This document shows, piece by piece, positions 1 through 64,000 of a stretch of DNA of 64,000 bases. The stretch comes from Lysobacter enzymogenes (GTDB lineage Bacteria; Pseudomonadota; Gammaproteobacteria; Xanthomonadales; Xanthomonadaceae). A program made the position numbers and the translations under genes. Position 1 is the first letter of the stretch. Each line of letters opens with the position of its first letter. The notes beneath the pieces are model-generated. The model was given only the letters and a program-made list of their open reading frames with translations, ran no database searches and was not told where the DNA came from. The stretch lies in the NCBI RefSeq assembly GCF_900106525.1, contig NZ_FNOG01000002.1, positions 124,001-188,000 of the forward strand, written 5' to 3'.

Positions 1-18
1 CGGCGGGGAGAGCACGAC

Positions 19-342
19 ATGGAATCGTTGAGCGTCGATCATCGCGCCGATGGCGCAGCACGGCTCGTGGTCGGGCCGCCGGCCGCCGAACCCAGCGCGC
101 GGAAGCAGGGGCCGCAGGCGCAGGCGGGGTCGCACGCGCACTCGCGCGACCCCAGCCGGCTGGATCGGCTATACCGGCTCAAGCTTGCCGGGCGCGATCC
201 CGAGCGCCGCAGGCGCCGTCGGCGGTCCTTGCACGAACTGGCGTGCTGGTTCGCGCTGGCCTTGCTGGTGGCCGCCGCGCTGGTCTCGCCGGTACGCGCG
301 GCGCCGACGCCGGCCGCAGTTGCGGCGACCGCGGGCCGCTGA
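19..342 (+). CDS. possible small membrane protein
   Basis: This is an open frame of 107 codons with a basic central part (a run of arginines around residues 62-69) followed by one hydrophobic stretch near residues 73-94 that could span a membrane. I do not recognise a family. It converges on the methyltransferase gene that ends at 352. The region is very GC-rich, so chance open frames are common and no convincing ribosome-binding site is visible. It is reported only because of the plausible membrane segment. It may not be a gene. Confidence 0.25.
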   Translation: MESLSVDHRADGAARLVVGPPAAEPSARKQGPQAQAGSHAHSRDPSRLDRLYRLKLAGRDPERRRRRRRSLHELACWFALALLVAAALVSPVRAAPTPAAVAATAGR

Positions 343-351
343 TCGCCGTCG

Positions 352-1206
352 CTACGCCGCGCCGGCGGCGAACAATGCGATCCGATCCGGCGACCACGCC
401 GGCTCCAGCAAGCGCAGCCACGGCTGCGCCGCCAAGGTGCGCGTGCACGGGCCGAGGCTGGCGACGCGGATCGGCCGCTGCAGCGCCAGCTCGCGCACGC
501 GCTCCAACACCTGCGCCAGCAGGTCGCCGGTGAACGGCGTATACAGATAGAACACTGTCCCCGCCGACAGGTCCGCGATGCGCGCGTCGGCGTGCAAGAA
601 CTCCGCCCGTTGCAGACGCAACGCCTGCGCACCGGCGCGCGCGCTATCGACGTAAGCCGTTTCGTGTTCGATGCCGATGCAGCGCGCCGGCGTGCACGCC
701 GCGGCCAGCAACGGCAAATGGCCGAGGCCGGAACCCAGGTCGATCAGCACGTCGTGTTCGCCCAGGTCCAGCCGCGCCAGCAAGTCGAGCAGATGCCGCG
801 CCGGCGTCGGCTGATAGAACACCGTCTGCGGCGCGGGCGCGGCGATCTCGCCGCGCGGTTCGACCAATCCGAGCACCGCGGCGAGCAAGGCATCGAGCGG
901 GTCGTAGCCGTCGCCGTGCGCGTCGACCGGCGAGGCCGACCGCCATTCGCGCAATAGCTGCGCGCCTTCGCCGGCGAAGATGCGTGCGCGCAAGGCCGCG
1001 GCTGCGTCGGCGTCGGCCGCGTCCATGCGCGCCTGCGCTGCGTCGGCGCGTGCGGCCAAGACCGCGGCGTCGGCATCGGCGCCAAGCGCCAGGGCCAGGC
1101 GTTCGATCCGCTCCTGCAGTTGCGCGCGCTCGCGCCAGCGATCCGGCCGCAACCAGTCGTCATCGTGCCCGAGCCCGTCGAGCAGGCGCCGCAGGGCTTC
1201 GCTCAT
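352..1206 (-). CDS. SAM-dependent methyltransferase
   Basis: The product has 284 residues. The C-terminal half carries a Rossmann-type methyltransferase fold: motif I is visible as LIDLGSGLGH at about residues 154-163, followed by an acidic strand end (GIEHE) and a later FYLYTPF segment. The N-terminal 120 residues are alanine-rich and helical, with no recognised domain. The substrate cannot be deduced. It is transcribed away from the secreted protein gene at 1476, so the 269-bp gap between them should hold both promoters. The start at 1206 gives a full-length protein. Confidence 0.8.
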   Translation of the reverse strand: MSEALRRLLDGLGHDDDWLRPDRWRERAQLQERIERLALALGADADAAVLAARADAAQARMDAADADAAAALRARIFAGEGAQLLREWRSASPVDAHGDGYDPLDALLAAVLGLVEPRGEIAAPAPQTVFYQPTPARHLLDLLARLDLGEHDVLIDLGSGLGHLPLLAAACTPARCIGIEHETAYVDSARAGAQALRLQRAEFLHADARIADLSAGTVFYLYTPFTGDLLAQVLERVRELALQRPIRVASLGPCTRTLAAQPWLRLLEPAWSPDRIALFAAGAA

Positions 1207-1475
1207 GTCGCTTCGTTCCTGTGCCGCCGGGGCGGCGATGGTCGCATGGACGCGCGCGCTGCGGCAGCCGTCCGCCGCACCCTGCGCGCCCCCGCCCGCG
1301 TCGGCGCAGGCCGGCCTGCGCCAGCCCTTGCGCCGCCACGGCCCGGATACTCAGACCGCTGTCGCGCCATTGTCACGAAACAGCCATAAATTGCGCGGAG
1401 CCGCGCGGCAGCGGTCCCGCTGACGGACCTGTCTGCCGCCGCCCCTCCTTCCTAGCGATTCCCAGGCGATCCCCC

Positions 1476-2009
1476 ATGCGTCCGTTCAAGCTCGCGTCCC
1501 TGCTGCTGGCCCTGCTCGCGCTGTCCTTCGCCGCGCAGGCGCGCAAACCCTATGTCGAGATCGAGCGCAAGCTGAGCGCGCAACAGTTGCAGGAGGTCGG
1601 CCTCAGCGCCGAACAGCTGGCCAAGCTCAACCGCATGCTGCGCGAGGCCGACGAAGGCGCGCCGGGCAGCGCCGAAGCCGTCGCTGCGGCCGATGCCGGC
1701 AACACCGACAACGCCGGCCCACAGGTCGGCGCCGGCGCGCCGCGCGAGCGCAGCCCGGGCGCGGGCCAGTTCATCGGCCTCAACGACGAGCCGATCAAGA
1801 GCCGGCTCAAGCACGACGTGTCGGGCTGGGAGCCGGGCACCGTGTTCGAGCTGGAGAACGGCCAGCAGTGGAAGGTGCTCAAGGGCCGGATGAGCCTGAA
1901 GAAGCCGATGCCCAAGCCGGAGATCGTGGTGGTGCCGGGCGTGGCCGGGCGCTGGTTCCTGCAGGTCGATGAGGACATGCCGAAGGCGCGGGTGTACCGG
2001 ATCGATTGA
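1476..2009 (+). CDS. secreted protein of unknown function
   Basis: The product has 177 residues and begins with a clear signal peptide (MRPFKLASLLLALLALS, predicted cleavage after AQA at residue 21), so it is probably periplasmic. The mature part has a charged helical segment, a low-complexity middle rich in Ala, Gly and Asn, and a conserved-looking C-terminal region (about 110-177) containing GTVFELENGQQWKV. I do not recognise a named family. The start at 1476 was chosen because it opens directly on the signal peptide; the same frame is open further upstream without one. Confidence 0.7.
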   Translation: MRPFKLASLLLALLALSFAAQARKPYVEIERKLSAQQLQEVGLSAEQLAKLNRMLREADEGAPGSAEAVAAADAGNTDNAGPQVGAGAPRERSPGAGQFIGLNDEPIKSRLKHDVSGWEPGTVFELENGQQWKVLKGRMSLKKPMPKPEIVVVPGVAGRWFLQVDEDMPKARVYRID

Positions 2010-2102
2010 GGCGGCGCAGGCCGAACGCCCGACTACTCAAGTCCGGCTTTCCGCGAGCCGGCCGACAAGCACGCGACGCGCGCCGATCCGGCCGCGCGCC
2101 GC

Positions 2103-2552
2103 TCAGACCACCTCGATCGGAACCGAAACCCAGGCGCCGCCGTCGCTCAAGTGCTCCCTGGCGTACAGCGCGAAGCCGATAGACAGCGTCGCCGGCCCGG
2201 CCGGGAATTCGCGCAGTTCCTCGCACAGATCGGCGTGTTCGGTCAGCTTGGCGTAGAGGTCCAGCGCGAATTCCACCGTTTCTCCGGCTTCGAAAACCAC
2301 CTCGCCCTGCAACCGCCGCATGACCTGGATGGAGAAGCCGAGCGAACAGCCTTGCTCCGGCTCGTCGATGCTGAGCCGGTCCCAGAGCAAGGGCGATCGG
2401 TAGGCCGAAACGCGCCGCAGGAAACGGATGCGCGCGGTGGCGGCGAAGCGCTGTTGGCCGCGATCGAACACCCAGCCGTGCGCCGGGTCCGGGACCAGTT
2501 CCAAGACGATGATCCGTTCGCGTTGATCGGTGGCCTGGTCTTGTCCGTTCAT
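2103..2552 (-). CDS. hypothetical protein
   Basis: The product has 149 residues with no signal peptide or membrane segment. It looks like a small beta-rich cytoplasmic protein: alternating hydrophobic residues run through the length, for example IIVLELVPD near the start and AWVSVPIEVV at the end. No family is recognised. It lies 46 bp downstream of the M28 peptidase gene on the same strand and may be co-transcribed with it. The frame opens 23 codons further upstream, but that would overlap the peptidase stop, so the internal Met (MNGQDQ) is preferred. Confidence 0.6.
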   Translation of the reverse strand: MNGQDQATDQRERIIVLELVPDPAHGWVFDRGQQRFAATARIRFLRRVSAYRSPLLWDRLSIDEPEQGCSLGFSIQVMRRLQGEVVFEAGETVEFALDLYAKLTEHADLCEELREFPAGPATLSIGFALYAREHLSDGGAWVSVPIEVV

Positions 2553-2598
2553 CGTGCTGTGCGGGCGTCGTTCTCGACAGCGAACTCTATCGGATAGC

Positions 2599-3615
2599 TC
2601 AAGGCTGCGTCGCCACCGCATACGCGCCCTGCACCACCTGCGCCATACGCGCGTAGTCCAGGGTCTCGAAGGTGTCGTCGGCCTGGTGGTAGCGGCGGCT
2701 GCGCAGGAACGCGGTGTCGCCGATCATCAGCGCCGGAAATCCTTCGCGCCAGTACGACAGGTGATCGGAGAAATCCACGCCCTGCACCAGCAGCGGCGGC
2801 GCGTTGATCGAGTGCACCGGCAGCGGCGAAGCGCCGGCCATCCTTGCCTTGACCCGGCGGCTCAGGCCGAAATCGCCCAGGCGCCCGACCACGACGACGA
2901 AATCGCCGCGGTCCGAATACAGGCGGTGCATGCCGCGCACCGGATAGGTCTGGCTGCCGGGCCGGTCGCTGAAGCGGCCGATCATTTCCAGCGACAGCAT
3001 GAATTCGACCTCGCGCCCGGATTCGCGCAGGGCGCGCGCGTGCCAGGCGCTGCCCATGTGTTCGCTGCGGAAATGCGGCGGTTCTTCCAGGGTGTAGGCG
3101 ACCAGTTCGATCGGCTGCGTCGGCGGCGCGCGGCCGAGCATGCGCGCCAGCTCCAGCAGGCCGGCCACGCCGCTGGCGTTGTCGTCGGCGCCGGGCGTGT
3201 GGGTGCGCGGCGAGTAGCCGCGCGCATCGCCGCTGTCGGCGCCGGTGTCGGCGTAGGAATCGTAGTGCGCGCCGATCACCCGCAACGGCCCGGTGTCGGG
3301 GCCGAAACGCGCGACCACGTTGCGGTAGGCCTGCCCTTCCACGGTCACCGGCTGGTACTCGACCCGCGCGCCGGCGCGCTCGAATTCCTCGCGCAGCCAG
3401 GCCGCGACCCGGTCGAGGTTCTCCGGCCGGTCGTAGCTGCGCGGGTAGAAATCCACCGACAGCCGCTTCACGTCCTCGCGCAGGCGCTGGGCGTCGGCGG
3501 CCGGCGGCGTGGTGGGGCGCGGGTCCACGCCGGGCTGGACCACGGCGAACAATACGGCGGCCAAGGCGGCCGCAAGCACGGCCAGCAAGAGCGATAATCG
3601 GCGCAACCAGGCCAT
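2599..3615 (-). CDS. M28 family zinc metallopeptidase
   Basis: The product has 338 residues. An N-terminal hydrophobic segment (residues about 5-27) acts as a signal peptide or anchor, so the catalytic domain is periplasmic or secreted. The M28 co-catalytic zinc motifs are visible in order: GAHYDS (His117), PGADDNASG (Asp144/Asp145), the catalytic YTLEEPP (Glu177/Glu178), SLEMIG (Glu200), and a C-terminal RRYHQADDT histidine. This is the aminopeptidase-type arrangement. The preferred substrate is unknown. The gene is followed closely by the hypothetical at 2103-2552. Confidence 0.88.
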   Translation of the reverse strand: MAWLRRLSLLLAVLAAALAAVLFAVVQPGVDPRPTTPPAADAQRLREDVKRLSVDFYPRSYDRPENLDRVAAWLREEFERAGARVEYQPVTVEGQAYRNVVARFGPDTGPLRVIGAHYDSYADTGADSGDARGYSPRTHTPGADDNASGVAGLLELARMLGRAPPTQPIELVAYTLEEPPHFRSEHMGSAWHARALRESGREVEFMLSLEMIGRFSDRPGSQTYPVRGMHRLYSDRGDFVVVVGRLGDFGLSRRVKARMAGASPLPVHSINAPPLLVQGVDFSDHLSYWREGFPALMIGDTAFLRSRRYHQADDTFETLDYARMAQVVQGAYAVATQP

Positions 3616-3785
3616 CGAGGCGTCCTTGTCCCATGCGGATCCAGGCCTCCATGCAACTGCATTTCGCGCCGCCGCGCCAGTCTCCGCCGGCGCCTGCGCC
3701 GCGCGCGTTCACGCCGCTGACATATGCCGGTGATCGACTCGGCAACGCCGCCGCGTCCGCGCGGCTTCTGTCAAGGACTGTCCGC

Positions 3786-5153
3786 ATGTCGATCCGCGCC
3801 TCGTCGCTCGCCCTCGCTCTCGCCCTGGCCGCCTGCGCCCAGGTTCCCGCCGACGCCGCCAGCGCGCGCGACGGCTGGGTCGTGGAGCAGATCCGCGATC
3901 ACAACCACCCCTACGCCGCCGGCGCCAAGGGCGAGCTCGACACCAAGCTGGCGACCATGGCCGGCGGCCCGTTCGCGTTCTACCGCGGCACCGCGCACCT
4001 GTTCTTCCAGGACATGAAGACCCTGCCCGCCTCGGCCTACACCAGCGCCCAGACCGGCTACACCTGGATCGGCGGCGATGCCCACCTGGGCAACTTCGAC
4101 GCCTCGCGCGACAGCAGCGGCAAGGCGGTGTTCAAGGTCGCCGACTTCGACGAAGGCTATCTCGGCCAGTACGTGTGGGACCTGCGCCGGCTCGCCGCCA
4201 GCCTGGTGCTGGCCGGCCGCGACAACGGCCTCAGCGACGCAGCCATCGGCACCGCGGTGGAGACCCTGGTCGGCGCCTACGTCGACCAGATGGGCGCGTT
4301 CAAGGGCAACGACAGCGAAAGCAGCTTCCGCTTGAACAAGGACACCACCACCGGCGTGGTCGACGACACCATCGGCAAGGCAGACGGCAAGAGCCGCGCC
4401 AGCCTGCTGTCGAAGTACACCGAAATCGCCGGCTCCGCGCGCCGCTTCCAGTCGCTGTCGAACCTGGTCGCGGTGCCGGCGGCGAGCTACAGCGCGGTGA
4501 CTTCGTCGATGGCCGCTTATGTTTCCTCGATCGCTTCGTCCAAGCGCTATCCGGCTGCGTTCTATACGGTCAAGGACGTGCGCCGCAAACTCGGTTCCGG
4601 CGTCGGCAGCCTCGGCCGCGCGCGCTATTACGTGCTGGTGGAAGGCGCGACCTCGTCGACCTCCGACGATGTGATCCTGGAGTTCAAGCAGGAAGCCGAC
4701 AGCGCGGTGATCGCGGCCGCGCCGGGCCGGCTGCCGGTGAGCGCCTACGACAGCCACGAAGGCATGCGCGTGGCACGCACGGCCAAGGCCCAGGTCAGCA
4801 ACGCCGAGGTGTTGATCGGCTACGCCAGCGTCGCCGGGGTGCCGTTTTACGTGCACGAGAAGTCGCCGTTCCAGGAGGACTTCGATCCGGCCAAGCTCGA
4901 CAGCGCGGGCAAGCTCGACACCGCCGCCGGCTACCTCGGCCAGGCGCTGGCCAGCGCGCACGCCCTGGCCGATCAGGATTACGACAGCGCGGTGGTGAGC
5001 TACAGCATCGACAAGCAGGTCAGCGATGCGGTGACGAGCAAGAGCGGATTGAAGTCGGAGATCCGCGCGTTCGCGTTCGCGTATGCCGCGCAGGTGGAGC
5101 TGGATTGGGAAGGGTTTGTGGCGGCTTACAAGGCGGGGACGCCGTTGTATTGA
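3786..5153 (+). CDS. DUF2252 family lipoprotein
   Basis: The product has 455 residues. It starts with a short hydrophobic leader ending in LALAAC, a lipobox with Cys17, so it is likely lipidated and exported. The DUF2252 signature follows: GGDAHLGNF at about 96-104, then ADFDEGYLGQYVWDLRRLA at about 119-137. These resemble the catalytic and metal-binding loops of kinase-like or aminoglycoside-phosphotransferase-like folds, but the biochemical role of the family is not established. The start at 3786 was chosen because it opens on the lipoprotein leader; upstream in-frame codons encode no leader. Confidence 0.85.
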   Translation: MSIRASSLALALALAACAQVPADAASARDGWVVEQIRDHNHPYAAGAKGELDTKLATMAGGPFAFYRGTAHLFFQDMKTLPASAYTSAQTGYTWIGGDAHLGNFDASRDSSGKAVFKVADFDEGYLGQYVWDLRRLAASLVLAGRDNGLSDAAIGTAVETLVGAYVDQMGAFKGNDSESSFRLNKDTTTGVVDDTIGKADGKSRASLLSKYTEIAGSARRFQSLSNLVAVPAASYSAVTSSMAAYVSSIASSKRYPAAFYTVKDVRRKLGSGVGSLGRARYYVLVEGATSSTSDDVILEFKQEADSAVIAAAPGRLPVSAYDSHEGMRVARTAKAQVSNAEVLIGYASVAGVPFYVHEKSPFQEDFDPAKLDSAGKLDTAAGYLGQALASAHALADQDYDSAVVSYSIDKQVSDAVTSKSGLKSEIRAFAFAYAAQVELDWEGFVAAYKAGTPLY

Positions 5154-5162
5154 GGGCGCGTG

Positions 5163-5371
5163 CCCTCATCCGCCCCCCTGCTTTCGCAGGGGCAGGCTCT
5201 TTGGGGCACCTTCTCCCGCTAGCGGGAGAAGGAACAGCCAGGGCGGCGCTATTGCTTTAGCCCCTCTCCCGCTTGCGGGGTGAGGGGCTGCGCTTGCGAG
5301 CCATCGGCTCGCGCAGCACCGAACGCCCGAACGCTCTGCGTTCGGGCCGGGGTGCGGGTTGGGGTGAGGGC
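5163..5371. repeat. cluster of intergenic palindromes (REP-like)
   Basis: The space between the convergent DUF2252 and MipA genes is packed with hairpins: 5175-5192, a perfect 24-bp palindrome at 5209-5232 (centre CCCGCTAGCGGG), 5261-5287, 5288-5316 and 5326-5346. The whole is framed by CCCTCATCC on the left and GGGGTGAGGG on the right. This composition is typical of dispersed intergenic palindromic elements in Xanthomonadaceae. The hairpins could also act as a two-way transcription terminator. Confidence 0.75.
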
Positions 5372-5387
5372 AGCGACGCCCTTCGAA

Positions 5388-6191
5388 TCAGAAACTCCGC
5401 ACCACCCCAAAAAACGCCTGCGCCACGCCATCGGTGTCTTCGGCGATCAACGGGCTGTCCTTGATCTCGTCGGGCAGCACCTGATAGCCGACATTGGCCA
5501 TGAACCGCCACTTTTCCGCGAACGGCCGCGCCACGGTCACGCCGACATACGGAATGGTCGCGCTGCCCGGACGGTAGGCGACGACGCCGCGGCGCACTTC
5601 CTTGTCGAGGGTGCCGTAGTAGTAGTTGGCCAGGTCCTTCGACAGCACCGTCACCCCGACCGCCGGCGTCAGCAGCCACTGGCCGGCCTGCATCGGGTAG
5701 CGATAGCTCGCGTCGGCCTGGAAGCCGCCGCTGACGTCGAGGATGTCGGCCTTGACCTCCAACTGCACTTCGCCGGCGCTGCCGCGCCAGCTCACCGAGG
5801 CGCCGGCGTCGACGCTGTCGTCGCGGTCGGACAGCAAGTCGCGGTTGATGCCGCGCCGCGCCAGGTCGCGGCGGCCGAAGTCCTTGGCGTCCATCGCGTC
5901 CAGGCGCCCGCCCAGGAACACGTCGACCACCACGTCCTCGCGCTTGATCAGGTGATAGCCGGCGGTGATGCCGCGGAAGTAGAAGCGCTCGCCCTCGTAG
6001 CCGAAGAACGGGATGACCCGGGTGTGGTTGCCTTCGCCGGCGTACAGCTCGGTGCGGCTGCCGGCGGCGATGCCGACGCTCCAGTTCGACGGCGCCATGT
6101 CGGCGCGCTCTTCTCCGTCTTTGCGGACTTGGGCGGATACCGCGACAGGAAGCGAAAGCAGCAGCAAAGGAACGATGCGAACGATGCGCAT
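5388..6191 (-). CDS. MipA/OmpV family outer membrane protein
   Basis: The product has 267 residues. A signal peptide (MRIVRIVPLLLLSLPVAVSA) is followed by the MipA/OmpV pattern: SVGIAAGSRTELYAGEGN near the start, alternating amphipathic strands throughout, and a C-terminal phenylalanine (VVRSF) typical of outer membrane beta-barrels. E. coli MipA is a scaffold between the murein hydrolase MltA and penicillin-binding protein 1B, but many family members have other or unknown roles. The Met at 6191 was chosen because it opens on the signal peptide. Confidence 0.85.
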   Translation of the reverse strand: MRIVRIVPLLLLSLPVAVSAQVRKDGEERADMAPSNWSVGIAAGSRTELYAGEGNHTRVIPFFGYEGERFYFRGITAGYHLIKREDVVVDVFLGGRLDAMDAKDFGRRDLARRGINRDLLSDRDDSVDAGASVSWRGSAGEVQLEVKADILDVSGGFQADASYRYPMQAGQWLLTPAVGVTVLSKDLANYYYGTLDKEVRRGVVAYRPGSATIPYVGVTVARPFAEKWRFMANVGYQVLPDEIKDSPLIAEDTDGVAQAFFGVVRSF

Positions 6192-6562
6192 GAAAGGAAT
6201 GTCCTGATGGTGGGGAGGAAAGGCAGCAGTCGGCCGTCGCGGCGCGCGAACGCGCGCCACGACGCTAACGGCGGGGTTTTAAGAGTTGTTTAATCGCGCC
6301 GCCGCCGCGTGCGGCGGTGGCGATGCGTCGGTACGGCCGTGCGGGTACGACAGTGCGGGTGCGGCGATGCGGACCGGGAGGTCGGTGCGCCATCGCCTGC
6401 GTCGCGGTTCGCTGGCGACGCGCGACGCGGTGCGGCCGCGCCGGCGTCGCCGCCGTTCGCGACCGCGTTCACGAAATACCCGATGCGATGTGCGCAAGTG
6501 TGCGCGACTTGTAACCACGAGACCGGCTGCGCGGTTTTTCGCGCGCGACGGATAACTGCCGC
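6192..6562. other. intergenic region, no gene seen
   Basis: This 371-bp gap separates the mipA-like start from the LysR gene stop, both on the minus strand. It should hold the mipA-like promoter, but I cannot place it. The part at 6309-6380 has short imperfect GTGCGGGT/GCGGCGATGCGG repeats that look like low-complexity GC-rich drift. No convincing open frame, terminator or named element was found. Confidence 0.5.
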
Positions 6563-7462
6563 TCAGCTTTCGCCGACCAGCGCGTCGATCAGCGCGCGCG
6601 ACGCCGCCGACAAACGCCGGTGCGGGGCGTAGATCAGCGAGAACGCACGCGCGCGACCGCGCAGATGCGGCAAAGTCTCGACCAGCGTCGCCGCCGCCAG
6701 ACGCTGCGCGACGACGAAGTCGTAGCTCTGGCACAGGCCCAGGCCGTGCTCGGCCAGCGAGACCACGCCGAGCACGTCGTCGCTCACCTGCAGCGGCGAA
6801 TCGGGCGTCCAGTCGATGTCGCGCCCGTCCTGACGGAACTGCCACTGGGCGATGCGGCCGGTGCTCGGCATCTGGAACGGCAACACGCTGTGCGCGGCGA
6901 GGTCGTCGAGCGTGCGCGGCTCGCCGCGCCGGCGCAGGTAGTCGGGCGAGGCGACCACGCACAGCGCCGCGTCCTCGAGCTTGCGCGCGGCCAGCCCGCT
7001 GTCGGGCAACGGGCCCAGCCGCACCGCCAGGTCGAAGCCTTCGGCGACCAGGTCGACGTTGCGGTTGGCGATGTTGAGCTCGACCCGCACCCGTGGATAG
7101 CGCTCGGCGAAGCGCCGCAGCAGCGGCGGCAGACGGTAGTGGCCGTAGGTGGTCGGCACGCTCAGGCGCACGCGGCCGCTGAGTTCGCCGCCCTGGCCCT
7201 GGATCGCGCGCTCGGCCTCGTCGATCTGGGCGAACGCGGCGCGCGCCTGCTCCAGGTACAGCCGGCCGGCTTCGGTCAGGCCCTGGCGGCGGGTGGTGCG
7301 GCGCAGCAGCTGCGCGCCCAGGCGCTGCTCCAGCCGCGCCACTGCCCGGCTGACCACCGAGGGCGTGGTTGCCAGCGCCACCGCCGCGGCGGTCAGCGAG
7401 CCGTGCTCGACCACCGCGATGAAGGTTTCCACGTCGCCGAGGTGATCGAAGCGGCGGCTCAT
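6563..7462 (-). CDS. LysR family transcriptional regulator
   Basis: The product has 299 residues, the usual length for the family. The N-terminal winged helix-turn-helix is clear (residues about 5-65, with GSLTAAAVALATTPSVVSRAVARLE) and is followed by the LysR substrate-binding domain (about 92-295). It is transcribed divergently from the DJ-1/PfpI-like gene at 7569 with a 106-bp gap, the classic LysR arrangement, so it probably controls the 7569-9003 pair. The inducer is unknown. The Met at 7462 opens directly on the DNA-binding domain. Confidence 0.9.
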   Translation of the reverse strand: MSRRFDHLGDVETFIAVVEHGSLTAAAVALATTPSVVSRAVARLEQRLGAQLLRRTTRRQGLTEAGRLYLEQARAAFAQIDEAERAIQGQGGELSGRVRLSVPTTYGHYRLPPLLRRFAERYPRVRVELNIANRNVDLVAEGFDLAVRLGPLPDSGLAARKLEDAALCVVASPDYLRRRGEPRTLDDLAAHSVLPFQMPSTGRIAQWQFRQDGRDIDWTPDSPLQVSDDVLGVVSLAEHGLGLCQSYDFVVAQRLAAATLVETLPHLRGRARAFSLIYAPHRRLSAASRALIDALVGES

Positions 7463-7568
7463 CTTTGCTCCTGAAGAACAAATCAATTCGCGTTTCGGGA
7501 TTTTATCGCCGGCAAAGCAGGCAATACAGTGCCGGCCATCGTCCCCGTCCTTGCTCAGGAGCCCTGCA
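7463..7568. promoter_or_regulatory. divergent promoter region between LysR gene and its likely targets
   Basis: This short region between divergent genes contains the lowest-GC stretch of the locus (ACAAATCAATTCGCG around 7478-7492 and GATTTTATC around 7499-7507). LysR regulators normally bind such a region at T-N11-A sites. I do not claim an exact operator; the assignment rests on gene arrangement and base composition. Confidence 0.45.
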
Positions 7569-8411
7569 ATGAAACGTTTCGGCCTCATCGGCGCCGCCCT
7601 GGCGCTGGCCCTGTCCTTCGGCAACGCCCAGGCCGCGCATGTGCTGGTGGTGCTGTCCGATTCCGACCATCTGGAATTGAAGGACGGCAAGACCTTCCGC
7701 ACCGGCTTCTACCTCAACGAACTGATGCAGCCGGTCAAGGCGCTGCTCGACGCCGGCCACGAGGTCAGCTTCGCCACCCCGCTCGGCCGCGCGCCGAGCC
7801 TGGACCGCGGCTCGGTCGATCCGATGTACTTCGGCGGCGACGCGCAGGCGCTGCGCGCGCACCAGGCGCTGCTGGACAAGCTGGCGCTGACCGCGCCGGA
7901 CAAGTCGCCGGTGCTGAGCCTGGAGCGGGTGGCGCAGATCGGCTACGACCGCTTCGATGCGGTCTACGTGCCCGGCGGCCACGCGCCGATGCAGGACCTG
8001 CTGGCGAGCCCGGCCCTGGGCCGGCTGCTGAGCGACTTCCACGCCAAGGGCAAGACCACCGCGCTGGTCTGCCACGGCCCGATCGCGCTGCTGTCGACCC
8101 TGCCCGACGCCGCCGGCTTCGCCGCCGCGCTGGCCGCCGGGCGCCGGCTGTCGGCGCCGCCGCAGTGGATCTATCGCGGCTACCGGGTCACCGTCATCAG
8201 CGACCGCGAGGAAGAGATCGCCAAGCCGCAGCTCGGCGGCGGGGCGATGAAGTTCTACCCGCAGGCCGCGTTGCAGGCCGCGGGCGTGCGCTACCAGAGC
8301 AACGTCGAGCCGTGGACGCCGCAGGTGGTGAGCGACCGCGAACTGATCACCGGGCAGAACCCGGCCTCGGCGCCGGGCGTGGCCGCGGAACTGCTGCGGC
8401 GGCTGCGCTGA
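7569..8411 (+). CDS. exported DJ-1/PfpI family protein (type 1 glutamine amidotransferase-like)
   Basis: The product has 280 residues. An N-terminal signal peptide (MKRFGLIGAALALALS, cleavage likely after AQA at residue 22) is followed by a DJ-1/PfpI fold. The nucleophile elbow LVCHGP places Cys168 and His169, and Glu51 in ELMQP matches the acidic residue that tunes this cysteine. The VPGGHAPMQD loop is also characteristic. Family members are chaperones, glyoxalases or stress proteins; export is less common. An AhpD-like gene follows 127 bp downstream, suggesting a shared stress or detoxification role under the divergent LysR regulator. Confidence 0.85.
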   Translation: MKRFGLIGAALALALSFGNAQAAHVLVVLSDSDHLELKDGKTFRTGFYLNELMQPVKALLDAGHEVSFATPLGRAPSLDRGSVDPMYFGGDAQALRAHQALLDKLALTAPDKSPVLSLERVAQIGYDRFDAVYVPGGHAPMQDLLASPALGRLLSDFHAKGKTTALVCHGPIALLSTLPDAAGFAAALAAGRRLSAPPQWIYRGYRVTVISDREEEIAKPQLGGGAMKFYPQAALQAAGVRYQSNVEPWTPQVVSDRELITGQNPASAPGVAAELLRRLR

Positions 8412-8538
8412 AACCGGCGTTCGCGCGGCGATGTCACGTTGCGCCGCGCTGGCCCGTCGAACCGGTACGACCCAGCGCTGCGATCACCGAATGCAGCGCC
8501 GGGGCGACATCCCGTCCCCGACCTACCGGAGTTCCGCC

Positions 8539-9003
8539 ATGACCCTGCAAGCCCGCATGTCCCACCCCGCCCAGCAGCTGCCCGCCGCGATGAAGGCGCT
8601 GTTCTCGCTCAAGGCCGCGACCCAGCACCAGGGCGTGGACGAAACCACGCTCGCCCTGGTCGAGCTGCGCGCCAGCCAGATCAACGGCTGCGGCGCCTGC
8701 GTCGACATGCATGCGCGCGCGGCGCTGAAGGCCGGCGAGAGCGCCGAGCGCCTGTTCGCGGTCGCGGCCTGGCGCGAGGTGCCGGGCTTCAGCGACGCCG
8801 AGCGCGCGGCGCTGGCGCTGACCGAAGCGCTGACCCGGATCAGCGACCGGCCCGAGCCGGTGTCCGACGACGTGTGGAACGAAGCCGCGCACCACTACGA
8901 CGAAAAAGCGCTGTCCGCGCTGCTGTTGGCGATCGCCAACATCAATGTGTGGAACCGGCTCAACGTGGCCGTGCGCCAGCCGGCGGGCGCCTGGAAGGCC
9001 TGA
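8539..9003 (+). CDS. AhpD-like carboxymuconolactone decarboxylase family protein
   Basis: The product has 154 residues. The family's redox motif CGACVDMH is present (Cys51, Cys54, His58), matching the peroxidase active site of AhpD-type alkylhydroperoxidases. The remainder is all-helical, as expected. The protein probably reduces peroxides or a related substrate in the cytoplasm. It follows the DJ-1/PfpI-like gene and ends 74 bp before a convergent gene. The start at 8539 lies after a GGAG-like sequence (CCGGAGTTCCGCC). Confidence 0.85.
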   Translation: MTLQARMSHPAQQLPAAMKALFSLKAATQHQGVDETTLALVELRASQINGCGACVDMHARAALKAGESAERLFAVAAWREVPGFSDAERAALALTEALTRISDRPEPVSDDVWNEAAHHYDEKALSALLLAIANINVWNRLNVAVRQPAGAWKA

Positions 9004-9033
9004 GCCTGAGCCGCGTGCGGCCGCGGCGGCGAT

Positions 9034-9061
9034 GCCCGCGCCGCGGTTGCGCGGCGCGGGC
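9034..9061. terminator. GC hairpin between convergent genes
   Basis: An 11-bp perfect stem (GCCCGCGCCGC paired with GCGGCGCGGGC) with a six-base loop sits between the convergent stops at 9003 and 9078. It is well placed for a shared terminator, but no T-run follows on either strand, so termination might need Rho. Confidence 0.4.
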
Positions 9062-9077
9062 GTAGTGCAACCGCGCG

Positions 9078-10283
9078 TCAGCTCAGCACGGCGCGCTTGT
9101 TTTCCTGCGCCGGCGCCGCTTCGGCAGGCGCCTGCGCCAATGCGGCGGCGTCCGGCGCCGACTGGGTGCGCTGCTGATCGACGAACACGCGGCGGTGGCC
9201 CGGATCCTGCAGCCCGCCTTCGATCGCGAAGAAACCGCTGCCGTCGCGTCCGGCGACGACGTGGTCGATGGCGCGCATGCCCTGCCCGTTCGCGTCCACC
9301 ACCGCGTGCGCGGCGGCGTTGCGGTAGCCCTGCTCGCCGCCGAATTCCATCGCCCCGGGCGGCAGCCCGCGCAGGCCGTGCAGCGCCTGCTGGTACATGC
9401 CGTTGTGCGGATGGGTCGGATCGCCCAGCGCCACGCCGTCGCTGTCGCGCGCCGCGCCGGCGCGGGAGACGTCGTCGCGCGCCGCGCCGGCGCGACCCGG
9501 ATCATGGCCGCGCTCGCCCGGCATCGCCTGTTCCTGCGCCTTGATCACCGCTTCGATGTAATGGATGTCGATGCCGTGCTTGATGCCGCTGCCGGGAATC
9601 AACTTCTGCCAGAACGATTGCGGGTCCGGATCGGGCAATTCGATCTTGTGCCCGACCGCGTCGGGCATCGCCCACTTCAGCGGGATGCTGTGCTCCTGCA
9701 GGTCGGTCAGGATTTCGTTCTTGACCGCGTAGCGGCGGATCTGGCCGTTGTCGGCGACTTCGCGCTTGGCCGCGTCGGCGTCGATGCCGATGCGCTCGAG
9801 CGTCTTGTCGTGCACGCCCGAGGCGTTGAAGGTCACCGCCGGAATGCCGCTGGAAATCGAAGCCACGCCGGCCAGGCCGCCGCCGAGCGAATGGCCGGTG
9901 ATCACCACCTCGTCGCCGAACGCGACCTTGGCCTCGCGCGCCAGCGCGATGGCCTGGTTGTACTGCGCGTCCTCGAAGCCCAGGCCCTGGCGGAAGTTGC
10001 TCAGCCAGTCCTTGCCTTCGTCGGTGCCCGAAAAGGCGACCACGTAATGGCCGTGCTCGTCGCCGTAGACGCGGGCGAGAAAGCCGGAGTCCTTGTTCTC
10101 CAAACCGGCCGGGTCGATGCCCTTGCTGCGCAGCTGATCGGCGCTGAGCGGCTTGAAGCCGTCGATGCCGGGGCCCTGGTCGTACAGGTCGTCCATCAGC
10201 CGCGACAAGGTCTTGTCGATCGGCTTAGCCTGGGTGCCGCGCACTTCGTCGGCGAAGGACTGCGGCGGGGTCTGCTGGCTCAT
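9078..10283 (-). CDS. lipase-type candidate T4SS effector with C-terminal XVIPCD
   Basis: The product has 401 residues. The N-terminal part is a class 3 lipase-like alpha/beta hydrolase: VVAFSGTDEGKDW at about 81-93 and nucleophile elbow GHSLGGG (Ser122). After a short RAGAARD-repeat linker, residues 288-401 match the XVIPCD that directs Xanthomonadales proteins to the bacteria-killing type IV secretion system: DPTHPHNG, then AIDHVVAGRDGSGFFAIEG, then DPGHRRVFVD and a Gln/Ala-rich tail. It probably attacks phospholipids of rival cells. The ankyrin gene 91 bp upstream on the same strand is the likely partner or immunity gene. AGGAGACCGCAGG precedes the start. Confidence 0.85.
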   Translation of the reverse strand: MSQQTPPQSFADEVRGTQAKPIDKTLSRLMDDLYDQGPGIDGFKPLSADQLRSKGIDPAGLENKDSGFLARVYGDEHGHYVVAFSGTDEGKDWLSNFRQGLGFEDAQYNQAIALAREAKVAFGDEVVITGHSLGGGLAGVASISSGIPAVTFNASGVHDKTLERIGIDADAAKREVADNGQIRRYAVKNEILTDLQEHSIPLKWAMPDAVGHKIELPDPDPQSFWQKLIPGSGIKHGIDIHYIEAVIKAQEQAMPGERGHDPGRAGAARDDVSRAGAARDSDGVALGDPTHPHNGMYQQALHGLRGLPPGAMEFGGEQGYRNAAAHAVVDANGQGMRAIDHVVAGRDGSGFFAIEGGLQDPGHRRVFVDQQRTQSAPDAAALAQAPAEAAPAQENKRAVLS

Positions 10284-10374
10284 CCTGCGGTCTCCTGAAT
10301 TCCTTGGCGTACCTGGTTCCTGAGGTGCATGTCGGCGATGCGCGCGCCGCGGCGATCGCGGCGCAGCGCGCGGA

Positions 10375-11055
10375 TCAGCCGTTTTCCAGGGCGATGCCGC
10401 GATCGCGCATCCAGCCCACCAGGGCCTCGCGGTCGGCGCGGGCCTGGGCGCTGAGCAGGCTCGGCGGGGTCATGAAGGCGTAGCGCTGGAAGGTCACATC
10501 CTGGGCGTTGCGCGCCAGCGGGTCGGTGCCGGCCTTGAGCAGTTCCAGCGCCAGATCCGGCTGGTTGACCTTGCCGGCGACGTGCAGCGCGGTGTTGCCC
10601 ATGCGGTCGGCGTGGCACGGATCGGCGCCGGCGGCGAGCAGGCGGCGGAACTGGATCGCGCGCTCGCCCATCAGCGCCGCGGCCAGCGGCGCGGCGCCGG
10701 TGTGGGCGTGCTCGACGTTGGGATCGGCGCCGCGCGCGAGCAGCGTTTCCAGATAGACCGGATCGCGCGCCATCGCCGCCAGATGCACGACGGTGGAACC
10801 GTCGACGCCGGGCTGCGAAGGATCGGCGCCGAGCGCGAGCAGTTCGTCCAGGCCGTCGGGGCTTTGGTTGAACACCGCCCACTCCAGCAAGGTGACGTTC
10901 TTGTCGCCGCGCGCGGCCAGCGCGGACGAATGCGCGCGTGCGGCCAGACGGCGGATTTCGCCGCGATCGCCGGCGGCGACGGCGTCGGCCAGCTCGGCCA
11001 CGACCGGATCGGCGAATACTTGGGCGGCCAGCGACGGCGCCTGCACATCGGACAT
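10375..11055 (-). CDS. ankyrin repeat protein, candidate immunity protein of the lipase effector
   Basis: The product has 226 residues with about four to five ankyrin repeats (for example DGSTVVHLAAMARDPVYLETLLARGAD and GNTALHVAGK), giving a stacked-helix binding surface. There is no signal peptide, so it should stay in the cytoplasm. The start follows a strong AGGAGG (CAGGAGGAGTCGCT). It is the first gene of a likely two-gene operon with the lipase effector. Ankyrin proteins are often encoded beside antibacterial lipase effectors, which suggests immunity or chaperone function. A cytoplasmic guard is odd if the lipase works in the periplasm. Confidence 0.75.
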   Translation of the reverse strand: MSDVQAPSLAAQVFADPVVAELADAVAAGDRGEIRRLAARAHSSALAARGDKNVTLLEWAVFNQSPDGLDELLALGADPSQPGVDGSTVVHLAAMARDPVYLETLLARGADPNVEHAHTGAAPLAAALMGERAIQFRRLLAAGADPCHADRMGNTALHVAGKVNQPDLALELLKAGTDPLARNAQDVTFQRYAFMTPPSLLSAQARADREALVGWMRDRGIALENG

Positions 11056-11159
11056 AGCGACTCCTCCTGAGTACCTGACGGACTTTCCCCGAGCCCCGCC
11101 GGACCGGCGGGAGTGCTGCGGCGCGACGGTACCCCTACCGTGGCGCGGGACGACATACG

Positions 11160-11174
11160 GCCACGTACCGTGGC
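11160..11174. promoter_or_regulatory. 15-bp palindrome, possible operator
   Basis: GCCACG-TAC-CGTGGC is a perfect 6+3+6 dyad about 105 bp upstream of the ankyrin gene start. A second copy of the right half lies 30 bp away (TACCGTGGC, about 11136-11144), roughly three helical turns. That spacing suits a dimeric regulator, but no regulator is identified and GC-rich DNA yields chance palindromes. Confidence 0.35.
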
Positions 11175-11332
11175 AGCGGGCAGCCTAACAAGAACCCGAT
11201 GGGTTTGTAGCCGGAACCAGGTCACAGTTTTGGCGTAAAAACTGAACAAAACGACCTGAGCCGCCCCGATCCGCCGTTTTAACCGCCGCCTCGGCCCGGC
11301 GCCGGGCCCGAGTGCGCGGGCCGCAGAAAAGC

Positions 11333-11360
11333 AAACGGCGGAGCTCGCGCCCCGCCGTTT
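11333..11360 (-). terminator. intrinsic terminator of the Calx-beta/DUF11 gene
   Basis: AAACGGCGG and CCGCCGTTT form a 9-bp stem 40 bp beyond the stop at 11400. On the minus strand the stem is followed by GCTTTTCT, a T-rich tail. The position and tail fit Rho-independent termination of the 11400-13304 gene. Confidence 0.7.
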
Positions 11361-11399
11361 CGTGTCGCCCGGTGCGGCCGTCGCCGGCGTCGCGGGGCT

Positions 11400-13304
11400 T
11401 TAGTAAGCGCCCGGATTGGCGGAGAAATTCACCGGCACGGTGATCTCCACGCAGGCGCCGACCGGCAACTGCAGGTTCGCCACCGCCACGCTGGTGTCGC
11501 CGGCCGCGCCGCCGCCGGCCGGGCAACTGCCGCCGCCGGACACGCTGCGGCACGACCACGCGCCGCGCAGGCTCACGCCGCGCGGCAGCGTGTCGCTGAC
11601 GCTGGCGCCGGCGGCCACGTCGGGGCCGTTGGCGTTGCAGGCGCGCAGCAGGTAATCGGCGGTGCCGCCCGGGGTATAGGTCGCGCTGCCGTCGTTCTTG
11701 CTCAGCGACAGCGACACGCACACCGGGTCGACCGACGCGCTGGCGCTGTTGTTGGCGTTGCCGCCCGGCGCCGGCGTGACGAAGCCGGCCTGCGCCGATG
11801 CGCCTTCGGCGAACGGCGCGGTGGCCTGGATGGTCGCGGTGTTGGCCACCGCCGTGCATTGGCCGGCGGCGACCCGGGCGTCGATGACGTAGGTCAGCCC
11901 GGCGCCGGCCACGGCATTGCCGGCCGGCAGTGTCGCACTGGCGGAAATCGCGCCGGTGCCGCTGGCCGCCGGACAGGTCGCGTTGCCGATCGGCGTGCAC
12001 GTCCACGCAGTGAAGGTCAGCCCGGTCGGCACCGCGTCGGCGATGTTGACCGTGGCGTCGTGCACGGTGGTATCGGCCACGGTCGGCCGCGCGGTGTTGT
12101 TGCGGAAGGTCACGGTGAAGCGGACCGTGCCGCCCGGCGCCGGCGTGGCGTTGTCGACCTGCTTGGTGGTCAGCACATCGACGTCGTTGTCGAGGATGGT
12201 CAGCGTCGCCGTGGTCTGCCCGGCGCTGCCGGTGGCGCAGGTGGTGGTCGAGGTCAGCGTGTAGTCGTTGGCGCTGGGCTGGGCGGCGAAGGTGACGGTC
12301 TCGTTGTTTTCGATGACCGCATCGTCGACCACCGCGATCGGCAGATCGAAGCTGGTGTTGTCGTAGGTGCCGGCCGGGATCGCCACATTGATCGTGGTGC
12401 CGCTGCCGTTGGACACGGTGTAGTCGCTGCCCTGGGTCGCGGTGCCGCCGGTGATCCGCACCGGCACGACGATGCCGCCGGCCGGCACCGTGCCGATCAC
12501 GCGCAGGCGCGGCAGGCCGGCGCTCTGACCTTCGCGCACGGTGTAGTTGGCGGCGTCGAACTCGATGTACGGGCGCAGGGTGATCTGGATTTCGTCGAGG
12601 AAATTGCCCAGCGAAATGCCGCCGCTGCTGCTGACCGCGGCGAAGCCGACCTGCTGCACGCCGGTGCCGCCGTTGTAGGTGAAGCTGCCGTTGTAGTCGC
12701 GCCAGCCGTCGGCGGTGGCGCCGATGGTCAGCGTGCCTTGCGTGGCCGAAGACGGCGTGCCGCCGGTATCGACCCGGTCGGTGCCGTTGTTGGTGGTGCC
12801 GATGCGCGCGATCTCGCTGGTCACGCCGACGCCGTTGCTGCCGGAGGCGTTGATGCCGAAGCTCATCACGTCCGGCGTGGACGCCGAATTGCGGCCGCGA
12901 TGGCTCAGCCGCCAGCCGATCACCTCGCCGTTGGTCAGGCAGATGTTCTGGTAGATGCGCGAGGCCTGGTCGGCATTGAGTTCGGCGTGCTGCTTGCCGG
13001 CGCGCGCGGGCGTGCCATTGAAGCTGTTGCCCCACAACTCGATGATCGGCCCGGTGGCCGGATTGGCGACGATGCCGCAACCGCCGGTGGCGCGGCTGGG
13101 ATGGGTGGTGTTCCACCCGGTCACCTGCTGCGGGCCGGCGAAATAGCCGACGCAGGCGCCGGTGCCCAGGTCGGGCTGCTCGAAACCGAGATTGACGAAG
13201 GTGCGCTGCACCTGCGCCTGCGCCGGCAACGCCGCCGCCAGCGCCAAGGCCGCCGCCAACACGAGGCGCGGCCCTCGCGGGCCGCGCTGCAAGACTGTCT
13301 TCAT
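11400..13304 (-). CDS. secreted Calx-beta / DUF11 repeat surface protein
   Basis: The product has 634 residues. A signal peptide ending in ALPAQAQ is followed by an N-terminal domain that looks like a carbohydrate-binding or choice-of-anchor type (VNLGFEQPDLG, WGNSFNG). Next is a Calx-beta domain (about 250-370: YTVREGQSAGLPRLRV, GTATQGSDYTV, ENNETVTF) and two DUF11-type beta domains (TPAPGGTVRFTVTFRNN; TPGGTADYLLRACNANGP). The chain stops inside the last DUF11-like unit with no anchor or sorting motif. It is probably an adhesin-like extracellular or outer-surface protein. A CRP/Clp-like site lies about 130 bp upstream. Confidence 0.8.
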   Translation of the reverse strand: MKTVLQRGPRGPRLVLAAALALAAALPAQAQVQRTFVNLGFEQPDLGTGACVGYFAGPQQVTGWNTTHPSRATGGCGIVANPATGPIIELWGNSFNGTPARAGKQHAELNADQASRIYQNICLTNGEVIGWRLSHRGRNSASTPDVMSFGINASGSNGVGVTSEIARIGTTNNGTDRVDTGGTPSSATQGTLTIGATADGWRDYNGSFTYNGGTGVQQVGFAAVSSSGGISLGNFLDEIQITLRPYIEFDAANYTVREGQSAGLPRLRVIGTVPAGGIVVPVRITGGTATQGSDYTVSNGSGTTINVAIPAGTYDNTSFDLPIAVVDDAVIENNETVTFAAQPSANDYTLTSTTTCATGSAGQTTATLTILDNDVDVLTTKQVDNATPAPGGTVRFTVTFRNNTARPTVADTTVHDATVNIADAVPTGLTFTAWTCTPIGNATCPAASGTGAISASATLPAGNAVAGAGLTYVIDARVAAGQCTAVANTATIQATAPFAEGASAQAGFVTPAPGGNANNSASASVDPVCVSLSLSKNDGSATYTPGGTADYLLRACNANGPDVAAGASVSDTLPRGVSLRGAWSCRSVSGGGSCPAGGGAAGDTSVAVANLQLPVGACVEITVPVNFSANPGAY

Positions 13305-13435
13305 AAGCCGCCGGACTCCCCCTGTGCGCCGCCGCGCCCGGCCAGAACCCGCGAGGCGGGACGGGCGCCGCGCTGGTTTCAGCGCGACGTCCGGCAGCGG
13401 GCGGCGAGTTCTCGCCTGAACAAACTGAACAGAAA

Positions 13436-13451
13436 TGTGACGTACAGCACA
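13436..13451. promoter_or_regulatory. CRP/Clp-like binding site
   Basis: TGTGA-CGTACA-GCACA matches the CRP/Clp consensus TGTGA-N6-TCACA at nine of ten specified bases. Clp is the CRP-like global regulator of Xanthomonadaceae and controls secreted enzymes and surface traits. The site lies 132-147 bp upstream of the Calx-beta/DUF11 start in an unusually AT-rich patch. Confidence 0.55.
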
Positions 13452-13463
13452 AATATTTTGTGC
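13447..13463. promoter_or_regulatory. AT-rich perfect palindrome overlapping the Clp-like site
   Basis: GCACAAA-TAT-TTTGTGC is a perfect 7+3+7 dyad that shares its first five bases with the CRP/Clp-like site. It could be an operator for another dimeric regulator competing with Clp, or part of the promoter of the 13304 gene. No specific family is claimed. Confidence 0.4.
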
Positions 13464-13539
13464 CACTACGCACTCTTTTGTCAGCCTCAGGCCCGCGTTA
13501 GGGGTTCAGCTACCTGTCTCTCAACGGCTCCGGCGAGCC

Positions 13540-14340
13540 TCAAACCGCGCCGGCGGGCGTCACGTGCAGGGCGAAACCGCGTTCGCCGCCGGCTTCGCGG
13601 CCGGGCTTGAGCAGCAGCGACGGCAGCTCGTAATCGCCGCCGTTCTGGCGCCGGAACGCGATCGGCGCATCGCGCCACAAACCGTCCACACGCTGCAGCA
13701 GCGCCGCGCGGGTCTGTTCGAACTGCTCGGCATCGAGCCGGTCGCTGCGATAGGCCACGAACGGCGGCAGCACCTCGAAGCCGGGGTAATGCAGCAGGCC
13801 GTGGTTGATCGGGAACAGCAGATCCTCGATCGGCCCGTTGATCCCGCGCGGCGCGTAATGCGGCTGCCAGCCGCCGGCGGTGACCGACACCAGCGCGCGC
13901 TTGCCGGCCAGCGCGCCCTCGCCGTAGCGATCGCCCCAATGGGTGTCGGAATGCTCGCCCACGCCGTAACCGAAGCCGTAGGAATACACCCGGTCGAACC
14001 AGCCCTTGAGGATGGCCGGCATCGAGAACCACCACAGCGGAAACTGCAGGATCAGCGCATCGGCGCGGCGCAGCTTGTCCTGCTCGGCGCGCACGTCATT
14101 AGTGAGCGCATCGGCGGCGAAAGCCGCATGCGAATCCTTCGGCACGCGCAAGCGCGCGGCCGCGTCGCGCTGCGGGAAATCGGCCGCATCCACCGCGGCT
14201 TTCCAGCCCATCGCATACAGATCGCTGACTTCGACCTCATGCCCCTGCGCGCGCAGATGCTCGCTCATCGCGTCCTTGAGCGCGCCGTTAAGCGAGGCCG
14301 GTTCGGGGTGGGCGTAGACGATGAGGATGTTCTTTTTCAT
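13540..14340 (-). CDS. NAD(P)H-dependent flavin oxidoreductase (flavodoxin-like fold)
   Basis: The product has 266 residues and belongs to the NAD(P)H dehydrogenase (quinone) / MdaB-type family. The start MKKNILIVYAHPEPASLN is the FMN phosphate-binding loop. LILQFPLWWFSMPAILKGWFDRV is the hallmark active-site segment, and TAGG around the middle lines the flavin. It should catalyse two-electron reduction of quinones or similar electrophiles in the cytoplasm, avoiding radicals. No partner gene is obvious. Its promoter must lie between 14340 and the oppositely oriented lipoprotein gene at 14558. Confidence 0.88.
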   Translation of the reverse strand: MKKNILIVYAHPEPASLNGALKDAMSEHLRAQGHEVEVSDLYAMGWKAAVDAADFPQRDAAARLRVPKDSHAAFAADALTNDVRAEQDKLRRADALILQFPLWWFSMPAILKGWFDRVYSYGFGYGVGEHSDTHWGDRYGEGALAGKRALVSVTAGGWQPHYAPRGINGPIEDLLFPINHGLLHYPGFEVLPPFVAYRSDRLDAEQFEQTRAALLQRVDGLWRDAPIAFRRQNGGDYELPSLLLKPGREAGGERGFALHVTPAGAV

Positions 14341-14557
14341 GGGGGCGCATCGAGTGATCGGGGCGCTCAGGATAGGCAGCCGCGTGCGGCCGCTGGGCGC
14401 GGGGCGGCGGTTTCAATGGGGACTGGTTGGAACCAATCCGGCACGCCTAGGCACCGCAATTCGATGCAGCCCAGAACGACGGTTGACAGCGTGCGCGGCG
14501 CGGGTTTTCACTGCCCTCGACCTGCATGAACGCTCAACACGCAAGGAGCACAGACCG

Positions 14558-15010
14558 ATGCGCACAGCACCTGCGACACCGTTGCTCTTATTGACTGTGC
14601 TCGCACTGGGCGCCTGCTCGACTACCGGATCGCCCGCATCCTTCGCCGACCCGGTCGAAAACGCGCAAGCGAGCACGACCCTCTACGACTTCGAGTTCCG
14701 CTGCGCATACGCCGATGGCGACTTTTTCCGCATCTCGGGAGAAACCCGCTGGATCGACGCCGCCGACGGCTACCGCTCGCGCATCGTGCGGTTGTCCAAG
14801 GGTCGCAAGGCGGTTGCGCAGCATTGGATCGAAGAGATCAACAAACGCATTCCCGACGGCGCCTATCAGGAGCGCCCGTGGGTCGTGTGTTCGGGCGGCG
14901 GCGCCGAGATCGAGCTTCGCTTCATGGACCGCAGCAACGGCACCGTGGCCGGCTTGCCGCGAGTGATGTTCACCCTTCACTCCGACGGAACGCTGGAGTT
15001 CCGCGATTGA
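14558..15010 (+). CDS. lipoprotein, candidate immunity protein of the downstream XVIPCD effector
   Basis: The product has 150 residues. A lipoprotein signal peptide ends in LALGAC, and Ser follows the Cys, so outer-membrane sorting is expected. The mature part has four strand-like segments, two further cysteines (FRCAYADG and VVCSGGG) that may form a disulfide, and no recognised family. It lies 29 bp before the XVIPCD effector gene on the same strand. In Xanthomonadales, periplasmic lipoproteins encoded next to type IV effectors are typically their immunity proteins, so this role is proposed by position and localisation. Confidence 0.7.
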   Translation: MRTAPATPLLLLTVLALGACSTTGSPASFADPVENAQASTTLYDFEFRCAYADGDFFRISGETRWIDAADGYRSRIVRLSKGRKAVAQHWIEEINKRIPDGAYQERPWVVCSGGGAEIELRFMDRSNGTVAGLPRVMFTLHSDGTLEFRD

Positions 15011-15039
15011 CCGAGCGCTCCATCGCAAGGACGTGACTC

Positions 15040-16017
15040 ATGGAAGAAATCGGGCGAAACAACACCAACCCCGATCTGGCGCAGACCCAGGAGCTCGCCA
15101 AGCGACTGGCGCTGGAGATAAAGAGCAAAAGCGACCATGGCCGCGCCGAATACGTGGCGGCCGTGTATCGCGACGGCGGCGAGCTCAAGACGACGCCGCT
15201 GTACACGAAAGGCGATCCCTTCGCAGCGCCGCTCGGCGATGCGATCAAGGCCGCTGGCGGCGTCGAAAATGTCGTGGCCGTCGTCCATAACCACACCCGC
15301 GAGAACGCCCGCCAATCCTTCGATGCGGCCGCCACGCTGAAGCTCGATGAGTTGCCGTCCTCGCGCCCGCGCAACAAAGCCCTGCCCGGCGACTGGGATA
15401 TCGCCCCATCCTTGTTCGCCAACCGCACCGACGTGGCCTATTACCTGCTAGACCCCAACGACAAACTACGCCGCTACGACTACGCAGACCGCGAGGCCTG
15501 GATCCGCGAAGCCCAGCCGCCGACACCCATCGAAGCATCGCGCGGCGGCAAGAACTACCGCCCGGCGCCGGCCATCGATATGCAGCCCGCGTTGCCCTCG
15601 CCCGAGCCCCCGGCAACCGCGCCGCCGAAACCTTCCGACCCGCGCGCCGCCAAACTCCACGCCGAAGCCCGCGACGCCGTCGCCGAGATGGAATCCAACC
15701 TCGGCATCGCCTGGAACCCGAACAGCGAACGCGTCGCCGCCTGCGTCGGTCGCCTCGCTCACGAACGCGGTTTCGACGGCATCGTTTCGGTCGGTCTCAA
15801 TCGCGCCGGCGACGGTCAGCCAGCCGGCGAATCGCTGTGCGTCCAGGGCCGCTCGGCCAATCCCGATCCTTACGCGAACCGCGCCACCATTCCCACGCGC
15901 GAAGCGACGAACACGCCGGTGGAAGAATCGATGCGGCGCATCGAAACGACGCAAGCGCCGGTGCAGGAACCCGCCGCCGCGGATGCGGCGCAACGCCCGT
16001 CCGCGCCCTCGCGCTGA
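15040..16017 (+). CDS. candidate T4SS effector: DUF4329/JAB-like N-domain plus XVIPCD
   Basis: The product has 325 residues in two domains joined by a proline-rich linker (about 181-199). The N-terminal domain has VVHNHTREN (His83, His85) and GDWDIA (Asp118, Asp120), then YYLLDPNDKLRRYD. This HxH...D layout and the following strand resemble DUF4329/JAB-type metal-binding domains found at the toxic tips of Rhs proteins. Residues about 200-325 match an XVIPCD: FDGIVSVGLNRAG, SLCVQGRSANPDPYANRATI and TREATNTPVEESM. It is probably delivered into rival bacteria by a type IV system. The target is unknown; the lipoprotein partner points to the periplasm. Confidence 0.75.
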   Translation: MEEIGRNNTNPDLAQTQELAKRLALEIKSKSDHGRAEYVAAVYRDGGELKTTPLYTKGDPFAAPLGDAIKAAGGVENVVAVVHNHTRENARQSFDAAATLKLDELPSSRPRNKALPGDWDIAPSLFANRTDVAYYLLDPNDKLRRYDYADREAWIREAQPPTPIEASRGGKNYRPAPAIDMQPALPSPEPPATAPPKPSDPRAAKLHAEARDAVAEMESNLGIAWNPNSERVAACVGRLAHERGFDGIVSVGLNRAGDGQPAGESLCVQGRSANPDPYANRATIPTREATNTPVEESMRRIETTQAPVQEPAAADAAQRPSAPSR

Positions 16018-16063
16018 ACGCAGGATTCGAACGCAACTCACCCTGCGAGTGCCGCGCAAAAGA

Positions 16064-16087
16064 AAAGCCCCGCATTCGCGGGGCTTT
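16064..16087. terminator. bidirectional intrinsic terminator
   Basis: AAAGCCCCGC-ATTC-GCGGGGCTTT is a perfect 10-bp stem between the convergent XVIPCD effector gene (ends 16017) and purA (ends 16110). It is preceded by AAAAGA and followed by CTCATTT, so it has T-rich flanks in both directions. Confidence 0.85.
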
Positions 16088-16109
16088 CTCATTTCGCATC
16101 GACCCAGGC

Positions 16110-17423
<1,314 letters not shown>

Positions 17424-17503
17424 TTAGCTGTGAAGGCGGCGGATGCCGCAAGGTCCGCCCGCGCCCAGTCGCAGCCGATGCCGCGCCACAGGGCCATGAA
17501 CGG

Positions 17504-17538
17504 AAAAAAGCCGGCGGGGATGGCCCCGTCCGGCTTTT
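17504..17538 (-). terminator. strong intrinsic terminator or attenuator upstream of purA
   Basis: A run of AAAAAAGCCGG, an inner GGGG/CCCC stem with ATGG loop, and CCGGCTTTT form an almost perfect hairpin. On the minus strand it is followed by six T residues, giving a textbook terminator about 100 bp before the purA start in the direction of purA transcription. It could end an upstream transcript or attenuate purA. It also has TTTT on the plus strand. Confidence 0.75.
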
Positions 17539-17960
17539 GTGCATTATCCGGGTTTCGGGGGGGCAAGGCCACCCCAGAACGGTCCGATTTTGGCGAAATG
17601 TCGCGACCGGCCTTGCCCAGAGGCGCCGGCATTCATCTGCCGGCCCGGTCCGGGCCCTGCGGTCGCGGCGAAAACCGGGCCGGGGCGCTGGAAGTCCTCG
17701 GCCGACACCTCGCCCTGGATGCCCCTCCCGAGCCCGGCCAAGATCGCCGCGGAGCAGCATCCGATCGCAGGCATGCCGGCGGGACGCCGGCTGCGTGCGC
17801 CGTCGTACGCCCGCCACGACCGCACAGGGAGGCAGATCCAATGAAAGGATGGTTCGCCCATCGCGACAGCAAAGGGCGATTTCGTCCTCAGCGAAAAGGT
17901 CTTGCGTTGCTTCGGCTCGAAAGTGCGTCAGCTGGGCTGAATTCGGACACGAACGAAAAC

Positions 17961-17987
17961 GCGGGCCCGGCCTTGCGCCGGGCCCGC
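17961..17987 (-). terminator. intrinsic terminator of the metzincin gene
   Basis: GCGGGCCCGG and CCGGGCCCGC form a 10-bp stem about 100 bp beyond the stop at 18085. On the minus strand the stem is followed by GTTTTCG. The tail is short, but stem strength and position fit. Confidence 0.65.
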
Positions 17988-18084
17988 AGCGGCGCCGCGG
18001 TCCGACGCGCGGCGCGCCCTTGAAGCGATGGAGTTGCGGTCCGCACCGCGGCCGCCGGAGCGCGTGCTCCGACGGCGCGGCGGC

Positions 18085-19809
18085 TCACTTGCCCTGGCGC
18101 TCGTCGATGTAGTCGTCGACGCCGTTCTTGTTGCGGTCCAGGCGCCGTCCGGTCACCTGGTAGTAGGTGCGCGACACCAGCGGGCCGCGCACGTATTCGC
18201 GCCGGGTCGGATCCCAATACGTGGCGTTGTCGTCGACGCTGTTGGCGGTGAAGTACATCGTGGTCGAGGGGAACAAGTCGATCGCGGTGCCCGGCTTGCA
18301 GTCGGCCACGTCGCGGCCGCTGAGGAAGCTGTCGCCCTGCTTGCAGTCGTCGGCGGTGATGACCTGGTAGACGTGGCGCGGCTGCGACACGTTCGCCACC
18401 GGCAGCGAGATCGCCTCGCCGGGACGGCTGGTGCGCTCCTGCACCAAGGTGCGCTCGGTCTTGGCCCAGGGGCTGAACTCCTGGCCGGCGAAATCGGCCA
18501 TGCGCCCGTTGGCGACCATCTGGTCCAGCCCCAGCACCCGCGGCAGCTCGCGCACCTGCAGGTTCTGCAGGCGCAGCGGCACCTGGGCGACGTTGAACAC
18601 GCCCAGGTTGAGATTGCCGATGGTGTCGAGCGTGCCGGCGTCGAACGCATGCAAGCGCGGGTTCAACGCCATCGCCGTGCTCGAGGAATCGCGCAGGGTG
18701 ATGTCCTTGATGACGATCGGGTTGGGCGTGGACAGGTTGAAGTTCACGCCCATGAAGGACGCGCCGATGTGGAACAAGATGCCGCCCGGCGCCTGCCCCG
18801 GCGCGCCCGGCAAGCCGGTGCAGCTGCCGGTGCCCCAGGCCGGATTCGGCGTGCTCCACTTCACCGTGTAGGGATAGTAGGTGCCGCCCTGGAAGGTTTC
18901 GGCCGGGCCGATCGGGCCGATCACGGTCGGGTTGATCCACGGGCTGTTGCAGCCGGCGTAGGCCCAGTCGATCGACGGCGCGGTGCTGGACGGATGCAGC
19001 ACGCGCATCTCCAGGCTGTGCGCGGGATTGGCGTTGGGGTTGACCAGGTCCCAGTTCCACATGGTCTGCAGCGACAGGCCGACGTTGGCGGCGAGGATCG
19101 AGAATTCGGTATCGCTGAAATGGCGGCGGTAACCGGCGCGGTCCTCGGCGGTGAGGCTGCCGCCGGCGGGCATGACGTGGTGCTTGAAGGTGTCCTCGCC
19201 GGGATTGAGCGTGGTGTTGTGGGCCAGGCCGTAGTTGTGGCCGGCTTCGTGCGCGGCGGTGCCGCCGATGGAGTTGGCCCAGCGGTCGAGGGTGGAGCTG
19301 GCGCCGTTGAGCGCGCCGCCGGAGCCGCCGGTCCAGTCCTGGTAGGTCTTGCCCCAGACATAGGAGAAATCGACCGCGGTCGCATCGCCGGTGTCGACCG
19401 CCTGGGCCAGGCCGAACAGGCCGTCGGCGATGTCGGATTTGGTCGTCACCGCGACCGTGTTGCGGCGCGCGAAAGTCGTCGGCGGCAGGGTCGTGGTGTC
19501 GAGCACCTGCACGTTGAACTCGCAGTAATCCAGTTCGACCACGTGCTTGACCGCGGCGCGCAAGGCAGCGGTGGTGCCGGTGTAGCTGGGCAGGTCGGCG
19601 GCCGAGAACGGCGCAGCCGGGTTGGTGACCGAGCCGGGCGTGAAGCCGAACGAGGGATAGGCGATGTTGGCGGTCGGGAACACCAGGTACAGCTTGTTGG
19701 CCTTGTTCGACGGGTTGTACGCCGGACAGGTGGCGGCCAGGGCCGAACCGCTGAGCGAGAGCAACGCAAGCGCGAGCGCGCTGCGCCGCAACGACGGGAT
19801 CTGCTTCAT
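18085..19809 (-). CDS. secreted metzincin-type zinc metalloprotease
   Basis: The product has 574 residues. A signal peptide (cleavage near GSALA, residue 25) precedes a domain with the metzincin zinc motif HEAGHNYGLAH (His187, Glu188, His191, His197) and a likely Met-turn HHVMPAGG (Met213). This arrangement resembles gametolysin/M11 or M12-like families. The remaining 350 residues are beta-rich with several cysteines (for example YAGCNSPW and TGSCTG), and the chain ends in a calcium-loop-like DRNKNGVDDYIDE. It should be exported and degrade protein or cell-wall-associated substrates. No inhibitor or secretion gene lies beside it. Confidence 0.85.
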   Translation of the reverse strand: MKQIPSLRRSALALALLSLSGSALAATCPAYNPSNKANKLYLVFPTANIAYPSFGFTPGSVTNPAAPFSAADLPSYTGTTAALRAAVKHVVELDYCEFNVQVLDTTTLPPTTFARRNTVAVTTKSDIADGLFGLAQAVDTGDATAVDFSYVWGKTYQDWTGGSGGALNGASSTLDRWANSIGGTAAHEAGHNYGLAHNTTLNPGEDTFKHHVMPAGGSLTAEDRAGYRRHFSDTEFSILAANVGLSLQTMWNWDLVNPNANPAHSLEMRVLHPSSTAPSIDWAYAGCNSPWINPTVIGPIGPAETFQGGTYYPYTVKWSTPNPAWGTGSCTGLPGAPGQAPGGILFHIGASFMGVNFNLSTPNPIVIKDITLRDSSSTAMALNPRLHAFDAGTLDTIGNLNLGVFNVAQVPLRLQNLQVRELPRVLGLDQMVANGRMADFAGQEFSPWAKTERTLVQERTSRPGEAISLPVANVSQPRHVYQVITADDCKQGDSFLSGRDVADCKPGTAIDLFPSTTMYFTANSVDDNATYWDPTRREYVRGPLVSRTYYQVTGRRLDRNKNGVDDYIDERQGK

Positions 19810-20150
19810 GACGCTGACTCCATTAGCGCGATGGGGCGTTGGCGGCGTCGTGGACGGCGCGCGCCCCGGCTAGCGGATGCGGCGCGGCGGCGGCCTCGAC
19901 GGAGAAGGCTCGACGCGCCGCGGGTCCGGCGCTCCCCGCCGGACGGCTCCGCGCAGGCGCCGGCCGCCGTCGGTTCTAGACGGCGCGCGGCGCGGGGGAC
20001 AGGGCGAAAGCGGGAACGAATCCGGACGCCGCGGGAAGGATTCGCAGCGCGTGCGGACATGTCCGCATTTGGGTGATGGGCATCGCTGCGCGCGCTTGAA
20101 GCCGGTCAAGCGGCGGGAGATTGGGTGAGCGAGGTTGGGGCGCGGTGGAG

Positions 20151-20216
20151 CGGCGATCAAACGGCGATCAAACGGCGGTTGGACAGCGATTGGACAGCGA
20201 TTGGACAGCGGTTGGA
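20151..20216 (+). repeat. six tandem 11-bp repeats
   Basis: Six consecutive 11-bp units without indels: CGGCGATCAAA twice, then CGGCGGTTGGA, CAGCGATTGGA twice, and CAGCGGTTGGA. The common core is C(G/A)GCG(A/G)T(T/C). An 11-bp period places each unit on the same face of the helix. It may be a variable-number repeat or a protein-binding array about 340 bp upstream of the metzincin start. Confidence 0.9.
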
Positions 20217-20248
20217 CGCTCGTCGCGCAGCGCCCCGCGTCGCTCCCC

Positions 20249-20363
20249 CACCGTCATTCCGGCGAAAGCCGGAATCCATTTTGACTTTGCGCTGTTGCGG
20301 GCGGGCTAAAGCCGCGCAGAAGCAAGATCAAAATGGATTCCGGCTTTCGCCGGAATGACGGTG
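20249..20363. repeat. 36-bp perfect inverted repeat (REP/MITE-like)
   Basis: The arms 20249-20284 and 20328-20363 are perfect reverse complements over 36 bp and are separated by 43 bp. Each arm carries an internal hairpin (TTCCGGCGAAAGCCGGAA). Such paired CATTCCGGCGAAAGCCGG units are a common dispersed intergenic element style in Xanthomonadaceae. Degenerate further copies follow at about 20370-20440. Confidence 0.9.
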
Positions 20364-20482
20364 CTGGGTGGGCTCCGGCTTTCGTCGAGGTGGCGGTGCT
20401 GGATGGATTCCGGCCGCCGCGAATGGATTTTCGCCGCGATGCCGCAACGCCATCGTCGCCGGCGCGCATCGCGCGCGCTCGC

Positions 20483-20674
20483 TCACACGCCGCGCAAGCA
20501 CCACAGCGCGGTCAGCGCCATCGTCACCACGATCCCGCCGACCGCGCGCAAATGCGGATCGGGCAAGGAGCGCAGTTGCTCGGCGGCGCGCTTCCAGCCG
20601 TGCGGGGACACGAACAACACCAGCCCCTCCAACACGGCCACCAGGCACAGGGCCCGCCACAGCTCGCCGGCCAT
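20483..20674 (-). CDS. DUF2065 family small membrane protein
   Basis: The product has 63 residues with two hydrophobic segments (about 5-22 and 43-60) and the conserved central GWKR motif (SPHGWKRAAEQL). DUF2065 proteins are regularly encoded next to hflC, and here it starts 9 bp after the hflC stop on the same strand. The function is unknown. Position suggests a role with the HflKC membrane complex. Confidence 0.85.
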   Translation of the reverse strand: MAGELWRALCLVAVLEGLVLFVSPHGWKRAAEQLRSLPDPHLRAVGGIVVTMALTALWCLRGV

Positions 20675-20683
20675 CGGCCGGCC

Positions 20684-21547
20684 TCAGCGGTCGGACTTGA
20701 GGTATTGCAGGTACGGATCGTCGCGGTCGAGCACGATCACGCTCTGGCCGTCGGCGAAGGCCTTGCGGTAGGAATCCAGGCTGCGCTGGAACGCGAAGAA
20801 CGAGGGGTCCTTCGCCGCCGCCTCGCCGTACAGGCGCGCGGCCTCGGCGTCGCCTTCGCCGCGCAGGCGCTGCGCGTCGCGCTCGGCCTCGGCCAGGATC
20901 ACGGTCTTGTCGCGGTCGGCCGTCGCGCGCACCGCCTGCGACTGCTCGAAGCCTTCCGCGCGCAGCTGGCTGGCCACCTGCAGGCGCTGCGAACGCATCT
21001 GGTTGTAGACCGACTGCAGCACGTTGCTGTCCTGCGGCAGGTCGATGCGCTTGATCCGGATGTCGAGGATCTTCACGCCCAGCGTCGAGGCGCCGCGGTT
21101 GATCGCCTCCAACTGCTTGCCGACCACCGCCTCGCGGTCGCCCTTGACCACGTCGAGCAGCTTGAGCGAGTTGATTTCGTTGCGCAGCGAGTCGCGGATG
21201 ATCGGCGCCAGGCGCTCGGCCGCGACGTCTTCGTTGCCGCCGGTGGCCTGGAAGAAGCGGCGCATGTCCTCGATCCGGCCGAGCGCGAAGAAGTCGACGC
21301 TGACGTCGAGCTTGTCGGCGGTGAGGTAGCGCTCCGGCTCGGCCGGCAGCACCTTGAGGCGGCGGTCGAAGGTGCGCGCGGTTTCGATCAGCGGCCACTT
21401 GAAGCGCAGGCCGGGGCCGACGTCCTCGCGCACCACGGTGCCGAGGCGGAACACGATCGCGCTGTGGCCTTCGTTGACCACGAACACCGAGCCCAGCAGG
21501 GCCAGCAGCAGGGCGACGCCCGCTGCGATCAGGGCAGGAACTCTCAT
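20684..21547 (-). CDS. hflC: HflC, SPFH-domain regulator of FtsH
   Basis: The product has 287 residues. One N-terminal transmembrane helix (about 4-24) is followed by an SPFH/Band 7 domain (NEGHSAIVFRLG onward) and a helical region containing KTVILAEAERDAQRLRGEGDAEAARLYGEAA, the coiled-coil that packs with HflK. HflKC forms a large periplasm-facing cage around the FtsH protease and modulates it. The start overlaps the hflK stop by 4 bp (ATGA), indicating translational coupling. Confidence 0.96.
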   Translation of the reverse strand: MRVPALIAAGVALLLALLGSVFVVNEGHSAIVFRLGTVVREDVGPGLRFKWPLIETARTFDRRLKVLPAEPERYLTADKLDVSVDFFALGRIEDMRRFFQATGGNEDVAAERLAPIIRDSLRNEINSLKLLDVVKGDREAVVGKQLEAINRGASTLGVKILDIRIKRIDLPQDSNVLQSVYNQMRSQRLQVASQLRAEGFEQSQAVRATADRDKTVILAEAERDAQRLRGEGDAEAARLYGEAAAKDPSFFAFQRSLDSYRKAFADGQSVIVLDRDDPYLQYLKSDR

Positions 21548-22665
21548 CGGCTCACCTCATCGCGGGTCTTCGGGCGCGTGGGGCGGCCGACGTAGGGCAC
21601 GGTCGAACCGGACGAGGATTCGGTCGCGGTCACCGAGGGCAGCAGCTCGGGCTGGTTCAGCGGCACGCTGACCGGACCCGGGGTCATCGGCCCGCCGCTG
21701 CGGTCGCCCATCGGCACGTACAGGATCTGCTTGGAGTCGCCGCCGACGATCTTGCGGTTCTGGCTCAGCACTTCCTGCACCGCGTCCAGCCACAGCCGCT
21801 TGCGGGTGGCGTCGGGCGCGCCCTTGTATTGCTCGGCCAACAGGGTGAAGCGCGCCGCGTCACCTTGCGCGCGGGCCACGGTCGAGGTCTTGTAGCCCTC
21901 GGCGGTGGTGCGGATGCGCTGGGCGTCGCCGCGCGCTTCCGGCACGATCTTCTTGGCGTAGGCCTGGGCCTCGTTGATCGCGGTGGACTTGTCGGCGTTG
22001 GCGCGCTGGGCTTCGTCGAAGGCGTCCTTGACGTCGTCCGGCGGGCGCGCGTTGGGCAGGTTGAGCTCGGTCACGGTCAGGCCGGTCTCGTAGTCCTTCA
22101 GCGAGGCCTGCAGGCGCTGGCGCACCTGGGTGGTCAGCACGCTGCGCGAACCGAGCACGGTGTCCAGGTCGGAACGGCCGATCTGCTCGCGCACCGCGCT
22201 CTGCGCGGCCTGCTTGAGCACTTCCTCCGGCTCGCGCGAGCCGAACAGGAACAGGCGCGGCGACTCGATCCGGTACTGGACGTTGATCTCGACGTTGACC
22301 ATGTTGCCGTCGCGGGTCAGGACCGGAACGTTTTCGCTGTAGGCCTTGCTCTGGGTGGCGTTGACCTTCTTCACGCTCTCGATCGGCCACGGCAGCTTGA
22401 AGTGCGGGCCGGGCTGGAGCACGCGCGAGAAGGTGCCGAAGCGCAGGACCACGCCGCGTTCCTGCTCGGTCACCAGCACGAAGCAGTTGAATACCAGCCA
22501 CAGCGCGACCAGCAGGCCGACCCAGCGCAGGATCCCGCCGCCGCCGTTGCCGAACAGGCCGCGCGCGGTATCGAGCAGGGAATCCAGGCCGCGGCCAGGG
22601 GGTTTGCGTTGCCGCGACGGTCGGTTGTCGCCGGAATTGTCACTACCGGGGGTGTTCCAGGCCAT
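21544..22665 (-). CDS. hflK: HflK, SPFH-domain regulator of FtsH
   Basis: The product has 373 residues. The glycine-rich, basic cytoplasmic N-terminus (to about residue 45) precedes a transmembrane helix (LRWVGLLVALWLVFNCF) and an SPFH domain starting at TEQERGVVLRFG. The coiled-coil contains AYAKKIVPEARGDAQRIRTTAEGYK, and a Pro/Ser-rich C-terminal tail follows. The Met at 22665 (MAWNTPGSDN) matches known HflK N-termini; the frame runs 12 codons further upstream. It overlaps hflC by 4 bp. Confidence 0.96.
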   Translation of the reverse strand: MAWNTPGSDNSGDNRPSRQRKPPGRGLDSLLDTARGLFGNGGGGILRWVGLLVALWLVFNCFVLVTEQERGVVLRFGTFSRVLQPGPHFKLPWPIESVKKVNATQSKAYSENVPVLTRDGNMVNVEINVQYRIESPRLFLFGSREPEEVLKQAAQSAVREQIGRSDLDTVLGSRSVLTTQVRQRLQASLKDYETGLTVTELNLPNARPPDDVKDAFDEAQRANADKSTAINEAQAYAKKIVPEARGDAQRIRTTAEGYKTSTVARAQGDAARFTLLAEQYKGAPDATRKRLWLDAVQEVLSQNRKIVGGDSKQILYVPMGDRSGGPMTPGPVSVPLNQPELLPSVTATESSSGSTVPYVGRPTRPKTRDEVSR

Positions 22666-22824
22666 GCCTGCTCCTAAAAAAGTGGACGCCGGGCGGAGCA
22701 TCCTGCCGCTCGGCAGACCTGTTCCGACCGAGCACCGGCCGCGGCGGGCCGGCGCCGGTCCGCGGACGTCGGGACGGCCGCGGCGGCTCGCGCGCGCATT
22801 GCGATGCGCGCGAACCTGTCGATT

Positions 22825-24159
22825 CTAGGTGGGGGTCTCCACCGTCTCAAGCAAGGGCCGCAACGGCTCGCCGTGGGCCTGGGCGAACAGGCGCTGGGCG
22901 TCGGCCACGGCCAGGTCCACTTCGACCCGCCAACCGTGCTCGTCGGCCTGCTCGGAGCGCACCGCGCCGAGCTCGTGCAGGCGCGCGCGCAGGCGCGCGT
23001 CCTGCGGCGCGATCCGCACTGCGCCCTGAACGCGGTGCAACTGCAGCGCCTCGCCCAAGGCTTCGCGCAACAGGTCCAAGCCTTCGCCGCTGCGCGCCGA
23101 CAGCCAGACCCGGTGGCGCTCCTCGCCGGGCCGGTCGACCCGCGCGGCGATGCCGTCGAGGCGGTCGATCTTGTTGAACACCAGCAACTGCGGCAGGTCG
23201 CCGGCGCCGACTTCGGCCAGCACCGCGTCGACCTGGGCGATGCGCTCGTCGCGGTGCGGGTCGGCGGCGTCGATGACGTGCAGCAGCAGGTCGGCCTCGC
23301 GCGCTTCCGACAGGGTCGAGCGGAACGCGGCGACCAAGTCGTGCGGCAGATCCCTGACGAACCCGACCGTATCGGCCAGGACCACGCCGCCACCGCCCGC
23401 GTCGCTGCCGCGCCCCGGCTCCGAGCCGGGCGCGAGGCTGATCTTGCGCACGGTCGGATCGAGCGTGGCGAACAGTTGGTCGGCGGCGTAGGCGTCGGCG
23501 CCGGTCAGCGCATTGAACAAGGTGGATTTGCCGGCGTTGGTGTAGCCCACCAGCGCCACCCGCGGCAGTTCGCTGCGCAGGCGCGCGCGGCGCATCTGGT
23601 TGCGCTGCACCTCGACCTTGTCCAGGCGCTTTTGCAATTGCTCCAGGCGCTTTTGCAGCAGGCGGCGGTCGGTTTCCAGCTGGGTTTCGCCGGGGCCGCG
23701 CAAACCGATGGAGCCGCCGCGCTGGCGCTCCAGGTGGGTCCAGCCGCGCACCAGCCGGGTCGACATGTGCTTGAGCTGGGCCAGCTCGACCTGCAGCTTG
23801 CCCTCGGCGCTGCGCGCGCGCTGGGAAAAGATGTCCAGGATCAGGCCGGTGCGGTCGACCACGCGGCGCTCGAGGAAGCGCTCGAGGTTGCGCTCCTGGC
23901 CGGGGCTGAGCGGATGGTTGACCAGGATCAGGTCGGCGCCGCTGGCCTCGGCCGCGGCCTTGACCTCGTCGAGCTTGCCGCTGCCGATCAGGGTGGCTGC
24001 ATTGGGTCGGTCGATCCGCGCGGTCAGCACCGCGGCCACGGACGCGCCGGCCGAGCGCGCCAGATCGGCGAACTCTTCCAGCAGGTCCTCCTCCGGCGCG
24101 CCGCCGGAGTGAGGCTGGATCAACAGGGCGTGTTCGCCCTTCTTGGAACGTTCGAACAT
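22825..24159 (-). CDS. hflX: HflX ribosome-associated GTPase
   Basis: The product has 444 residues. The N-terminal HflX domain (with the PGQERNLERFLERRVVDRTGLILDIF segment) binds ribosomes. The GTPase domain has G1 GYTNAGKSTLFN, G3 DTVGF and G4 NKID. HflX splits stalled or stress-damaged 70S ribosomes. It lies between hfq and hflK as in many gammaproteobacteria. A Gly-rich insert (GSDAGGGGVV) just before the G3 motif lengthens the loop there. Confidence 0.96.
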   Translation of the reverse strand: MFERSKKGEHALLIQPHSGGAPEEDLLEEFADLARSAGASVAAVLTARIDRPNAATLIGSGKLDEVKAAAEASGADLILVNHPLSPGQERNLERFLERRVVDRTGLILDIFSQRARSAEGKLQVELAQLKHMSTRLVRGWTHLERQRGGSIGLRGPGETQLETDRRLLQKRLEQLQKRLDKVEVQRNQMRRARLRSELPRVALVGYTNAGKSTLFNALTGADAYAADQLFATLDPTVRKISLAPGSEPGRGSDAGGGGVVLADTVGFVRDLPHDLVAAFRSTLSEAREADLLLHVIDAADPHRDERIAQVDAVLAEVGAGDLPQLLVFNKIDRLDGIAARVDRPGEERHRVWLSARSGEGLDLLREALGEALQLHRVQGAVRIAPQDARLRARLHELGAVRSEQADEHGWRVEVDLAVADAQRLFAQAHGEPLRPLLETVETPT

Positions 24160-24255
24160 CGATAGGAAGAGAACTGGCGGGCCGAACCCGGGGTCGAACC
24201 CTGGCAGATGGAGGCGCCGCGCCGGTTTCTCAATTCTCCCGACCGGATCGGACGC

Positions 24256-24528
24256 TTATTCGTTCTCGTCGCTGCCGTCGCTGCCATCGGCGGACTGGAC
24301 GTAGCCGCCGCCCGGGCCGACGCGGACGTTGCGCGCGGGAACCACGGTGGAGATGGCGTGCTTGTAGACCATCTGGCTGACGGTGTTGCGCAACAGCACC
24401 ACGAATTGGTCGAAAGATTCGATCGTGCCCTGCAGCTTGATGCCGTTGACCAGGTAGACCGAGACCGGCACACGTTCGCGACGCAGCGCATTCAGGAAAG
24501 GATCCTGCAGGGATTGCCCCTTAGACAT
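24256..24528 (-). CDS. hfq: Hfq RNA chaperone
   Basis: The product has 90 residues. Both Sm motifs are intact: [33 protein letters not shown] and the C-terminal [12 protein letters not shown]. The proximal-face QDPFLN, rim arginines (NALRRER) and distal-face residues are present. A short acidic Gly/Ser/Asp tail follows. It forms a hexameric ring that pairs small RNAs with mRNAs. It lies between miaA and hflX, the standard neighbourhood. Confidence 0.98.
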
Positions 24529-24729
24529 CTTCTAATTCCCCAGCATGTTCTAGTTATTAGGACGGCGCGCCTCGCCGGCGGGAACCGGGCGGTTGGCCCC
24601 GGAGCCCGGTGACGGACGCTTCCGTATCGCCGGCTGTTGTCCCCACAGGGGCGACTGCCCGATGTTAACGCAAGTGCAAGCAAACATTGCGACCCGGTTC
24701 CGGGTTTGTGCGCGCGATGGTAGGCCGCG

Positions 24730-25719
24730 CTAGGCGCTCTGCGGGCGCGTGCGCAGGCGCCCGGCGGCGAACAGCCTCAAGGCGTGCCCGAGTTCGGCCG
24801 CGTCGCGCAAAGGATCGAACCAGCGCGCGTCAAGTTCGCCGCGCAGCCAGGTCAGCTGGCGCTTGGCCAGCTGGCGGGTGGCGTAGATGCCGCGGTCGCG
24901 CAGCTCGGCGGCGGAGTACGCGCCGTCCAGATGTTCCCAGGCCTGGCGGTAACCGACCGCGCGGATCGCCGGCAGCTCCAGCGGCGCCGGATGCGTCGCC
25001 AGGCCCGGCAGCGCGCGCAGGGCGCGGACTTCGTCGAGGAAGCCGTCGGCCAGCATTTGCTCGAAGCGGCGCTCGATCCGCGCGTGCAGCACCGCCCGGT
25101 CGGCCGGCGCCAGCACCAGCTTGAGCACCCGGAACGGCAGCCGCGGCCGTCCGGCCGAGGCCCGGCGCCAGTCGCTGATGGTGCGCCCGGACAGGCGCCA
25201 GACCTCGAGCGCGCGCTGGATGCGCTGGGCGTCGGTGGCGTGGATGCGCGCCGCCGCCTCCGGGTCGAGCGCGGCGAGGTCGGCGTGCAGCGCGGCCCAG
25301 CCGCGCTGGCCGGCCTCTTCGCTGAGCGCGGCGCGCACCGCCGGATCGGCCTCGGGCATGTCCGACAGCCCGCGCAGCAGGGCGTGGAAGTACAGGCCTG
25401 TGCCGCCGGCCAGGATCGGGATGCGCCCGCGCGCGGCGATCTGTTCCATCGCCACGCGGGCGTCCGCGGCGAACTCGGCGGCCGAATAGGCCTGCCACGG
25501 CTCGCGCACGTCGATCAGGTGATGCGGCGCCGCCGCCTGTTCGGCCGCGCTGGGCTTGGCCGCGCCGATGTCCAGGCCGCGGTAGACCAGGGCCGAGTCG
25601 ACGCTGACGATCTCCGCGTCCAGGCGCTGCGCCCAATCCAGCGCGAGCGCGGTCTTGCCCGAGGCGGTCGGGCCCATCAGGGCGATGGCGAGCGGGCGCG
25701 GGTCGTGGGAGGCGGTCAT
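24730..25719 (-). CDS. miaA: tRNA dimethylallyltransferase
   Basis: The product has 329 residues. It adds a dimethylallyl group to N6 of A37 in tRNAs reading UNN codons. The P-loop [15 protein letters not shown] is at the N-terminus, followed by [19 protein letters not shown] (substrate binding) and [16 protein letters not shown]. The AVGYRQAW motif near the C-terminus is also intact. It is the first gene of the miaA-hfq-hflX-hflKC set here and is preceded by the DnaA-box repeat region. Confidence 0.97.
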
Positions 25720-25921
25720 GCGGGAGCGGCTGAACCGCGCGGCGATAGCGACGCGCAGCCTCGCACAGGCGCGCGGCGCGCGAAAGCCGGCCGGCGGCCG
25801 CGGCGGCGCCCGTCATCGCTGCGCAAACAAGCTGCGGCAAGCCTCCGGCGCGACCGCCCCACCCTGCCCCGGGCCCCGGCGCCGGGCCAATTTGGACATT
25901 TCTTGACCCGCCCGTTGCAGT

Positions 25922-26023
25922 TGTCCACATCCCCTGTGGACAAGCCTGCGGACAGTTTTTCGATTGCGTTCGCGAAGCCTTGCGGCATAAGCATTGCAAG
26001 AGGTTTGGCGAGAAATTGACCAG
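25922..26023 (+). repeat. 102-bp DnaA-box repeat, unit 1 (diverged)
   Basis: With the preceding T, the left box is a perfect TTGTCCACA (25921-25929). The right box TGTGGACAA lies at 25935-25943. The 3' half has diverged: it lacks the T-run and ends GACCAG instead of GTCCAG. It still has a hairpin at the same place (CTTGC 25979-25983 with GCAAG 25996-26000). Confidence 0.75.
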
Positions 26024-26068
26024 TGAATTTCCTTGACTTTGCCGGCGCCATCGGCATCCGCGCGGCAG

Positions 26069-26170
26069 TGTCCACAGCGCCTGTGGACAAGCATGCGGAC
26101 ACCTGTGCGGGAATCGGGTTTCACGCCTTGTACGGCGGGGCCCGGGCGGGATTGGCGGTTTTTTGTCCAG
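26069..26170 (+). repeat. 102-bp DnaA-box repeat, unit 2
   Basis: The left box is GTGTCCACA and the right box TGTGGACAA (26082-26090). The conserved GGAATCGGGTTTCACGCC core follows. A CGCC/GGCG hairpin lies at 26124-26137, and the unit ends in a T6 run and GTCCAG. Confidence 0.88.
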
Positions 26171-26339
26171 GCGTTTGCGGGCGCCCACGGGCGGTGCGGG
26201 CGGGCCGGAATTGCCGCAGGCGGCGTGTTGCGGCGCATCAGGGCGGCTGCGGGGTCCGCACTTGTGCCCTGCCCGACCGCGCTCGCGGCGCGCGGCCAGG
26301 CGCCGATGCCGGCCGCGCGGGCGCGGCGGGCCTCGCCGC

Positions 26340-26441
26340 TATCCACACAGGCTGTGGACAAGCATTGGGACACACGCGCGGGAATCGGGTTTCACGCCTT
26401 ATGCGGCGCGGCTTTGAAGAGATTGGCTGTTTTTTGTCCAG
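26340..26441 (+). repeat. 102-bp DnaA-box repeat, unit 3
   Basis: The left box is CTATCCACA (26339-26347) and the right box TGTGGACAA (26353-26361). The CGCC/GGCG hairpin spans 26395-26408. The unit ends in a T6 run and GTCCAG. It is the closest relative of unit 4, sharing GCATTGGGACACACGC and GCGCGGCTTTGAAGAGATTGG. Confidence 0.9.
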
Positions 26442-26546
26442 CCGCGGTTTGGAGCGCTCGCGCCGCGGCCGGCGCTGCATCGCGCACGCGCGGGCTTGCT
26501 TTTTTCGCGCTTTTCTCGCAGTCGCCGCGCCGACGACTCGCTTGGC

Positions 26547-26648
26547 TATCCACACAGCCTGTGGACAAGCATTGGGACACACGCACGGGAATCGGGTTCC
26601 ACGCCTTATGCGGCGCGGCTTTGAAGAGATTGGCGTTTTTTTGTCCAG
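26547..26648 (+). repeat. 102-bp DnaA-box repeat, unit 4
   Basis: The left box is CTATCCACA and the right box TGTGGACAA (26560-26568). Compared with unit 3 it has GGTTCC in place of GGTTTC, which turns a possible G-T pair of the small GGAA/TTCC hairpin into G-C. The unit ends in a T7 run and GTCCAG. Confidence 0.9.
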
Positions 26649-26752
26649 GCCGGATCGCGAGCGCGCGAAAGCGCATCGTCTCTGCGTCGCGATGCCGCGC
26701 CGGCCGGATTTCTTCAAGTCGTCGCCGGCGCCGCATCATCGCCGCTCGCCGC

Positions 26753-26854
26753 TATCCACACCGCCTGTGGACAAGCATGCGGACAGCTGCGTTGGAATCG
26801 GGTTTCACGCCTTGTGCGACAAGGCTTCGGCGAGTTTGATCATTTTTTGTCCAG
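26753..26854 (+). repeat. 102-bp DnaA-box repeat, unit 5
   Basis: The left box is CTATCCACA and the right box TGTGGACAA (26766-26774). The central hairpin differs in sequence but is stronger: GCCTTGT-GCG-ACAAGGC at 26809-26825. The unit ends in a T6 run and GTCCAG, 22 bp before the folP stop. Confidence 0.88.
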
Positions 26855-26875
26855 GCGCTGCGGACAAGCGTCGCC

Positions 26876-27775
26876 TTAATCCTCGTCCGGCCACTTCGGC
26901 ATCGCCGGCGCGGCCGCGCGCCGCGGCTGGGCCTGCGCGGCCACCGCCTCCCACACCTTGAGCGCGTCCACGGTCGCGGCCACGTCGTGCACGCGCAGCA
27001 GGCGCGCGCCGCGCTGGGCGGCGATCAGGTGCGCGGCGACCGAGCCGTGCACGCGCTCGCGCGCGTCCTCGCGGCCGGTCAGCTCGCCGATGCTGCGCTT
27101 GCGCGAAAGCCCGGCCAGCACCGGCACGCCGAGCTCGCCGAAGCGCTCCAGCTGCGCCAGCAGGGTCAGGTTGTGCTGCAAGGTCTTGCCGAAGCCGAAG
27201 CCCGGGTCGACCACGATGCGCTTCTTGGCGATGCCGGCCATCTCGGCGGCGAAGATGCGCTCGGCCAGGAACCGGTGCACCTGCGCGACGACATCGTCGT
27301 AGCTCGGCTCGTGCTGCATCGAGCGCGGCTCGCCCTGCATGTGCATCAGCACCACCGGCACGCCGAGTTCGGCGGCCGCGTCCAGCGCGCCGTCGCGGCG
27401 CAGGCCGTAGACATCGTTGATCAGGCCCGCGCCGGCGGCGACCGCGGCGCGCATGACCTCGGGTTTCGAGGTGTCGATGCTGATCGGCAGCGAGGTTTCG
27501 CGCGCCAGGCGCTCGATCGCCGGGATGGTACGGCGCAGTTCTTCTTCCACCGGCACCTCGGCCGCGCCGGGCCGGGTCGACTCGCCGCCGATGTCGAGGA
27601 TATCGGCGCCCTCGGCGGCCAGGCGCAGGCCGTGCGCGACCGCCGCTTCGAGCGTGTCGTGGGCGCCGCCGTCCGAGAACGAATCGGGGGTGACGTTGAC
27701 GATGCCCATCACGCGCGGGCGGTCGAGCTTGAGCGCGCGGCCGTTGCAGTCGAGGGTCGGGGCTAGGTCGAACAT
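26876..27775 (-). CDS. folP: dihydropteroate synthase
   Basis: The product has 299 residues. It condenses para-aminobenzoate with the pterin pyrophosphate in folate synthesis and is the sulfonamide target. Signatures visible are VMGIVNVTPDSFSDGG near residue 24, DIGGESTRPGA, SIDTSKPEV, the PGFGFGKT phosphate-binding loop, and GLSRKRSIG. It is read in the same direction as the upstream ftsH gene, with a repeat-bearing 307-bp gap between them. Confidence 0.97.
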   Translation of the reverse strand: MFDLAPTLDCNGRALKLDRPRVMGIVNVTPDSFSDGGAHDTLEAAVAHGLRLAAEGADILDIGGESTRPGAAEVPVEEELRRTIPAIERLARETSLPISIDTSKPEVMRAAVAAGAGLINDVYGLRRDGALDAAAELGVPVVLMHMQGEPRSMQHEPSYDDVVAQVHRFLAERIFAAEMAGIAKKRIVVDPGFGFGKTLQHNLTLLAQLERFGELGVPVLAGLSRKRSIGELTGREDARERVHGSVAAHLIAAQRGARLLRVHDVAATVDALKVWEAVAAQAQPRRAAAPAMPKWPDED

Positions 27776-27844
27776 GGGCGGTTCCGAGGGACGTGTCGAC
27801 CTCGAATGCTACCCGCTTCGTCAGCCTGTGCAGCCGCGGTGGCG

Positions 27845-27987
27845 CCCTGTAGGAGCGGCGCGAGCCGCGACCGCGGCATTGGGCTTGCGGCGAGAGTTTC
27901 AGTTCCCGCGGCTGCGGCTACAGTCGCGATCCCGACGCTGGCGCCGTTGCCCAGGGTCGCGGTCGCGGCTTGCGCCGCTCCTACAGG
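27845..27987. repeat. inverted pair of REP elements
   Basis: The arms 27845-27875 and 27957-27987 are reverse complements over 31 bp with one mismatch. Each reads CTGTAGGAGCGGCGC(G/A)AGCC outward and itself folds into a GCGGC/GCCGC hairpin. TGTAGGAGCGG-type REPs are widespread in Pseudomonas and Xanthomonadaceae, and pairs in inverted orientation are the mobilisable form in RAYT systems. Confidence 0.88.
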
Positions 27988-28027
27988 GAGCTGCCGTAAC
28001 TGCGCAGGGAGTCGCGAGGAACGCAAA

Positions 28028-28059
28028 ACAAAAACGCCGGGGGGACCCGGCGTTTTGTT
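28028..28059 (-). terminator. intrinsic terminator of ftsH
   Basis: ACAAAAACGCCGG and CCGGCGTTTTGT form a long hairpin about 24 bp beyond the ftsH stop. On the minus strand the stem runs into TTTTTGTTTTGCG, a strong T-rich tail. Confidence 0.85.
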
Positions 28060-28082
28060 GGAGCGCGTTGAGCGCAACTTCG

Positions 28083-29981
<1,899 letters not shown>

Positions 29982-30154
29982 TTGTTTCCTACCCTGCGGC
30001 CCCGCGGGGCCCGTGGCCGCGAACGCCTCGTGCGCCCGCGGTAACCGCCAGATTGTCACACCGACCGCCCCGGTACATCTGCCCGCGGCGGCGCCGTTCA
30101 CGAACCGGCTCGTTCAGCAAGCCGGCCTGCACGGCCTGTCCGGGGCGGCCCCGG

Positions 30155-30802
30155 TCAGGTCGGCGTCGCCCGTTTGCCCTGGGCCAGCGCATAAACCTCC
30201 GGCGACCGCTTGCGCGAGGCCGCCGGCTTGCGGATCGAGACCTTGGCGTAGCGACGGCGCAGTTCGCGCACGTAATCGTCGAAGCCCACGCCCTGGAACA
30301 GCTTGATCAGGAAGGTGCCCTCGACCCTCAGGTGCCGGTCGGCGAAGTCCATCGCCAGCTCCGAGAGGTGCATCGCTCGCGGCAGGTCCACCGCGTCCAC
30401 CCCGCTCATATTGGGGGCCATATCGGACAGGACAAGGTCCACGACCTGGCCGTCCAGGGTCGCCTCGAGCTGCGCCAGGACCGCGTCTTCGCGGAAATCG
30501 CCGTGAATGAACTCGACCCCGGCCAGGCCGGGCATGTCCAGGATGTCCAGGGCGACGAGCCGGCCGGGCTGCTTGGGCCACAGCCGCTCCATCTCCTGGC
30601 GGACCCATTGCGACCAGCCGCCGGGGGCGGCGCCGAGGTCGACCACGACCATGCCGGGCTTGAGCAGGCGGTCGCGTTCGACCAGCTCCTCCAGCTTGTA
30701 GGCCGCGCGCGAGCGCAGCCCTTCGGACTTGGCCTTCTTCACGAAGGGGTCGGAAAAGTGTTCCTTGAGCCAACGTTGGCTGGATTTGCTGCGGGTCGCC
30801 AT
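30155..30802 (-). CDS. rlmE: 23S rRNA 2'-O-methyltransferase RlmE (FtsJ/RrmJ)
   Basis: The product has 215 residues. It methylates U2552 of 23S rRNA in the late 50S subunit. The fold is complete: [11 protein letters not shown] with catalytic Lys, motif [26 protein letters not shown] with catalytic Asp, and FLIKLFQG with catalytic Lys. It sits upstream of ftsH, as in E. coli, and divergent from yhbY. The Met at 30802 ([11 protein letters not shown]) was chosen by family N-terminus. Confidence 0.96.
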
Positions 30803-30884
30803 GGGCGCGGGCGGCCGTTCCGGGTGGGGGTTGGGGACGCCATGATACCCTGAGCGCCCATTCCGCTTAGATTCGTGTGTCCCG

Positions 30885-31190
30885 ATGCCGACCCTGCTGA
30901 CCTCCGCCCAGACCCGTTTCCTGCGCGGACAGGCCCACGATCTCAAGGCCATGCTGCAGGTGGGCGGCAAAGGGGTGACCGATGCCCTGCTCGCCGAGGT
31001 CGACCTGGCCCTGGAACACCACGAGCTGATCAAGGTCAAGGTCGGCGCCGAGGACCGCGAGGCCCGCGACGCCCTGATCGACAGCATCGCCGAGCGCACC
31101 GGCGCCGCCCTGGTCCAGCGCATCGGCCACACCGCCGTGCTGTACCGGCCGAGCAAGGACAAGCGCCAGATCGTGCTGCCGCGGGCCTGA
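30885..31190 (+). CDS. yhbY: YhbY family RNA-binding protein (CRM domain)
   Basis: The product has 101 residues, a single CRM domain: [20 protein letters not shown] carries the conserved GxxG-type loop, and [12 protein letters not shown] follows. YhbY associates with pre-50S ribosomal particles. It is divergent from rlmE with 82 bp between starts, the same pairing seen across proteobacteria. Confidence 0.95.
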
Positions 31191-31281
31191 CGGCCGGGCC
31201 CGGGCCGGCGGAATCCAGGGTTCGCGAACCGCGCCCTTTCCGCTTGGCCCGCCCCGAATCCCCCACCCCGAATCCCGTCCC

Positions 31282-31656
31282 ATGCAACTGACCCTGGAAC
31301 GCCCCGACCACGAGTTCTTCCTGCGCGGCGCCGACGGGCGCGTGGCGCTGGTCAACGACCGCCGGCTCGAACGCAGCTTCATCCTGGCGCCGAACGCGCT
31401 GATCGAGGACTGGGCGGTGAGCGATGTGCGCGTGCTGCGCATCGAAGACCTGGAACCGCTGTTCGCCCTGCAGCCGGAGCTGATCGTGCTCGGCTGCGGC
31501 GGCACCCAGGCGTTCCCGCCGGCGGCGACCCTGGCCGCCAGCCTGGCGCGCAAGGTCGGGCTGGAATCGATGACCAACGCGGCGGCTGCACGCACCTTCA
31601 ACGTGCTCGCCGGCGAAGGCCGGCGCGTGGTCGCCGGGTTCGTGCTCGGCGGCTGA
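31282..31656 (+). CDS. Mth938-like / DUF498 domain protein
   Basis: The product has 124 residues and matches the Mth938-like fold related to mitochondrial NDUFAF3: [12 protein letters not shown], then [16 protein letters not shown], then [28 protein letters not shown]. The family includes respiratory complex I assembly factors in mitochondria; the bacterial function is not settled. It follows yhbY by 91 bp on the same strand. Confidence 0.88.
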
Positions 31657-31837
31657 ATGCGGGGGCCGCTCGCTGTCTCAGGCTGACTGAAGACCGATGC
31701 CACGCGCGCCGACGGCCGTAACTGCACCGGCAAATAACCGCCGCACCTGACACCGCCCCTGATTGGCGCCAGCGCCCCCCGGCGCTATAACGGCACCGAC
31801 GCATCGGACCGCCGCGATCCCCCGCGCAAGGTGGCGC

Positions 31838-32425
31838 ATGACCCACGACCGCCAGGCCGCCGCCCCCCCTGCGGCGCCCGTCCCCGCTCCCGCCGACGGC
31901 GTGCCGCTGGACGAACGCGAGCGCGCGTTCCTGCGCGCCAAGCAATCGCGCGAAGCGCCGTGGGTGCTGTGGTCGTGCGTCGCGTTCGGGGTGGTCTGCT
32001 TCGTGCCCGCGATCGTCTTCGACCCGGATTTCCGCAATTTCTGGGCGATCGCCGGCATCTGCGTGGCGCTCGGCTTCATGGCCCTGCTCGCCGCGAGCGA
32101 GTCGTACGACCAGTCCAGCCTGCGCGACGACCTCGCCGCTGGAATCAAGCTCTGGCGCGAAGGCGTGCTCACCGGGGTGATGGAACGCGACGACGGCGAG
32201 AGCTGGCCGCCGATCTACTGCCTCTACATCGCCCTGGACGGCGACGACCCCGAGGCACCGACGCGTTTCTCGGTGCCGTGGCATTGCTACGAAGCCGTCC
32301 ACACCGATCAGCGCGTGCGCATCGCCTATGCGCCCAAGGCGCTGCGGCTGTTGAACCTGATCCAGGGCGAATACGACTACGTCGCGGTGAACCGACAGTT
32401 CGACGTGCATCCGCCGCCGCCTTGA
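31838..32425 (+). CDS. two-helix membrane protein, paralogue of the convergent gene
   Basis: The product has 195 residues: a cytoplasmic Pro/Ala-rich N-terminus with DERERAFLRAKQ, two transmembrane helices (about 47-90), then DDLAAGIKLWREGVLTGVM and a C-terminal beta domain with RVRIAYAPKALRLLNLIQGEYDY. The same order of motifs appears in the convergent gene at 32534-33112, so the two are diverged paralogues. No function is known. The start at 31838 lies after AAGGTGGCGC. Confidence 0.7.
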   Translation: MTHDRQAAAPPAAPVPAPADGVPLDERERAFLRAKQSREAPWVLWSCVAFGVVCFVPAIVFDPDFRNFWAIAGICVALGFMALLAASESYDQSSLRDDLAAGIKLWREGVLTGVMERDDGESWPPIYCLYIALDGDDPEAPTRFSVPWHCYEAVHTDQRVRIAYAPKALRLLNLIQGEYDYVAVNRQFDVHPPPP

Positions 32426-32533
32426 GGGCGCTTCGCAGACGCGTTCGACGATTCGCTTCGCAGCGCGATTGCGGCCGATCGGCCGTCAGGCGATTCCGCT
32501 TGCGCGAGCGGCCTGCAGGCGCCGAACCGAGGG

Positions 32534-33112
32534 TTACGACTCCGGCCCGGATTCGCGCGCCGGCCGTTTCTCATCTGCCTCTCCCTCATCGCAAATGGAA
32601 TATTCGTACGTCGCCGTGCGCAACTGAATGATGGTCTTGCTGTTCGGAACGTAGGCGATCCGCACCGCCTCGTCGATGTTCACCGATTGGTACAGCGCCT
32701 CGCTCACGTGAAAAATCAGCGGCCGCGTCGGGCCTTCGTCGATCGCCACCCACAGGTAACGATACGGCGGCCCTCCTTCCGAGGAGTCCGTGGGCATCTG
32801 CACGATTCGCCCGGTGGCGATCAGCTTGATTCCCTCATCGGCGTCGGCGTCGAACTGGCCGTCCGCGTTGCCCACCACGAACACCACCAGGCCCAGGCCG
32901 CAGACGACGAAAAAAGCGGTCAGCACGGCCGCCTCCCCGCTCAGGCCGTCGGGCCCCATCGCGACGAGGCCGACGGCAACGACCGCGCCCACCAGCGCCA
33001 CGCACGCCAGCAGTCCGAGCAGTCCGCAACCGCCCGCCTTTTTCGCCAGCAGCCGGCTTCGCTCGCACTCGCTGAGCGGTTCGGTATTCGCTTCGCTGGC
33101 CGCTGCCTGCAT
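32534..33112 (-). CDS. two-helix membrane protein, paralogue of the convergent gene
   Basis: The product has 192 residues with the layout of its neighbour: SECERSRLLAKK, two transmembrane helices (about 28-80), DADEGIKLIATGRIVQM, and a C-terminal domain with AVRIAYVPNSKTIIQLRTATYEY. The start at 33112 is preceded by AAGGATCGTCGAC, a good ribosome-binding site; earlier Met codons lack one. The genes converge with 108 bp between stops. The function is unknown. Confidence 0.7.
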   Translation of the reverse strand: MQAAASEANTEPLSECERSRLLAKKAGGCGLLGLLACVALVGAVVAVGLVAMGPDGLSGEAAVLTAFFVVCGLGLVVFVVGNADGQFDADADEGIKLIATGRIVQMPTDSSEGGPPYRYLWVAIDEGPTRPLIFHVSEALYQSVNIDEAVRIAYVPNSKTIIQLRTATYEYSICDEGEADEKRPARESGPES

Positions 33113-33261
33113 GTCGACGATCCTTGTGCTTGCGTTGCGCAACGCGGCACGCATGTGCGCGGCCTCTTCAGGCATCATGCATGAGGGTGCGGATGCGGTC
33201 ACCCGACCGTGAGGAAGCAACTGCGCTCGATCCGCCGAAAACGGCGCGGCAGCCGCGATGG

Positions 33262-33570
33262 CTACGCCGGCGCGATCGCCAACTGCGCGAGCTTGCGCGC
33301 CAGGCCTTCGCGCGTATTGAGCGTGTGCAGGCAGCCGCCGTCGGGCCGGCGATACGAGATCAGGCCGCCATCGGCCAGCCGCGCGACCAGCACGACATCG
33401 CGCGCCGAGGCGCTGCGGTGTTCGGATACGCGCACATCGGGGCCGAGCAGATCCGCAAGCGTCAACGCGGGGCCTGGGTGCTTAAGTACGAAGCGGCCCG
33501 GGCAACCGGCGATTTCGGTCCAGGGCCACGCCGCTTTCAAGGTCGCGAAATCCATGGGTTCGCCCGGCAT
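33262..33570 (-). CDS. hypothetical protein
   Basis: The product has 102 residues (97 if translation begins at the second Met, MDFATLKAAWPW). It has no signal peptide. Sequence features are TEIAGCPGRFVLKHPGPALTLADLLG and a predicted small alpha/beta fold; no family is recognised. It lies 42 bp downstream of the NlpD-like gene on the same strand and may share its transcript. This is where rpoS would follow nlpD in most gammaproteobacteria. Confidence 0.55.
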   Translation of the reverse strand: MPGEPMDFATLKAAWPWTEIAGCPGRFVLKHPGPALTLADLLGPDVRVSEHRSASARDVVLVARLADGGLISYRRPDGGCLHTLNTREGLARKLAQLAIAPA

Positions 33571-33612
33571 CGCGCCGCGCCGGCAGGAGGCGCGCGGCGC
33601 GATCAGCGCCGC

Positions 33613-34401
33613 TCACTTCGCCGGCAGATACAACAGCGGATCCACCGGCTTGGCGTTGTAGCGCACCTCGAAGTGCAACTGGTCGCGCGCCGCGCCGCTG
33701 CGGCCCATCTCGGCGATCTGCTCGCCGGCCTTGACCAACTGGCCTTCGTTGACCAGACGCTTGCGGTTGTGGCCGTAAGCCGACAGCCACTGCTCGTTGT
33801 GCTTGACGATGATGAGTTCGCCGTAACCGACCAGGCCGGTGCCCGAATACACCACCACGCCGTCGGCGGCCGCGCGCACCGGGGTGCCCGGCGCGCCGCC
33901 GATGTCGACGCCCTGCTTGGTCGGCTCGTTGGCGACGAAGCGGCCCAGCAGCGGGCCGTCGGCCGGCCAGCGCCAGCGAATGCCGCTGTCGATCGGCGCG
34001 GCCGGTGCCGGTGCCGGCGCGCTCGGGCGCGTGGCGCTCGAGCCGCCGGAAGAAGACGAACCCGACGAGGAAGAACCGCGCCCCGGCGGATACAGCTTCA
34101 ACCGCTGGCCCGGATACAGGTTGTACGGCGGCGACAAGCCGTTCCACGCAGCCAGGTCGGCCAGCTGGATGCCGTTGTTGGTGGCGATCCGGTAAAGGCC
34201 TTCGCCGCGCTGCACGACCACGGTCGCGCCGGGCTTGGCCACCGACGGCCGCTGCGCCGGGGTCGAGGGGCGGCTGGCGCCGCCGCGCGAACCGCCGCGG
34301 GAAGGTTCGCGGACGACCGAACTCGAACATCCGATCAGCGCCAGCGTGGCCAGCAGGCAGGCGGCCATCGCCAGGGTCGGGGTTCGGGTCGTCTCGCTCA
34401 T
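33613..34401 (-). CDS. nlpD: NlpD-like LysM / degenerate LytM lipoprotein
   Basis: The product has 262 residues. The leader ends in LALIGC (lipobox), so it is anchored in the outer membrane. A LysM domain (VVVQRGEGLYRIATNNGIQLADLAAWNGL, about 60-105) binds peptidoglycan. A Ser/Gly-rich linker leads to a LytM/M23 domain. Two zinc ligands are lost: the usual HxGxD is QGVDIGG, and the HxH motif is QLHFEV. Such degenerate LytM proteins do not cut peptidoglycan but activate amidases at division. Context (nlpD-yqaA-pcm-surE) supports NlpD. Confidence 0.88.
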   Translation of the reverse strand: MSETTRTPTLAMAACLLATLALIGCSSSVVREPSRGGSRGGASRPSTPAQRPSVAKPGATVVVQRGEGLYRIATNNGIQLADLAAWNGLSPPYNLYPGQRLKLYPPGRGSSSSGSSSSGGSSATRPSAPAPAPAAPIDSGIRWRWPADGPLLGRFVANEPTKQGVDIGGAPGTPVRAAADGVVVYSGTGLVGYGELIIVKHNEQWLSAYGHNRKRLVNEGQLVKAGEQIAEMGRSGAARDQLHFEVRYNAKPVDPLLYLPAK

Positions 34402-34486
34402 GGTGCTCCTCTTGCCGCGCCGCTCGCCGGGCGCGTGGTGTCTCGGATGTCCGATGCCGCCGGGTCAGTGTCGCCGGCCGCGCGCC

Positions 34487-35104
34487 TCAGCGCTGTGAAT
34501 GCCAGACCAACACCGCGATGGCGACGACCACCAACGCCGTGGCGATCCAGCCGATCGGCTCGATGTAGCGCCGCAGCGCGGCTTCGGCGCGTTCGCCGCC
34601 GATGCGGATCGCCAGCGCGAGCAGGTACACGCGCTTGGCCCGGCCGATGAACATGCTCGGGATGTATTGCAGCATAGGCACGCCGACGATGCCCGACGCC
34701 CAGGTGAACACCTTCATCGGAATCGGCATGAAGCCGCCGAGCACCAGGAAGGTGAACACCGCCCACGGCGATTCGACCATCTTGGCCTGCACCGTGGCGA
34801 TGCCGGCTTCGATCGACGGCAGCATGCCCAGCGCGGCGAACACCGGCTTGAGCGCCTCGAAGGCGTAATGGCCGAGCGCGTAGCCGACCAGCGCGCCAAG
34901 CATCGAGCCGATGATGCTCAAGGTGGCGAACCAGAACGCGCGCTTGGGCTGGGCCACCGACATCGGCGCCAGCATCACCTCGGGCATGATCGGGAAGATG
35001 ATCGCCTCCACGAAGCTCAGCCCGGCCAGATAGGCCGGCGCATGCCGGTGGCGGGCCCAGGTGATGGTGCGCTCGTAGAGCGGTCCGAAGATTTTCAATG
35101 CCAT
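34487..35104 (-). CDS. YqaA family (DedA/SNARE-associated) membrane protein
   Basis: The product has 205 residues with several transmembrane helices and the YqaA/DedA pattern: SFVEAIIFPIMPEVMLAPM near the start, GYALGHYAFEALKP, and VLGGFMPIPMKVFTWASGI. The family is linked to membrane lipid or polyprenyl carrier transport. The Met at 35104 (MALKIFGPLYER) is the family start. It lies between pcm and nlpD, a typical position. Confidence 0.88.
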   Translation of the reverse strand: MALKIFGPLYERTITWARHRHAPAYLAGLSFVEAIIFPIMPEVMLAPMSVAQPKRAFWFATLSIIGSMLGALVGYALGHYAFEALKPVFAALGMLPSIEAGIATVQAKMVESPWAVFTFLVLGGFMPIPMKVFTWASGIVGVPMLQYIPSMFIGRAKRVYLLALAIRIGGERAEAALRRYIEPIGWIATALVVVAIAVLVWHSQR

Positions 35105-35162
35105 GCGGAAGGTCGGCTCTTGGAGAGTCGGCGGCGGCGGCCGCGAGGCCGCCACGAGGAAG

Positions 35163-35843
35163 TCAGTCGATCATGCCCGACAGCAGCGGCACGAACACCA
35201 CCGGTGCGAGCGTGGTTTGGCTGATGTTGCCGTCCGCGTCCTTGCGCAGCTTGAGCAGCGATTGCGACGAGGCCGCGCCGACCGGCGCGATCAAGGTGCC
35301 GCCGGCGGCGAGCTGATCGGTCAGCGCATCGACCAGCGCCGGCGCCGCGGCGGTGACGATGATCGCGTCGAACGGGCCGTTCTCGGGCCAGCCGATGCGG
35401 CCGTCGTCGTGCTTGCTGCGCACGTTGAGGCCGAGCTGGCGGAAGCGCTTGCGCGCGGTGCGCAGCAGTTCGCCGATGCGTTCGACGGTGTGCACTTCCA
35501 GCCCCAGCGCGGCCAGGATCGCGGCCTGATAGCCCGAGCCGGTGCCGATCTCCAGCACCTTGCCCGGCACGCCGTCTTCGAACAGCGCTTCGGTCATGCG
35601 CGCCACCACCCACGGCTGGGAGATGGTCTGGCCGTGGCCGATCGGCAGCGCGGTGTCTTCGTAGGCGCGCATCGCCAGCGCCTCGTCGACGAACAGGTGG
35701 CGCGGCACGGTGCGGATCGCGTTGAGCACGCGCTCGTCGCGGATGCCGGCCTCGCGCAGGCGCTCGACCAGGCGGTCGCGCACGCGCTGCGAGGTCAGGC
35801 CGCTGCCGATGGCTTCCGGCTGCAGGCGCATGCGCTGGATCAT
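35163..35843 (-). CDS. pcm: protein-L-isoaspartate O-methyltransferase
   Basis: The product has 226 residues. It methylates isoaspartyl residues formed by protein ageing so they can revert to aspartate. The motifs are [27 protein letters not shown], motif [16 protein letters not shown], and [27 protein letters not shown]. The start overlaps the surE stop by 4 bp (ATGA); an internal Met 12 bp downstream is an alternative. Confidence 0.97.
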
Positions 35844-36634
35844 GCGGCGCGCTCCGGCGCCGGCGAATCCAGCGCCGCGGCCAGCCCGCCGACCCAACTG
35901 GCGACCTGTTCCAGCGCCTGGTAGCGGGTCAGGTCGACGTGGATCGGCGTGATCGAAATATTGCCGGTGCGCACGGCGTGGAAATCGGTGCCCGGGCCGG
36001 CGTCGGCCTCGGCGCCGGCCGGGCCGATCCACCACCAGTCGCGGCCGCGCGGGTCGGTCTGCTGGATGCAGGCTTCGGCGCGGTGGCGGTTGCCCAGGCG
36101 GGTGACTTCGAAACCGGCCACCTCGTCCCATGCCAGGTCGGGCACGTTGACGTTGAGGATGGTGTCGGCCGGAAGCGGGTCGGTGCGCAGGCGGGCGATG
36201 ATCTCCACCGCCGCGCGCGCCGCGGTCTGGTAATGGCGGCCGTCGTGATCGGCCGCGGCCAGCGACATCGCCACCGCCGGCAGGCCGAGGAAGCGACCTT
36301 CCATCGCCGCGGCGACGGTGCCCGAATAGATCACGTCGTCGCCCATGTTGGCGACGGTGTTGATGCCGGAAACGACGATGTCGGGTTCCACGTCCAGCAT
36401 GCCGCTGAGCGCTACGTGCACGCAGTCGGTGGGCGTGCCGTGCACCCGCCAGGTGGTCTCGTCGAGGCGGGCGACCCGCACCGGCATGTCCAGGGTCAGC
36501 GAGTTGCTCGCGCCGGAACGGTCGCGGTCGGGCGCGACCACCAGCACTTCGTGTCCGGCCTCGCGCAGCCCCTGGGCGAGGATGCGGATGCCGGGCGCGT
36601 CGACGCCGTCGTCGTTGCTGACCAATACGCGCAT
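35840..36634 (-). CDS. surE: 5'/3'-nucleotidase SurE
   Basis: The product has 264 residues. The metal-binding N-terminus [13 protein letters not shown] is intact, as are [15 protein letters not shown] and [27 protein letters not shown]. SurE hydrolyses nucleoside monophosphates and is linked to stationary-phase survival. It is followed without a gap by pcm. In many relatives truD lies directly upstream; here three other genes separate them. Confidence 0.97.
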
Positions 36635-36799
36635 GAGACTCCGCTGACGGAAAGACAGACGTGGGGGAGCCCCGGATGATACCTGATAGGGCGGCGCCCT
36701 TCCCGCGCGGCGCCGGGCCGACCACGCGCGGCGGGCGTATGTATGATGGCCCGACCCGCCGGAAGCAGGTGACCAGCACCGCATGGAGTCCAACGCCGC

Positions 36800-37540
36800 A
36801 TGGAGTATTGGGATCACATCGATCGGGTGATGCGCGCTTCCTCGCTGGACGAGGTGAAGTCGGCGACATCGGCCTTCTCCCGCGCCGTGGGTTTCCACAA
36901 CCACGGTTACGCGACCAAGCTGCGCGAGCCGCTGCCGGGCGGTTCGGACTTCGTGTTCTTCGAAGACTTCGACAGCGACTGGTCCAAGACCTACCCGGCC
37001 CTGGCCGCGCCCAACGCCGAGCGCAGCGACCCGCGCATCACCCTGTCGCGCGAAGGGCTGCCCGCGGTGGCCTGGAATTCGCGCGGCCGCACCACCTGGG
37101 AACCGCGTCCGCAGCTGTACCAGATCGGCCGCCGCACGCTGATGGCGGCCGGCGAATTCGGCCTGCACGGCGGCATCACCGTGCCGAGTTGGTCGCCGGG
37201 CACGCAGTGGTCGTTCACCACCTTCACCCTCAATGTGCTCGCCGACCCGCGCGAGCTGACCCACACCCTGGGCCAGGCCACCTACTTCGTCAGCTGCATG
37301 CACGCGGCGATGGACCGGCTGCTGCGCCGGCCGCGCCACGCGCCGCGGCTGAGCGAGCGCGAGTGCGAGGTGCTGCGCTGGTCGGCGGTGGGCAAGACCT
37401 CGTGGGAGATCTCGATGATCCTGCAGATCAGCGAGCGCACGGTGAACTTCCACCTGCAGCAGGTGGCGCGCAAGCTCGGGGTCAAGGGCCGGCGCGCGGC
37501 CTGCGCGCGCGCGGTGGCGCTGGGCCTGATCGCGCTGTAG
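36800..37540 (+). CDS. LuxR-family regulator with autoinducer-binding domain (LuxR solo)
   Basis: The product has 246 residues. The N-terminal half is an acyl-homoserine-lactone-type binding domain with a conserved pattern ([30 protein letters not shown]). The C-terminal GerE-type helix-turn-helix is at about 178-240 ([34 protein letters not shown]). No luxI-type synthase lies nearby, so it is a solo receptor for signals from neighbours or hosts. It may correspond to LesR, the LuxR solo described in Lysobacter enzymogenes, but I cannot confirm identity. It is divergent from surE. Confidence 0.9.
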
Positions 37541-37987
37541 CCGCCGCCGACGCCGTCGCGGCGACGCGACCGGCTTTGCCGAACCTGTCGAATCGATGCC
37601 CGCGGCGGCGGCCGCGGATGCGCGCGCGCGGCCGCGATCCGGCGCCGCGGTGCCCGGCCCGGCACGGTTGTGCGACGAACCCGCCGCGTAGCCGTCGCCG
37701 CGCGCGCCCATCGCAGGCCGCGCCGGCCCGCCCTGTCGGTTTTGACAGGGCCGCCCCGCCGGTCCGCGGAAGCGTGATGAACTAGACGTTCGCGGCACCC
37801 TCGGATGCGCGCCCACTGCGCGAGGGGACATCTCGCAGCGCGTGCCGCGCTTTTCCAACCCATGTTTCCCCGGTGACGGCCCGATACCGACGGGTCGCAG
37901 GTCCCAAGGATGGGCCGGGGCTTTCTCTTCATGTCGTCATGCCGCCGCCGCGCCGCGCCTGTCGCGCGCGGCGATTATCCTGTGGCC
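37541..37987. other. intergenic region between LuxR solo and Smr genes
   Basis: This 447-bp gap has a hairpin at 37731-37750 and an upstream open continuation of the Smr frame that I do not accept as coding. At 37870-37930 there is a dyad-rich stretch (CCGGTGACGGCCCG, GACGGGTCGCAGG, GATGGGCCGGGGC) ending in CTTTCTCTT, which could be a structured RNA end or leader. No named RNA family was recognised. Confidence 0.45.
37731..37750 (+). terminator. hairpin downstream of the LuxR solo gene
   Basis: CCCTGTC and GACAGGG form a 7-bp stem with loop GGTTTT about 190 bp beyond the luxR stop. There is no T-run after it, so it may be a weak or Rho-assisted terminator, or a chance hairpin. Confidence 0.3.
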
Positions 37988-38566
37988 ATGACGTCCCAGC
38001 CCGACCGCCCCGACGAGGATGCCGGCGACGACGACGCGGCCTTGTTCCGCGCCGCCGTCGGCGAGGTCCGCCGCCTGCCCGAAGCCGCGCTGCCGCCGGC
38101 CGCGCCCAAGCCGCGCCCGCGCCCGCGCATGGCCGAGCGCGACGAAGCACAGGCGCGCGAGGAATTCCGCCACGCCCTGGAAGAACAACTGCTGGAAGCC
38201 GGCGACGCGCTGAGCTATCGCCGCGACGAACTGCCGCCGAACGTGTTCGCGCGGCTGCGCCGCGGCGAGATTTCGGCGCAGGAGGAATTGGACCTGCACG
38301 GCAGCCCGGTGCGCGAGGCCGAGGCGCTGCTGCGCGCCTTCCTCAACGACGCGCGCACCCACGAAGTCGGCTGCGTGCGCATCATCCACGGCAAAGGCCG
38401 CGGCGGCGGCAACGAGTTCGTCGACAGCCGCGGCCTGCCGGTGCTCAAGAACCTGGTCGACCGCATGTTGCGCCAGCGCGCGGACGTGCTGGCCTTCCAC
38501 TCCGCGCCGAGCGCGCAAGGCGGCACCGGCGCGGTGCTGGTGCTGCTGGCGCGGCGGCGGCGCTGA
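37988..38566 (+). CDS. Smr domain protein (SmrA-like)
   Basis: The product has 192 residues. An N-terminal acidic and Pro-rich region precedes the DUF1832-like and Smr domains: LDLHGSPVREAEALLRAFL with the LDLHG motif, then VRIIHGKGRGGG (HGxG motif), then VDRMLRQRADVLAFHSAP. Smr proteins act on nucleic acids, including cleavage of mRNA on collided ribosomes. The start at 37988 (MTSQPDRPDED) was chosen over an upstream in-frame Met because the intervening residues look non-coding. Confidence 0.87.
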   Translation: MTSQPDRPDEDAGDDDAALFRAAVGEVRRLPEAALPPAAPKPRPRPRMAERDEAQAREEFRHALEEQLLEAGDALSYRRDELPPNVFARLRRGEISAQEELDLHGSPVREAEALLRAFLNDARTHEVGCVRIIHGKGRGGGNEFVDSRGLPVLKNLVDRMLRQRADVLAFHSAPSAQGGTGAVLVLLARRRR

Positions 38567-38593
38567 ACGCGGCGCGCCGCGCCCGTCGCCGGA

Positions 38594-38854
38594 TCAGCGT
38601 TGCTCGGTGTCGGCCAGACGGCGCCGGTCCGGCGGATTGACCCACTTCACTTCGATGCCGCGGCGCAGGGCCAGGCGTTCGACCGCCGAGACATAAGCGT
38701 TGTCGCGGTCCATGCCTTCGATCTGGTGCTTGGACAAGGTCGCCGGCAGCGACGGATCGGCCGGGGCGATGTAGGCGCTCTTGCTCTGATGCCCGGCGCA
38801 GGCGGCCAGGACGCAGACGGACAACGACAGGACTGCGGTGCGCAAAGCGTTCAT
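38594..38854 (-). CDS. small lipoprotein of unknown function
   Basis: The product has 86 residues. The leader ends in VLAAC, and Ala follows the Cys, so it is a lipoprotein probably sent to the outer membrane. The mature part is short and charged (HQIEGMDRDNAYVSAVERLALRRGIEVKWV). No family is recognised. It converges with the Smr gene (27 bp between stops). Confidence 0.75.
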   Translation of the reverse strand: MNALRTAVLSLSVCVLAACAGHQSKSAYIAPADPSLPATLSKHQIEGMDRDNAYVSAVERLALRRGIEVKWVNPPDRRRLADTEQR

Positions 38855-39069
38855 GACTTCGGCTCCCTGACGTGATGTCCCGCCGCGGGCGGCGGGCGCA
38901 GCCGGCCGATGCCGACTGTCGCTTTCGGCTTATACGCGCGCCGCGGCGACCGGCCAGTGCCCGGCCATACCACCCGACGAGCGGTCGCGGCGAGGGAGCC
39001 AATCCGGCCTGCGCGCAGGCCGCTGCGGATGCCGCGTGCGCGCGCGGCGCGCGCCCGCACGAACGGCCG

Positions 39070-40134
39070 TCAGCGCGCGCCGTCGATCCGGCCGATTTCG
39101 GCCAGCACCACGGTGGCGTAAGCGCCGGCCGGCAGGACGAAGCCGACTTCCAGCGCGCCGTCGTCGAGCCAGCGCCATTGCATCTGTTCGGCGCGCAACC
39201 GCAGCGCGCGGCGCTCCTGGTCCATCCCCGCCGCTTCCAGCCCGGCGCGCAGCGCCAGCGCCTGTTCGCCCTGCAGCGCGTCGAGTTCCAGCACGCGCAC
39301 CGCATCGGCGCTGCGCAACTCGCCGCGGCCCCACAGCGGGCCGCTGGGATGGATGTCGCAACGCGCCAGGCGCTCGGCCAGGGCCTCGTTCCACGGCTCC
39401 GGCCCGAACACGCTGCGGCTGCCGGCCAGCGACCAGACCTCGCCGTCGAGCCCGACGCCGTCGCGCAGCCCGCTCCAGCTGCCGTCGCGCACGCGCGCGG
39501 CCAGGGCGCGGTTGAACAGTTCCGAGCGCGCCGCCGACAACAGCAGGCTGCGCTGCTCGCGGCGCACGCGGCGGCCGGCGAACATCGCCAGCGCGTTGGC
39601 GACGTTGTCGCCGTCGCGGCCGAAGCGCTGTTCGCCGAAATAGTTGGGCACGCCGTGCGCGGAGATTTCCTGCAGGCGCTGCTCGATCCGATCGCGCTCG
39701 CCTTCCACTTCGCGCATGGCCAGCACGAAGCGGTTGCCGGCCAGCGCGCCGCGCGGCAGCTTCTTCGCGTGCCAATGGTGTTCGAGCACGCGCAGCTCGT
39801 CGCTTTCCAGCGATGCCAGATCCGGCGCCACCCGCTTGGGCAGGTGCACGCTGAAGCGCTGCACGGTCACCGCGTGGCGGTCCTTGAGCCCGGCGTAGCC
39901 GATCGCGACCTCGCCCACCCCGGCCCACTGCGCCAGCCGCTTGGCGGCGAAGGCGGTGTTCATGCCGCGCTTTTCCACGGTCAGCAGCAGGTGCTCGCCG
40001 CTGCCGCTGGCGGCGAACGAGGGCAGCTCCTCGACCCGGAAATCCTCGGGCGCGCTGCGGATGCGCGCGCGCAGCGCCGGCGCGCCGTGCGCGCGCGGCA
40101 GCTCGTTCAGGCCCGCTTCGTCGCCGCCGCTCAT
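39070..40134 (-). CDS. truD: tRNA pseudouridine(13) synthase
   Basis: The product has 354 residues. It converts U13 of tRNA-Glu to pseudouridine. The catalytic motif [15 protein letters not shown] (Asp in GLKDRHA) is intact, with FRVEELPSF at the N-terminus, [16 protein letters not shown] and a C-terminal [14 protein letters not shown]. The start overlaps the ispF stop by 4 bp (ATGA), so translation is coupled. Confidence 0.97.
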
Positions 40135-40610
40135 GCGCCGACCAACAGGCACACGGCAGTCGCCGCGATGCCTTCGCCGCGGCCGGTGAAGCCGAGTTTT
40201 TCCGAGGTCGTGGCCTTGACGCTGACCGCGTCGACCGCGATGCCCAGGTCGGCGGCGATCGCCTCGCGCATCGCCTGCGCGTGCGGGCCGACCTTGGGCC
40301 GCTCGCACACCACGGTGACGTCGCAATTGCCGACGGCGTAGCCGCGCTGCGCGATCAATTCGTTGCAGTGGCGCAGGAACGTGCGGCTGTCCGCGCCGCG
40401 CCAGCGTTCGTCGCTGGGCGGGAAATGCTGGCCGATGTCGCCCAGCGCCAGCGCGCCGAGCATGGCGTCGCACAGCGCATGCAGGACGACGTCGCCGTCG
40501 GAATGGGCGATCACGCCGCGTTCGTGCGGCACGCGTACGCCGCCTAGGACGACGTGGTCGCCGTCGCCGAATGCGTGGACATCGAAGCCCTGGCCTATGC
40601 GGATGTTCAT
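40131..40610 (-). CDS. ispF: 2-C-methyl-D-erythritol 2,4-cyclodiphosphate synthase
   Basis: The product has 159 residues. It closes the cyclodiphosphate in the MEP isoprenoid pathway. Zinc ligands are visible in GFDVHAF (Asp10, His12) and [11 protein letters not shown], and the [16 protein letters not shown] motif is intact. It is separated from ispD, the enzyme two steps earlier, by a 118-bp repeat-bearing spacer. Confidence 0.98.
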
Positions 40611-40641
40611 GAGTAGAAACCTGGAAGCTGAAAGCTAGCGA

Positions 40642-40718
40642 ATAGGAGTCAGGAGATAGCTGGAGCAAGAGCGGAACAGTTGCACGCAGGCGTGCTTCAG
40701 CCATCTCCTAACTCCTGT
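40642..40718. repeat. imperfect inverted repeat between ispF and ispD
   Basis: The arms ATAGGAGTCAGGAGATAGCTG (40642-40662) and CAGCCATCTCCTAACTCCTG (from 40698) are imperfect reverse complements. Weaker outer pairing occurs between AAGCTAGC and GGCTACCTTCTAGG. The spacer is much lower in GC than the flanking genes. It looks like an inserted dispersed repeat that the ispD-ispF transcript must read through. Confidence 0.7.
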
Positions 40719-40728
40719 CGGCTACCTT

Positions 40729-41409
40729 CTAGGGTTTGCCGATCAGATACTCGGCCAGCGCCAGATCGGCGGGGGTCGTGACCTTGAGATTGTCCTCGCG
40801 GCCTTCCACCAGCCACGGCTGCACGCCGGCGCGTTCCATCGCCGCGGCTTCATCGGTGACCACGATGCCGGCGCGGGCGGCCTCGCTTAGCGCCGCGGTC
40901 AGCGCGCCGCGGCGGAACGCCTGCGGGGTGAACGCGCGCCACAGCCCGTCGCGCGGCTCGGTGCCCAGGATGCGGCCGCGGCCGGCGCGCTTGAGCGTGT
41001 CGCGCAGCGGTGCGCCGAGGATGGCGCCGTCCGGCGCGGTCTCGGCCGCGGCGATCAGGCGGCCGATGTCTTCGCCGCGCAGGTTCGGGCGGGCGGCGTC
41101 GTGGACCAGCACCAGGGCGTCGTCGCCGGCCTGCGCCGGCAGCGCGCGCAGCGCCGCCAGCACCGAGTCGGCGCGCTCGCCGCCGCCGGTGCAGCGCAGC
41201 ACCGGCTTGCCGAGCAGTTCGCTCCAGCCCGGCCACAGCGCGTCGTCGGCCGACAACGCGACCATCGCCCCGGCCACGCGCGGATGCGCCAGCAGCGCGC
41301 TCAGCGCGTGTTCGATCAGCGGCTTGCCGGCGATGCGCAGGTACTGCTTCGGAACGTCGCCGCCGAAGCGCTGACCGCGGCCGGCGGCGGGAAGTACGGC
41401 CCAGATCAT
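40729..41409 (-). CDS. ispD: 2-C-methyl-D-erythritol 4-phosphate cytidylyltransferase
   Basis: The product has 226 residues. It couples CTP to MEP in isoprenoid synthesis. The nucleotide-binding LPAAGRGQRFGG and PKQYL motifs open the protein, followed by LVHDAARPN and a C-terminal VEGREDNLKVTTPADLALAE. It lies directly after ftsB, as in most gammaproteobacteria. Confidence 0.98.
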   Translation of the reverse strand: MIWAVLPAAGRGQRFGGDVPKQYLRIAGKPLIEHALSALLAHPRVAGAMVALSADDALWPGWSELLGKPVLRCTGGGERADSVLAALRALPAQAGDDALVLVHDAARPNLRGEDIGRLIAAAETAPDGAILGAPLRDTLKRAGRGRILGTEPRDGLWRAFTPQAFRRGALTAALSEAARAGIVVTDEAAAMERAGVQPWLVEGREDNLKVTTPADLALAEYLIGKP

Positions 41410-41440
41410 CGGCAGGCTTCGCGGTTAAAGGACGGCGCGG

Positions 41441-41923
41441 TCAATGCTGCACCGGCGCCGGCATCGGATGCGGCTCGGGCGCCGACGGCGGCACTTCGGT
41501 CGGCGGCTCGTCGACCTGTTCTTCCAGCGAGGGTTGCTCGTCGGCGGCGTCCTGGCCGGCGGCGGTGCCGTTCTGCACCGCGCTCACCGCAGCCGCGGCG
41601 TTGGGCCCCGGCGCCTGCGGCTTGGCTTCGACCACGCGGTAGAAAGTCTCGCCGGGCTTGATCATGCCCAGCTCGCTGCGCGCGCGCTCCTCGACCGCGG
41701 CCTCGCCGGACTTGAGGTCTTCGACCTCGGCGGCGAGCGCGTCGTTGCGTTGCTGCAGGCCCTGGTTCTCGCGCGTCTGCCCGTCGACCTGGGCCTGCAG
41801 CGCGGCGACGCTGCCGCCCCCGCCGCCGCCGGCCCACCACAGCCGATACTGCAGCAACGCGAGCAGCGCCAGCAGCGCCAGCGCCACCACGCCCAGCCAC
41901 GCTTTGCGCGACTTCTCCGCCAT
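41441..41923 (-). CDS. ftsB: cell division protein FtsB with extended tail
   Basis: The product has 160 residues. One transmembrane helix (about 9-26, WLGVVALALLALLALLQY) and a coiled coil (about 38-75, LQAQVDGQTRENQGLQQRNDA) are followed by the conserved SELGMIKPGETFYRVV. This is the FtsB core of the FtsQLB divisome complex. The C-terminal 55 residues are Pro/Glu/Ala-rich and unusual: FtsB is generally about 90-110 residues. It lies between eno and ispD, the standard position. Confidence 0.95.
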   Translation of the reverse strand: MAEKSRKAWLGVVALALLALLALLQYRLWWAGGGGGGSVAALQAQVDGQTRENQGLQQRNDALAAEVEDLKSGEAAVEERARSELGMIKPGETFYRVVEAKPQAPGPNAAAAVSAVQNGTAAGQDAADEQPSLEEQVDEPPTEVPPSAPEPHPMPAPVQH

Positions 41924-41944
41924 ACCGGCTCCGTCGGCCTCGCC

Positions 41945-43487
<1,543 letters not shown>

Positions 43488-43604
43488 CGGCGCCGGCTCA
43501 GGCGCCGGGCCGCGCGCGGCGGCGGCGGGAAAGCGGTAAGGCGGCGGCCGCGGCGGATGCCGGGGCCGCGCTCGCGGTCGTAATGGGCCGCGCTGGGTCG
43601 GGCA

Positions 43605-44438
43605 TCAGAAATCCTGCTCCAGGAACCCGTTCTTCTTGGTGATCCGGTCGATCTCGACCAGGGTCTCCAGCAGCCGGCGCATCTTCGGCAACGGCACCGC
43701 GTTGGGGCCGTCGGAGAGCGCTTCTTCGGGGCGCGGATGGGTTTCCATGAACACGCCCGACACGCCCACGGCGATCGCCGCGCGCGCCAGCACCGGCACG
43801 AACTCGCGCTGGCCGCCGGACTTGCCGTCCATGCCGCCGGGCAACTGCACCGAGTGGGTCGCGTCGAACACCACCGGGCAGCCGGTGTCGCGCATCACGC
43901 TCAGCGAGCGCATGTCCGAGACCAAGTTGTTGTAACCGAAACTGGCCCCGCGCTCGCAAGCCATGATCTGCTCGTTACCGGTGGCCTGGGCCTTGGCGGT
44001 GACGTGCTTCATCTCCCAGGGCGAGAGGAACTGGCCCTTCTTGATGTTGACCGGCTTGCCGGCGCGCGCCACGTTCTGGATGAAATCGGTCTGCCGGCAC
44101 AGGAAGGCCGGGGTCTGCAGCACGTCGACGACGGCGGCGACCTCGTTGAGCGGGGTGTATTCGTGCACGTCGGTCAGCACCGGCACGCCGATCTGGCGCT
44201 TGACCTCGGCCAGCACCTTCAAGCCCTCCTCCAGGCCCGGGCCGCGAAAGCTCGTCGCCGAGGTGCGGTTGGCCTTGTCGAAGCTGGACTTGAAGATGAA
44301 GGGGATGCCGAGCGCGGAGGTGATCTCCTTGAGCTGGCCGGCGACGTCGAGCTGCAGCTGCATCGATTCGATCACGCAGGGGCCGGCGATCAGGAAGAAC
44401 GGCTGGTCCAGGCCTACCTCAAATCCGCAGAGTTTCAT
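43605..44438 (-). CDS. kdsA: 2-dehydro-3-deoxyphosphooctonate aldolase (KDO-8-phosphate synthase)
   Basis: The product has 277 residues. It condenses arabinose-5-phosphate with phosphoenolpyruvate to make the KDO precursor of lipopolysaccharide. Motifs include [53 protein letters not shown] and [15 protein letters not shown]. It lies between pyrG and eno, as in Pseudomonas. Confidence 0.98.
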
Positions 44439-44531
44439 CGCTTGTTTCCTAAGTTCATGAGTACGCGGTCGTGCGTGCGCGGGGTATCGCCGTCAGATGG
44501 ATGCCATCGGCGTCCGATACAAGCGCGGCGG

Positions 44532-44660
44532 TCATGATCGGCCGTTGCCGTAGCGATTGGCGCGCACCACGCCGATCGACCACAACACCGCCCCGATCAG
44601 GCCCAACGGCCCCGCGATGCCCGCAGTGACGACGGCCATAACCGTGGCCAACAGCCCCAT
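44532..44660 (-). CDS. possible small membrane protein before kdsA
   Basis: A 42-codon frame (MGLLATVMAVVTAGIAGPLG...) encodes one strong hydrophobic helix and ends in a basic VRANRYGNGRS. The same frame is open upstream to about 44775 and adds a second hydrophobic helix (WLFVLAWAVVVAGFVGYRLIL), but no ATG, GTG or TTG start is evident before it. A 26-codon frame at 44455-44535 overlaps its stop as ATGA. It may be a small two-helix membrane protein with an unidentified start. The evidence is weak. Confidence 0.35.
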   Translation of the reverse strand: MGLLATVMAVVTAGIAGPLGLIGAVLWSIGVVRANRYGNGRS

Positions 44661-44839
44661 GCCGTCGCTGTCGTCGCCGAGGATCAGCCGATAGCCCACA
44701 AACCCGGCCACCACCACCGCCCAGGCCAGAACGAACAGCCATTTGCCGGCGGCGCGAAAATGATTGCCGGCAGGCCGGCCCGGAACCGCAGCGGCCTGCG
44801 AAGTATCCGCCCGACCGGACGGACCGGGCGGAGGAGGCT

Positions 44840-46720
<1,881 letters not shown>

Positions 46721-47347
46721 CTACTCGGCCGCCAGCTCGATGCGCCGCCAGCGCACCGCCGTGGTCCAGTCCTTGTCGCCGCGCGCGTACGACTTGAATA
46801 CGGCCGCCACGGCGGCGGCGTCCAGCGGCCCCTCGGCCAGGTAATGACAGGCGGTGGTGACCAGTTGGTGCTCGAGTTCGTACTGCCCCGATTCGTCCTG
46901 GTAGACCTGCATGTAGGTGCCTTCGCCCATGAGCAACACCGCGAAGGGATCGTGGTGGCGGTTCAGGTGCGCGATGCTCGCGTCGATGACCTCGTCGCCG
47001 GCCGGCCCCTCGTAGTCGGCGTACGGGCATACGAACACGATTTCGTTGTATTCGGCGCCGATGTCGAACAGCAGCCAGGCCTCGGGCGCCGCCTGCGTCG
47101 GCGCGCAGACCAGGATCACGAAGCAGTCGTCGTGGTCGGCGTTGATGTGGACGAGCAGGCGCCCGTGCGGATCGCGATGGCAGGCGATCACCTCGCGCGG
47201 CTGCGCCTGCCACGGCTCCAGGCCGGTGTCCGGCCAGATCCGCCGGGCCTGTTCCAGCCAGCCCGCGCGCAGTTCCTCCGGCACCGGAACCGAACTGCCG
47301 CCGGCGGCCAGCAAATCCAGATACTCGTGCAGTTGCAGCAATCGCAT
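46721..47347 (-). CDS. hypothetical protein
   Basis: The product has 208 residues with no signal peptide or membrane segment. It is acidic and contains strand-rich stretches such as GRLLVHINADHDDCFVILVCAPT, EAWLLFDIGAEYNEIVFVC and FAVLLMGEGTYMQVYQDESGQ, suggesting a compact alpha/beta cytoplasmic protein. No family is recognised. It lies 56 bp downstream of the DUF488 gene on the same strand. Confidence 0.65.
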   Translation of the reverse strand: MRLLQLHEYLDLLAAGGSSVPVPEELRAGWLEQARRIWPDTGLEPWQAQPREVIACHRDPHGRLLVHINADHDDCFVILVCAPTQAAPEAWLLFDIGAEYNEIVFVCPYADYEGPAGDEVIDASIAHLNRHHDPFAVLLMGEGTYMQVYQDESGQYELEHQLVTTACHYLAEGPLDAAAVAAVFKSYARGDKDWTTAVRWRRIELAAE

Positions 47348-47403
47348 GGCGCCTCCGGTAAAGCCGGCAGCATGTCACATCGCTGCGTCGCCTTCGTGCG
47401 CGC

Positions 47404-47793
47404 TCAGCCGGCCATGCGCGCGCCGCGCTCGGCCAGCAGTTCGCGCAGGATCGAACGGTGGCAATGCGATTCGTCCTCGCAATAACAGCCGACCGAGAAA
47501 TCGCTGTCGCGCGACATCGCCGCCAGCAGGTCCAGCGCGTGTTGCGCATCCAGGCTCTTCATCTCGGCCTTGTACTTGCGCACGAACGCGTTCCACTGCG
47601 CCGGGGTCTGCGCGGCCTGAGCCTGCTTCATCGTCTCCAGGCTCGGCGCGAGGGTGGGAAACCACACGTCGTACCAGTTCTGCTCGGCGAATTGCGACTT
47701 GGGCACGCCGCGCGGCGGACGCCGCACGGTGCCGATGCGCAGGCCTTCGCCGCGCAGCCGCGGCGTGCCCAGACGAACGATGCGGATGGCCAT
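47404..47793 (-). CDS. DUF488 domain protein
   Basis: The product has 129 residues. The DUF488 pattern is clear: the strand RIVRLGTPR opens the domain, YDVWFPTLAPS is in the middle, and the C-terminal GCYCEDESHCHRSILRELL carries the conserved Cys/His cluster. The family fold is related to DNA-modifying or nucleotide-binding proteins, but function is unknown. It lies between two hypotheticals on the same strand. Confidence 0.88.
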   Translation of the reverse strand: MAIRIVRLGTPRLRGEGLRIGTVRRPPRGVPKSQFAEQNWYDVWFPTLAPSLETMKQAQAAQTPAQWNAFVRKYKAEMKSLDAQHALDLLAAMSRDSDFSVGCYCEDESHCHRSILRELLAERGARMAG

Positions 47794-47818
47794 GATTCGC
47801 TCCCGGTCGATGCGCCGC

Positions 47819-48328
47819 TCAGCGCCAGAATCGCCACCAGGGCTTGCGCGCGGCGGGCTCGGCGTCGCGCGACGCCACCGCCTCCAGCCCCTGGATCCCG
47901 CCGCACAGCGGACATTTGGCGGTGAACATCTCCATGACCGCGCCTTGCGGAACGTTCGCAAACACCGCACGCATCAGGTCCGACGGCGCATCGAACAGTT
48001 CGTCGAAGCCGCATTGGTCGCAAGGCGTGATCGTCCAGTCGGCGCGCTCGCGCAGGTATTTGTCGCTGGTCATCACCGGATGCGGCGCGGTGGCCGGCGC
48101 CAGGAAACGGATCGGCCCGTTCTGGGCGACGCTGCGCAAGCCGTGCGGCTGGTTGAGCACGATCCCGTCGAACACATCGCCGGACGCCGCGACCACGCGC
48201 ACCCAGATCAGCTCCGGCGACGCGTGCGCGATGCGCGGCCCGCCGTCGTGCGCGATCACCTGAAGATCGTCCGGATAATCGGGCAGGAACCGCCCCTTGA
48301 GCCTCGCATGCTCGCGCCATTGGCCCAT
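47819..48328 (-). CDS. hypothetical protein with zinc-ribbon-like cysteines
   Basis: The product has 169 residues. A beta-rich region (GPRIAHASPELIWVRVVAASGDVFDGIVLNQPHGL) loosely resembles DUF2185/DUF2314-type domains. It is followed by two CxxC pairs, CDQCGFDELFD and CPLCGG, that could bind zinc. The start at 48328 (MGQWREH) is preceded by GAGGGGATAGCG, a good ribosome-binding site, and is preferred over a Met 24 bp upstream. The stop lies 25 bp before the DUF488 start. Confidence 0.65.
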   Translation of the reverse strand: MGQWREHARLKGRFLPDYPDDLQVIAHDGGPRIAHASPELIWVRVVAASGDVFDGIVLNQPHGLRSVAQNGPIRFLAPATAPHPVMTSDKYLRERADWTITPCDQCGFDELFDAPSDLMRAVFANVPQGAVMEMFTAKCPLCGGIQGLEAVASRDAEPAARKPWWRFWR

Positions 48329-48402
48329 CGCTATCCCCTCGGCCGATACCATCGCCCCTGCGCGACGGTTTCGCGCGATGCTCGATCCGCGCCCCGCCCG
48401 TG

Positions 48403-49128
48403 TCAAGGCGCGGCGGAGGGCTCGACCACCGCCAGGATCGGACCGAGCTTGCCGCGCCGGTCGCGGCGCCCAAGTTCGGGCGCGTACAGCGACGACAGCG
48501 TGCCGTCCAGGTACAGCGCGTCCTGGCAGCCCAGTTCGTCGCGCAAGTAACGCGCGAATTCGTACAGGCTGACCTTGTCGTCGCTGATCGCCCAGATCAC
48601 TTCGTCGCCCTTGACCCCGATGCCGTTGCGCAGGTGGCGCGAGCGCGACTGCGGGTCCAGCGCCGAATGGATGCGACCGCCTTCGACCAGCAGCGGCCCC
48701 GACTGTGTCGCCAACCGCGCGCCGCGGGCGAGGTCGGGATAACGCGAGGCTTCGATCACGTGCGGCTTGCCGTCGCGATCGAGCACGAACACGCCGTTGG
48801 GCTTGAGGTAGAAGTTGCCCTCGCCCGCGCGCAGGTTCAGCGGCGCGCGCTCGCGGCCGTCGGCGACGAACAGGCCCACCGGCGAATAATCCGGCTCGAA
48901 CATGCCGGCGTTCATCGCGTAACGCAGGCGCTGGCCGCGCGCTTGCAGCCAGGCATCGAGATCCTTGAAGCGGTGGAACGGCCGGCCGCGCTCATCGTTC
49001 AAGTACAGCGCCAGCGGCTGGCTGCGCGTGTCGATCCGCAGCACCGTGTAGCGCGGCTCGCGCGCGGCCGCGGGCAGGCCGAGCAGCGAGGCCAGGGCTA
49101 GGCAGATCCAGGCGATGGCACGGCGCAT
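48403..49128 (-). CDS. exported phosphodiester glycosidase family protein (NAGPA/DUF2233)
   Basis: The product has 241 residues. A signal peptide (MRRAIAWICLALASLLG, cleavage near PAAA) precedes the NAGPA-type domain: YAMNAGMF, KPNGVFVL, ATQSGPLLVEGGRIH, HLRNGIGV and the C-terminal QDALYLDGTLSSLY. The family includes the enzyme uncovering mannose-6-phosphate in animals and bacterial phosphodiester glycosidases acting on glycopolymers. The natural substrate here is unknown; a cell-envelope polymer is likely by location. The Met at 49128 opens on the signal peptide. Confidence 0.87.
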   Translation of the reverse strand: MRRAIAWICLALASLLGLPAAAREPRYTVLRIDTRSQPLALYLNDERGRPFHRFKDLDAWLQARGQRLRYAMNAGMFEPDYSPVGLFVADGRERAPLNLRAGEGNFYLKPNGVFVLDRDGKPHVIEASRYPDLARGARLATQSGPLLVEGGRIHSALDPQSRSRHLRNGIGVKGDEVIWAISDDKVSLYEFARYLRDELGCQDALYLDGTLSSLYAPELGRRDRRGKLGPILAVVEPSAAP

Positions 49129-49177
49129 CGAAGATCGATCCTGGCGAAAGTGCGGCCATCCTAGCCGCAACGCCCGA

Positions 49178-49819
49178 TCAACGGCCGCCGACCGCCCTGT
49201 CGGTCTCCACCTGCACCCAGCGCATCGGCCGTTGCGGATGCCGCGCAAGGGTGCGCTGGATCGCGCGCGACAGCCGCGCGCAATCGCGGCAACGCGGCGA
49301 GACGAATTGCAGGAACAGCAGCCCGCGCGGCGGCGCCGCCAGTTCGGCCGGCGGCGGCAGCAGTTCGGCCAACTGGCAAGGGCCCAGCCACGGAATGCGG
49401 AAATAACTGCGGTCGACCACTTCGCCCCAATAGGCGTCGTCTTCCGCGGCTACGAACTCCGCCTCCTGCATCCACTCCAGCGGGATGTCGCCGGCTTGCG
49501 GGTCGCGTCCGTCGAAGCGGTGAATCAGGCCGGCGTCCGGGTCGAACACGTACAGCGGCGGCAGATAGTCCAGGCCGCCCGGCGGCCGTTGCAAAGGAAT
49601 CCGCATCGGCGCGCCCGGCGCCCCGGGGCCGTGGGTCGCGGGGCCGGCGCGAACGAATCCGGCCGGCGTCGACGGATCGGACGGAACGCCCGAGCATCCC
49701 TTCACCGCAACAGGCTGCGCCTGCGCGTCGTCGACGCGCGGCGCTCTCGCGCCCGAATGCGCACAAGCGGCAAGCGCCGCCATCAGCACTGCGACCATCC
49801 CTGCCCCGAGCGTACGCAT
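49178..49819 (-). CDS. lipoprotein with thioredoxin-like C-terminus
   Basis: The product has 213 residues. A lipobox (AALAAC) predicts an outer-membrane or periplasmic lipoprotein. The C-terminal part contains LLFLQFVSPRCRDCARLSRAIQRTL followed by RWVQVE, the beta-strand, CxxC and helix pattern of thioredoxin folds. The middle contains LEWMQEAEFVAAEDDAYWGEVVDRSYFRIPW, which is not recognised. It may be a periplasmic redox protein. The gap to the phosphodiester glycosidase start downstream is 49 bp. Confidence 0.7.
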   Translation of the reverse strand: MRTLGAGMVAVLMAALAACAHSGARAPRVDDAQAQPVAVKGCSGVPSDPSTPAGFVRAGPATHGPGAPGAPMRIPLQRPPGGLDYLPPLYVFDPDAGLIHRFDGRDPQAGDIPLEWMQEAEFVAAEDDAYWGEVVDRSYFRIPWLGPCQLAELLPPPAELAAPPRGLLFLQFVSPRCRDCARLSRAIQRTLARHPQRPMRWVQVETDRAVGGR

Positions 49820-49874
49820 CGGCCTTCCTTGCGCTGGGTTTTGCCTACTCTAGCCCTTGCGCCGCACCAAAAAG

Positions 49875-49900
49875 AACGCCCCGGCGCTGGCCGGGGCGTT
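49875..49900 (-). terminator. intrinsic terminator
   Basis: AACGCCCCGG-CGCTGG-CCGGGGCGTT is a perfect 10-bp stem. On the minus strand it is followed by CTTTTTGG. It lies 49 bp beyond the stop of the Ala/Lys-rich protein gene, between it and the next minus-strand gene. Confidence 0.85.
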
Positions 49901-49948
49901 GCGATGCTCGATTCGAGGCCGCTGCGCGGCCGTAGCGGCGCGGGCGGC

Positions 49949-50176
49949 TTACTTGTTGCCCTCTTCCTCCGGCTCGACCCCGCGGTCGCCGGACTTCTGC
50001 CGCTTCTCGGCCTCGGCCTTCTTCTTGGCCTCGGCCTTCTTCGCGTCGTCGGCCTTCTTGGCCTCTTCGGCCTTCTTGTCGGCCTGCGGATCCTGCTGGG
50101 CGAACGCGCTCGGCGCGACCAGCACGGCCAGGGCCGCGACGATGGCGGCGGGGAGCAGCAGCTTGCGGATCTTCAT
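49949..50176 (-). CDS. small secreted Ala/Lys/Glu-rich protein
   Basis: The product has 75 residues. A signal peptide (MKIRKLLLPAAIVAALAVLVAPSAFA) is followed by a highly charged helical stretch of KKAEEAKKADD-type repeats. The mature protein is low complexity and probably periplasmic. No family is recognised. A good terminator follows at 49875-49900, and GGAGGTATGCC precedes the start, supporting a real small gene. Confidence 0.7.
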   Translation of the reverse strand: MKIRKLLLPAAIVAALAVLVAPSAFAQQDPQADKKAEEAKKADDAKKAEAKKKAEAEKRQKSGDRGVEPEEEGNK

Positions 50177-50405
50177 GGCATACCTCCAAAAAGTGGAATG
50201 ACCGGAACCGGGACGGGCGCCCGGTCCGCGGGCGGGCCGGGGCATCCCTGCCGCGACGCCGCGAACCCTAGCGCCAGCCGCCTCGCCAGGGGCTGAACGA
50301 TCGGTCCAGCGGGTCGCACGGCTGGTGTAGACGGTACAGGGGATGGGGGCGGTAGAGCGATTTTTCAATCGCGGCCGGCGCCCGCGCCGCGCGCCGCCGG
50401 CGCGT

Positions 50406-50816
50406 TCAGTAGCGGCCACTGAACATCTCGATCACCGCCTGCATGGCCTGGCGCCAGCGCGCCAGCAAGGCCTCGTCGGCCTGTTCGTCGAACTCGCGCA
50501 CCGCCCGCAGCAGGCTGTCGATCCAGTACGGATACAGCTCCGGCCGCACCGGCGTGCGCCCGGTGCGGGCGTGCACGTCGGCCATCTGCTCGCTGGTGCG
50601 CTTCACCACCGCGCTGCCGGCGGCGTAGAAGATCGCCACGCTGATGCCGCGGCGCAGGGCCAGGCGCTGCTTCTGGAAGTCGGTGCGGTCGAACAGCGGC
50701 GCCACGTCGGGGTGGCTGGCCATGAAGATTTCGTAGAAACGCTCGATGAAGCCCTTGCGGATGAGGCAGCGGCCGTAGCTCTGCTGCAGGTCGTAGTACT
50801 GGTCCTGGGCGGACAC
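50406..50816 (-). CDS. single-domain globin
   Basis: The product has 136 residues from a GTG start. The globin pattern is visible: FIERFYEIFMASHPDVAPLFDRTDFQKQ (B to C helices and CD corner), then HARTGRTPVRPELYPYWIDSLL with the proximal His. Such proteins bind oxygen or nitric oxide via haem. No ATG start fits; the GTG at 50816 follows AGGAGG with a short 4-base spacer and gives a normal N-terminus (SAQDQYYDLQQ). It is divergent from parE. Confidence 0.85.
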   Translation of the reverse strand: MSAQDQYYDLQQSYGRCLIRKGFIERFYEIFMASHPDVAPLFDRTDFQKQRLALRRGISVAIFYAAGSAVVKRTSEQMADVHARTGRTPVRPELYPYWIDSLLRAVREFDEQADEALLARWRQAMQAVIEMFSGRY

Positions 50817-51236
50817 GTGCCCTCCTGTGGCGTGGGGGTGGAAGCGCCGTGCAGGATGGCAGCGCCGCGGCGCGCGCGGCTTGCGCCAGATCAAGCCGGC
50901 GCCGTGGCGGGCGCCGCGCTTGCCGGCGGCGGGCGCACGGTTTTGCGGACCCGGTCGCCGCGCCGGTCGCAGCCGGCGAGACGGCGGCGGGCGTGAATGT
51001 CGCCCGGCCGCGGCGCGGCGGCGGCCGGCGAACGCGGATCGAACGGGAACGGCCCGGCCCGGCTTGACCCGGCCGCCCCCGGTCGCCATGCTCGCTGCGC
51101 CGCGCGCCCGGCCATGCCCCGCCGCGCCCACCGATGCGCCGCCGTCACCGGCCGATGGCAAGATGGCCGCCGTCGCCGCCCCGCGGGCGCGCCCGCGCCG
51201 CCGCGCACGCCACTCCTTACTACTGACGCAGGTTTC
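50817..51236. other. intergenic region between globin gene and parE
   Basis: This 420-bp gap between divergent genes must hold both promoters. It is extremely GC-rich and I could not place promoter elements. Overlapping open frames here have proline/arginine-rich translations typical of non-coding high-GC DNA. No repeat or RNA was recognised. Confidence 0.4.
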
Positions 51237-53156
51237 ATGAGCAGTCGCTACAACGCCGCAGACATCGAAGTCCTTTCCGGCCTGGACCCGGTCAAGCGCC
51301 GGCCCGGCATGTACACCGACACCGCGCGGCCGAACCATCTGGCCCAGGAAGTCATCGACAACGCGGTCGACGAAGCCCTGGCCGGCCACGCCCGCAGCAT
51401 CGAGGTCACTCTCTACGCCGACGGCAGTTGCGAAGTGTCCGACGACGGCCGCGGCATGCCGGTGGACATCCACCCGGAAGAGAAGGTGCCCGGCGTCGAG
51501 CTGATCCTGACCCGCCTGCACGCCGGCGGTAAGTTCAACAACAAGAACTACACCTTCTCCGGCGGCCTGCACGGCGTCGGCGTGAGCGTGGTCAACGCGC
51601 TGTCCAAGCACGTGGAAGTGCACATCAAGCGCGAAGGCAACGAATACCGCATGGCGTTCAAGGACGGCGACCGCGCCAGTCCGCTGGAAGTGGTCGGCAG
51701 CGTCGGCAAGAAGAACACCGGCACCCGCGTGCGCTTCTGGCCCGACGCCAAGTACTTCGACACCCCGAAGTTCAGCCTGCGCGCGATCAAACACGTGCTG
51801 CGGGCCAAGGCGGTGTTGTGCCCGGGCCTCAACGTCAAGCTGTTCGACGAAGCCACCGGCGAGCGCCTGGAGTGGTACTACGAGGACGGCCTGCGCGATT
51901 ACCTGTCCGGCGAGCTGCGCGAAGGCCAGCCGCAGCGCGAGTTGCTGCCGCCGGACCTGTTCGTCGGCCAGCTCAAGAAAGACACCGAAGTGGTCGACTG
52001 GGCGGTGGCCTGGGCGCCGGACGGCGAACTGACCCAGGAAAGCTACGTCAACCTGATCCCGACCGCGCAGCACGGCACCCACGTCAACGGCCTGCGCACC
52101 GGCTTCACCGATGCGCTGCGCGAGTTCTGCGACTTCCGCAACCTGCTGCCGCGCGGCGTGAAGCTGGCGCCGGAAGACGTGTGGGACCGGGTCGCCTTCG
52201 TGCTCAGCATCAAGATGACCGACCCGCAGTTCAGCGGCCAGACCAAGGAGCGCTTGTCTTCGCGCCAGGCCGCCGGCTTCGTCGAAGGCGCCGCGCACGA
52301 CGCGTTCTCGCTGTGGCTCAACCAGCACACCGAGCTGGGCGAGAAGATCGCCCAGTTGGCGATCGAGCGCGCCAGCGCCCGGCTCAAGACCGAAAAGCAG
52401 ATCGTCCGCAAGAAGATCACCCAGGGCCCGGCCCTGCCCGGCAAGCTCGCCGACTGCAGCTCGCAGGATCTCTCGCGCACCGAGCTGTTCCTGGTGGAAG
52501 GCGACTCCGCCGGCGGCAGCGCGCGGCAGGCGCGCGACAAGGACTTCCAGGCGATCCTGCCGCTGCGCGGCAAGATCCTCAACACCTGGGAAGTGGCCTC
52601 CGGCAGCGTGCTCGCCTCGCAGGAAGTGCACGACCTGGCGGTGGCGATCGGCTGCGACCCGGGCAAGGAAGACATCGGCGGCCTGCGCTACGGCAAGGTC
52701 GTGATCCTCGCCGACGCCGACTCCGACGGCCTGCACATCGCCACCTTGCTCAGCGCGCTGTTCCTGCGCCACTTCCCGGCGCTGGTCGCGGCCGGCCACA
52801 TCTTCGTGGCGATGCCGCCGCTGTTCCGCGTCGACGTGGGCAAGAACGTGTTCTACGCCCTGGACGAAGAGGAAAAGCGCCTGCTGCTGGAGAAGATCGA
52901 GCGCGAGAAGGGCGACCGCAAGAAGGGCCTGAGCGGCGCGATCAACGTCACCCGCTTCAAGGGCCTGGGCGAGATGAACGCCTCGCAGCTGCGCGAGTCG
53001 ACCATCCATCCCGACACCCGCCGTCTGGTCCAGCTGACCGTCGACGACAACGCCCAGACCGTGTCGCTGATGGACATGCTGCTGGCGAAGAAGCGCGCCG
53101 GCGACCGCAAGACCTGGCTGGAGACGAAGGGCGATCTGGCGACGCTGGAAGTCTGA
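51237..53156 (+). CDS. parE: DNA topoisomerase IV subunit B
   Basis: The product has 639 residues. The GHKL ATPase domain shows EVIDNAVDEALAGH, SDDGRGMPVDIH and SGGLHGVGVSVVNALS. The TOPRIM domain has LVEGDSAGGSARQARD and ILADADSDGLHIATLL, and the C-terminus has RFKGLGEMNASQL. With ParC it decatenates chromosomes and is a quinolone/novobiocin target. Length without the long GyrB insert and the sequence pattern identify ParE rather than GyrB. Confidence 0.96.
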   Translation: MSSRYNAADIEVLSGLDPVKRRPGMYTDTARPNHLAQEVIDNAVDEALAGHARSIEVTLYADGSCEVSDDGRGMPVDIHPEEKVPGVELILTRLHAGGKFNNKNYTFSGGLHGVGVSVVNALSKHVEVHIKREGNEYRMAFKDGDRASPLEVVGSVGKKNTGTRVRFWPDAKYFDTPKFSLRAIKHVLRAKAVLCPGLNVKLFDEATGERLEWYYEDGLRDYLSGELREGQPQRELLPPDLFVGQLKKDTEVVDWAVAWAPDGELTQESYVNLIPTAQHGTHVNGLRTGFTDALREFCDFRNLLPRGVKLAPEDVWDRVAFVLSIKMTDPQFSGQTKERLSSRQAAGFVEGAAHDAFSLWLNQHTELGEKIAQLAIERASARLKTEKQIVRKKITQGPALPGKLADCSSQDLSRTELFLVEGDSAGGSARQARDKDFQAILPLRGKILNTWEVASGSVLASQEVHDLAVAIGCDPGKEDIGGLRYGKVVILADADSDGLHIATLLSALFLRHFPALVAAGHIFVAMPPLFRVDVGKNVFYALDEEEKRLLLEKIEREKGDRKKGLSGAINVTRFKGLGEMNASQLRESTIHPDTRRLVQLTVDDNAQTVSLMDMLLAKKRAGDRKTWLETKGDLATLEV

Positions 53157-53533
53157 TCGCCCGCCGCCCGGCCCTGCCCCGTCCGCCGAAACGGCGACGG
53201 TGCGCCATCGCCGAAGGTCTTTCCCGAACGCCGCGGCCCGTCCGCGGCGTTCGTCTTTGCGGGCTCGTCGTTCGCCACCGCGCGCGAACGCCGGCCGCCG
53301 CAACCGCTACACTGCGCGCGCGCCGCTCGCGTCCGCTTTTGCGCCGCGACGGCGTTTCCCCCACCTGACGCGCCGCATGCCGCCCGCCCCGGGCCGTCAC
53401 GCGGCGCTGCCGGGCGATGCGGCATCGTGCGCGCATCGATACCGGCCGGAGATCGATATGAAAGGACGCAACCCTATCGCCACGCGCGCTGCGCGCGTGC
53501 GCCCCGACACCGCCGACCGCGCAGGCCGCCGCC
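53157..53533. other. intergenic region downstream of parE
   Basis: This 377-bp gap holds the parE terminator (53226-53252) and the likely promoter of the small membrane protein gene at 53534. The remainder is GC-rich with no recognisable gene, repeat or RNA. Confidence 0.4.
53226..53252 (+). terminator. intrinsic terminator of parE
   Basis: GAACGCCGCGG-CCCGT-CCGCGGCGTTC is a perfect 11-bp stem about 70 bp beyond the parE stop, followed by GTCTTTGC. The T-run is short but the stem is strong. Confidence 0.7.
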
Positions 53534-53905
53534 ATGGCCGTTGACCGCCGCGCCGGTTACGGCCTGTCTCCGCCCGGCGCCGATGCCGATGCCGACAACC
53601 AAGCCCCCGGCGGCGGCCGCCTGTTCGGCGCGCTGGCCTGGTTCGCGCTGCTGCTCGGCCCCGCGCTGGCGTGGTTGATCGTGTTCGGCCTCACCCCCGA
53701 CAGCCAGTGCGGCACCTGGAGCCTGCACTGCACCGGTCGCGCGATCATGTACAGCGCCGCGAGCTGGCTGTTCGGCAGCCTGCTCGCCATCGTCGCGCTG
53801 TTCCGCCGCGAACGCCGCGGCGTGGCGGTGCCGGCGCTGGTGTTGAATCTGGTTCCGCTGCTGGGGCTGTTGGCCGCCTCCATGTTCCTCGCCGAGCGCG
53901 CTTGA
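53534..53905 (+). CDS. small inner membrane protein
   Basis: The product has 123 residues with three likely transmembrane helices (about 30-52, 67-88 and 97-119). A loop contains SQCGTWSLHCTGRA with two cysteines that could form a periplasmic disulfide. No family is recognised. It stands alone after parE. Confidence 0.65.
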   Translation: MAVDRRAGYGLSPPGADADADNQAPGGGRLFGALAWFALLLGPALAWLIVFGLTPDSQCGTWSLHCTGRAIMYSAASWLFGSLLAIVALFRRERRGVAVPALVLNLVPLLGLLAASMFLAERA

Positions 53906-53999
53906 GCCGACGCGCGCCCGGGATCGAGCGAGGCGACCGGCTTCGCGCAGCGGACCGCGGCCACAGGTAAGCTGCCCGCACCGCCCGCGGAACCGCGCC

Positions 54000-54578
54000 A
54001 TGGCCCAGCCGTCCGTCCAGAATGGATTCGTCGTCGCGCGGCGCGAGCTTGCGCAGACGCAGAGCGCGCTGTACCGCAAGATCCGCGCACTGGAAGCCGC
54101 CGGCACCGCCTTGCCCAAGGCCCTGGCCGCGGAAAAACGCCGGCTGGAGCGCGCCGCCGACGAGGCCACCGTCAGCATCGCGCTGCGCTATCGCGGCGAG
54201 ACCCTCGCCCAGTCCGCGATCGAAAGCGGCGCGGGCGCGGTGCAGATGCACAAGTTCGTCGCCGCGCTGATGCAGTCGGCGCCGCACATGGATGAAGCGA
54301 CCCTGCTGGAGAATGCCGATGCGGCCTGGGCCCGCGGCAAATCCGCCGACGCCGCGCTGTACCGCGACGCGCAGGTGCGCGTGCGCCTCAAGCTCGTGGT
54401 CGACGCGAAACAGCGGATCCATGCGCGGCTCATCATCGAGTCGATGAAGAAATCCGTGCGCGGCTCGATGAGTTCGGAGACGACGACCGATCCCAAGCTC
54501 GCCCGCAAGCGGATCGCCCGTGCGGTCGCACTGCTGCAAAAAGCCGCACAGCGATACGCGCCGGAGAACCAAGGCTAG
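54000..54578 (+). CDS. hypothetical helical protein
   Basis: The product has 192 residues, nearly all predicted helix, lysine/arginine- and alanine-rich, with coiled-coil character around residues 12-58 and 100-140. There is no signal peptide or membrane segment. No family is recognised. It converges with the YcaQ-like gene (59 bp between stops). Confidence 0.6.
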   Translation: MAQPSVQNGFVVARRELAQTQSALYRKIRALEAAGTALPKALAAEKRRLERAADEATVSIALRYRGETLAQSAIESGAGAVQMHKFVAALMQSAPHMDEATLLENADAAWARGKSADAALYRDAQVRVRLKLVVDAKQRIHARLIIESMKKSVRGSMSSETTTDPKLARKRIARAVALLQKAAQRYAPENQG

Positions 54579-54637
54579 CCGTGTCGCGCTTGGATCGACG
54601 GCCCGTCGTTATGCGACCGACCGACGTGCGACGCGAT

Positions 54638-55939
54638 TCACTCCGCGCTTGCCGCCGCCAACGCCGCCTTCAACGTCTTGGCGAACGCCGCCGGCCGGCA
54701 GCGACCCAGCTTCACATTCGGCGTACCGTGCCAGTGCGCGCATTCGCTGATCGCGCCGGCGATGTCTTGCGCCAGCGCTTCGTCGCCGTCGATGCCGTCT
54801 TCCAGGTACAAGGCTTTGACCTCGAACACGCCCGCGGCGCGATGCGCCTTCGCGTCGAGCCGCCCGACCAAACGGCCGCGCACCAGGATCGGCAGCACGA
54901 AGTAGCCGTAGCGGCGCTTGGGCTCGGGCGTGTAGCACTCCAGGGTGTAGTCGAAGCCGAAAAATTCGCTGGCGCGTTCGCGGTCCCACACCACCGGGTC
55001 GAACGGCGACAGCAGCGCGCTATGGGTCGCGCGCAAGCGGCCGGCGGCGGCGCGGGTTAGCGCGTCGGCGTGGTCAGGGTGGACGTAGCCGGGCGCGTCC
55101 CAGCCTTTCACCGCCACCCGCAGCAAGTCGCCGTCGGCGACCAGCGCGTCGAGGTCGCGGTCGCGCAGACGCGGTTTGGTCCGGTAGTAATCGGCGATCC
55201 AGCGCGCCTGGGCGATGCCGAGCGCGGCCACCGACTTGAGGATGGTGCTGCGCCGCACCTGCGCCGGTTCGATCGCGGTGGCGTTCCAGCCCGGCACCGC
55301 CGCGCCGGCCACGCGTTCGGCCAGGTCGTAGACGCGCTGGAAGTTGTCGCGCCGCGCCACCATCAGCTCGCCCAGGGCGAAGCCGGCTTCGAGCCAGCGC
55401 TTCTCGTCCTTCCAGCCCCACCAGCCGCCGCCGCTGCCTTTGTCTTCGCGTTCGAAGTCCGAGGACTTGACCGGGCCGAGCTCGCGGATGTGGGCGAGCA
55501 AGCGCTCGATCTCGCCGCCGCGGCTGCCGCGGTGGCGCTGGGCGCTGCGGATCGCCCAATGGTGTTCGCGCTGATGCAGGGCGTTGCGGTGCAGCAGGTA
55601 ATCGTCCATCGGCGCGAAGCAGGCTTCGTGCGCCCACACCTCGAAGATCGCGCGCTCGGCCAGCAGTTGCTCCAGCCAGCGCGGCTCGTACGCGCCCAGG
55701 CGCGAGAACAGCACCAGGTACGGGCTGCGCGCAACGACGTGGATGGTGTCGATCTGCAGCAATTGCATGCGCGCCACCGCCGCCAGCGCGTCGGCCTTGC
55801 GCGCGCGCCGGCGCGGCCGCGCCAGCAGGCCTTGCGCGTGCAGGTGCAGCGCGCGCGCCTGCGCCAGCGACAACGGCGCCAGCGCGCTCGTCGCGTTCGC
55901 CACGCCCGCCTCGCCGCCGCCATCGCGCGCCGGGCTCAT
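54638..55939 (-). CDS. ycaQ: YcaQ family winged-helix DNA glycosylase
   Basis: The product has 433 residues. The family signature LQIDTIHVVARSPYLVLFSRLG is present near residue 60-80, along with HEACFAPMDDYLLHRN, HWHGTPNV at the C-terminus and tandem winged-helix domains. E. coli YcaQ unhooks interstrand DNA crosslinks. The start overlaps the upstream N-formylglutamate amidohydrolase-like stop by 4 bp (ATGA), so the two are translated together. The N-terminal 20 residues are an unusual Gly/Ala-rich extension. Confidence 0.88.
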   Translation of the reverse strand: MSPARDGGGEAGVANATSALAPLSLAQARALHLHAQGLLARPRRRARKADALAAVARMQLLQIDTIHVVARSPYLVLFSRLGAYEPRWLEQLLAERAIFEVWAHEACFAPMDDYLLHRNALHQREHHWAIRSAQRHRGSRGGEIERLLAHIRELGPVKSSDFEREDKGSGGGWWGWKDEKRWLEAGFALGELMVARRDNFQRVYDLAERVAGAAVPGWNATAIEPAQVRRSTILKSVAALGIAQARWIADYYRTKPRLRDRDLDALVADGDLLRVAVKGWDAPGYVHPDHADALTRAAAGRLRATHSALLSPFDPVVWDRERASEFFGFDYTLECYTPEPKRRYGYFVLPILVRGRLVGRLDAKAHRAAGVFEVKALYLEDGIDGDEALAQDIAGAISECAHWHGTPNVKLGRCRPAAFAKTLKAALAAASAE

Positions 55940-56745
55940 CCGCGCTGCGAATCCAGCGCCGCCTGCAGCAGCGCGCGCAGCAACGGCTGCAGCTTGGCCG
56001 CCTTGGCTTCGTCGTAGGCGAAGGAATCCTCGTCCATGTAGTTGCGCTGGCTCAGTTCCAGCTGCACCGCTTCGACTTCGATCGCCGGATCGCCGTAGTG
56101 GCGGGTGATGTAGCCGCCCTTGAAGCGGCCGTTGGCGACCCAGTCGTAATCGCCCTGCCCCGCCAGCACCGCTTCCAGCCGCGCTTGGGTCGGCGCCAGG
56201 CAGCTGTGGCCGGCGGCGGTGCCGAGGTTGAGGTCGGGCAGCCGGCCTTCGAACAGGAACGGCACTTCGCCGCGGATCGAATGGCCTTCCCACAGCAGCG
56301 CGCGGCCGTGTTCGCCGCGGATGCGGTCGAGTTCGGCGACCAGAGTCTCGTGGTACGGGCGCCAGTACAGGTCCACGCGCTGCGCGACTTCGGCCTCGTC
56401 CGGCGCCTGGCCGTCGAGATAGACCGGCTCGCCGCTGAACTGCACCGCCGGGCACAGGCCGGTGGTGTTCTGGCCCGGATACAGCGAGGTGTCGTCGGGC
56501 GGGCGGTTGAGGTCGACCACGTAGCGCGAATAGCGCGGCACCAGGATCGAGGCGCCGAGCTCGCGGGCGAAGTCGTACAGGCGCGAGACGTGCCAGTCGG
56601 TGTCCGGCGCATGGCGCGCGGACTCGACCATGCGCGCGGAGAATTCGTCGGGGATCATCGAGCCGTCGTGCGGCAGGCTGATCAGCAGCGGCGCGTGGCC
56701 GCGGTGCAGTTGGAACACGGGCCAGGCGGGGGCGGGAACGGTCAT
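55936..56745 (-). CDS. N-formylglutamate amidohydrolase family protein
   Basis: The product has 269 residues. Motifs PLLISLPHDGSMIPDEF, TDWHVSRLYDFARELG, RYVVDLNRPPDD, LWEGHSIRGEVPFLF and GGYITRHYGDP match the zinc-dependent HutG/N-formylglutamate deformylase family. In histidine degradation it releases formate from formylglutamate, but no other hut gene is present here. The Met at 56745 (MTVPAPAW) was chosen by homologous N-terminus. It is coupled to ycaQ by overlap. Confidence 0.88.
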   Translation of the reverse strand: MTVPAPAWPVFQLHRGHAPLLISLPHDGSMIPDEFSARMVESARHAPDTDWHVSRLYDFARELGASILVPRYSRYVVDLNRPPDDTSLYPGQNTTGLCPAVQFSGEPVYLDGQAPDEAEVAQRVDLYWRPYHETLVAELDRIRGEHGRALLWEGHSIRGEVPFLFEGRLPDLNLGTAAGHSCLAPTQARLEAVLAGQGDYDWVANGRFKGGYITRHYGDPAIEVEAVQLELSQRNYMDEDSFAYDEAKAAKLQPLLRALLQAALDSQRG

Positions 56746-56860
56746 GGTCGGGTCGCGTCGGCGCCGGTCGGCAGGTGCCGGCGGAAGAAGGCCATGGTAC
56801 TGCGGCCGGGCCGGCGCCGGCTTGCGCAACGAGCGCGCAGGCCGGCGGGTATGCTGGATT

Positions 56861-59068
56861 TCACTGGGCGCGTTCGGCGCTGCCCTGTTCTGAGCCGCCC
56901 TGCTCGGATGTGCGCGGCGCGGAATCGCGCTGAACGGAATCGCCCGGCCGCAGCTGCCTGTCGAAGAACGCCTCGGTGGCGCGGTGCACGCGCAGCCAGG
57001 TCGCGTAACGCAGGAAGAAATGGTCCTCGTCGGGAATCACCAGGGATTCCACCGGCACCCGCCGCGCGCGCAGGCGCTCGACCAGATCGATGCTCTGCGA
57101 GAACTTGACCGCGCGGTCGTCGTCGCCGTGCACGAACAGCGCCGGCGAGCGCCAGCCGTCCAGGCGCGACATCGGCGAGGACTGATACGCGAGCTCCAGT
57201 TCGTCCGGCTTGAGCCCCCACAGCCCGCTGTTGTCGCCGCCCTTGGCGCTCTCGCGCCAGTCGTGCACGCCGTGGCGGTCGACGCCGGCGGCGAACAGAT
57301 CGGAGTTGCGCGCCAGCGCGCTGGCGGTGAGGAAACCGCCGTAGGAGCCGCCATAGATGCCGACCCGGCGCGCATCGACATCGCTGCGCGCGGCCAACCA
57401 CGCCTGCGCGGCGAGCACATCCTGATACTCCGAAGCCCCGCGCGGCCCCTGTTTTTCGGCCAGACGGAACTTCTGCCCGTAACCGGTGCCGTCGCGATAG
57501 TTCAGCGCCAGCACCACATAGCCGCGGCTGGCCAGCCATTGGTTGCTGGCGTAGTCGTTGTAGTAGTAGCTGCTGTAGTGCCAGCCCGGCAGCATCTGCC
57601 GGATCGGCCCGCCGTGCACGTAGATCAGCGCCGGGCGCTTGCCCTTGAATGCAGCCGGCGGCTCGAACACGGTCGCGTGCGAGACCACGCCGTCGGCGGC
57701 CTTGAGCGTGATCGGCTTGGGCTGCACCAGCCGCTGCAGCGGGAAACGCTCGGGCAACTGCGCCGGGAAGATCCGCCGCGGTTCGCCGCCGGCGCGCGGC
57801 ATCACCGCAATCGCGGTCGGCCGGCGCGCATCGGCATGACGCAGCGCGATCCATTGGCCGCCGGCCAACGGCAGCGGGTCGGTGGCGATTTCGTTCTTCG
57901 CCGTCAGCAGCGTCTGCGCCTTGCCTTGCGCGTCGACGCTGAACACCTGGCGGTAATCGATCTGCGCGCAGTTGCCGCTGAACACGAACGCGCCGTCCTG
58001 GGCGAGCGCGACGGTCTCGGCCTCGCATTCGCCGCGGCTCAGCGGCGCCGGCGCGCCGCCGTCGGGCGAGAGCGCGTACCAGTGCAGCCAACCGCTTTGT
58101 TCGGAAGCGAAGATCAGGCGGCCGTCGCGGCTCCACCGCAGCGGGTCGGCGCCGTTGAACTGGGCGTAGCCGCCGGCGGTTTCGCTGGAGCGGAAGACCT
58201 TTTTCGCAAGCCCTGTGTCGACGTCGGCAACCCAGATTTCGAAGGGATTGGCTTTGGTCAGGTCGAACGCATCGCCGGGCTTGTTGCCGGCGGTGCGCAG
58301 GAACGCGACGCGGCGGCCGTCGGGCGAGAACGCCGGCGCGGCGTCGTTGTTGAAATCGGCGCCGAGCCAGCGCACCTCGCGCTTGTCCAGGTCGAGCAGG
58401 CCGATGAAGCTGTGGTCGCCGCGGTTGCTGACGAAGGCCAGCGACTTGCCGTCGGGCGAAAACTCCGCCGCGCTGTTGGCGCCGCGGGTCTTGAGCAGCG
58501 CTTCCTTGCACCATCCCGGCGCGGTCGCGCCCGGCAGCGGGTAGCAGCCGACGCTGCGGCCTTGCACGATCAGCGCATCGCCGTTGGGCGCGAACAGCAC
58601 CGAGCGGCCGGCGGCGACGCGCTGCGGCTTGCCGCTGCCGTCGCTGGCGACCACCCACACCGCCTGCTCCTGGCCGTCGGGGTCGCCGTCGGGATTGCTG
58701 TTGTTGCCGGCCGCGTCGGCGCTGCCGCCGCGCACGTAGGCCAACCAGCGGCCGTCGCGGCTGAGTTGCAGGCTGCCGATCAACTGGCCGTCGTCGCGGT
58801 CGTAGCCGCTGAGCCGGCGCGGCGCGAATTCGGGCGCGCGCGCCGCCCACAGGTTGCGCGCGCCGCGCTCGTTGCCGACCCAGGCGATGGTCGGCGCCGC
58901 GGCCGCGGCGGTGAGCTGCTCGGGTTGCGGCGCGCTGAGCAGGTCGGCGATGTCGAGCGCCGGTTGCGCCGCGGCCGTTGCCGACGCGCATGCCGCGGCC
59001 ATCGCGATGACGATCGTCCCGGCGCGCATCGCGCCGCGCCGCGTTCCTTCCGCCCTGCCCTTGCTCAT
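56861..59068 (-). CDS. S9 family prolyl oligopeptidase-type peptidase
   Basis: The product has 735 residues. A signal-peptide-like N-terminus (IVIAMAAACASATAAAQ) suggests export. A beta-propeller follows, with repeated FSPDGKSLAFVSN-type blades. The C-terminal alpha/beta hydrolase has the catalytic Ser in YGGSYGGFL, Asp in VHGDDDRAVKF and His in DEDHFFLRY, the dipeptidyl-peptidase IV/acylaminoacyl-peptidase layout. The start at 59068 is one option; a Met 39 bp downstream also fits the signal peptide. It starts 47 bp after the upstream gor-like stop. Confidence 0.9.
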   Translation of the reverse strand: MSKGRAEGTRRGAMRAGTIVIAMAAACASATAAAQPALDIADLLSAPQPEQLTAAAAAPTIAWVGNERGARNLWAARAPEFAPRRLSGYDRDDGQLIGSLQLSRDGRWLAYVRGGSADAAGNNSNPDGDPDGQEQAVWVVASDGSGKPQRVAAGRSVLFAPNGDALIVQGRSVGCYPLPGATAPGWCKEALLKTRGANSAAEFSPDGKSLAFVSNRGDHSFIGLLDLDKREVRWLGADFNNDAAPAFSPDGRRVAFLRTAGNKPGDAFDLTKANPFEIWVADVDTGLAKKVFRSSETAGGYAQFNGADPLRWSRDGRLIFASEQSGWLHWYALSPDGGAPAPLSRGECEAETVALAQDGAFVFSGNCAQIDYRQVFSVDAQGKAQTLLTAKNEIATDPLPLAGGQWIALRHADARRPTAIAVMPRAGGEPRRIFPAQLPERFPLQRLVQPKPITLKAADGVVSHATVFEPPAAFKGKRPALIYVHGGPIRQMLPGWHYSSYYYNDYASNQWLASRGYVVLALNYRDGTGYGQKFRLAEKQGPRGASEYQDVLAAQAWLAARSDVDARRVGIYGGSYGGFLTASALARNSDLFAAGVDRHGVHDWRESAKGGDNSGLWGLKPDELELAYQSSPMSRLDGWRSPALFVHGDDDRAVKFSQSIDLVERLRARRVPVESLVIPDEDHFFLRYATWLRVHRATEAFFDRQLRPGDSVQRDSAPRTSEQGGSEQGSAERAQ

Positions 59069-59115
59069 CTGCACGCCCCGCCGAATGGGTTGACGACCGA
59101 CCAGGCGCGAGCGCC

Positions 59116-60489
59116 TCAACGCATCAGCACCACTTCCTCGGCGCTGGTCGGATGGATGGCGACCGTATCGCGCAGGTCGTCCAGGGTGATGCCGCGCTTG
59201 AGCGCCACCGCGAAGCCCTGCAGCATCTCGTCAGCGGCGTCGCCGACGAGATGGATGCCGACCACCCGGCGTTCCTGGCCGACGCAGACCAGCTTGAACA
59301 GGCTGCGCTGCGGCGACTCGGCCAGGGCGTACAGCATCGGCCGAAACCCGGCGCGATAGATGTGCAGATTGTCACCATGTCGTTGCCGCGCCTCGTCCTC
59401 GGTCAGGCCGACCTTGCCGATCGGCGGATGCGCGAACACCACGGTGGGGATGTCGTTGCGGTCCAGCGTGGCGCTGGCGCCGGCATAGACGCGGTCCATC
59501 AGCCGGCGCGCGGCGGCGATCGCCACCGGGGTCAGCGGCGGATCGTTGGTCACATCGCCGACCGCGTCGATGCCGTCCACGCTGGTGGCGCTGCGTTCGT
59601 CGATGCGGATGAAGCCGTCGGCGTCCAGCGCCACGCCGGCGCTTTCCAGACCCAGGCCGGCGCTGTTGGGCTTGCGCCCGGTCGCGAACAGCACCTTGTC
59701 GAACGGCTCGCTCAGCGAACCGTCCGCGCCGCGTACGCGCACTTGGGCACCGTCGGCTTCCAGCGCGGCGATGGGGTGGCCGAAATGCAGACGCACGCCG
59801 CTTTGGCGGTAGTCGTCGGCCAGTTGCGCGGTGATCTCGTGGTCGAAGCCTTCCAGCAAACGCTGGCCGCGCGCGAACAGTTCGACCTGGCTGCCCAGCG
59901 CCTGCAGCACGCCGGCCAGTTCCACCGCGATGTAGCCGGCGCCGACCAGGGCCACGCGCTTGGGCGCGGCGGTCCACTGGAAGAAATCGTCGGAGGTGCC
60001 GCCCAGCTCCACGCCGGGAATCGCCGGCTTGACCGCGTGGCCGCCGGTGGCGATGAGGATGCGCGAGGCGCCCATGCGCGCGCCGTTCTCGCATTCCACG
60101 GTGCGCGCGTCGAGCAGGCGCGCGCGCATCGGCGCGACGACGATTCCGGCCTTGTCCAGGCGCTTGCGGTAGCTGTCGTGGATGCCGGCGATATAGCGCT
60201 GGCGATGGACGATGAAAGTCGGCCAGTCCAGCTCGCACGGCTGCGGCGGCGGCGCGTCGACGGCGAAGCCCAGCGACCGCGCCATGCGCAGCTTGGCGCC
60301 GATGTCGGCGGCCAGCCACATCGCCTTCTTCGGCACGCAGCCGACGTTGACACAGGTGCCGCCGAGCAGGCTCGGCTCCAGCAAGGCCACGCGCGCGCCG
60401 TGCTCGGCGGCGCGGAACGCGCCGGCCAGGCCGCCGGAGCCGCCGCCGACGACGATCAGGTCGAACTGTGCTTGCTCGGATTCGCTCAC
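59116..60489 (-). CDS. gorA: glutathione-disulfide reductase-like flavoprotein
   Basis: The product has 457 residues from a GTG start. The FAD-binding DLIVVGGGSGGLAGAFRAAEHGA, redox disulfide GGTCVNVGCVPKKAM, NAD(P) motif VALVGAGYIAVELAGVL and C-terminal HPTSAEE (active-site His) are all intact. It should reduce glutathione disulfide with NADPH. The GTG overlaps the stop of the upstream oxidase gene by 4 bp (GTGA), and no ATG gives the FAD-binding strand, so the GTG start is well supported. Confidence 0.9.
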   Translation of the reverse strand: MSESEQAQFDLIVVGGGSGGLAGAFRAAEHGARVALLEPSLLGGTCVNVGCVPKKAMWLAADIGAKLRMARSLGFAVDAPPPQPCELDWPTFIVHRQRYIAGIHDSYRKRLDKAGIVVAPMRARLLDARTVECENGARMGASRILIATGGHAVKPAIPGVELGGTSDDFFQWTAAPKRVALVGAGYIAVELAGVLQALGSQVELFARGQRLLEGFDHEITAQLADDYRQSGVRLHFGHPIAALEADGAQVRVRGADGSLSEPFDKVLFATGRKPNSAGLGLESAGVALDADGFIRIDERSATSVDGIDAVGDVTNDPPLTPVAIAAARRLMDRVYAGASATLDRNDIPTVVFAHPPIGKVGLTEDEARQRHGDNLHIYRAGFRPMLYALAESPQRSLFKLVCVGQERRVVGIHLVGDAADEMLQGFAVALKRGITLDDLRDTVAIHPTSAEEVVLMR

Positions 60490-61796
60490 GCAAAACGCTC
60501 CGGTCGATAAGGATGCGGGTCGATCGCGGGCGCGCGCCCGCCGATCAGGTCGGCCAACAGCTGGCCGGTGCCGGCGCTCATGCTCACGCCCATCATGCCG
60601 TGGCCGTTGGCGATCCACAGGCGCTGGCGGCCCGGCACGCGGCCGATCAGCGGCACGTCGTCGAAACTCATCGGCCGCCAGCCGTACCAGCGTTCGCGCT
60701 CGACCGGGCCCAGCGGCTGGTGCAGGAACTGCGCGGCGCCGCGCTCCAGCGCGGCCAGCCGGCGCGGGTTGAGGCTTTCGTCGAAACCGGAGAACTCCAT
60801 GGTGCTGCCGAGCCGGTAGCCGCTGTCCCACATGGTCACGCAGACCTTGGGCTCTTTCAGCACCACCGGCCGCCGCGGCAGCAGTTCGGGCCGGTCGTAG
60901 GTGATCGAATAGCCCTTGCCGGGCTGGATCGCACCCTTCAGCGCGGGCAGGCCGATCGCGTCGGCGAGCTTGGGCGACCACGCGCCCAGCGCCACCACCG
61001 CCTCGCGCGCGTGGACCAGGCCGTGGCTGGTATCGAGCACGACGCCGTCGGCGTCTTCGCGCAGATCCTTCAGCGCGCAGTATTCCTGCAGCTCGCCGCC
61101 GCGCTCGCGCACCGCGCGCGCCAGCTCGGCGACGTAGCGGTCCGGGCGCAGCACCGCGTCGTGGGCGAAGCGGATCGCGCCGACCAGGCCGGGCTTGAAC
61201 GCCGGGTCCTGCGCCTCGTAGGCGCCGCCGTCGATCAGCTCGACGCCGACGCCGAATTCGCGCAGCAGGTCCAGTTCGTGCTGGCCGTGGGCGTAGCCGT
61301 CCTCGGAGCGGAACACGTAGTCGACGCCGGAGCTGTCGAACTCGCACACCAACCCATAGCGCGCCACCCACTCCTGCAGACGCTCGCGAGAATCGTTGAG
61401 CAGCGCCGCCTTGGCCACCGCGCTGGCGCGCCAGTCGCGCTCGTTGCAGCGCGCGGCGAAGCGCAGCAGCCAGCCCCACAGCTGCGGGTCGAGCCGGGGT
61501 TGCAGGTACAGCGGCGCGTCCGGGGTCAGAATCCACTTGAGCGCCTGCGCGATCACCCCCGGCGCGGCCAGCGGGGTGGCGTGGCTGGGGGTGATGGTGC
61601 CGCAGTTGCCGTGCGAACTGCCGCCGCCGATGCGGCCGGCATCGATCACCCGCACCCGGCGCCCGTCCTCGATCAGGATCAGCGCGCAGGCCAGGCCGAT
61701 CACGCCGGCGCCGACGATCACCACGTCCTCGCGCCGGCCCGCGACGGGCCCGGCCGACTCCTGCTCAACCTGCACTTCTGCCTGCACTGCGCCCAT
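60486..61796 (-). CDS. dadA: FAD-dependent D-amino-acid dehydrogenase-like oxidoreductase
   Basis: The product has 436 residues. The FAD-binding VVIVGAGVIGLACALILIEDG is followed by GGGSSHGNCGTITPSHATPLA and the C-terminal PLIGRVPGRQRLWIANGHGMMGVSMSAGTGQLLADLI, the DadA/D-hydroxyproline dehydrogenase pattern. It oxidises a D-amino acid or imino acid, delivering electrons to the respiratory chain. The Met at 61796 follows ACGGAGCACC. It overlaps the gor-like gene by 4 bp. The exact substrate is uncertain. Confidence 0.85.
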   Translation of the reverse strand: MGAVQAEVQVEQESAGPVAGRREDVVIVGAGVIGLACALILIEDGRRVRVIDAGRIGGGSSHGNCGTITPSHATPLAAPGVIAQALKWILTPDAPLYLQPRLDPQLWGWLLRFAARCNERDWRASAVAKAALLNDSRERLQEWVARYGLVCEFDSSGVDYVFRSEDGYAHGQHELDLLREFGVGVELIDGGAYEAQDPAFKPGLVGAIRFAHDAVLRPDRYVAELARAVRERGGELQEYCALKDLREDADGVVLDTSHGLVHAREAVVALGAWSPKLADAIGLPALKGAIQPGKGYSITYDRPELLPRRPVVLKEPKVCVTMWDSGYRLGSTMEFSGFDESLNPRRLAALERGAAQFLHQPLGPVERERWYGWRPMSFDDVPLIGRVPGRQRLWIANGHGMMGVSMSAGTGQLLADLIGGRAPAIDPHPYRPERFA

Positions 61797-62381
61797 GGTG
61801 CTCCGTAGCTGGCTTGCGAACCGATCCGCGCGCGGCGCGGCGATGGTCTGCGCCGCCGCGCGCGGCGTGCCCGACATAGTAACGAGCGCGCGCCGATGCA
61901 GTTGCGATGTGGATCGGATACAGGGTTTCGGTGATGCGCATCCGCTCGCGTCGGTGCGCCGCGGTTTGCGTGCGGGGGCCTGCGGCGGCGGCGAATCCGG
62001 CGCGAGGCTTGTCGGTTTCGGGCGTGTCGGCGCCTGCGCGCACGCGGCCGGCGCGGGTTCGGTGCCGCACGCGCGTCTGCAGCCGCAGCGGCGGCGCCTT
62101 CGCAGCACGGGCGCGTTCGCGGACGCCAGGTGACTGGTTCGCGAACGGCCGGATCGGACTCGTCCGAAAGCGGAAACTTTGCAAATTCAATCACATATTC
62201 ACATTCAGAAGATTCTCGTCCGGTCGCTACCGCCGGTTGCGCAACTCCTAACGTGGATCGCGACTCGCCGCGTCGCCGCGCTTTCGCCAGCGCGCCGGCG
62301 CGACGCAGCCGACCGGCGGCGTCCGCGCGCATCGCGCCCGAGCGCCGCCTCTTCACAGCACCTTCCATAGGGGATCGCTCC
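61797..62381. promoter_or_regulatory. divergent promoter region upstream of M4 protease and dadA-like genes
   Basis: This 585-bp gap separates divergent genes. A low-GC patch at 62168-62225 (ACTTTGCAAATTCAATCACATATTCACATTC) stands out and probably holds the protease promoter. It contains two TCACA half-sites 8 bp apart (62191 and 62199), matching half of a CRP/Clp site each, but not a full dyad. No gene was seen in the rest. Confidence 0.45.
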
Positions 62382-64000
62382 ATGCAGTTGAAGACCGCTT
62401 TGCTCAGCACCGCCGTCGTCGCCGCCCTCGCCGGCCTGTGCCTGCATACGGCATCGACCGATACACCGGCCGCACGCGCCGCCGCCCTGCCGGCGGCCGG
62501 CCAGGCCGCGTCGGCCACATCCGCCGCGCCGGCCCTGGCCGCGACCACGGCCGCAGCGCACGCCGGGCACCGGCTGTCGGGCCTGTTCGCCGGCACCGGC
62601 GCGCGTCCGGGCAGCGAACTGGCCGCGGCGTCCGAGTCGCCGGCGCAGGCCGATGCCTCACCCGCGGCGAACCGGGCCCGCGCCCTGCTGCACGGCGCGA
62701 CCGGGCAAGAGCTGCACCGCGTCGCCGCCGACGCCTTCGTCGCCCGCGACGTGATGATCGACCGCGACGGCACCGAGCACGTGCGCATGGAGCGCACCTA
62801 CCAGGGCCTGCCGGTGGTCGGCGGCGATTTCGTCGTGCACAGCCGCAACGGCGAACTCGAGTCGATCAGCCAGGGCGACAACCTGCGCACCTTCGGCCGT
62901 CCCGACATCCAGCCGAAGATCGACGCCGCGCAGGCGCGCGCCACCGCCGCCAGCGCGTTCGACGGCGCCGTCGCCGCGGTCGACAACGCCGGGCTGGTGG
63001 TGTTCGCCCAGGGCACCGCGCCGACTCTGGCCTACCAGATGGAGCTGCGCGGCGATCGCCGCAACGATCAGGCGCCGGGCCACCTCACCTATTACGTGGA
63101 CGCCGGCACCGGCGCGCTGCTGCACACCGAAGACCGGGTCCAGACCGCCGCCGCCAACGGCACCGGCAAGAGCCTGATCTACGGCAACATCGGCATCGTC
63201 ACCGACTCCACCGCCAGCGGCTTCCGCCTGGTCGATCCCAATCGCGGCGGCGGCTCGACCCTCGACGCCAACAACGCCTCGGTCAACAACGTCAGCGGCG
63301 GCTATCCGAACGCGGTGCTGTTCACCGACGCGGACAACGTCTGGGGCAACAACGCCATGTCCGACCGCGCCAGCGCCGCCACCGACGCGCACTACGGCGT
63401 CGCGGTCACCTGGGATTACTTCAAGAACGTGCATGGCCGCAGCGGCATCTTCAACGACGGCAAGGGCGTGCGCAGCGTCGTCCATATCGGCACCAACTAT
63501 GTCAACGCGTTCTGGTACGACAACGGCAGAACGGTCAAGTACATGGGCTACGGCGACGGCGACGGCAACACCTACAACCCGCTCGTCGCCATCGACGTGG
63601 CCGGCCACGAAATGACCCACGGCATCACCGGCGCGACCGCCCGGCTGGGTTACTACAACGTCAAGGACACCGGCGGCATCAACGAAGGCATCTCCGATAT
63701 CTTCGGCACGCTGGTCGAGTTCTACGCCAACAACGCCAGCGATGCGGGCGACTACCTGATCGGTGAGAAGATCTATAAGAGCAATCCCAGCGGAACCAAC
63801 GCGCTGCGCGTGATGTTCAAGCAGGACGCCGACGGCGCCTCCAAGGTGTGCTATCCGTCCGGCGGCTTCGCCACCGGGACCCAGGCCAGGGGGCCCAACG
63901 ATCCGCACCTCACCTCCGGCGTGATCAACCGCGTGTTCTATCTCGCCTCCGAAGGCGCGGTGGTGCCGAGCGGCTTCAACTACACCAAGGCCCAGTTGGT
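62382..64000 (+). CDS. M4 family (thermolysin-like) secreted metalloprotease, 3' end beyond window
   Basis: At least 539 codons are present before the window edge. A signal peptide (MQLKTALLSTAVVAALAGLC) precedes a long Ala-rich and FTP/PepSY-type propeptide (with MERTYQGLPVVGGDFVVHS). The M4 catalytic domain has GHEMTHG (His409, Glu410, His413) and GGINEGISD (Glu435 as third zinc ligand). It should be secreted, self-processed and degrade extracellular protein. The catalytic C-terminal half, any C-terminal prepeptidase domain and the stop lie outside. GGGGATCGCTCC precedes the start. Confidence 0.92.
   Translation, partial: MQLKTALLSTAVVAALAGLCLHTASTDTPAARAAALPAAGQAASATSAAPALAATTAAAHAGHRLSGLFAGTGARPGSELAAASESPAQADASPAANRARALLHGATGQELHRVAADAFVARDVMIDRDGTEHVRMERTYQGLPVVGGDFVVHSRNGELESISQGDNLRTFGRPDIQPKIDAAQARATAASAFDGAVAAVDNAGLVVFAQGTAPTLAYQMELRGDRRNDQAPGHLTYYVDAGTGALLHTEDRVQTAAANGTGKSLIYGNIGIVTDSTASGFRLVDPNRGGGSTLDANNASVNNVSGGYPNAVLFTDADNVWGNNAMSDRASAATDAHYGVAVTWDYFKNVHGRSGIFNDGKGVRSVVHIGTNYVNAFWYDNGRTVKYMGYGDGDGNTYNPLVAIDVAGHEMTHGITGATARLGYYNVKDTGGINEGISDIFGTLVEFYANNASDAGDYLIGEKIYKSNPSGTNALRVMFKQDADGASKVCYPSGGFATGTQARGPNDPHLTSGVINRVFYLASEGAVVPSGFNYTKAQL

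Follow-up and report, generated by a model that had tools for sequence, protein, structure and literature searches.

Tandem units with the three-box geometry of DARS1 between miaA and folP of Lysobacter enzymogenes, a probable array of DnaA-reactivating elements

The genome of L. enzymogenes comprises 6.26 Mb in 23 contigs, and the window (the whole stretch of DNA that was analysed, 64 kb) belongs to contig C12. An intergenic stretch of the window (25720-26875) is bounded by two genes of the minus strand, miaA (24730-25719, Pfam IPPT) and folP (26876-27775, Pfam Pterin_bind), while Hfq is encoded further out, past miaA. Five units, all on the plus strand, are arranged in tandem in this stretch, unit 1 lying 202 bp from the miaA start and unit 5 ending 24 bp from the folP stop. 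Each of them carries a forward box I, followed after 5 bp by a reverse box II and after a further 3 bp by a reverse box III, and each ends with an AT-centred 15-mer (the tail), which starts 63 bp past box II in all five cases. Boxes I, II and III and the tail are located at 25921-25929, 25935-25943, 25947-25955 and 26007-26021 in unit 1 (25921-26021), at 26068-26076, 26082-26090, 26094-26102 and 26154-26168 in unit 2 (26068-26168), at 26339-26347, 26353-26361, 26365-26373 and 26425-26439 in unit 3 (26339-26439), at 26546-26554, 26560-26568, 26572-26580 and 26632-26646 in unit 4 (26546-26646), and at 26752-26760, 26766-26774, 26778-26786 and 26838-26852 in unit 5 (26752-26852). Counted from the first base of box I through the tail, the module is 101 bp long.

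The original prediction, made from the window alone, had placed five repeats of exactly 102 bp between folP and miaA. The five units and their position were confirmed, but the uniform length does not hold for unit 1: units 2-5 are alike across 123 nt (74-89% identity to the reference copy), whereas unit 1 can be aligned with them over a 47-nt block alone (64-81% to unit 1), the core being kept and the DNA outside it having diverged. The facing TCCACA/TGTGGA pairs start at 25924, 26071, 26342, 26549 and 26755 and have a spacer of exactly 5 bp in each unit, which corrects the 4-6 bp given previously; no further facing pair separated by 0-30 bp occurs anywhere in the 64-kb window. The region of the array contains six exact TTRTCCACA boxes, which are all that occur in the whole window (0.08 expected), and eleven with at most one mismatch, compared with a mean of 0.17 and a maximum of 2 in 100 shuffles. 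The original prediction had counted about ten DnaA-box-like nonamers in less than 1 kb; the third, weaker box of every unit had been overlooked. In the units, both box I and box III deviate from the consensus of E. coli; box III reads TGCGGACAG or TTGGGACAC, and in the units of some relatives box III scores just 4-5 of 8. One further degenerate box, TGCGGACAAGC, is located at 26859-26869, directly past unit 5 and ahead of the folP stop.

This arrangement corresponds to that of the DnaA-reactivating sequences of E. coli. According to the accessible parts of PMC5742627 and PMC10380432, a DARS core consists of three DnaA boxes with equal spacing in DARS1 and DARS2, box I being opposed to boxes II and III, and the head-to-head pair of boxes I and II is essential. 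In strain MG1655, DARS1 was read as TTATCCACT-N5-TGTGGATAA-N3-TGTGTATTA and DARS2 as TTATTCACC-N5-TGTGGATAG-N3-TGTGAAGAA; the DARS2 boxes fall between two primers printed for the removal of boxes I-III (PMC4585315, accessible part), one primer being located by script and the second by visual inspection. DARS1, DARS2 and all five units share steps of 14 and 12 bp. The units also resemble DARS1 in being non-coding, in the placement of the word ATTGGCGTT, which in DARS1 stands as it does in unit 4, and in size, since DARS1 is given as 101 bp in an excerpt of PMC5742627 and the module here also measures 101 bp, the agreement being one of length. On the other hand, DARS1 is present in a single copy in E. 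coli and has different neighbours, whereas here five copies stand in tandem, with TTGTCCACA-like, GC-richer boxes, and it is from their architecture that we infer DARS activity. The sequence features of a DARS core, namely the opposed three boxes, the 5/3 bp spacing and a non-coding place outside oriC, were found at the locus. Judged by its sequence, the locus is probably an amplified tandem array of DARS1-type elements, which would turn ADP-DnaA into ATP-DnaA (we put the probability at about 0.68). A different DnaA complex could use this fixed geometry instead.

Ten strict cores are present in the genome of L. enzymogenes: five between miaA and folP, four in a second array, and one flanked by a hybrid histidine kinase gene and a response regulator gene. 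An eleventh core with a different box III, located upstream of priA (C4:131799), brings the total to 11. The second array lies on the opposite strand (C12:209.1-209.7 kb), about 58 kb from the first one and thus inverted relative to it, beside a HemJ-like gene (below its cut-off). A strict scan of named genomes returned 26 stretches, 22 from Lysobacter, one from Lysobacteraceae, two from Vulcaniibacterium and one from Paraburkholderia, which were accompanied by miaA or folP (19), by kinase and regulator genes (5) or by neither (2, the second array L183 and the Paraburkholderia stretch L187). The latter, on a contig of Paraburkholderia bannensis, is a lone core outside the family that has neither a similar tail nor the reference neighbours.

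All 20 genomes of the genus carry 3-9 strict cores between miaA and folP, these neighbours having been confirmed by tblastn in 19 of the 19 relatives. The second array occurs in five of the 20 genomes, and 15 of the 20 have a single copy that lies apart from the arrays; kinase and regulator genes adjoin in all five such loci from the named-genome scan. In all 11 genome pairs compared, divergence is lower in the boxes and the tail than in the DNA outside the units (for instance, 0.0% for the boxes versus 14.2% outside the units, and 7.4% versus 38.6%); the pairs share genomes and are not independent. The divergence of the middle part of the unit exceeds that of the outside DNA in two of the 11. 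In this comparison, the units of the first genome in each pair were marked by pattern, and the conservation of the boxes was measured in the second.

Near-palindromic, head-to-tail copies in variable number might likewise be expected of an array of small RNA genes, or of a mobile repeat in which DnaA-like words are incidental. Such an origin is extremely improbable here, as the repeat occupies one intergenic site in all 20 genomes of the genus and is not dispersed in its own genome. The scatter of copies that the original prediction had named as a counter-indication did not appear in a BLAST search of the genome: eight matches (E 4e-10 or better) all fell in the two arrays, and the next had an E value of 0.36. 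Outside the genus, BLAST with the unit gave weak matches alone, in two of 40 genomes. Two Rfam matches near the locus were both well below the cut-off and outside the array, and the consensus fold of 102 distinct units consisted of the invariant pairing of boxes I and II alone, without covariation. Hairpins with a T-run terminator, as the units had been read at first, were rejected, the aligned units showing no covariation beyond the box pair.

The geometry extends well beyond the genus. In a sample of 100 genomes of the order (that of L. enzymogenes, 19 of its genus, 40 from elsewhere in the family and 40 from elsewhere in the order), facing boxes of exact sequence and N5 spacing were found at 139 places in 90 genomes, whereas a reversed control pattern had zero occurrences in the same 100. 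When any spacer of 0-30 bp was allowed, 153 facing exact pairs were found in the 100 genomes, 139 of them with a spacer of 5. The remaining 14 comprise four N17 pairs, reading III-3-II-5-I, nine N28 pairs, eight of which hold an inner I-5-II while one (G071:C1:102342) is without the inner box II, and one N0 pair about 15 kb from dnaA in G018. The eight N28 pairs with the inner box II represent a variant core, in which box I is followed by 5 bp, box II, 14 bp (3+11) and a strong third box, in four genomes of the same family (G025, G029, G034 and G071). Among the matches listed, box III stands at +3 in 30 of 31 palindromes from 30 loci of the order (at most 4 at any other offset) and in 29 of 30 palindromes from 30 loci of the class (at most 8 at any other offset), so that it occupies exactly this position in 59 of the 61 taken together. 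The exact N5 palindrome occurs in 170 of the 369 genomes of the class sample; the strict pattern undercounts, because the cores of E. coli themselves miss the strict consensus.

Among the matches listed, priA was found at 15 of the 30 loci of the order and 11 of the 30 loci of the class. These single copies near priA, as well as the position of unit 1, 202 bp upstream of the miaA start, and the placement between miaA and folP kept in 20 of 20 genus genomes, could be explained if DnaA bound at the array regulated the transcription of miaA-hfq, which was another option of the original prediction, or of folP. However, the same core stands beside genes as unrelated as priA, a histidine kinase gene and a hemJ-like gene, the array at the last of these not being at miaA at all, and a promoter has no need of 3-9 copies with fixed inner spacing. 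Transcriptional control therefore appears quite unlikely, and the array is better read as a set of DARS1-type elements.

The tail points in the same direction. A similar 15-mer, GGCGTTAAAGACGGC, is carried by E. coli DARS1 at offset 63. Among the matches listed, a Fis-type 15-mer is present on the box III side of 18 of 30 elements of the order and 15 of 28 of the class, compared with two and two, respectively, on the opposite side (shuffle mean 2.0, maximum 6); one palindrome of the order (no box III) and two of the class (of which one lacks box III and the other has a short flank) were dropped from this count. The starts of the 15-mers, again among the matches listed, cluster around two positions about one helical turn apart, 63/64 in 21 cases and 52/53 in nine. 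In 111 units of the genus, A/T makes up 94-99% of each of the six columns from offset 68 to 73. The Fis motif and the IHF words used here are general consensus sequences. Examined by eye, the tails of units 3 and 5 fit the strict Fis motif, whereas the three others fail despite expectation, as does the tail of DARS1; therefore, the tail is named Fis-like. It continues into a weak DnaA box, TTGTCCAG, in units 2-5. The tail may be a counterpart of the stimulating flank of DARS1 (about 50 bp), perhaps one that binds Fis.

DnaA is identical at 260 positions with the 467-residue DnaA of E. coli and keeps residues D269 and L290, which act at DARS, while E21, R227 and V211 of the E. coli protein differ. 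Hda is present above its cut-off, and Fis was found in 99 of the 100 genomes of the order sample, including that of L. enzymogenes. In the proposed mechanism, ADP-DnaA molecules would occupy boxes I and II in a head-to-head arrangement, a complex that box III would steady, and the contact between DnaA molecules would expel ADP, leaving apo-DnaA free to load ATP. The tail would act as a DARS1-type stimulating flank and may bind Fis; a point against this is that E. coli DARS1 is active in vitro without added factors (excerpt of PMC5742627). The weak box TTGTCCAG at the tail might allow competition between DnaA and Fis; such competition has been reported for E. coli DARS2, whose weak boxes overlap Fis sites (PMC8682772, accessible part). 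The arrangement of units in tandem might raise the local rate of reactivation or make this rate scale with copy number.

The resemblance to DARS2 lies in the equal core spacing and in the tail that runs into a weak box, comparable to the weak DARS2 boxes on Fis sites described in PMC8682772. DARS2 is 455 bp in size, and its IHF and Fis sites are remote from the core, whereas the array has no IHF consensus: three matches with two mismatches were found in its region, compared with a shuffle mean of 1.5 and a maximum of 5. Control of the DARS2 type is unsupported, because no IHF site was found. The same observation bears on a datA-like site, which would speed up ATP hydrolysis by DnaA and which the original prediction had offered as an option. 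The array is, like datA, an intergenic, gene-free cluster of DnaA boxes outside oriC; however, the minimal datA requires an IHF site together with its boxes 2, 3 and 7 and is close to oriC (PMC10380432, accessible part), whereas here IHF consensus matches are not above shuffles, the order of boxes is unlike that described for datA, and the array lies 28-34% of the chromosome away from dnaA in nine of ten relatives. A datA-like function is thus very improbable, and this option has lost ground, while the DARS-like one has gained strong geometric support from a three-box order and spacing identical with those of E. coli DARS1 and DARS2, held in relatives, and a tail placed as in DARS1. Taken as a whole, the original interpretation is partly supported.

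The same genome contains a cluster of another kind, in which 23 TTRTCCACA boxes, all in one orientation, are packed into about 2 kb (C3:292014-294048, corresponding to L028:8015-10049), located 14 kb from dnaA and adjoining a TolR/ExbD-like gene. By its sequence it looks like a titration cluster. The head-to-head pair TCCACA-N5-TGTGGA is absent from it; therefore, cluster and array differ in design. In G014, 16 boxes, 13 of them co-oriented, are found in a similar place. Among genomes of the genus, the total number of TTRTCCACA boxes is 56-64 in G000, G008, G014 and G018, all of which have the second array, and 16-28 in G001, G004, G006, G007, G015, G016 and G019; the reverse of this pattern, as a control, occurs 19-57 times in the first four, and the 57 of G018 equal its TTRTCCACA count.

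The array between miaA and folP might itself be a titration site, the boxes of which only hold DnaA, its fixed geometry reflecting cooperative binding and not nucleotide exchange. Eleven boxes with at most one mismatch in about 1 kb would suit such a role, the genome also has the clear titration-like cluster of 23 boxes, and titration has been argued for E. coli (PMC12371093, accessible part). Dense DnaA boxes are indeed common to both, but titration requires neither the fixed I-5-II-3-III order nor a tail, and the 23-box cluster, co-oriented, loosely spaced and without the head-to-head pair, is built differently from the array. Titration as the function of the array consequently appears unlikely, and reactivation of DnaA at DARS1-type elements is preferred.

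Among the papers listed in a literature search that covered mainly openly available articles, none described DARS in Lysobacter or Xanthomonas, beside priA, in tandem, or as single copies across the order. The papers found deal with DARS in E. coli and its relatives, and the DARS2 core has been called specific to gammaproteobacteria related to E. coli (excerpt of PMC4245941). The present results suggest that replication control of the DARS type is wider, and more readily multiplied, than these papers indicate. One scenario, to which we would give about even odds, is that a DARS1-type module, made up of the three-box core and a tail at fixed helical phase, is old in many gammaproteobacteria, often standing beside priA, and that in the Lysobacter group it was multiplied into arrays, the copy number of which sets the speed of DnaA recharging; one clade would then have added the second array and a dense titration cluster on the dnaA side, scaling both together. 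The core geometry occurs in 90 of the 100 genomes sampled from the order of Lysobacter and, as the exact-consensus palindrome, in 170 of 369 of the class; it provides a straightforward rule by which reactivation sites could be sought where none are known. In the tail, a definite 15-mer is a candidate for the working part of the DARS1 flank. The natural arrays of 3-9 units form a dosage series suited to asking how control of initiation is divided between reactivation and titration.

Finally, the position of the array on the chromosome was considered. The original prediction that the locus is not the obvious origin was borne out: dnaA sits on another contig (C3:277493), and oriC was rejected on this ground and by the distance from dnaA in the relatives. 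This distance is 28.0-33.8% of the chromosome in nine of ten relatives and 10.0% in G004 (in G007 and G019 it was taken on the largest contig), compared with 33.9% for E. coli DARS1 by the same measure. The DARS1-like distance is a side fact only, because the ten relatives share gene order, and are thus not independent, and because G004 departs from it. Two inverted arrays bracketing an origin were also considered and rejected, as both lie 27.7-31.3% from dnaA in G008, G014 and G018, the three measured relatives that have both arrays. In G004 the array, the kinase-side copy and the priA copy are located at 10.0, 20.8 and 47.8% from dnaA, unlike in the other relatives, which points to a rearrangement or a misassembly.
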